Below are positions 1 to 27,139 of a DNA stretch of 27,139 bases, piece by piece (the stretch's first letter is position 1; each line of letters starts with the position of its first letter). The notes beneath the pieces are model-generated. The model was not told the origin of the DNA. It saw nothing but the letters and a program-made list of their open reading frames with translations, and did no database searches. The position numbers and the translations under genes are program-made. The DNA is taken from positions 1 to 27,139 of the IMG/VR virus record IMGVR_UViG_3300049733_000171; one strand, 5' to 3'. This DNA comes from a virus.

Positions 1-2
1 TC

Positions 3-167
3 ATCGCCATGCACGATGAAATTGACATCTCCGTGCCCGAAGATGACCTCATCATGGACATGAAGATTCTCAAAGAGGTCATGAATCGCGACCGCTTTGA
101 CGTCCCCATGCGCTCCGAGGGCTTCTGGGGCTATAACTTCGGAGAACTCCATGCCATGGACTCTTAG
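3..167 (+). CDS. Family A DNA polymerase, C-terminal end (partial)
   Basis: Only the last 54 codons are in the window; the frame is open to the left edge and stops with TAG at 165-167. The reading contains MHDEIDISVPEDD near its start. This matches motif C of family A (Pol I/T7-type) polymerases, where the HDE triad helps hold the catalytic metal in the palm. The tail ends FGELHAMDS. It would be the phage replicative polymerase. The following nuclease gene starts inside its last codons (ATG at 151), which suggests an operon and translational coupling. The motif is short, so the family call is strong but not certain. Confidence 0.8.
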   Translation: MAMHDEIDISVPEDDLIMDMKILKEVMNRDRFDVPMRSEGFWGYNFGELHAMDS

Positions 168-789
168 CCAGTACGGGCTCTACCAGAAATGCCCGCTGGC
201 GTTCAAATTTCGCCACAAGGACCGAGTTCCCATGGGGCCGAAGGGTCCGGCGGCAGCGCGTGGCTCTTTTATCCATGAAGTCTTAGAGAGCTACCTAAAG
301 TCTGGTTCTTGGACCGAGGCGCTGCCGCAGTTCGCGGTCAACCGGGCGGAGGCCATGCGAGACGATGGTTTTGAGCCTGAAGTTCGCGTGGCATTCAACG
401 ACCGCTGGGAAGTCGTGCCATGGGACTCTCCCGAAGCATGGGTGCGGGGCGTCATAGATGCCTTGCTGGAGGACCCTCCCGCGCTGCATCTCGGTGAATG
501 GAAAACCGGGAAGGTGTGGGAAGACCACGTCTACCAGCGTGAGCTCTATCTGATCATGGGGCTATCCAGCCGCCCAAAGACTGACGAGGCCAGCATCACC
601 ACGATTTACATCGATCAAGGACACGGGGTGACTGACACCCTGAAGCGGGAGAATCTCGCAGAGAAGCAAGTAATCTGGATGAAGCGAGCCGAGCCGATGC
701 TCAACGACACATTCTTCTCCCCACGTCCCGGACAACACTGTCTGTGGTGCGACTTCTCCCAGCGCAAAGGAGGTCCGTGTCGGTATTAG
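151..789 (+). CDS. Cas4/RecB-like PD-(D/E)XK nuclease with probable Fe-S cluster
   Basis: A 212-residue protein when started at ATG 151, which has GGAG at 141-144 six bases upstream; an in-frame upstream start at 97 would lie deep inside the polymerase gene and adds residues without family likeness. RecB-family nuclease motifs are visible in order: ARGxxxH (H42), GVIDAL (D103), GEWKTGK (E116, K118) and the YQRELY motif (Q129). Cys14 pairs with a C-terminal trio (C197, C200, C210) in the layout of Cas4/AddB-type 4Fe-4S nucleases. Such phage proteins are thought to act as exonucleases in replication or recombination. It sits between DNA polymerase and a second nuclease and overlaps the start of the latter (777). 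Confidence 0.85.
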   Translation: MPWTLSQYGLYQKCPLAFKFRHKDRVPMGPKGPAAARGSFIHEVLESYLKSGSWTEALPQFAVNRAEAMRDDGFEPEVRVAFNDRWEVVPWDSPEAWVRGVIDALLEDPPALHLGEWKTGKVWEDHVYQRELYLIMGLSSRPKTDEASITTIYIDQGHGVTDTLKRENLAEKQVIWMKRAEPMLNDTFFSPRPGQHCLWCDFSQRKGGPCRY

Positions 790-1055
790 AAAAGAAGACT
801 GAGCAGGACGTCGTCGATTGGTGGGAAGCGCAAGACGGGGTCGTTGTTAAGCTCAATCTTCTGGGTCGGCGCGGTTGGCCGGATCGTGTATTTCTAGACT
901 ATGGAGGGCGCGCGGTATTCATTGAATTCAAACGGGTGAAGGAAGAAGCAAGACCATTGCAGGATTACATCCACAGGTTACTAATTAAGAGGGGCTTTGA
1001 GGTCTATGTCTGCCATACCTTCGAGCGAGCAGTCGAAGTCCTATTGGCCCGCTAG
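777..1055 (+). CDS. VRR-NUC domain nuclease
   Basis: A 92-residue protein starting at GTG 777, directly after AAAGGAGG (766-773); this start lies inside the end of the upstream nuclease gene. It is essentially one minimal VRR-NUC domain (PD-(D/E)XK fold). The core GRRGWPDRVFLDYGGRAVFIEFKR carries the catalytic Asp of PDR and the E-x-K pair. Stand-alone VRR-NUC proteins are common in phages, often beside a SNF2-like helicase, as here. A role in cutting branched DNA during replication or recombination is inferred from FAN1/VRR-NUC enzymes. The end overlaps the helicase start by 50 bases in another frame. An in-frame start at 744 lacks the strong ribosome site. Confidence 0.85.
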   Translation: MSVLEKKTEQDVVDWWEAQDGVVVKLNLLGRRGWPDRVFLDYGGRAVFIEFKRVKEEARPLQDYIHRLLIKRGFEVYVCHTFERAVEVLLAR

Positions 1056-2415
1056 AGATTACCAGAAGAAGGCCATCCGCCTCCTGATTTCTCAGGGCTG
1101 CGGCGGGATGTTCTTGGATCCGGGGCTGGGCAAGACGTCAATAGCCCTGACGGCGTTCCAGATCCTCAAACAGCAGAAGATCAACAAGCGGATGCTGGTG
1201 ATAGCGCCCCTGCGTCCGATGATGGTGACGTGGCCCGACGAAATCCAGAAGTGGGCTGATTTCAACGAGTTGTCGTACTGCATCGTCCACGGTGCCCAGA
1301 AGGAGCAATGTCTCGACCTTGAGGCTGATATCTTTCTTATCAACCCCGATGCGATTTCGTGGCTTCTTGAGAACAATCGCTTTCGGCGTATCGGGGCTGA
1401 CATCCTCTGCGTGGACGAGAGCACCAAGTTCAAGAATTCGTCCACCAAGCGATTCAAAGCCATGCGCCAGATGGTGCCGAGCTTCAAGCGGCGCTGGATC
1501 TTGACTGGCACGCCCGCCCCACGATCGCTGCTGGACTTGTTCGGGCAGATTTACATTCTGGATCAGGGACTTGCGCTGGGGCGGTTCATCACTCACTATC
1601 GCAACGAGTACTTCTACCCGTCCGGATTTGGTGGGTACGACTGGCAGCCGAAAATGAATTCGGCTGAGCGCATCGCCGCCAAGATTGATCCTATGGTCCT
1701 ACGCCTCAAGGCAGAGGATTGGCTGGACATGCCAGATCTCATATTTCAGGACATTCTTGTGGATCTTCCGCCCGAAGCTCGCAAGGTGTACCGTCAACTG
1801 GAAATTGCATTCATTACGCAGATACAGGAAGAGGAGATCGTAGCCGCGAACGCTGCGGTCGCCGGAGGTAAATGCCGTCAAGTGTCCAACGGGGCCATCT
1901 ACAGTGAAGTTCCTACGGAAGGTACGGGACGCCGTCAGTTTCACAAAATTCACGATGCCAAGCTGGACGCTTTGGATGATCTCGTGGAGGAGCTCCAAGG
2001 TCAGCCTCTCCTTGTGCTGTACGAGTTCCAACACGACTATGAGAGGATGGCGGAGAGATTTCCCAATGCCCCTGTCATTCATGGTGGCGTATCCCCGAAA
2101 GCGGCACAATCTGCCATCGAGCGATTTAATCGCGGAGAATTGCCTCTACTTATCGGTCATCCAGCCAGTATGGGTCATGGTCTCAATCTCCAAGAAGCGT
2201 GCAATCGGGTCTGTTTCTACGGAATGACCTGGAATTTCGAGCATTACGACCAAGCTCTCCGTCGGGTTTATCGTCAGGGGCAGCAGCAGAATCACGTCAT
2301 TGTGTACCGAATCGTGGCCCGGGACACACTGGATCAAGACGTAATTGAGTCTCTTAAATCCAAAGATGATGTGCAGGCTGCCTTCGTGCGAAGATTAAAG
2401 ACGTTCAAGCGATAA
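1006..2415 (+). CDS. SNF2-family DNA helicase/translocase
   Basis: A 469-residue protein from ATG 1006 (GAGG at 999-1002; purine-rich AAGAGGGG further up). Superfamily 2 motifs read in order: Walker A DPGLGKTS (K43), the DEAH-box equivalent VDEST (137-140), LTGTP (motif III, 166-170), ASMGHGLNLQ (motif V, about 387-396) and QALRRVYRQGQ (motif VI, 416-426, arginine finger region). The length is that of the compact phage SNF2 proteins, without extra DNA-binding domains. It probably remodels forks or junctions with the VRR-NUC nuclease encoded just upstream. A TTG start at 997 is possible but gives only three more residues. Confidence 0.92.
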   Translation: MSAIPSSEQSKSYWPARDYQKKAIRLLISQGCGGMFLDPGLGKTSIALTAFQILKQQKINKRMLVIAPLRPMMVTWPDEIQKWADFNELSYCIVHGAQKEQCLDLEADIFLINPDAISWLLENNRFRRIGADILCVDESTKFKNSSTKRFKAMRQMVPSFKRRWILTGTPAPRSLLDLFGQIYILDQGLALGRFITHYRNEYFYPSGFGGYDWQPKMNSAERIAAKIDPMVLRLKAEDWLDMPDLIFQDILVDLPPEARKVYRQLEIAFITQIQEEEIVAANAAVAGGKCRQVSNGAIYSEVPTEGTGRRQFHKIHDAKLDALDDLVEELQGQPLLVLYEFQHDYERMAERFPNAPVIHGGVSPKAAQSAIERFNRGELPLLIGHPASMGHGLNLQEACNRVCFYGMTWNFEHYDQALRRVYRQGQQQNHVIVYRIVARDTLDQDVIESLKSKDDVQAAFVRRLKTFKR

Positions 2416-2418
2416 TGC

Positions 2419-2447
2419 TTGCTTTTCCCATGCGATCGAGCTATACT
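2419..2447 (+). promoter_or_regulatory. Sigma70-type promoter for the 2485 gene
   Basis: TTGCTT (2419-2424) and TATACT (2442-2447) are separated by exactly 17 bases, close to the sigma70 consensus, in the only sizeable gap of this operon. The -10 box is flanked by CGAG and CTCG, a small inverted repeat that could be an operator. The ribosome site of the next gene (AAGGAGG, 2474-2480) lies at a suitable distance downstream. Not tested; the call rests on hexamers, spacing and position. Confidence 0.65.
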
Positions 2448-2484
2448 CGCACTGTAGTTTCCATTTTCCAAACAAGGAGGCCCC

Positions 2485-2892
2485 ATGGCCGAAGTGAAGC
2501 CGCAGACCCAGCCGGGAGCGACCGCCCCGGCGAACAAGCCCGCCACCCCGTCGCCCGCGACGGCTCCGCGGGACCGTACGAGCAAGAATTTCGACAAGAA
2601 CGCCACCATCACGCTGAAGTCCGAGAAGAACCCGAAGCGCGTCGGCTCCAAGTCCTACGATCGCTTCGAGCACTACAAGACCTCGAAGACCGTCGGCGAC
2701 TTCATCGCCAAGGGCGGCACCTTCGGCGATCTGTCCTGGGATTCGGCGCGGGGCTTCATTACCATCTCCGGCTACACCCCGAAGATGGTCGAGAAGAAGG
2801 CCAAGGCCGAGAAGCCCGCGGCTCCGGCGCCCGCCGGGACCCCCGTCCCGCCGACCGCCGTCAAGGGCCAGCCCGCCGTCGCCACGAAGTAA
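2485..2892 (+). CDS. Unknown, probably abundant 135-residue phage protein
   Basis: No known family is recognised. Residues 1-32 are Ala/Pro/Thr-rich and look disordered; residues about 34-95 form a compact basic core (ENPKR, SKSYDRFEHYK, TVGDFIAKGG, WDSARGFITI motifs); residues about 97-135 are again Ala/Pro/Lys-rich. The core resembles small phage and bacterial proteins of unknown function. Codon use is strikingly uniform (AAG, GCC, ATC, GTC), like the major capsid gene and unlike its neighbours. It has its own promoter (2419-2447), a strong AAGGAGG site and its own terminator (2916-2947). Together these suggest a highly made, basic protein, perhaps nucleic-acid-binding; that role is inference only. 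Confidence 0.85.
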   Translation: MAEVKPQTQPGATAPANKPATPSPATAPRDRTSKNFDKNATITLKSEKNPKRVGSKSYDRFEHYKTSKTVGDFIAKGGTFGDLSWDSARGFITISGYTPKMVEKKAKAEKPAAPAPAGTPVPPTAVKGQPAVATK

Positions 2893-2915
2893 CCGTCGCC
2901 GGCGTCCCCCCTGAG

Positions 2916-2947
2916 AACACCCCTCCTGGTGAGGGGTGTTTTCTTTT
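2916..2947 (+). terminator. Intrinsic (Rho-independent) terminator
   Basis: A perfect 10-bp stem, AACACCCCTC (2916-2925) with GAGGGGTGTT (2931-2940), encloses the 5-base loop CTGGT and is followed by TTCTTTT (2941-2947). It lies 24 bases after the stop codon of the 2485 gene and 14 bases before the start of the glycosyltransferase gene. There is no room for a promoter after it, so downstream genes must rely on read-through or antitermination. Confidence 0.9.
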
Positions 2948-2960
2948 GGAGATCTGATCC

Positions 2961-3845
2961 ATGCTCATAGCCATTCCAAGTAGAGCTCGGGCCACGCGGC
3001 AGGTGACCTTGATGACTCTACCGCAGGAAATTCGAAAACAAGTCCTTCTAGTAGTCCCAATGGAGGAAGTTAAATCGTATGTCGGATTGGGAGCGGCGTC
3101 CATCGTAGGTATGGACACTCCAGGAATTGGCCCTGCAAGACAAGCAATCTGTGACATTGCCCTAAGCGCGGGCCAGTCCAAGGTCTTGATGCTAGACGAT
3201 GACCTTGTCTTCGCTACTCGCCGGAAGGACGACCCCAGCAAATTCCGGACCTCTACCGACAGTGAAATCGTTAAGGCAATCAACGACATAGATCTTTCAC
3301 TGAATATGTTCTGCCATGCGGCGATTGCTCCGCGTGAGGGTGGCAATCGCAGAACGGAACGTTACATCACGAACACCCGCGCGCTCCGCGCCTTGGCGTA
3401 TCGCGCTGATATCCTAAGATATTACGACATCAAGTTCAGCGAAGTTAGCTTGATGGAAGATTTCTACGTCCAGCTGAGCCTTCTTACTCGGGGGTGCGCC
3501 CACCGAACCATTAACTGGATCGTGCAGAATCAAGGCGGGAGTAATTCCGCCGGTGGATGCTCTACGTATCGAACGATGTTTAGTCAGGGGCTGGCCGCGC
3601 GTCAACTTCAGGAGAAATTCCCGGAGTTTGTAAACGTTGTCAAGAAGACTACGAAGACCGCGTGGCAGGGGCAAGAACGAGAAGATGTAATCATCCAATG
3701 GAAGGCAGCGTATGAATATGGACAACGACGAGCAAGCGGAGCGGAGGGCGCTCCTAGCATATTGGATCAAGGAGCGCAGGAAGATCCTCCAGCTGAAGCT
3801 GGAGGGAGCACCCCGCCCATGGACGAAGGACTCGATCCTCGATAG
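2961..3845 (+). CDS. TET-associated/GREB1-like glycosyltransferase (DNA base modification)
   Basis: A 294-residue protein from ATG 2961 (GGAG about 8 bases upstream). It begins with a Rossmann-like strand (MLIAIPSRAR) and carries VLMLDDDLVF (DDD at 79-81), the metal/sugar-nucleotide DXD-type motif of GT-A enzymes. Further family-like blocks are the GGNRR segment (127-131), LMEDFYVQL (ED 166-167) and GGCSTYRT (198-205). The pattern is that of TAGT/GREB1-type glycosyltransferases, which phages use on hydroxymethylated bases. The next gene is a base-hypermodification protein and a hydroxymethylase follows, supporting that role. Residues 251-294 overlap that next gene in another frame and look low-complexity. 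Sugar and base substrate cannot be told. Confidence 0.7.
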   Translation: MLIAIPSRARATRQVTLMTLPQEIRKQVLLVVPMEEVKSYVGLGAASIVGMDTPGIGPARQAICDIALSAGQSKVLMLDDDLVFATRRKDDPSKFRTSTDSEIVKAINDIDLSLNMFCHAAIAPREGGNRRTERYITNTRALRALAYRADILRYYDIKFSEVSLMEDFYVQLSLLTRGCAHRTINWIVQNQGGSNSAGGCSTYRTMFSQGLAARQLQEKFPEFVNVVKKTTKTAWQGQEREDVIIQWKAAYEYGQRRASGAEGAPSILDQGAQEDPPAEAGGSTPPMDEGLDPR

Positions 3846-4551
3846 CTATCGCTTTACCAATGTTCGAAGAGAAGATGATCGAGTCACCCGGTGGATCGCC
3901 GAACATTGGCGGAACCCATTTGTTTTCCATGAGAATCTCTTTCCGGCTCTGGTTCTTGCTCGCCTTCTCAATCTCCCTGAGACTCTGGCCGACCTCGGCT
4001 TTCCGGACATCTGGAGTGACGAATACATCCGAAATAAGATCAAAGCCCGGCGAGCTCTCGGAGCCAAGATCTTAAATGCCGCCTATCTCATCACGACTTG
4101 CGGCGTCCAGATGGATAAGGTAGATTACATCGTGGATATCGCGTCTACGGTTCAGGACCACACCACGAGATATCTCCCCGGAGAACACTCTCTTGAGTGT
4201 TACTTTGGATACTTCCGGCAATTCAAAGGACTGGGCAGCTTTCTGTCTGCTCAGATTGTCGCAGACATCAAGAATATACCTCACCACCCCCTCGAAAAGG
4301 CCGCAGACTGGTGGAGCTGGGCAGCAGTAGGGCCGGGTAGCCTGCGGGGTCTCCGTGCGGTCCTGACTGGTCAGGACGTTACTGAGAGGCATTTTCTGCC
4401 CCTTGCTACCCAGCTATACCACCGGCTGGAAGAGGAACATTTCCCGGAAGGCTTGAACATCTGCATGCAAGACTTCCAGAACTGTCTGTGCGAATTTTCC
4501 AAATACTGGAAGGCGTATGACGGATCAGGATTTCCAAAGCAAAGGTACTGA
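3712..4551 (+). CDS. aGPT-Pplase/HMUDK_hel-family DNA base hypermodification protein
   Basis: A 279-residue helical protein starting at ATG 3712, six bases after GGAAGG (3700-3705); an ATG at 3718 is the alternative. The signature PWTKDSILDSYRFTNV plus RREDDRVTRWI (about 37-62) is characteristic of the alpha-glutamyl/putrescinyl thymine pyrophosphorylase family, also listed as the helical domain of 5-hmdU DNA kinase. A helix-hairpin-helix-like GLGSFLSAQIVAD (173-185), ADWWSWAAVGPGS (198-210) and a closing MQDFQNCLCEFSKYWK (252-267) complete the family layout. Relatives act on 5-hydroxymethyl-dU in phage DNA, building amino-acid or polyamine adducts. The hydroxymethylase encoded downstream supplies the expected precursor. 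The exact reaction of this clade is not known to me. Confidence 0.85.
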   Translation: MNMDNDEQAERRALLAYWIKERRKILQLKLEGAPRPWTKDSILDSYRFTNVRREDDRVTRWIAEHWRNPFVFHENLFPALVLARLLNLPETLADLGFPDIWSDEYIRNKIKARRALGAKILNAAYLITTCGVQMDKVDYIVDIASTVQDHTTRYLPGEHSLECYFGYFRQFKGLGSFLSAQIVADIKNIPHHPLEKAADWWSWAAVGPGSLRGLRAVLTGQDVTERHFLPLATQLYHRLEEEHFPEGLNICMQDFQNCLCEFSKYWKAYDGSGFPKQRY

Positions 4552-4732
4552 CGGGAAGCTGGTAAAGCGATTTCAGTACCCCGACGGAAGACTTACAGCC
4601 CTTATCGCAGTGGGGAACGATTGGCAGGTAGTTGTCTTCGCTTCTTCGGAAGCCGCCAATGCGTTTGCGAAGCATTTCAATTTGACAGTGGAGGAACTAA
4701 AAGATGGAACTCAGGTCCCTGGAGGCGAGTAG
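4517..4732 (+). CDS. Small unknown protein within the hypermodification cluster
   Basis: A 71-residue acidic protein starting at ATG 4517, with GGAAGG at 4508-4513. Its start lies inside the end of the hypermodification gene and its end overlaps the start of the thymidylate synthase homologue (4704), so it is tightly coupled to both. The sequence suggests a beta-hairpin (KRFQYPDGRLTALIAV), then WQVVVFASSEAANAFAKHFNLTVEEL, a strand and helix as in small alpha/beta accessory proteins. No Cys, no membrane segment, no family recognised. Position suggests a partner of the base-modification enzymes. Confidence 0.65.
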   Translation: MTDQDFQSKGTDGKLVKRFQYPDGRLTALIAVGNDWQVVVFASSEAANAFAKHFNLTVEELKDGTQVPGGE

Positions 4733-5621
4733 CCTATTTCACGAAGTGTTGTGGAACATGCGCATCAAGGCGATCATCGAGGGATCGCGGAATGGAAGGG
4801 TCAAAACGATTCTTGAACCCGTGACCCTCTGTACTCTGGAGCCTACTCACAGAGTGCTGTTCGTACCCCAACGGAAGGAAAATCCTTATTTCCACTTCGC
4901 CGAGTGCTTGTGGATGATGGCGGGGTGCCGCTCAGTCGACTGGTTGTCTAATATTAATCCTCGGATGGCGCAGTACGCCGAAGCTGATGGTCAAATTCAC
5001 GGAGCATACGGCTGGCGCTGGAGAAATCATTTCGGATTTGATCAGATCCGAGCTACCGTTGATCTTCTTCTACGGCAACCGAACACTCGCCGGGCTGTGA
5101 TCGAAATGTGGGACGCCCCCAACGATCTGAATGCGGAAAAGAATGATCTTCCCTGCAACACCCACATCTATTTCCGCAAGGTGGGTGAGTACCTGGACAT
5201 GACTGTGTGCAATCGATCGAATGATTTGGTCTGGGGCGCTCTGGGGTCAAACATTGTTCACTTCTCCTTTCTGCTGGAATTCATCGCCCATGCTGTTGGA
5301 CTCAAGGTGGGATGTCTCTATCAAGTCACGAACAATCTCCATGTCTACGAGCGGCACTGGCATTTTCTGGATGTGCCCCCACAATATCATTCGTACGCTG
5401 AATTAGGAGTCTCCCCGTACAAGATTATTAAGGGGGATTTCGAAGTATGGTTGGAGGAGTGTGAAGACTTCGTCGTTGGAAATAGAAGACAAAGATTCTC
5501 CGAACCGTTCTTTACAGAAGTGGCAGCGCCACTTCTGGATAAGGCCCCAGACCTCTGCAAAGCGGAGGACTGGAAATTGGCGTGCATGAACTACGACAAA
5601 AGGAAAGCGAATGACGGCTGA
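4704..5621 (+). CDS. Thymidylate synthase homologue, probable dUMP 5-hydroxymethylase
   Basis: A 305-residue thymidylate synthase-fold enzyme, start ATG 4704 with GGAGG at 4690-4694. Visible active-site residues: the ECLWMMAG helix (68-74), nucleophile Cys151 in DLPCNTHIYF, phosphate-binding NRSND (R171, D174), GALGSNIVHFS with Asn183, and NLHVYERH (H213, Y215). The Asn at the position that distinguishes uracil from cytosine points to dUMP, not dCMP. The family's usual C-terminal folate-closing tail is absent, as in phage hydroxymethylases. Together with the neighbouring glycosyltransferase and aGPT-Pplase-family genes, conversion of dUMP to 5-hydroxymethyl-dUMP is more likely than ordinary dTMP synthesis. 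It overlaps the HD gene by 11 bases. Confidence 0.85.
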   Translation: MELRSLEASSLFHEVLWNMRIKAIIEGSRNGRVKTILEPVTLCTLEPTHRVLFVPQRKENPYFHFAECLWMMAGCRSVDWLSNINPRMAQYAEADGQIHGAYGWRWRNHFGFDQIRATVDLLLRQPNTRRAVIEMWDAPNDLNAEKNDLPCNTHIYFRKVGEYLDMTVCNRSNDLVWGALGSNIVHFSFLLEFIAHAVGLKVGCLYQVTNNLHVYERHWHFLDVPPQYHSYAELGVSPYKIIKGDFEVWLEECEDFVVGNRRQRFSEPFFTEVAAPLLDKAPDLCKAEDWKLACMNYDKRKANDG

Positions 5622-6144
5622 ACAAATAGGGAATCTGTTTCGAGCGTACGACGTGAAGAGGTACCACACCCTGCCTCTTCATCGTGAACAGACAGTCGGG
5701 GACCACACGGCTCGGGTGCTGGCGCTGGCATTCTATCTGCATTGGGAGGCTCCCAGCGTGGATCTGGTCCAAGCAATCCTGGAGCACGACGCTTACGAGT
5801 TTCTCACGGGGGACATCCCCGCCACGGCGAAGTGGTTCGGCAACTTCGGGAAGGTGGTGGACGAGTTGGAGCGCCGGATGGATCAGGCGTACACCCTGAA
5901 CTTCCGCTGTTGCGACAAGCTCTCAGGGGAAGAGCTTCTGGTCCTCAAGGTGGCGGACATGCTGGAGCTCTGCTGCCGCTGCTCGGCCGAGGTTATGATG
6001 GGAAATCGCTTCCTGAACCCCATCTTCCAGACGGGAGCGAAGTATCTGGAGACTCTACGAATCGAAATGCCCGAAGGGATGTGGGAAAAGGTTAACGTCC
6101 TATTGGGTCCAAAACCGGGTGGTACTACACCCCCAACCCACTAG
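5611..6144 (+). CDS. YfbR-like HD-domain 5'-deoxynucleotidase
   Basis: A 177-residue HD-superfamily hydrolase from ATG 5611 (AAAGGAAAG just upstream), overlapping the end of the hydroxymethylase gene. The metal and substrate residues of the YfbR/YGK1 type are in place: R26 in LHREQTVGDH, H32, the HD pair H59-D60 in EHDAYEFLTGDIP with E63 and D68, and D116 in KVADMLEL. Enzymes of this group remove the 5' phosphate from deoxynucleoside monophosphates. In phages with altered thymine they may strip the unmodified dTMP/dUMP pool; here that is inference from gene order. Confidence 0.85.
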   Translation: MTAEQIGNLFRAYDVKRYHTLPLHREQTVGDHTARVLALAFYLHWEAPSVDLVQAILEHDAYEFLTGDIPATAKWFGNFGKVVDELERRMDQAYTLNFRCCDKLSGEELLVLKVADMLELCCRCSAEVMMGNRFLNPIFQTGAKYLETLRIEMPEGMWEKVNVLLGPKPGGTTPPTH

Positions 6145-6191
6145 GTCGGGGTGGTCTGGACAAGTCTTGACGTAATCCTTATAGGTGATAC

Positions 6192-6473
6192 ATGGCAAAG
6201 CGCCTTCCAAACCTCAAACAACCGTTAGCTGCCCCCGATTTAAAGATCCCGATTACTGGTGACAAAACGCTGTTTCGTTACGAAAAGCTTCCGGACGTGG
6301 AGGCAGTTCGTCGACAGATAAAGGAGTGCGAAGGAAGACACGTCCAACAAGTGGCGTTCAGCAGCTTTATGGACGCTCTTACTCAAGTGTGCTTCACCTG
6401 CCAGAAGGTGCGCAGCACCATCGAATGGGAAGGAAATAGATCATGGGGACCAAGAACCGAATTCAAGGAGTAG
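6192..6473 (+). CDS. Unknown small protein with possible zinc site
   Basis: A 93-residue protein from ATG 6192, preceded by AGGTGAT. No family recognised. It has a Pro-rich N-terminus and a Cys/His set (C46, H50, and the CFTC pair C67/C70) that could hold a zinc ion, a layout common in small phage regulatory proteins. The last 31 bases overlap the DUF3310 gene. The 47 bases upstream (6145-6191) hold no convincing promoter or terminator. Confidence 0.65.
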   Translation: MAKRLPNLKQPLAAPDLKIPITGDKTLFRYEKLPDVEAVRRQIKECEGRHVQQVAFSSFMDALTQVCFTCQKVRSTIEWEGNRSWGPRTEFKE

Positions 6474-6700
6474 CTAACAGCAGGCAGGTCGGAGGAACTC
6501 ATTACAAGGCGGATGGAAAGGGAGAAGAACATTGGGACCGAGTCGTACGTCTACGACTCGATTACTTCCAGGCGCAGATTACGAAATACACGGAGCGCGC
6601 TCACTTGAAGAACAAGAAAGAGGACATCAAGAAGGCGCATCACTTCTGCGAGAAGTACCTGGAAGTATTTGACATCATGTACCCCGTCAATAAGAAGTAG
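6443..6700 (+). CDS. DUF3310 family protein
   Basis: An 85-residue protein from ATG 6443 (GGAAGGAAAT upstream). It shows the DUF3310 (SaV-like) pattern: QVGGTHYK (15-22), the L-x-YFQAQITKYTER block (39-52), and KNKKEDIKKAHHFCEKYL (56-73). This family is widespread in phages, often among nucleotide-metabolism or replication genes; its activity is not established. The start overlaps the previous gene by 31 bases. Confidence 0.85.
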   Translation: MGTKNRIQGVANSRQVGGTHYKADGKGEEHWDRVVRLRLDYFQAQITKYTERAHLKNKKEDIKKAHHFCEKYLEVFDIMYPVNKK

Positions 6701-6717
6701 CCAAGGAATTAGTGACT

Positions 6718-6885
6718 GTGGTACCATATTTCTGTAAGGTGAGGCGCCACAACTGCGAGTCCGTCGTGGGCTTCGAGACTCTCACCAGCGAACAACGGCA
6801 CCGCGCCGCCCGCCATTCTGGTCTCGGAGCGCCCTTTGCCTGTACCGAGGGGAGCAGGAACGGACGATCCCCTCACGAATTCTAA
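6718..6885 (+). CDS. 55-residue Cys-containing small protein
   Basis: Fills most of the otherwise empty gap between the DUF3310 gene and the next ORF. GTG at 6718 has AAGGAA (6703-6708) nine bases upstream; TAA is at 6883-6885. The product starts VPYFCKVRRHNC and has C6, H11, C13 and a later C42 in PFACTEG, plus several basic residues, so a small metal-bound fold is possible. Its stop overlaps the AAAGGGAG ribosome site (6884-6891) of the next gene, as expected in a tight operon. No family recognised; the short length limits certainty. Confidence 0.5.
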   Translation: MVPYFCKVRRHNCESVVGFETLTSEQRHRAARHSGLGAPFACTEGSRNGRSPHEF

Positions 6886-6897
6886 AGGGAGTTACTT

Positions 6898-7299
6898 GTG
6901 GAAGACATTTTCTATCTGCACTGCCGAAAGTGCGTCCAGGAAAGAATCAAATCCGGTGTAGCTGAAGCAGGAATCGTAGCGATCATCTTTGAGCATGATC
7001 TTATGATTCTCTGCAAGAACGTCGAGCACGGCCTCATTCACATGCAGCCCTATGTCGGCAGACCAATAGAGGGGTGCGAAGAAGTTCATGTTGAGCGCCC
7101 TCGTAGGAAGATAGCCATCGGTGGTAACCACGCTCAATTTCTGAACTACAAGCACGAACATAAGCTGGACAATAGAGCAATCGTACATGCTACCCGTATT
7201 GAACATCTCTTTGGCTTGGAGTTGAAGCCGGAAGATGTAGTCCGCCTTGGCCCGGTGTCCGAACAATTCGAAATGATTCTAAAAACGAGGTTTAGATGA
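6898..7299 (+). CDS. Unknown 133-residue protein, possible zinc ribbon
   Basis: Starts at GTG 6898, six bases after AAAGGGAG (6884-6891). The N-terminus has HCRKC (C9, C12), and C39 with H44 follows in LCKNVEHG, which together could form a treble-clef or zinc-ribbon site. Middle and end contain several His residues (NHAQFLNYKHEHK, IVHATRIEH). No family recognised. Its TGA overlaps the ATG of the ligase gene (ATGA), so it is coupled to ligase expression. Confidence 0.7.
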   Translation: MEDIFYLHCRKCVQERIKSGVAEAGIVAIIFEHDLMILCKNVEHGLIHMQPYVGRPIEGCEEVHVERPRRKIAIGGNHAQFLNYKHEHKLDNRAIVHATRIEHLFGLELKPEDVVRLGPVSEQFEMILKTRFR

Positions 7300-8132
7300 A
7301 TCCAATGTTGGCCGCGTCAATAGGGGACACTTCGATCCTCCGCTACCCCCTCCTAGCAAGCACGAAACTTGATGGCATTCGTGCGTTTGTCGAGAAGGGC
7401 GTAGTGCTCTCCAGAAACCGCAAACCTATTCCGAATATCTACATTCAGGAAATGTTCAAGCACCTGGAATTTCACGACGGCGAGCTTGTCACCGGCCCGC
7501 CCAATTCTCCTGACGTCTACCGGCGCACGATGTCCTGCGTAATGTCGCAGGATGTTCTCCCGCAAGGGACGAACTTCATGGTGTTCGATCACCTGCAATA
7601 CCCCGACCTTCCGTACACGGAGCGTCTCCAGTGCGTCCATGAAGAGTGGCGCCTGTCGCAGACCCTTATCAACTCGGAGCTCGAACTTCTGAATCTGGAA
7701 GAAGTCGCGCTGCGCGCGGGCTACGAAGGGATCATGCTGCGGAAACCCGATAGTCCCTACAAGTACGGGAGGAGTACTCTCTCCCAGGGCTATCTAATGA
7801 AGCTCAAGCGGTTTTCCGATAGTGAAGGGACGGTCGTCGGGTTCGAAGAGTTGATGCATAATGGGAACGTCGCCAAAATCAATGAGCTTGGGTTCCAATC
7901 GCGGAGTTCTCACCAAGCCAACCTCGTTCCCATGGGGCGGCTCGGCGCGCTGATTGTCGAGTGGGAGGGGAAGCTCTTCAACATCGGGACAGGCTTTACA
8001 GACGCAGAGCGAATCGATATATGGAATCGCAAGGAACAGTATCACGGCAAGCAGGCTAAGTTCAAATACCTGCCCGTGGGAGTTAAAGATCTTCCGCGAC
8101 ACCCCGTGTTCCTCGGCTGGCGGCTGGACTAA
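7296..8132 (+). CDS. ATP-dependent DNA ligase
   Basis: A 278-residue ligase of the compact phage type. Motif I is STKLDGIRA with the adenylated Lys24; motif III is HDGELV (60-65); motif IIIa NFMVFDHL (93-100); motif IV YEGIMLRKP (143-151) followed by PYKYGRS; motif V YLMKLKRF (166-173). The rest, ending GVKDLPRHPVFLGWRLD, is the OB-fold part. It seals nicks during replication and completes the replication arm. Start ATG 7296 overlaps the stop of the preceding gene. Its TAA (8130-8132) overlaps the stop codon of the opposing gene. Confidence 0.95.
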   Translation: MNPMLAASIGDTSILRYPLLASTKLDGIRAFVEKGVVLSRNRKPIPNIYIQEMFKHLEFHDGELVTGPPNSPDVYRRTMSCVMSQDVLPQGTNFMVFDHLQYPDLPYTERLQCVHEEWRLSQTLINSELELLNLEEVALRAGYEGIMLRKPDSPYKYGRSTLSQGYLMKLKRFSDSEGTVVGFEELMHNGNVAKINELGFQSRSSHQANLVPMGRLGALIVEWEGKLFNIGTGFTDAERIDIWNRKEQYHGKQAKFKYLPVGVKDLPRHPVFLGWRLD

Positions 8133-8344
8133 TAGCCGATTGCGTCCTTGCCTTCATCTCCCTCGATAGAGTCTGGGCAGTGACGCTTATCGATCTTGTG
8201 AAGCTGGCGGCAGAGCCATTTGCAGAAGCGCGAGCTTTGTTCGCGTTTGCCGCATCGGGAGGAGATGGTCTCATCGGGGTCACCACCGAAGAGCGCATTT
8301 GCTAGCTGATCGAATCCGACCAAGACATTCTTTAGCCACTTCAT
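8129..8344 (-). CDS. Conserved 71-residue phage protein (MKWL...DQLxNALxGG type)
   Basis: Starts at ATG 8344, overlapping the lipoprotein stop as ATGA; a longer in-frame reading to 8458 lies over the lipoprotein gene and lacks likeness. The opening, MKWLKNVLVGFDQLANALFG then GDPDETISSR, is that of a small phage protein widespread near lysis genes, of unknown function. The latter half is basic with four Cys (C31, C41, C45, C56) and His residues. It is the last gene of the minus arm; its TAG (8129-8131) interlocks with the ligase stop. Confidence 0.75.
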   Translation of the reverse strand: MKWLKNVLVGFDQLANALFGGDPDETISSRCGKREQSSRFCKWLCRQLHKIDKRHCPDSIEGDEGKDAIGY

Positions 8345-8451
8345 TCGCAAAGTCCTTTCAGCGCATCCGGAAGCTTCGGGCAAACTACGTCTTTGAGCGT
8401 AGCGCAGCCCGAGAGAAATACAAAGGCGATTGCGAGCAGTAAAGCTTTCAT
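8341..8451 (-). CDS. Tiny lipoprotein, possible o-spanin or exclusion lipoprotein
   Basis: A 36-residue product. ATG 8451 is preceded by AGGAGGGAG. It has a textbook lipoprotein signal: MKALLLAIAFVFLSG then Cys16 in the lipobox LSGC, with Ala at +2 (outer-membrane sorting by the E. coli rule). The mature part is only 21 residues (CATLKDVVCPKLPDALKGLC plus E) with two more Cys. It follows a membrane/coiled-coil protein with an ATGA overlap, the arrangement of Rz/Rz1-type spanin pairs. It is, however, much shorter than Rz1, so a superinfection-exclusion lipoprotein is an alternative. Confidence 0.65.
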   Translation of the reverse strand: MKALLLAIAFVFLSGCATLKDVVCPKLPDALKGLCE

Positions 8452-8729
8452 CTGGCACTCCCTCCTGAGAGTCGTTCCATTAGTCGCTCATATCGATCTT
8501 GGCTGCGCTGTTCATTCTCGCGCATTTGATCGAATATCTTTGCGACGTGTTGACGCTGAAGTGTGATTTCCTCTCGCATTTCTGTGATCGCGTCCTGAAC
8601 TTCAGTTTTGTCAGCTTTCAACTCCAGCTTGGCGTCAAAGAATTTCCATGCGCCAAAGGCCGCGCCGACTCCGCCGAGAATCATCCCCGCGAACCACTTC
8701 CAAAAGCCCGGATCGTTCTCCACACTCAT
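8448..8729 (-). CDS. Membrane-anchored coiled-coil protein (i-spanin- or holin-like)
   Basis: A 93-residue protein with one transmembrane segment at about 11-30 (WFAGMILGGVGAAFGAWKFF). A long charged helix follows (35-88), rich in E, K, R and Q with heptad-like spacing. An N-terminal anchor followed by a coiled coil suits an inner-membrane spanin subunit; a holin or membrane-bound accessory protein is possible. It starts by ATGA overlap with the tail-fibre stop and ends by ATGA overlap with the lipoprotein start. No endolysin is present in the window to confirm a lysis cassette. Confidence 0.7.
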   Translation of the reverse strand: MSVENDPGFWKWFAGMILGGVGAAFGAWKFFDAKLELKADKTEVQDAITEMREEITLQRQHVAKIFDQMRENEQRSQDRYERLMERLSGGSAR

Positions 8730-10039
8730 GTTTTGATTATTTTGGTGACAATTGCTCTTGGACCAAGGTTGTTGTGAGCCCCGCCACCGCCCTCCGATTC
8801 AATCGTGTGAGTGTGTCCTACACTTACCCCTCCTGAAGTGAATGCGTGCGTGTGGTTCGCGCTAATTCCTCCGGTCGTTCCCGTGTGCTGGTGAGTCCCT
8901 GCTGACACCGCAGCATTCGCAATATTCGCCGCGCCAGAGCCTGTTTCAGTCCCTTGAACTCCGGTCACTCCGCCTGCGCTTAGCTGGACGGTTACATCGT
9001 GAGTATGTGCTCCATCAGATGAAGTCGTGAAAGAGTGCGTGTGATCTGCACTGACCGTACCTGTAGTTCCCGAGTGGGTATGGTCCGCACTCTGACCGCC
9101 GGTAGTACCTCCATGGGAGTGGGCCGGGGTTTCTGAGAGCGCGAGCGTAACCGTCTCCGACCCTCCCACGTTACCGACGGCATTTCCAAGAGTAGCAGTT
9201 CCGGCTCCTCCGGAACCAACCGCTGCGCGTCGTTGGAAGTTTGGAAGGCGGAAATCTGTACCCGCTTCACCACCCGTATTCCATGTCGTACCGATAGCTA
9301 CGAAAAGAGCAGGTTGAGAAGCACGAGTGATGACTGAACCATCACAGAGAAGGTATCCTGCGGGGGCGCTCGCACCTCCGAAATCCAACATCACACCGGC
9401 AGGAATACCTTCAGGACCCACTACTCGCCAACGAAGACTGGTAGCGTCATACTGAAGAGCAACTACGCCGTCTGGATTAACAACGTAATCTCGTGTGAGT
9501 GCAAATCGGTTTGCTGCAGATGACCCTGCGTTTTCATCTTTGAGAATATAGGGGCTCGTACCCACGTTGTGGAGGGTAATGACTTTCCCCGCTGCCCCGC
9601 CGGAGATGCCAGTGACGCTTCGCAGAGTGGTGTCTGCTGATGTGCGAACCATGGGCGCAGTGACTGCAAGATCATTTTGATCTGCCGTGAACTGCGCGAT
9701 GGTTTGAACTCCGTAAGTAACTCCTACAGGAAAGGAGATTCCTGAAGAAGTAAAGCGGAGAACATCAGTTCCGCCCGCCGCTGCACTCCAATCGTTGGTG
9801 GTATTGCGGAAAAATCCGTTATCAAGATCGGAAGCAAAAGCTATTCCTGGATTAGCAACCGTGCCATCTGTAATTTTGAGCGCCGCCAACATCGTCCCAC
9901 GCCCGCTGCGATCCAGCGAACTGGTAAGTTCCGTTTCGATATCGTTGCGAGTCGCATTCTCATCGCTTGACTCGATAGTTGTATCCGTGATTACATCCGG
10001 ATTTGGAAGTGTATAGGCTCCAGAAGCGTTGCGGGGCAT
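8726..10039 (-). CDS. Tail fibre with phage collar domain and HxH repeats
   Basis: A 437-residue fibre, ATG 10039 with CAGGAG upstream. The N-terminus (MPRNASGAYTLPNPDVITDT) is the type found on podovirus fibres that dock to the virion. Residues about 212-275 (GIPAGVMLDFGG to DFRLPNFQRR, with GYLLCDGS) form a phage tail collar domain. Residues 307-411 carry seven His-x-His motifs (307, 320, 333, 345, 383, 396, 409) in Gly/Thr/Ser-rich repeats, as in metal-bound fibre tips of the T4 gp37 type. The end AHNNLGPRAIVTKIIK is the usual collar-family C-terminus. Probable receptor-binding role. Confidence 0.9.
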   Translation of the reverse strand: MPRNASGAYTLPNPDVITDTTIESSDENATRNDIETELTSSLDRSGRGTMLAALKITDGTVANPGIAFASDLDNGFFRNTTNDWSAAAGGTDVLRFTSSGISFPVGVTYGVQTIAQFTADQNDLAVTAPMVRTSADTTLRSVTGISGGAAGKVITLHNVGTSPYILKDENAGSSAANRFALTRDYVVNPDGVVALQYDATSLRWRVVGPEGIPAGVMLDFGGASAPAGYLLCDGSVITRASQPALFVAIGTTWNTGGEAGTDFRLPNFQRRAAVGSGGAGTATLGNAVGNVGGSETVTLALSETPAHSHGGTTGGQSADHTHSGTTGTVSADHTHSFTTSSDGAHTHDVTVQLSAGGVTGVQGTETGSGAANIANAAVSAGTHQHTGTTGGISANHTHAFTSGGVSVGHTHTIESEGGGGAHNNLGPRAIVTKIIKT

Positions 10040-10042
10040 TGT

Positions 10043-11797
10043 TTACTCCTGACTCTGTAGTTCGATTCCCGCTGCCGTCAGCGGAATGTCTTGTGGACGT
10101 TCTCTCAACCAGCGAGCGAGATTCTTCTGCGGCCCGGTATTCCCGAACAGCACGTTTGCTCCCCGACGACCCGCCCCCAGAACACTTGTTCCTGCTACGC
10201 CGAGGGCGGGAACCGCCGCCATTGGGAGGGATCCTGTTGCAAGACCCGCAGCAGCCGTCGGAATCGCCAATCGTCGTAGGCCCCAGAGAGCCTGCGCGGT
10301 ATTTCTCTCACCCATATCGCCAAGAGCTTCAGCCATGGGGTAGATGAGTTGCTGGTTCGTTCCCTGACCTTGGGCAAGACCCCGATCGGATGTACGGTCG
10401 CGAAGGGCCTTGGCGAGCATGCTGGGCGTGAGCCCTTTCTCTCCTCCCGGTAGAGCGATCGCAGTTTCAAGTATACGACGGGATTCGAAGGCACGGTCGG
10501 TCTCATCGAGTTGTCTGGCGACATTGCGCGGGACTCCTCGGTTGCGCATCGTGATGAGATACTTGTCGATCTTCTTGTACACTTCCGCGACGTTCTCGCT
10601 GATCGTATCGCCCTCTTTGACGCGCGAAGCCTGTTGGCGGATGATGTCATGGAGCTCCTGCCACGATTCTCCACCGATATGATTGCCCTTCGGGAAGCGT
10701 GGAGTGATTAACTTGTGTACCGCTGCCGCATCCTCAGGGATAAGGTTCTTATCGATGAGATTGACGATGGCCGCGCGATCTTTGTTATTCACCGGAATGC
10801 GATGTCCAGTGAGTAACGTCTTGTAAGTGTCATCGAATTGTTGCTCCAGATCTTGGAAGAGCTTGCCCGCTTTGACCTCTCCGCCTGCCGAAAGAAGGTT
10901 GGGCTTTCCCGGAGGAGTGGCACTGGCCCAGAGTTGCTTGACTCCAGAATCGAATACGCGCTTCTCTCCTTCAAGAAGCGGAGTACCCACCACGGGAACA
11001 TCCTTGACGAATTGCCCCACATCTCGCACGAGTTTGCTCTCCGCACCTACGTGAACGGGCGGGGTCTCTCCCGTAGCCGCTTTGATGTGCTGGCCCGCTT
11101 CGCTCATCTTGAGCGGCTGAGCAAATTGTCGGGCGATAAAAGTCGCGGGAAGAGTCAGTGCGGCGGCAGTACCTCCCGCTTTCGCACGCTCCTCCAGATC
11201 TCCAGGAGTCATCGCCGCCGTCTGGACAGCGGAAGCCGCCGGAGCGGCGACATAAGACGCAATCCGAGGATTAGCCGCAGCGAAATTCCGTACGGCCGAA
11301 GCACGGCTGGCGAGCACTCCCGGACCTACGGACTGCGCGAGAGAGCTCGTGAGGTCACCGACAGTTCCCTGCCAGCCCGTTCCTTTAGCCGCTTGATCGA
11401 GAGCTTCGTCGCCTTGAGGATCTAAAGGAACGCCCGCAGCGCGCAGAGCTTGCGGAATCATCAATCCGCGAGCAGTCCGAGAACCGGATTGAGCCAGTCC
11501 CAGGCCGAACTTCTCCGTGCCTGTGGATTCTTCACCCATCTGCTTCAGCGTAGCCGGGAGGTTGCCGGTCACATAGGGTGTAACCACCTTTGTGGATGTG
11601 CTTGCAGCTTGTCCAGACAAGTCAGGACCGCCGCCAGCACCGGGGGCGGTACTGCCACCCCTACCCTTTCCTCCGCTGGTCCTAGCGGCTTCAAAACGCT
11701 GTACGATGGCCTCGATTTCCTCGTCAGGGGTCTCAATCGGGAACCGCAATTCCTGATCCCCGAGGATCATCCTGCTCTTGTAGGATTTGTCGGCCAT
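10043..11797 (-). CDS. Large internal-virion/ejection-type protein
   Basis: A 584-residue protein from ATG 11797, joined to the gene before it by a TAATG one-base overlap. The N-terminus (ADKSYKSRMILGDQELRFPIETPDEEIEAIVQRFEAAR) is followed by a Gly-rich linker. Ala-rich segments around 180-220 and a hydrophobic Gly/Ala stretch near the end (IPTAAAGLATGSLPMAAVPALGVAG) could insert in membranes. Its place between other internal-virion-like genes and the tail fibre matches podovirus ejection proteins. No enzyme motif was seen. Function is inferred from position and composition. Confidence 0.75.
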   Translation of the reverse strand: MADKSYKSRMILGDQELRFPIETPDEEIEAIVQRFEAARTSGGKGRGGSTAPGAGGGPDLSGQAASTSTKVVTPYVTGNLPATLKQMGEESTGTEKFGLGLAQSGSRTARGLMIPQALRAAGVPLDPQGDEALDQAAKGTGWQGTVGDLTSSLAQSVGPGVLASRASAVRNFAAANPRIASYVAAPAASAVQTAAMTPGDLEERAKAGGTAAALTLPATFIARQFAQPLKMSEAGQHIKAATGETPPVHVGAESKLVRDVGQFVKDVPVVGTPLLEGEKRVFDSGVKQLWASATPPGKPNLLSAGGEVKAGKLFQDLEQQFDDTYKTLLTGHRIPVNNKDRAAIVNLIDKNLIPEDAAAVHKLITPRFPKGNHIGGESWQELHDIIRQQASRVKEGDTISENVAEVYKKIDKYLITMRNRGVPRNVARQLDETDRAFESRRILETAIALPGGEKGLTPSMLAKALRDRTSDRGLAQGQGTNQQLIYPMAEALGDMGERNTAQALWGLRRLAIPTAAAGLATGSLPMAAVPALGVAGTSVLGAGRRGANVLFGNTGPQKNLARWLRERPQDIPLTAAGIELQSQE

Positions 11798-12885
11798 TAC
11801 TCTTCGACCTCAACGAAGGTGTTCTTGCTGGGATCCCACATCATCACCTTGTTCTTCTTAGGAGCCTTGTACAGACCCCGAGTGAAGGTCTCCAGTTGCT
11901 CCTTGTTGAACCCGCCTTGCGCCAGACTCTCGGCGTTGTTAGCAATTGCTCGGTGAATCAGCCCCTTCTGCTCGTCGAACCATCCCTTGAGTTGTTCATT
12001 GTTCAGGCCGCGCGGCGGAGTGACTGCCTCCCACGAGCTCTTTTCGTTACCCGTAAGAGTCGCACCGAAGAGCGCGTACCGCGCCTTCATCTCCTGGAGC
12101 CTTTGAAGAATTGCCCAAGAGTCACGATTCTTAACCCATTGATCTGGAGCGAAGCCGGGGACGGCCGAGGCAATCGCGTCTTGGGTCTTACCCAGCCAAG
12201 TAACTCCTTGAGAGGTACCACCCGCAAAATCCTTGGTAACTTTCTTCTCAATGAGATCAAGAGCATCAAGATCTTCCCCCGCTTTCTTCATGTCTTTGTA
12301 GGGTTGACCAGTGAGTGCTTTGCCGCGTCCTTCCTCTTGTGCCTTGATACGGGCGCGAAGATCCGTCAAATTTCTGGTAGCGTCTTGAAGACGCGCCGTC
12401 GCGTCTTTGTACGGGGCGAGAAACGCTTGCTGCTGAGCCTGAAGAGTTTCACGGGCCAAACGCGTCTTCTCCGCTTCCGATTCACGGAACACACGGGCGC
12501 GCTCTGCTTCTTCGGCCCTGCCTGTGAACGCCGCCTGTGCGGATTCAGCGCGTCCGAGTTCGCCTTGAAGGCGAGTTTCATCGAGGCGGCGTTGGTACTC
12601 GGGAAACACCCGAAGTTTGCCTTCCTTGGGATCGTAGACCCCGTGCTCCGTATAGCGCGGCTGACTGGCGGCGAGCGCCTGTGTGAGCAAGGGCTGAGAA
12701 ACTGCTGTCAACGCTTTGTCTCCCGAGAGCTTGCCCAGAATGGCAAGCTCTTCGTCTCTACGACGCTTCTCCTCCATCTGAGCGACCTCAGCAGGGGAAA
12801 ACAGAGGAGCCACGGGAGTCCCGCGAAGCTTATCCAGCTCCGCAGTCAACCGTAGAACTCGTGCGTCGTAGGGGTTGTCAGCCAT
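11797..12885 (-). CDS. Coiled-coil internal-virion-like protein
   Basis: A 362-residue protein. Residues about 85-200 are highly charged and predicted helical (RRLDETRLQGELGRAESA to RDLRARIKAQEEGRG region), with a second helical block SWAILQRLQEMKARYALFG near 260 and a closing LEVEE-type acidic tail. No transmembrane segment or catalytic motif recognised. Start ATG 12885 overlaps the upstream gene by 8 bases and its stop overlaps the next start, so it is coupled on both sides. It is probably a virion (ejection or neck) component by position. Confidence 0.7.
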   Translation of the reverse strand: MADNPYDARVLRLTAELDKLRGTPVAPLFSPAEVAQMEEKRRRDEELAILGKLSGDKALTAVSQPLLTQALAASQPRYTEHGVYDPKEGKLRVFPEYQRRLDETRLQGELGRAESAQAAFTGRAEEAERARVFRESEAEKTRLARETLQAQQQAFLAPYKDATARLQDATRNLTDLRARIKAQEEGRGKALTGQPYKDMKKAGEDLDALDLIEKKVTKDFAGGTSQGVTWLGKTQDAIASAVPGFAPDQWVKNRDSWAILQRLQEMKARYALFGATLTGNEKSSWEAVTPPRGLNNEQLKGWFDEQKGLIHRAIANNAESLAQGGFNKEQLETFTRGLYKAPKKNKVMMWDPSKNTFVEVEE

Positions 12886-13282
12886 ACTCGTGATCCTCGC
12901 CGCTGGCGCCTACTTCGGGGTAATAGTTGAACGGATTTTGCTGATCGCGCCTACGGAAGCGCTCGAACCATGCCCGTCGTCCGGCCATTCCCTGCTTCTC
13001 GTAGTTGCGGACGGCATCGGCGTATCGCTTGTCTTGCATTCCGGCGACTCCACCCATGAGACCTTGAGCAATAGCTCCAGGAATGCTCTGGTTTGCTGGC
13101 GGGGAGAAGGCGCCTCGGCGAAGGTACGCGCTCATCTCGTACATCTTACTGAGATTGGCAGGATCATTCGAAGACATGCCGAGAATCTGATTAATCAAAT
13201 CCTCAGAAAGTCCCGACTCCCGAAGTTTTTGTTTCTGATCTTCGATCGGGGCAGGTCCGTAAGTTCCTGGTCCGTAGGGCAT
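12878..13282 (-). CDS. Small internal-virion-like protein, unknown
   Basis: A 134-residue protein, ATG 13282 with GGAGACGAC upstream. It opens MPYGPGTYGPAPIEDQKQKL, then has an amphipathic helix (SEDLINQILG), a Gly/Ala-rich segment (SIPGAIAQGLMGGVAGMQ) that might bind membrane, and a basic, aromatic end (RRAWFERFRRRDQQNPFNYY). No family recognised. It is between the S74-domain protein and two larger internal-type proteins. Confidence 0.7.
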   Translation of the reverse strand: MPYGPGTYGPAPIEDQKQKLRESGLSEDLINQILGMSSNDPANLSKMYEMSAYLRRGAFSPPANQSIPGAIAQGLMGGVAGMQDKRYADAVRNYEKQGMAGRRAWFERFRRRDQQNPFNYYPEVGASGEDHEYG

Positions 13283-13293
13283 TGTCGTCTCCG

Positions 13294-14487
13294 CTATCTA
13301 AGCTGCGCGTAATTCACCATATAGAACCCGTCCGGGCGGAGGATGACGGCCTCCGGGATGATGGGAAGAACTTCGTCCGCCATGACCCCAACGAACATTT
13401 CGTTGGAATCGAGATACTCAAATGTGTAGACGGGGATACCCGAGGGTAGCTTACCGACACGCCGAATATTCTTCTTGAGTCGGCGATCGGACAACATCGC
13501 GTAGGCAGCAATTGCCGCCAATGAGCCGAGTCCTGCGTTTGTCGCCCCTGCCTGCGCTTGATCGGCGGCATATCTGGACATATCAAACTGACCTTGACCT
13601 TGCGCGGCGGCGAGATAATTCGGGCCTTGCCCCTGTCCCGCTCCGGTGAAACTCGGCATGGATGCAGGGTTGACTTGCTGTCCCTGGAGAATGGCGTTCA
13701 TCTCGTTGAGAGACATTCCGCGCCGCTGCGACTGTTCGGCGATCGCCTGCTGGCGGAGAAGGCTTTGATACGCCGCGGAGTCTTTCTCTTGCTGAAATCC
13801 CTGCCCCGCCGCAGCTTGAGTCTGCCCAAAGGCTTGGCTCTGATTCTGCAACATCATGTCGTTCAGCGTCTTCTGCTGAGTAATTCCAGCATTGAGTGCA
13901 TTCCAGCGCTCGGCGCTTTGCGCCCCTTGAAGACGATTCATTTCGTTGTTGAAGGCCTCACTGCCAGCGGGGAGACCTTGGTTCATCAGACGCGTACGGA
14001 GGGCCTCTTCCTGACGCTGATGCTCTGGCTGCATCGCAGCCCACGCCGCCTGAGTGTACTCCTCCCGCTGCTTCGCGAAAGCATTGGGATCCCAACCGCT
14101 GGTCGTGGGGGCGATCTCTCGAGCCGTGGGCGCGGCTCCAGTCTGCGGCAAGTTTATCCAATCGAAAGGCTGCTCGAAGTCCTGCGCAACACGATCCATC
14201 TGCCCGGAGGCTAGATCGGTCTTTTGCCCTTGAAGTTGAAATTGCTTCGCGAGAGCAGCTTGAAGCTCCGGCGAAAGATTCTGTTCTTGAAGCCACTTCG
14301 TGACCGTCTGCCCGCTGGAGGGGTCCACCGACGAAGTCGGAGTCCACGTCGAGGTTCCCCATGGGGTGACCTGGTCCGGTCGATTCGCAAAGGTCTGGAT
14401 ATTAAGTGCTTCTTTGTTCCCTTGCGCAGTCTGCTCCGCAGCGCCCCTATAGTCAGGCGCAGGCGGAGGCGAGCTCCCTTTGCTCAT
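13294..14487 (-). CDS. Gln-rich virion protein with C-terminal peptidase S74 (chaperone) domain
   Basis: A 397-residue protein from ATG 14487 (AAAGGGACGAC upstream). Residues 1-320 are Gln/Ala/Asn-rich, with PWGTSTWTPTSS near 42-53 and helical Gln-rich stretches. A short hydrophobic patch (LGSLAAIAAYAML) leads to S333-D334-RRLKKN, the self-cleavage site of S74 intramolecular chaperones, followed by IRRVGKLPSGIPVYTFEYLD, FVGVMADEV and FYMVNYAQLR. The S74 part is the short form (about 65 residues). It lies in the internal-protein block rather than on a fibre gene; relatives occur in other podoviruses. It may be an ejection protein that is cleaved. Confidence 0.8.
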   Translation of the reverse strand: MSKGSSPPPAPDYRGAAEQTAQGNKEALNIQTFANRPDQVTPWGTSTWTPTSSVDPSSGQTVTKWLQEQNLSPELQAALAKQFQLQGQKTDLASGQMDRVAQDFEQPFDWINLPQTGAAPTAREIAPTTSGWDPNAFAKQREEYTQAAWAAMQPEHQRQEEALRTRLMNQGLPAGSEAFNNEMNRLQGAQSAERWNALNAGITQQKTLNDMMLQNQSQAFGQTQAAAGQGFQQEKDSAAYQSLLRQQAIAEQSQRRGMSLNEMNAILQGQQVNPASMPSFTGAGQGQGPNYLAAAQGQGQFDMSRYAADQAQAGATNAGLGSLAAIAAYAMLSDRRLKKNIRRVGKLPSGIPVYTFEYLDSNEMFVGVMADEVLPIIPEAVILRPDGFYMVNYAQLR

Positions 14488-14911
14488 GTCGTCCCTTTAA
14501 CCATCTGCAGCCTGCTTTGGTCATCGTTAAGACGATCAAATCAGTCTGTTCATCCCAACCCCGAGGAATGATGGCGAAAGGCTTGAAGCCTACGTGACGT
14601 TGCAGCTTCAGCGATCGTTCATTGTTAGCCGCTGTCGTCGTAAACACCTGCACGATGTTCAATTGCCGGAAAGGATAGTCGAATATCGCAAACAGAAATT
14701 CGTGACTAAGCCAATGTCCTTTCCCAGCAACGTGCATCGAGCACGTTCTCCGACAAAACGAATTGTAGCCTACAACAGCCTTGAGCGCAAGTTCCTTGTT
14801 TAGAACTCCAAAGGCTTGAAAATCGTCCGACCACGAAAGGAGAATTTCACTCTCATGTAAGAATTCAAAAAGGAGTCTACGATCGCCCGGATTACGTGAT
14901 GTAAGAATCAC
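14453..14911 (-). CDS. GNAT-fold acetyltransferase-like protein (T7 gp13 position)
   Basis: A 152-residue GNAT-type protein. The chosen start is GTG 14911, six bases after GGAGG and overlapping the nozzle stop as GTGA; ATG 14944 would sit deeper in the nozzle gene. Family features: the ELALKAVVGYNSFCRRTCSM strand-loop region, FAIFDYPFRQLN, ANNERSLKLQRHVGF (the acetyl-CoA-binding part) and DLIVLTMTKAGCRWL. GNAT-like proteins stand right after the tail tubular genes in T7-like phages (gp13 family), as here. Whether it acetylates anything or is only structural is unknown. Confidence 0.8.
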   Translation of the reverse strand: MILTSRNPGDRRLLFEFLHESEILLSWSDDFQAFGVLNKELALKAVVGYNSFCRRTCSMHVAGKGHWLSHEFLFAIFDYPFRQLNIVQVFTTTAANNERSLKLQRHVGFKPFAIIPRGWDEQTDLIVLTMTKAGCRWLKGRHEQRELASACA

Positions 14912-16572
14912 ATCAATCCTCCGAGAGTGTAGATGATCTTCCAACTAGTGAAGAGTGTTCGCGGCTTACCGACAATAGAAAGACTGAGTGAAACATAGCA
15001 GCCGAGACCCACAACTCCAACCCAGACTAGATATGTATTCCCAGGACCTGCCCAGACTGCTTCATCCCAAATGGCACTGTCCCACAGGGCATTGTCATTT
15101 GGAGGAAATGTAAGTGTTCCAGATGGGGGCGTGCCACTCCACTCTGTATTAATTCTTGCGATAATAGACGGCGGCTCTGGGGCGGTAAACATCGTCATCA
15201 CCAACTGCGGAATCTTTTGACGCATTCTATCGTCATTAGGCGGTATGAACGCTGTTTGGATATTCGCTACAAAGTCCGTTCCTTCAGAGCCATCGGTTAG
15301 AACGTCGTCTTTATCCGAATCAAACATTCTCTGAATAGTCCCATTCGGAGTGCCAACGAATAAATTTCCTTCAAAAAATTCTGCTGTAGCGGCGGGAATT
15401 CCTCTAAAAGTTGACCATGCAGCAGGGATTGTGGAAAAGCAATATTGAATTGAAGAAGCCGCTACGGCATTGTGGGGAGTTATGATGATTACGCAATCTT
15501 CTGAGGTAGTGTGGATGGCTTGCCATCCGAAATCTCCTCGAGTATTGCGAATATCATTGGCGATAACTTCATTATATCGCCGAGTGGCCGCATTGACTTG
15601 TTCGCCGTCAGGATCTAGCAAGCCTTGTGCGGCGACAAGGCGAGACATGAATTCAATACCGTTCTCACAAAGAATGCCAAGATCCCCGCCATATTTCGTG
15701 GCAAAGCGCCTCCCCGAAGCGGGCGGTCCAATGTACCACCGACCAATCATGCCGAAAGTCGAAGCTCCCGCCGGATCGGTTCCTGCGTAGATGATTACAT
15801 CTCCTCCCGACCCCACAAGGACGAGATTATCATCTATTCCATCACCACTGTCGCGAGTCCAAGAGGCCAATACCTGTGGAGTACCCCCGTGAGCAAGATT
15901 AGGCCCAAAATCAAACTCCGAAGCCGCCCCTGTGATCGCTCCGACAGGTAAGAAGTACGCGCGAGTATCATTATGAAAAAGAAACCAAACGCGCTTCTTC
16001 CAAATCATGACGAATGCTACCGAAGACATTCCTGGAGCCACTCCCGTAACGCTGGCGGTGCGATTTACCCATCCACCCACGTGATCGTAAGTGTAGTACC
16101 CAACTCCAGGAATTGCCACAAGGAGATAATTTGTCCCCACCCCCGCGAAATTCACATGGCTGACGTAGCCCGGTTCTGTCTGCCCTGCGATAGTGAGAAC
16201 AGACGTAGGTGCGGTGGCTTCGTCGGTCTGAGAAGTTACGTCGTAAACTTTTTCGTCCTCGCAAAAAGCGAAGAGTTTTGATGTTTGAGCACTACCTGTG
16301 CCTCTTTCCGGAAGATATCCGGCCAAAGACCGTACGGGCGAGTCTACCCCGACACCGCCAAGATTCGTAGTCCAGCGCCCAGCCCCGCCGCGCAGTTCAA
16401 TTCCAGCACGGCGGCAAATGACATTTTCAAGGATAAGACCTGTGCGTGGATCTTGATCTGAAAATGGAAGCGTGACGTCCAACCCTTTGACGGGCGCGGG
16501 CAACAAATCCCATTTCTGAATTTGAGCCTGAGGACGTTTATGCTTCTTCGCGGTAGGTTTGAGAAGCATCAA
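14908..16572 (-). CDS. Tail nozzle/stabilisation protein (T7 gp12/P22 gp10-like)
   Basis: A 554-residue beta-rich protein. The segment LILENVICRRAGIELRGGAGRW (47-68) is the opening of podovirus tail-tube stabilisation proteins, followed by repeated W/Y-rich beta-propeller blades such as YVSHVNFAGVGTNYLLVAIPG and FATKYGGDLGILCENGIEFMS. It would form the distal nozzle below the adaptor. Start ATG 16572 overlaps the adaptor stop (ATGA). The stop overlaps the GNAT start. Confidence 0.82.
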   Translation of the reverse strand: MMLLKPTAKKHKRPQAQIQKWDLLPAPVKGLDVTLPFSDQDPRTGLILENVICRRAGIELRGGAGRWTTNLGGVGVDSPVRSLAGYLPERGTGSAQTSKLFAFCEDEKVYDVTSQTDEATAPTSVLTIAGQTEPGYVSHVNFAGVGTNYLLVAIPGVGYYTYDHVGGWVNRTASVTGVAPGMSSVAFVMIWKKRVWFLFHNDTRAYFLPVGAITGAASEFDFGPNLAHGGTPQVLASWTRDSGDGIDDNLVLVGSGGDVIIYAGTDPAGASTFGMIGRWYIGPPASGRRFATKYGGDLGILCENGIEFMSRLVAAQGLLDPDGEQVNAATRRYNEVIANDIRNTRGDFGWQAIHTTSEDCVIIITPHNAVAASSIQYCFSTIPAAWSTFRGIPAATAEFFEGNLFVGTPNGTIQRMFDSDKDDVLTDGSEGTDFVANIQTAFIPPNDDRMRQKIPQLVMTMFTAPEPPSIIARINTEWSGTPPSGTLTFPPNDNALWDSAIWDEAVWAGPGNTYLVWVGVVGLGCYVSLSLSIVGKPRTLFTSWKIIYTLGGLM

Positions 16573-17318
16573 CTCCCAAATCCTGTGTCAGGTACGGAGT
16601 AAATGGGGCTGATTAGTGGCACGCGATACTGGCGGCAGAGTGAGAGCACTGTCGCGCCTTTATTCGATCCCGTACGCGCTTCAAAGATCTGGGTAAAATC
16701 ATTGTCGGCCGCCGCCGTATCGAAGCCCTTCCAAGTCAGATAGTGATATCTGCCGAGAAGTCTGACCATGGTGCTGTCGAGGAGGAACGTGTCTCCATTC
16801 TTGGATGCACGATCCTTAAAGAGAGCGGGGTTGTCTGCGTCCACGACCTGACACTTCGAAATGTAGATGTACTCGAAGTCCACAGCGGTCAGGTGCGGCG
16901 GATACAGAAACCAGAGTTGGCTCTGCCGACGCTGCCAATAGAGCGTCAACTGCATCACCATGTTGCGAACAATATACGACTGCCACGCCTGAGCGCTAGT
17001 CGGCCCACCTGCGGGCTCTGTAGATCTCGAAGACCACTGTGTCTGATCCACAAAGCGGTCAAAATCCTCGGGAAGATCGAAACCTTTCTCCTGCTGCCCC
17101 TCGAAGTCTGCCACGACAGACAAGGTCGCCCGCTTCGTCAATTCCTGCCATTCATTGAACGTCAGTAGTTGTTCAAGCGCAAGATTGATTGCAGCCCCCA
17201 TTTGTTGATGGGCTGGATCTGTAGAGCCTGCAGGATCTGCAGGAATCGAATGCCCCACGAACTTGCTGATCTCGATAATCGCTTGTCCGTAAGTCGGATC
17301 CGCAACTTCGAAGGGCAT
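16569..17318 (-). CDS. Head-to-tail adaptor (T7 gp11/P22 gp4-like)
   Basis: A 249-residue protein, ATG 17318 after GGGAGGATCGAC. The block AAINLALEQLLTFNEWQELTKRATLSVVAD followed by GFDLPEDFDRFVDQTQW matches tail tubular A/gp4-type adaptors, which dock under the portal and connect to the nozzle. Later parts (VRNMVMQLTLYWQRR, YLTWKGFDTAAADNDFTQIFEA) fit the helical adaptor fold with its carboxy half. It directly precedes the nozzle gene, as in T7-like phages. Confidence 0.85.
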   Translation of the reverse strand: MPFEVADPTYGQAIIEISKFVGHSIPADPAGSTDPAHQQMGAAINLALEQLLTFNEWQELTKRATLSVVADFEGQQEKGFDLPEDFDRFVDQTQWSSRSTEPAGGPTSAQAWQSYIVRNMVMQLTLYWQRRQSQLWFLYPPHLTAVDFEYIYISKCQVVDADNPALFKDRASKNGDTFLLDSTMVRLLGRYHYLTWKGFDTAAADNDFTQIFEARTGSNKGATVLSLCRQYRVPLISPIYSVPDTGFGS

Positions 17319-17330
17319 GTCGATCCTCCC

Positions 17331-17915
17331 TTAGTCGGGGAGCTTCTCGCGAAGCTCCTTGATCAGGTTTGCCTGCTCCGCCACTGACTGTTGAAGGGCA
17401 GCGATCTGCGAGTCGCGCTCCTCCAGAGCCGCCGTCACGGCCTTCAGCGGAGCCTCCGCCTTGGCCGCATCGACGAAGATACGCGCCTTCTGCTTCAGAA
17501 TGGTCGCGCCCATAATCTTCGCGACGATGTCATCGCGAAGATCTGCCATGTGCTCGACGGTGCGGATGCCGAAATAGCGGAATTCCTCGATCTGCGCCAT
17601 GTTGAGGACGCCCCACGCCTCCAGCGGGGTGCCGATGGTGAGATCGTTGGACTGCGTCGTCTTCCAGTGATCGTACTGGCGCCTGAAGCGCTCCTCGTCG
17701 CCGGGGCCTACGGGACGAACGATGACGCTTGTCCGATCTCCGGGTACCATGATTTGGATGAAGTCTACCTCTTCGAAGATGGGGCGCCCCTCTTTCTGCG
17801 TCTTTTCGGGATTGGGGCGCGCTTTCTTGAAGAAGCGGATCGCCAGCTTGTCATCTCCACCGCGCTGGCGAGTATGTACGGTGTGATCGTAGTCGAGCTC
17901 TTCACCGATTGCCAT
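17331..17915 (-). CDS. Coiled-coil virion-associated protein
   Basis: A 194-residue protein, ATG 17915 with GGAGACACGAA upstream. It has a beta-rich N-half (GRPIFEEVDFIQIMVPGDRT, RPVGPGDEERFRRQYDHWK), a GTPLEAWGVLNMAQIEEFRYF block, then a C-terminal coiled coil (VTAALEERDSQIAALQQSVA). This layout recurs in podovirus head regions between capsid and adaptor genes; its role is not established but is probably structural. Confidence 0.75.
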   Translation of the reverse strand: MAIGEELDYDHTVHTRQRGGDDKLAIRFFKKARPNPEKTQKEGRPIFEEVDFIQIMVPGDRTSVIVRPVGPGDEERFRRQYDHWKTTQSNDLTIGTPLEAWGVLNMAQIEEFRYFGIRTVEHMADLRDDIVAKIMGATILKQKARIFVDAAKAEAPLKAVTAALEERDSQIAALQQSVAEQANLIKELREKLPD

Positions 17916-17948
17916 TTCGTGTCTCCAGGACCTTAGTCCAATTCGGTT

Positions 17949-17969
17949 GCTTCCTGATCCCCAGGAAGC
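17949..17969 (-). other. Intergenic RNA hairpin right after a stop codon
   Basis: GCTTCCTG (17949-17956) and CAGGAAGC (17962-17969) form a perfect 8-bp stem with a 5-base loop. On the minus-strand transcript it starts immediately after the TAA at 17972-17970 of the preceding small gene. No T-run follows, so it is not a standard intrinsic terminator. It may be a stability or processing element between the capsid and tail genes. Confidence 0.5.
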
Positions 17970-18173
17970 TTAGGGACTTGCTCTTTTGCGAATACCCTCT
18001 TCAGTCGCTTGTTGGACGATCTTCAAAGCCGCCTCGGCTTGCTCCAAGGCCAGCTTCTTGTCTGCGAGAAGTTGCTTCAGAATGGGTACCTGATCTCTTG
18101 CAGCTCTAAACGCTTGTCGCGCAACACGGACTGACTCACGCGCTGCGGCCTCCGCATCGACAAGGGCGAGCAT
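17970..18173 (-). CDS. Short coiled-coil protein, 67 residues
   Basis: Start ATG 18173 lies 7 bases after the stop of the preceding gene; a longer in-frame reading to 18275 overlaps that gene and lacks likeness. The product is almost wholly helical: Ala, Arg, Gln and Leu in heptads (ALVDAEAAARESV to ALEQAEAALKIVQQATEEG) and a basic end (GIRKRASP). There is no strong ribosome site, so coupling to the previous gene is likely. Probably a minor head component; no family recognised. Confidence 0.6.
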   Translation of the reverse strand: MLALVDAEAAARESVRVARQAFRAARDQVPILKQLLADKKLALEQAEAALKIVQQATEEGIRKRASP

Positions 18174-18180
18174 CTCTGTG

Positions 18181-18504
18181 TTAGACAATGGCAATTCGGC
18201 CACCCGCTGTGAAGCCAACACCTTGATCGAAAAATACCGCCGCCGCAGCTTCGACACAAAGAGCTCCATTTGCATCCACTGGAAGCCCTGCGACGTATTG
18301 AACGATGGCTCCTAGAGTAGTCATGACGTGACCAGTGGTCTCCATCATGCAAGAGCCATTGCTGAATCCGCCGGGTGCGGATGCTCCAGTGCAGAGCGCG
18401 CCTGTAGCGTCGAAGGCCATCCCTCGCCGAAAATCGGCAGGGACTCCCGGCGCAGCGACCACGATACGGCCGTCTGCGCCGGGAATACCTGTGAGGGCCG
18501 ACAC
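18181..18504 (-). CDS. Conserved small virion protein, 107 residues
   Basis: Starts at GTG 18504, two bases after the stop of the decoration-like gene, with no clear ribosome site (probable reinitiation). The sequence is Gly/Ala-rich beta: VPADFRRGMAFDATGALCTG, GGFSNGSCM, YVAGLPVDANGALCVEA and FFDQGVGFTAGGRIAIV at the end. The paired GALC motifs (residues about 35-38 and 80-83) suggest an internal two-fold repeat. Similar small proteins lie after capsid genes in other phages. Likely head surface or fibre-associated; exact role unknown. Confidence 0.7.
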   Translation of the reverse strand: MSALTGIPGADGRIVVAAPGVPADFRRGMAFDATGALCTGASAPGGFSNGSCMMETTGHVMTTLGAIVQYVAGLPVDANGALCVEAAAAVFFDQGVGFTAGGRIAIV

Positions 18505-18506
18505 GG

Positions 18507-19013
18507 CTAGGTGATCTGGCCCTGATGGAACGGACGATTGATTTCGACGTAGGCCAGCCCCGAGGACGGAGTGCCGGTCGTGGTCGAAACCTTCGCGCCC
18601 AGGATCTGCTCGCCGGCCACCGCCGCGTCATCGACGCTTCCGGGGGTCGCCGCCAGCGAGAACACATCGGCGCCCGCAGCCATCGCGTTCGGAGCCTTCA
18701 CCGCCGCGCGTCCCACGATCTGGAACCACGCGAAAGAGGCCGCCGGAACGATGTTGAGGGACACCGCCACGGGGCCGACGCCGCCGGTGGCGGGAGCCAG
18801 AACCGCGGTCGCGAGGTGGGTGTCGTAATCCACCAGAGAACCCACGACGATCGAAGCGCCGGAGGCCTTGAGGTAGATGACTTCACCCGCGTGGGGCACC
18901 GTCTCGTCGTTGTCGCTGATCTTCGCGACCGTACCCAGAGGCACTTTCTGGGACGTCGAGACATCGTTGAGTGCCGGGAAGCCGATTTGCGGCTCGGTGA
19001 TCTTGTAGGCCAT
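18507..19013 (-). CDS. Head decoration-like protein
   Basis: A 168-residue beta-rich protein, ATG 19013 with GGAG upstream, directly after the major capsid gene. It has VPLGTVAKISDNDE, GEVIYLKASGASIVVGSLV and many Ala/Gly/Val strands, without Cys. Codon use is strongly biased to GC-ending codons, as in the capsid gene, which suggests very high expression. Position and composition fit a capsid cement/decoration protein. Confidence 0.7.
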   Translation of the reverse strand: MAYKITEPQIGFPALNDVSTSQKVPLGTVAKISDNDETVPHAGEVIYLKASGASIVVGSLVDYDTHLATAVLAPATGGVGPVAVSLNIVPAASFAWFQIVGRAAVKAPNAMAAGADVFSLAATPGSVDDAAVAGEQILGAKVSTTTGTPSSGLAYVEINRPFHQGQIT

Positions 19014-19025
19014 GGAGGTCTCCGG

Positions 19026-20024
19026 TTAGGTTCCGAGGTGCCGGCCCTGGAACGCTTGCCCCGAGCAGGTCAGCGCTCCAGCGAAGGCGAGGATGGAAAC
19101 TTCCGCGTCCTGATTCACCGCGTAGCGGCGGCTCGGGCTCAGCGACACCATGTTCCGCTGAGCGTGGGGGCGCCACTTCAGGAACTTCGTGTTCAGGAAC
19201 ATCGCGGTGTTGACCGTCATGCCGGGTCCCCACGCCGAGGACGGGAAGTACAGACCACCGTCCAGAACGACATCGGCGTCCATGTACTGCACGGTCGGGA
19301 ATCCAAGCTTCGCCTTGGACGGGTCCGTGAACCGTTGCAGCACCTGGAGGGACGCCATGTAGAGCGCCCACATCGCGGCATCCGTGATGATGAGGTCGGG
19401 ACGGTCACGGCCGCGAACGAGCTGCGCCCAGATGGAGTTCCACTGCGCCTGGATGTTCGCGGCGGTGGTGGTCGTACCCCGGAGGGTGTACGGTTGCCAG
19501 AAACCCCACAGGGAGCGGTCGATGTTGCCGTACTGCCCGGTCGCGACTCGGCCGGTGGCGGCGCCGAGAGGGACGGCAGCGTCCAGGCCGACGATTTCCT
19601 TGCCGCCGGATCCGGTGCCGTCGCTGTAGAAGCCGTTGGCGATCATGTTTTGCATGGTCGACTCGGCCACAGTAACGCGGGAATCGAGCAAGTCGATCAT
19701 CTGCTCGCGTCCGGCGTTCTGGAGTTGTTCCAGGCCCGAAATGGTGACTGGAACCGCGCACTGCTTCAGCGAGAACTCCGCTGCGGAGAGGACGTCTTGC
19801 GCCGCCACCGGGAGAAGATCGTAGCCCGAGTACCAGCCCGCATTCGCGTTTTCGGCGAAGGAGAGTTCCTCGTAGATGATCCTGCCCCCGGAGACGGTCT
19901 TGACGTTCCCCTTGCTCTTGATGTACGCCAGACCCGCGTTGTTGTTGAGGACGTTGTCCTCGATCTTCTTCGAACGCGATTCGATGGTCGATGCCACGAT
20001 GTCCGTGACGTTCGGGAAAGCCAC
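19026..20024 (-). CDS. Major capsid protein
   Basis: A 332-residue protein, starting at GTG 20024, four bases after AGGAGGT. Recognisable features: an N-terminal helix (NVTDIVASTIESRSKKIEDNVL), GGRIIYEELSFAENANAGWYSGYD, QNAGREQMIDLLDSRVTVAE (the long spine-type helix), PDLIITDAAMWALYM and RRYAVNQDAEVSI near the end. This fits HK97-fold major capsid proteins of podoviruses, and it follows a scaffold gene. Codons are strongly biased to GC-ending ones. It is the shell subunit. Confidence 0.85.
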   Translation of the reverse strand: MAFPNVTDIVASTIESRSKKIEDNVLNNNAGLAYIKSKGNVKTVSGGRIIYEELSFAENANAGWYSGYDLLPVAAQDVLSAAEFSLKQCAVPVTISGLEQLQNAGREQMIDLLDSRVTVAESTMQNMIANGFYSDGTGSGGKEIVGLDAAVPLGAATGRVATGQYGNIDRSLWGFWQPYTLRGTTTTAANIQAQWNSIWAQLVRGRDRPDLIITDAAMWALYMASLQVLQRFTDPSKAKLGFPTVQYMDADVVLDGGLYFPSSAWGPGMTVNTAMFLNTKFLKWRPHAQRNMVSLSPSRRYAVNQDAEVSILAFAGALTCSGQAFQGRHLGT

Positions 20025-20028
20025 TTTT

Positions 20029-20035
20029 ACCTCCT
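20029..20035 (-). promoter_or_regulatory. Strong ribosome site deciding the capsid GTG start
   Basis: On the minus strand AGGAGGT is followed by AAAA and then GTG, a near-perfect anti-16S match at close spacing. It fixes the capsid start at the GTG (20024-20022) although the codon is not ATG. Confidence 0.8.
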
Positions 20036-20050
20036 GAGATTGTTAGAAAA

Positions 20051-20092
20051 GAAGCCGTTTACTGCTTATTCTACGATGAACCTTTCGGCTTC
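20051..20092 (-). promoter_or_regulatory. Leader stem-loop between scaffold and capsid genes
   Basis: GAAGCCG (20051-20057) and CGGCTTC (20086-20092) can pair with a 28-base loop. On the minus strand the stem is followed by TTTTCT and then the capsid ribosome site. It could be a weak attenuator or a 5' mRNA-stabilising structure. The long loop makes it uncertain. Confidence 0.35.
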
Positions 20093-20122
20093 GCTTCCTT
20101 CTCGGGATGAACCTATGGCTTC
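20075..20122. repeat. Direct repeat pair in the capsid leader
   Basis: GATGAACCT then GGCTTC occurs at 20075-20092 and again at 20106-20122, with a 3- and 2-base spacer respectively, about 31 bases apart. Both copies lie between the scaffold stop and the capsid start. No known binding site is recognised. Confidence 0.55.
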
Positions 20123-20125
20123 CCG

Positions 20126-21250
20126 TTACTGCCGACCACTGTGCTTCGCGATCGCGGCTTCGATGGCTCCCCGGACTGTGTCCACATTCGCGGAAGGGGC
20201 CGAACCTGACGGCGCTCCCGTTACGCTCATTCCCGCGAGTTCGCGAGACTTCTGAGCCGGAGCATTCAGATTCGAGGCCGCTTTGGACACTTCCTTTTGC
20301 GTCACTGTGGCCGCGAGATCACTATGGGCGAGTATAGCACGCTGGTAGGCGACTTGCAAGCTCATTTGCTCTCCGCGGTTAGCCGCCGCATCCAGAAGAT
20401 CGGCCATAGTGTCTTTGACGATCTCGAAGTATTCGTTCTTCGGATCGTTGGCGAACGTGTTGATTTCGTCCTCCATCTTTTTGTTCTGGTCCTTCACCAC
20501 ATTCTCACGTTGCGTGGTCACGTTTTGCATGAAATCACGGAACGGAGCCATGTGGCGAGAGATGGCGGCGTCCAGAGCGTTGGGGTCGAAACCTCCGTTC
20601 GCTGGAGCTCCATTGCCAGAGACCACGAGGGCCAGCGCCTGATCCAGAAGCTTGACATCGACACCGAATCCCTGGATGATTTGCGCGGCGACTTGTGCTT
20701 TTTGAGCAGGGGCTCCAAAGCGGAGACTGCTGGCGATGTTGAATAGGTTAGAGACGATCTGCGCGGGCGGGGTCTTCTCGTATTCGATGAAGTTCTTGTG
20801 CTGGGCGAAAAGTCCACCGAATTGCTCGGCGAATTTGCGACTTTCGGCCGACTGCTGGAGCGCTATGTCAATCTGGCGCTCGCGACGATGAATTTCCGCC
20901 TGCACCTCCAGAGGAAGTGTCGTCCAGTGCTTTTCCCGGATGGCGGGCTTCCAGCTTTCCGGCGGGCGAACTTTGATGACAGGTTTCTGCTCCGCAGGCT
21001 TCTGCTCGTCGGGCTTTTCTTCCGCCTTGATTTCTGGCTTCTTTTCTTCCGCTGGCCTCTGCTCTCCAGCGGGCTTTTCTTCTGCCGGTTTCTCTTCGGC
21101 GGGCTTTTCCTCCGCTTTGATTTCAGCGGGCTTTTCTTCGGCGGGCTTTTCCTCCGCTTTGACTTCGGTCGGCTTTTCTTCGGGCTGCGGAGCCGCTGCC
21201 GCCTCGGCTCTTGTCAGGGCTGCTTCGATGTCTGCGCGTACATCGCTCAT
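20126..21250 (-). CDS. Scaffolding protein
   Basis: A 374-residue protein, ATG 21250 with AGGAGAAAATC upstream. Residues about 22-95 are a low-complexity run of KAEEKPAEEKPAE-type repeats (acidic/basic Pro-rich). The SWKPAIREKHWTTLPLEVQ block (about 100-118) and following helix IHRRERQIDIALQQSAES are typical of podovirus scaffolds, as is the C-terminal basic helix VRGAIEAAIAKHSGRQ, which would bind the capsid. It directly precedes the capsid gene. It overlaps the gene before it as ATGA. Confidence 0.85.
   Translation of the reverse strand: MSDVRADIEAALTRAEAAAAPQPEEKPTEVKAEEKPAEEKPAEIKAEEKPAEEKPAEEKPAGEQRPAEEKKPEIKAEEKPDEQKPAEQKPVIKVRPPESWKPAIREKHWTTLPLEVQAEIHRRERQIDIALQQSAESRKFAEQFGGLFAQHKNFIEYEKTPPAQIVSNLFNIASSLRFGAPAQKAQVAAQIIQGFGVDVKLLDQALALVVSGNGAPANGGFDPNALDAAISRHMAPFRDFMQNVTTQRENVVKDQNKKMEDEINTFANDPKNEYFEIVKDTMADLLDAAANRGEQMSLQVAYQRAILAHSDLAATVTQKEVSKAASNLNAPAQKSRELAGMSVTGAPSGSAPSANVDTVRGAIEAAIAKHSGRQ
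21094..21162. repeat. 27-base direct repeat inside the scaffold gene
   Basis: An identical 27-base unit begins at 21094 and at 21136, a 42-base period that encodes 14 residues of the KAEEKPAEEKPAE run. Shorter diverged copies lie on both sides. It is the sort of tract that can gain or lose units. Confidence 0.8.
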
Positions 21251-21564
21251 GATTTTCTCCTAGAGTTCACTACCTCGATGGCTCTCGCAATATCTGCTTT
21301 GCGACTCGGATCGACTCCCTTGCGTGCTTCTATACGATTTTTCTCGTCTGTTCTCCACTGATTCTTGAAGTCGTCAGTGGTCGTTAGCCCCCTCGCCCTC
21401 ATGAACTCACGGTGCTGCGAGCGAGAACTAAATCTTGAATCCCCCGCGTCCTGATAGGCACGATCGTTCCACAAAACTCCATCATGGTTCTGTGGTTCGG
21501 CCACGAAATCAGGCGAAACTTCCACAAGAGTTCCGTCCAACTGCTGAATGAATCTGCGTTTCAT
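21247..21564 (-). CDS. Conserved small protein upstream of scaffold, 105 residues
   Basis: It starts MKRRFIQQLDGTLVEVSPDF and continues with a short polar segment, HREFMRARGLTTTDDFKNQW and a basic helical end (KADIARAIEVVNSRRKS). Small proteins with this MKRRxIQ-DG-L-EV opening lie near portal and scaffold genes in many podoviruses; function unknown. Both ends are ATGA overlaps with neighbours, so it is translated as part of the head operon. Confidence 0.75.
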   Translation of the reverse strand: MKRRFIQQLDGTLVEVSPDFVAEPQNHDGVLWNDRAYQDAGDSRFSSRSQHREFMRARGLTTTDDFKNQWRTDEKNRIEARKGVDPSRKADIARAIEVVNSRRKS

Positions 21565-22592
21565 AGAAGCTCCGCTACGAGGATGGCCGCGATTATAGCA
21601 TCAAGTTGACTCTTTGTAACGGGCGGCAGTGTGACTTTCACTTCCACCATAGAAGGTGATACAGCCACCACTGTCGTCGTGACCTGTTTGGGAGTGAATT
21701 CCACACCCTGCTTTTCCAGAGTTGCAAGTATCGCATCCCGAACGGCCGTCTTCGGCTCTTCGTGTTCTTCTTCATATTCTCTTCTTCGGCGATACATCAA
21801 CTCATAAAATCCGCCACCGACCCTCGGGACTTCGATGGGTGTGGGCGCGACAAACTCCACCGGGAATCCGGTCACCGTGAAGGTGCCGAAATCCGCGGAA
21901 ATGCTGCGCTCTACGACAAACGTAGCATCAGCGCCGGTAATCGTAAAAGACGTAGGCGCAGCATTAATAAAACGATCAGCTACGGTGGACGCATCAAACC
22001 CCGTGAGTAGGAAGACTCCGGGCTGAGCGTCAAGAACGTAGGCTCCAGGAGTTCCAGCCGTGTATACAAGATCGGCCGCGAAGCCCGTAATCGTGAACGA
22101 CCCCGGCTCCGCATTGATGCTACGGTCTGCGAGAAGGCCCGCCAAGAAGCCGGTGATCGCAAAAGAGCCTACTTGAGCGTCAATAGATCTTCCAGCCAAG
22201 AGGTCAGCTTGGAAACCAGTGACGGTGAACTCTCCCGGCTGCGCATCGAGGAATAACCCTCTCGCGAGCGTCGCAGCAAATCCTGTAATCGCGAAATTTC
22301 CCGGAACGGCGTTGATGCTACGATCAGCAAGGAGGGTCGCTGCAAAGCCGGTGAGGATGAAGACTCCGGGCTGGGCATCGAGTGAATATCCTTTCGCGAG
22401 TGTTGCTGCGAATCCGGTGACCGCAAAGGATCCCGGTTGGGCGTCAATAATACGCCCAGCGACTAGAGTCGCTGCGAATCCTGTAATCGTAAATGAGCCC
22501 GGTTCGGCGTTGATAGAGTAAACGCCTGGAGTTCCCGCTGCCGGATCGAGAATTGGGTTGAACCACTTCTCGATTATGAGCTTAAAGCCCAT
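21561..22592 (-). CDS. Ten-repeat beta protein (22-residue PGxFxxTGF units)
   Basis: A 343-residue protein. After a short head (MGFKLIIEKWFNPILDPAAG) come ten tandem units of 22 residues, residues 27-252, of the form I-(N/D)-A-(E/Q)-P-G-x-F-x-(I/V/L)-T-G-F-x-A-x-L-x-x-x-R; unit 7 carries an extra six residues (TAGTPG-like). A charged linker (RRRREYEEEHEEPKTA) leads to a small alpha/beta C-terminal domain (AILATLEKQGVEF to IIAAILVAELL). Similar SFxxTG repeats occur in phage and prophage proteins, function unknown. A fibre or spike on the head is the simplest reading. Start ATG directly follows the previous stop. Confidence 0.75.
   Translation of the reverse strand: MGFKLIIEKWFNPILDPAAGTPGVYSINAEPGSFTITGFAATLVAGRIIDAQPGSFAVTGFAATLAKGYSLDAQPGVFILTGFAATLLADRSINAVPGNFAITGFAATLARGLFLDAQPGEFTVTGFQADLLAGRSIDAQVGSFAITGFLAGLLADRSINAEPGSFTITGFAADLVYTAGTPGAYVLDAQPGVFLLTGFDASTVADRFINAAPTSFTITGADATFVVERSISADFGTFTVTGFPVEFVAPTPIEVPRVGGGFYELMYRRRREYEEEHEEPKTAVRDAILATLEKQGVEFTPKQVTTTVVAVSPSMVEVKVTLPPVTKSQLDAIIAAILVAELL
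21837..22514. repeat. Tandem 66-bp coding repeats, ten units
   Basis: These bases encode ten 22-residue units of the preceding gene. The units are diverged at DNA level but keep the GFAATL-like and AQPG/AEPG blocks, pointing to old duplication followed by drift. Confidence 0.75.
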
Positions 22593-23354
22593 TTAGAACC
22601 AATTCCTGCTAGATTTGACCTTGTTAAGGTATCCGCTGGGATCGGAAATCAAGTTAATGATTCTTCTGTCAAGATCGCTCACCGGCTGTACATAATCCGA
22701 AAGCAGACTGGTCAGAAAGCCCACCTGCCCTCCGGTCGTCGCCTGCGAGTTCCCCGTCGCCGTCTTATTGCCTGTTGAGCCCGGCGAAAGCATAACTCCG
22801 CTGGCGATGTACATAAAGCCAGTTGCGGGATCGAACAGCTCTGTGAATGTTGGAGTACTTCCAGAAGGAGGCGAAAACGGCGAGCCATCCTCCCAGCACA
22901 TCGAGCAGAACGTCACCCACGTATTAGGCTGCGTCGTCGTCCCGCCAGTCGCGGTGTAGTTCGTGCCATTCTCGTTGACCGGGTTCTCGGTCGCCGCGAA
23001 ATCTGATGCCGCGAGGCAGTTCGCAACGACTTCCATATAGGCAATACTGCTGGCGTTGTTGTGAGTAACAGTGTAGTCACCGGACTCGTTAAGCGCCACT
23101 TTCTCCCAGATACGCGCGCGAAGATCGCCTACACCGCTTCCTCCCAGCGCGTTCAGCGTATCGTCGGAGGCAAGCTCGACGAAGCCAGAGGGCGGCGTCA
23201 CACTGACGGGTGGCCCTGGATCCGCGGTCAACTCGAAGTAGATCCGCAGGATGTCGCCGTCTTTGATCCCAGCCGGTGCCGTGATAGTCGTATTCGTCCG
23301 AGTTCCTGACAGCACCGAGCTATTAGCTCGTAGGAACGGCATCTTTTTAGCCAT
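22593..23354 (-). CDS. Beta-sandwich virion protein, 253 residues
   Basis: Starts at ATG 23354, overlapping the previous gene by 8 bases, with no strong ribosome site. Opening strands (NTTITAPAGIKDGDILRIYF) and repeated Thr/Gly/Asn-rich segments (GTNYTATGGTTTQPNTWVTF, GSTGNKTATGNSQATTGG) indicate an Ig-like or carbohydrate-type beta-sandwich of the kind found on phage surfaces. The C-terminus is helical (SDLDRRIINLISDPSGYLNKV). No enzyme motif; probable head-attached adhesin. Confidence 0.7.
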   Translation of the reverse strand: MAKKMPFLRANSSVLSGTRTNTTITAPAGIKDGDILRIYFELTADPGPPVSVTPPSGFVELASDDTLNALGGSGVGDLRARIWEKVALNESGDYTVTHNNASSIAYMEVVANCLAASDFAATENPVNENGTNYTATGGTTTQPNTWVTFCSMCWEDGSPFSPPSGSTPTFTELFDPATGFMYIASGVMLSPGSTGNKTATGNSQATTGGQVGFLTSLLSDYVQPVSDLDRRIINLISDPSGYLNKVKSSRNWF

Positions 23355-23658
23355 TGTGCGGCGGCATCACCCAGTGAATATTCAGGCCGTCCCAGAATCC
23401 TCTCGCTGCGTTCCACGTAATCGTGTAGTTCGGCACCGCCTCAACGTTTAGGGTCTGCCCACCCCTGATTGAGCCCCCGAATGAGCGCTTGGTTGACTCC
23501 TCCTCGATCTTGAGATCGACCCGTCGCTCAGCCGTGTTGTTGACTTGCAGACCAGTGATCGTACGAGTTTCGCCGTTCACTGCCCCGGCATTGCCGACAC
23601 CGTCGAAGAGAAGTATCGCCTGAATGCGTGCGTGCGGCGAGATGTCAGTTTGAGGCAT
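23347..23658 (-). CDS. Small beta-rich virion protein, 103 residues
   Basis: The chosen start is ATG 23658 (MPQTDISPHARIQ), one base after the stop of the glycine-rich fibre gene; an in-frame start at 23715 lies inside that gene. The body (GETRTITGLQVNNTAERRVDL, GGQTLNVEAVPNYTITWN) reads as short beta strands and ends GLNIHWVMPPHNG. No family recognised. It sits in a run of surface-type genes between portal and scaffold. Confidence 0.65.
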   Translation of the reverse strand: MPQTDISPHARIQAILLFDGVGNAGAVNGETRTITGLQVNNTAERRVDLKIEEESTKRSFGGSIRGGQTLNVEAVPNYTITWNAARGFWDGLNIHWVMPPHNG

Positions 23659-23659
23659 T

Positions 23660-24757
23660 TCAAACGTACTCAATAACCAGTATGACTCCCAACTTGCCCG
23701 CGCCACCAGCGGCACCCGTCACGGAGTTCGTGCTGACAGCGCCGCTGCCGCCCGAGCCGTATGCTTTTCCGGCTACTCCAGCCGTGTTGGCGGCGTTGGT
23801 GAGAGTTGCGCTGATTTGGATCGCTCCGCGAGACCCACCTCCCCAGAAGGAATTTCCACCATAGCCCCCCATCCCACCACTGACGTCCGTAGTCCCGTCC
23901 ACCGACATTCCGAAGCCGTCACCACCATCTCCTCCATCGATGGCAAGCGTGCCCCCGGAACCGCCAGTGCCTCCAGCACCTCCTGCGGTTCCGCTAACGT
24001 CAATGGCGCTATTGCCAGAGCCTGTCCCGCCTGATCCACCATTTGCGGTAATTAAGGAACCAAACGTAGTAGAACCACCAGCGCCACCATTTGCTCCGTT
24101 TGTGGCTGAGCCTGCTGTACCAGCCGCGTTGAGAGTAACTGTCTGCGATGAGCCGATAGTGGCCGCGGTGAAGAAGCCGATGCGAGTTTCTCCGGCACCT
24201 CCCCCTGCGCCAACGCCAGTCGCTCCAGATGTAGCGTCATTATCCGCGCCTCCTCCACCACCTCCTGCGCCTGTAGCAATGACAATGCAATGTTTCATCC
24301 CCGGTGTAGGGGTGTACGTGCCGCTCGCTGTGAACACTTGGACGTTGATCGAATTGAACGACGCCGGGTAAATCCCGCCGTTCGCGTCCTGATGGATCCA
24401 CAGGCCGGATTCCAGCAGCGTCAGCGATTCGCCCGGCAGTAGCGTCGCCTGGGTTTTCTGCGAAGAATTCGTGCCGTCGTCGATTCGTACTTTGACAAGA
24501 GTGCTTGCGCTCGCGTGGGTGTTGGCGATGCAGCAATCTTGAACGTTCCACGTATCCCCAGATGTCCCACCGCTAGTGTCGACAATGGTTACATCGCCAG
24601 TACCCGTCTGATCTCCAAGAGTGCCGAGATCTGGAATAGCCTTAATCGCCGGAGGGCCTGCGCTATCTGCGATGATAACGTTACGACTGATTTCAATATT
24701 GGCAGCAGTGCCGATATTGATGATCAGGTCGTCGACATTCGCGCGAAGTCCAAGCAT
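23660..24757 (-). CDS. Glycine-rich fibre/adhesin protein
   Basis: A 365-residue protein, ATG 24757, with AGGAGGT just before the preceding stop. The N-half (DDLIINIGTAANIEISRN, LLPGESLTLLESGLWIH) is beta-rich. From about 140 a glycine-rich domain begins (VQVFTASGTYTPTPGMKHC, then IVIATGAGGGGGG) and ends GVILVIEYV, as in glycine-rich phage fibre-tip proteins, with runs such as GGAGGTGGSGG that could form polyglycine helices. Such domains often bind receptors or attach fibres. It is not near the tail-fibre gene but in the portal-scaffold interval. Confidence 0.8.
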   Translation of the reverse strand: MLGLRANVDDLIINIGTAANIEISRNVIIADSAGPPAIKAIPDLGTLGDQTGTGDVTIVDTSGGTSGDTWNVQDCCIANTHASASTLVKVRIDDGTNSSQKTQATLLPGESLTLLESGLWIHQDANGGIYPASFNSINVQVFTASGTYTPTPGMKHCIVIATGAGGGGGGADNDATSGATGVGAGGGAGETRIGFFTAATIGSSQTVTLNAAGTAGSATNGANGGAGGSTTFGSLITANGGSGGTGSGNSAIDVSGTAGGAGGTGGSGGTLAIDGGDGGDGFGMSVDGTTDVSGGMGGYGGNSFWGGGSRGAIQISATLTNAANTAGVAGKAYGSGGSGAVSTNSVTGAAGGAGKLGVILVIEYV

Positions 24758-24758
24758 T

Positions 24759-24935
24759 TCAACCTCCTACTTGTCCACCTCGCAAACCGAGCCTGCCCGG
24801 CTCTACCGTCAACTCGAAGTGACGGCACTGGCAGACCTGACATCTGCGATAGGTGAGATCCTTCCGTTCCTGGACCACAGGGCCGAGATTTTTCTCGTCC
24901 CGGCAGCACTCTTTCCGCTTGTCGCCTTGCTCCAT
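24759..24935 (-). CDS. 58-residue Cys-rich mini-protein (zinc-ribbon type)
   Basis: ATG 24935 has AGGAGAAAGC directly upstream. The product has KECCRDEKNLG (C10, C11), then TYRRCQVCQCRHFELTVEPG (C32, C35, C37), the pattern of small zinc-ribbon proteins (RRCxVCxxRHFEL) found near portal genes in podoviruses. It ends one base before the next start, with its last codons supplying that gene's ribosome site (AGGAGGT). Function unknown; the shortness of the gene makes it easy to miss. Confidence 0.72.
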   Translation of the reverse strand: MEQGDKRKECCRDEKNLGPVVQERKDLTYRRCQVCQCRHFELTVEPGRLGLRGGQVGG

Positions 24936-24943
24936 GCTTTCTC

Positions 24944-25390
24944 CTACGCGATAGTGAGAATCGTTCCGGTTGTGTCGCTGTTGTTGAACTTGACGGAGAA
25001 CGTCTCTCCGTTGTTGAGCTGAAGGTCGCTGCCGTAGTCCCAATAGCCGGCGAGTGCATCGGCTGGAGAGGTGGCATCGTCGTTGTAGAGCACGACGTAG
25101 CGGAAGGTCTGCCAGTCGCCGGCTCCGGCCGTGAATACAGCCTTCGTTCCGGTCATGGTGCCCGTGCCGCCCGACTCTGCCCATGTGTTCAGCACATCGA
25201 TCGGCGCATACCCCGTACCCGTCGGCTGGACGATATTCGCGAGGATGGTGTCGGTCGCCTGGACTGCCGAACCCGCTCCTGCGGCGGCGTCGGATCGGTT
25301 GAGTGCGACCTTGAAGGTGTGGGTGTTGAGATTGTGGACCGCGAGGCCAAGCTGCTCCACGAAGTCCTGAATCTTGTTGAAAGCAGCCAT
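24944..25390 (-). CDS. Portal-adjacent virion protein, 148 residues
   Basis: Starts at ATG 25390, sharing one base with the portal stop (TAATG), after GAGGAG. It begins MAAFNKIQDFVEQLGLAVHN, then has strands with HTFKVALNRSDAA, DWQTFRYVVLYNDDATSPAD and a closing NGETFSVKFNNSDTTGTIL. This beta-rich type is common in phages next to head genes, with no assigned role. It is likely exposed on the virion and expressed together with portal. Confidence 0.75.
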   Translation of the reverse strand: MAAFNKIQDFVEQLGLAVHNLNTHTFKVALNRSDAAAGAGSAVQATDTILANIVQPTGTGYAPIDVLNTWAESGGTGTMTGTKAVFTAGAGDWQTFRYVVLYNDDATSPADALAGYWDYGSDLQLNNGETFSVKFNNSDTTGTILTIA

Positions 25391-27139
25391 TACTTAGTCT
25401 CCTCTGTGATCGTAGCGGACGCCGTCTTGCCGTCGGGAAGCTCTATGGCTACCGACTTCGGCTTGGATTTCTTCATCTCTTTCAGATGGGACGCTACTTC
25501 GTTCACAGCCGTGACCATCTCACGGTGCATCTTCTGAAGGGCTGCAACTTCCTTAGCCGAGCTGTCCTTCTCGGAGGTCGTCACGGCCTCCTTATTCTTC
25601 CGCTCGGCCGTCGCGATTGCATCTTTCGTCTTGGCCTCATGGTTCAGGCCCAAACGCTCGATTTCAAGCAGGGCAGCATCCACGAGAGACTTGACTTGGA
25701 CTTCCGTGATTTCCGCCATGCTTTCGAAGTCACGGCGGTCCGACTCAAGCTTCTGGCGCTCCTCATCGAGGCCCTTAGCCTCTTCGCCAAACGCCTTGAT
25801 ATTGGCATTATTCGCGATTTGCTGATCCGAATCAACTTTGAGGCCCGCGATTTCCTTCTCCGTGCGAGCTTCAAGTTGGGCGATCTGCCACCGCACGTTC
25901 GCGTCGATGGTGGCAAGCGTTTCCTTGCTCTTGGCGTCGAATTGGGCGATGTCGACCTTGTTTTTCGCGTCGATTTGCGCCTTTTGGAGCGTCGGATCGG
26001 GCGGAGGGGCAGGTGGGGTGCTGAGTGTCTTCTCCACCTCGCGGATGTAGTTGTCGAACAGCGTTTCCACGCCTCCGCGAGTGTCGAACGCCGCCCCCGC
26101 CCACTGAAGCATTCTGAGAGCGAATGGCGCTGCCGTGGGAGCCTTCTCCAGGATCGGCGCCATCTGGCCGAAGAATTGGCCCATCTTTTCGACGAACTCC
26201 AGTCGATTCTGCTTTTCGGCATTGTAGTCCGGCAGCGACATCTGGGTCGCGGACACGTTGATGCGATACATCAACATGAGCTTGTCCTTGATGAGTTGAA
26301 TCGCCTGCCGCGCGTACATGACGTCTGGCGTGTACTCGATCAAGGATTTCTTAAAAATGGTGTCTGGTTGGAAGTGGTTGGCGATAATCTGAGCTTTAAT
26401 GACAAGCCCCTCCGCCACGAACTCGGCCACCTCTTGTTGATAGAGCTGTAGGCGCGAGCTAGAGTACTGCGCCTTGAGTTTCTGGGCTCCGTAGGTCTCG
26501 CGGGCGTTGGTGACACCACGCATGATGTCGGAAATACCCGTCAATTCGTAGATTTGCTGAATCGTGTCGCTGCGCGCCTCGCGCAGCTTCTCGATGACGG
26601 TAATGATGACTTCCAACGGGAGCCAATCGATGACTCCTTTAACGCCGCCCTTCTCGGCGAATGCGGCCCAATTGTCCACAGGGATGAGTTGGTTTTCCAC
26701 TCCCTGATTGAGCATTCTTTCGACGCCTTTGGCCGTCTTGTCGTAGACCCCGACGGCCTTGCACGCATCGACGAGGTAGTTTATCCGGATATTGATGTTG
26801 TTGAGCTGCTGATACTGATCCTGCACCATCGTATAGTCGGCACGCCCGATGAATTTCTTGTTCGTTTTGTTCGCCAGAAGTGGTTTCGGGCACGGATAGA
26901 AATCTTTAAGCTGGTACGGATCGTCTTTTTCATCGAGCATGGTGTCGTAGCCCCGCGCGATCCAATGTACTCGCTTCGTGGCCTTGCACCAAATCTCGAA
27001 AATCTCTCCCCGCATCTCGGTTTTCGCAGGATCGTCATTTCGTACCGTAATACCCTTACCGTCTTGGTACGCAAATAACTGAATGGCGTCGGCGTGCTGC
27101 GGGAAGCGCTTCTTCATCGCGCCTCTGGACATCCAAACG
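25390..27139 (-). CDS. Portal protein, N-terminal part missing at window edge
   Basis: The frame is open to the right edge, so the true start lies outside. At least 580 residues are visible from MSRGAMKKRFPQHADAIQ, an internal portal segment. Recognisable portal features: a stem/wing region (QDQYQQLNNINIRINYLVDA), LTGISDIMRGVTNARETYGAQKLKAQYSSSR and the DVMYARQAIQLIKDK block. The last 190 residues are a very long charged coiled coil (ALQKAQIDAKNK to KEMKKSKPK), like the extended barrel of P22-type portals. It forms the dodecameric DNA gate at the capsid vertex. Confidence 0.85.
   Translation of the reverse strand, partial: VWMSRGAMKKRFPQHADAIQLFAYQDGKGITVRNDDPAKTEMRGEIFEIWCKATKRVHWIARGYDTMLDEKDDPYQLKDFYPCPKPLLANKTNKKFIGRADYTMVQDQYQQLNNINIRINYLVDACKAVGVYDKTAKGVERMLNQGVENQLIPVDNWAAFAEKGGVKGVIDWLPLEVIITVIEKLREARSDTIQQIYELTGISDIMRGVTNARETYGAQKLKAQYSSSRLQLYQQEVAEFVAEGLVIKAQIIANHFQPDTIFKKSLIEYTPDVMYARQAIQLIKDKLMLMYRINVSATQMSLPDYNAEKQNRLEFVEKMGQFFGQMAPILEKAPTAAPFALRMLQWAGAAFDTRGGVETLFDNYIREVEKTLSTPPAPPPDPTLQKAQIDAKNKVDIAQFDAKSKETLATIDANVRWQIAQLEARTEKEIAGLKVDSDQQIANNANIKAFGEEAKGLDEERQKLESDRRDFESMAEITEVQVKSLVDAALLEIERLGLNHEAKTKDAIATAERKNKEAVTTSEKDSSAKEVAALQKMHREMVTAVNEVASHLKEMKKSKPKSVAIELPDGKTASATITEETK

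Follow-up and report, generated by a model that had tools for sequence, protein, structure and literature searches.

What role would lead a phage to furnish one small gene of its left arm with separate transcription signals, and to write it in the codons of its capsid gene? The question is raised by a 27-kb IMG/VR virus record, analysed here over its 27,139 nucleotides (hereafter the window), in which positions 2419-2943 form the unit under study. On the forward strand, this unit comprises a promoter (2419-2447; TTGCTT at 2419-2424 and TATACT at 2442-2447, spaced by 17 nucleotides) and a ribosome-binding site (AAGGAGG, 2474-2480), both found by direct reading, an ORF starting with the ATG at 2485 and encoding a 135-residue basic protein (2485-2892; computed pI 10.0, net charge +12), and an intrinsic terminator hairpin (2913-2943) with a T-rich stretch 3' of its stem. 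All four elements of the original prediction lie where it had placed them, and the stem, described as 10 bp (AACACCCCTC/GAGGGGTGTT), can be extended to 13 bp.

Only 3 of 6 consensus bases are matched by the -35 element (2419-2424), which explains why a generic promoter scan did not call the site at 2419-2447, and a search of Rfam gave no match. Comparison with relatives is a better test of chance for the promoter and hairpin than such consensus scans. Six relatives keep TTGC and NATACT unchanged and almost equally far apart although the spacer sequence has diverged, and most of them also have an AGGAG-type ribosome-binding site. The exact motif TTGC-N19-YATACT occurs at 2 sites in the window, against 0.02 expected. 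The hairpin (-24.3 kcal/mol, z -4.0) was equalled by none of 200 shuffles, and of 65 distinct loci carrying a homologue, 44 have a hairpin 3' of the gene, against about 2 expected, with diverged or unrelated stem sequences (a hairpin being counted if it beat all but at most one of 60 shuffles). The retention of promoter and hairpin position in relatives of diverged sequence supports the proposal that the gene is a self-contained transcription unit.

Codon usage further suggests that this unit is highly expressed. With the major capsid gene as reference (19026-20024, reverse strand; phrog_9953 major head protein, 2.4e-90), the capsid-trained CAI of the ORF reached 0.782, compared with 0.757 for the capsid gene itself and 0.33-0.51 for the other left-arm genes, and its GC3s was 0.92 versus 0.51-0.71, in line with the predicted capsid-like bias among neighbours of ordinary codon usage. 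Simulated genes encoding the same amino-acid sequence with the codon usage of the neighbours did not exceed a CAI of 0.54. The ORF ranks first of 28 window genes (z 10.6), a ranking from which an overlap filter omits the adjacent virion structural gene (r18507, 18510-19013), whose CAI of 0.706, the next best after the ORF and the capsid gene, is still below that of the ORF. Furthermore, the family gene ranks first against its neighbours in 13/13 genomes, representing all family genomes with a comparable capsid gene, when each genome's own capsid gene is the reference (z 2.9 to 10.6), so that the bias looks selected rather than accidental. In several distant homologues no bias is visible from GC3 alone, and CAI trained on their own capsid gene reveals it in those tested. 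Given this conservation, high abundance, as initially proposed, is well supported, and the protein is probably very abundant, judging from its codons.

The gene lies between a SNF2-type helicase (1024-2415, forward strand, start codon uncertain; PF00176, 7.6e-22), itself preceded by a PD-(D/E)XK nuclease and a VRR-NUC-like protein, and a TAGT glycosyltransferase that starts 69 bp 3' of the ORF (2961-3845, forward; PF20691, 2.9e-15). Downstream, on the same strand, follow a protein with the helical domain of 5-hmdU DNA kinases (HMUDK_hel, 3712-4551; PF18723, 1.8e-34), a thymidylate synthase-like enzyme that is probably a hydroxymethylase (4704-5621; PF00303, 7.9e-25), a YfbR-like HD-domain deoxynucleotidase (5611-6144; PF12917, 1.4e-10) and a DNA ligase. 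Between the HMUDK and ThyA genes, a small ORF (4517-4732, forward) is conserved in many relatives. TAGTs form a family of GT-A-fold DNA glucosyltransferases originally recognised in T-even phages, and TAGTs that occur alone are believed to make further modifications (PMC13216743). Together, the TAGT, HMUDK, ThyA-like and HD neighbours identify the region as a DNA hypermodification cluster and not just a replication arm; the original assignment to the replication arm was thus incomplete, having missed both the nature of these surroundings and the tight linkage of the gene to them.

This linkage extends across the family. Among 66 distinct loci, a TAGT gene was found within 110 bp downstream in 39 and an HMUDK gene in 6, while 3 more loci had TAGT or HMUDK within 800 bp, 7 more had cluster genes within 5 kb, 10 were devoid of cluster genes and 1 had no data. 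The family gene is therefore directly upstream of TAGT or HMUDK in 48/65 loci and within 5 kb of the cluster in 55/65. Searching in the reverse direction, the family was present at 28/44 TAGT loci and 24/74 HMUDK loci. The linkage is partly due to shared descent. Adjacency to HMUDK is also kept in records of different layout (L119 in G004, L096 in G008), in which no relative of the window capsid gene was detectable; Pfam confirmed HMUDK for L044, located on the same record as L119. Some HMUDK-adjacent loci have no SNF2 gene upstream.

At loci that lack the family, a different small basic protein, also carrying a Lys/Ala/Pro tail, often takes the slot in front of TAGT (L150, L152, L157, L160, L171, L193, L149, L186, L225 and L031:11439-11924). 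Aligned to the core domain described below with hhalign, these substitutes gave P values of 5e-4 (A12) and 0.0026 (L186), and MW202897 or L149 gave no relation; such scores are only suggestive of remote homology to the core. Except for L157, the substitutes have no equally clear codon bias.

The family itself is defined by a core of about 60 residues with the signature NPK[RK]xGS, both of which, motif and alignable core, are found in the window protein. Iterated searches of IMG/VR increased the number of relatives from 12 to 95, and 95 of the 102 IMG/VR matches to the pattern were relatives. Five residues (N, P, K, S and Y) are invariant in an alignment of 59 sequences (A8). In the window protein, this alignment and the AlphaFold2 model delimit the core to residues 33-98 (2581-2778), flanked by an Ala/Pro/Thr-rich N-terminal tail predicted to be disordered (2485-2580; pLDDT about 43-55 over most of its length) and by a C-terminal tail (2779-2889) that begins with the conserved GYTPKMVEKKAKA and becomes Ala/Pro/Lys-rich, with low pLDDT from residue 104. 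The tails differ between members, yet they are mostly rich in K, A and P. Many members are strongly basic and several are acidic (pI 5.0-6.3). Purifying selection acts on the core, where dN/dS is 0.08-0.35, and the ratio is higher in the tails. Two very lysine-rich, long-tailed members (L095, L115) lie near ligase, SNF2 and nuclease genes, at loci lacking TAGT.

The window protein matched no Pfam family at E<=10, including HU/IHF, SSB (PF00436) and linker histone H1. Searching Pfam, PHROGs and NCBIfam with the 59 members returned scattered matches, each to one or a few members (best E 0.004), which we consider to be chance. A sequence profile search of the PDB gave nothing significant, tblastn searches for close relatives in phage and plasmid collections gave no convincing match, and two scans of GTDB genome contigs with narrow patterns found no family member. 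The family is undescribed, of a known functional kind and absent from the curated libraries searched.

Structure prediction had been suggested as a check for residues 34-95, and when run on the core it produced a confident, winged-helix-like AlphaFold2 model (pLDDT 94.9, pTM 0.83) with a beta-alpha-alpha-alpha-beta order (strand 41-44, helices 56-65, 70-75 and 80-88, strand 92-95 in window protein numbering). Fold matches of this model in the PDB are weak (Foldseek E >= 1.4, best Z 5.6) and fall repeatedly on winged-helix domains; they include RPC39, the MetAP2 insert, GATOR1 subunits and FAM91A1, whose matched segments we take to be winged helices. The model would therefore point to a weak winged-helix-like resemblance rather than to membership of that fold. 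The predicted recognition helix, FGDLSWDSAR, is not basic. Owing to its disordered tails, the full-length model gave no useful information in a fold search. In BFVD, the core had one significant structural neighbour, the uncharacterised protein Gp18 of the Alphaproteobacteria phage PhiJL001 (Q5DN87; E 5.4e-5, TM 0.89, 33% identity), which probably belongs to this family too.

In addition, the core occurs in other protein contexts. Two phages carry it four and seven times. It is shared with phage DUF2786/DUF7168 proteins (phrog_421), being fused N-terminally to these domains in L081, L124, L269 and L271, whereas the window protein has neither DUF2786 nor DUF7168. In G008, an 885-aa protein (L268, 569-3226, reverse strand) combines two core domains with a predicted C-terminal ADP-ribosyltransferase domain (PF03496), and its 422-aa neighbour contains a single core. 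Such fusions and repeats indicate a reusable module for which a protein-binding role is possible, and the core may serve as a general adaptor.

The computations thus yield a conserved transcription unit, capsid-level codon adaptation, a conserved domain and linkage to TAGT, HMUDK and ThyA. From these, we tentatively favour, short of regarding it as probable, a very abundant, non-enzymatic DNA-associated protein that coats or organises the modified phage chromosome. The winged-helix-like core and the flexible Lys/Ala/Pro-rich tails would bind nucleic acid without sequence specificity, and the protein would coat or organise the chromosome during copying, while the neighbouring enzymes hypermodify the bases of that same chromosome. 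Here we infer nucleic-acid binding, its lack of specificity and the action on modified DNA; the modelled core, the basic tails and the genomic context make DNA binding plausible. In favour of this nucleoid role, we count the first codon rank in 13/13 genomes, the conserved promoter and terminator, the cluster linkage, the core modelled at pLDDT 95, the K/A/P tails, the basic slot substitutes and the precedents of MotB and TF1; against it, the non-basic recognition helix, the acidic homologues, the presence of the core in ADP-ribosyltransferase and DUF2786/DUF7168 proteins, and the weak PDB matches.

The SPO1 protein TF1, an HU-family member from a phage with hmU-DNA, is small, abundant, basic and DNA-binding. 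The window protein resembles it in being small, basic, probably abundant and encoded by a phage whose pyrimidines are modified, with DNA binding here predicted; TF1 has the HU fold, whereas the window protein is predicted as beta-alpha-alpha-alpha-beta and has no Pfam HU match. T4 MotB, again a small DNA-binding protein, from a phage whose DNA is glucosylated, binds unmodified and glucosyl-hmC T4 DNA without specificity (PMC6070864), a likeness resting for the window protein on predicted binding. MotB seems set apart by its description as a predicted KOW plus OB fold (PMC7827196), against a predicted winged-helix-like core here. With linker histone H1, the likeness concerns architecture only, a winged-helix-like globular core with Lys/Ala/Pro-rich tails, since Pfam reveals no sequence similarity and the core fold match is weak. 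A more specific version of the chromatin role, in which a dedicated protein of linker-histone-like design evolved with the TAGT/HMUDK pathway to recognise or present hypermodified DNA, its slot being filled in some cluster-bearing phages by a basic protein that is unrelated or extremely distant, appears rather unlikely. The pathways that attach sugars and other groups to phage DNA are portrayed as enzyme sets. Judging from this locus, many of these pathways may travel with one abundant non-enzymatic protein, of a family absent from the searched curated libraries. Its domain is now defined in roughly a hundred phage contigs, and binding to modified DNA offers a testable idea.

Other roles have to be weighed against coating of the modified chromosome. 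The core could instead bind another protein and the tails act as tethers, in an adaptor or virion-internal protein whose role is to be packaged or to recruit the modification enzymes. The repeated core of the 885-aa predicted ADP-ribosyltransferase protein and the single core of the 422-aa protein would fit this role, such phage enzymes being often packaged and injected (PMC5512222), as would the acidic homologues. The second site with exactly this promoter motif also fits; it lies some 300 nt 5' of the capsid gene (20331-20359, reverse strand; motif scan of the window), so that the ORF and the capsid gene share it. This copy is conserved in two relatives (L045 and L046), a conservation that is partly protein-driven since it sits within the coding sequence of the gene preceding the capsid gene. 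The shared motif, together with the occurrence of the core in another phage's large ADP-ribosyltransferase protein, leaves the predicted "non-virion or early" nature of the product not established. We nevertheless hold this adaptor or virion-internal role to be rather unlikely: in the window clade, the structural genes are located elsewhere than the replication/modification arm that houses this gene, and its strong linkage is to base-modification enzymes, not head genes. A functional replacement for SSB, acting in stoichiometric amounts at forks, would account for the abundance, the replication-arm site beside the SNF2 helicase and the lack of a PF00436 SSB in ten near-relative records. That search, however, covered the PF00436 type only, and a conserved replication-arm protein of a related genome (L128:17035-17805, reverse strand; phrog_27714) is an alternative SSB candidate; with a predicted alpha/beta winged-helix-like fold instead of an OB fold, and HMUDK adjacency persisting where SNF2 is not upstream, we deem this role unlikely.

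Direct support is absent for the host-takeover factor also envisaged at the outset, a regulatory DNA-binding protein acting on the host nucleoid or transcription. The winged-helix-like fold would suit it, and MotB of T4, a toxic protein, changes the binding of H-NS (PMC6070864, PMC7827196), but a single slot with modification genes is kept across diverse phages and capsid-level expression would be more than a sequence-specific regulator requires, making this role improbable. Finally, its own promoter and terminator and a composition unlike that of its neighbours could mark the gene as a moron, i.e. a recently inserted self-contained gene of foreign composition. This reading is contradicted by conserved synteny, the gene being retained at one position in almost every close relative rather than occurring sporadically, and is hardly credible given that the composition shift tracks the phage's own capsid codons in 13/13 genomes and that the core is under purifying selection (same dN/dS range as above). 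Coating or organisation of the modified chromosome thus remains our tentative preference.

Two other products of the window's right part have unusual sequences. The protein encoded before the capsid gene (20126-21250, reverse strand) has a repetitive N-terminal part of the EKPAEEKPAE type and is perhaps a scaffold, and a 343-aa protein (21561-22592, reverse strand) is made of repeats of about 20 residues, INAxPGSFxITGFxATL.
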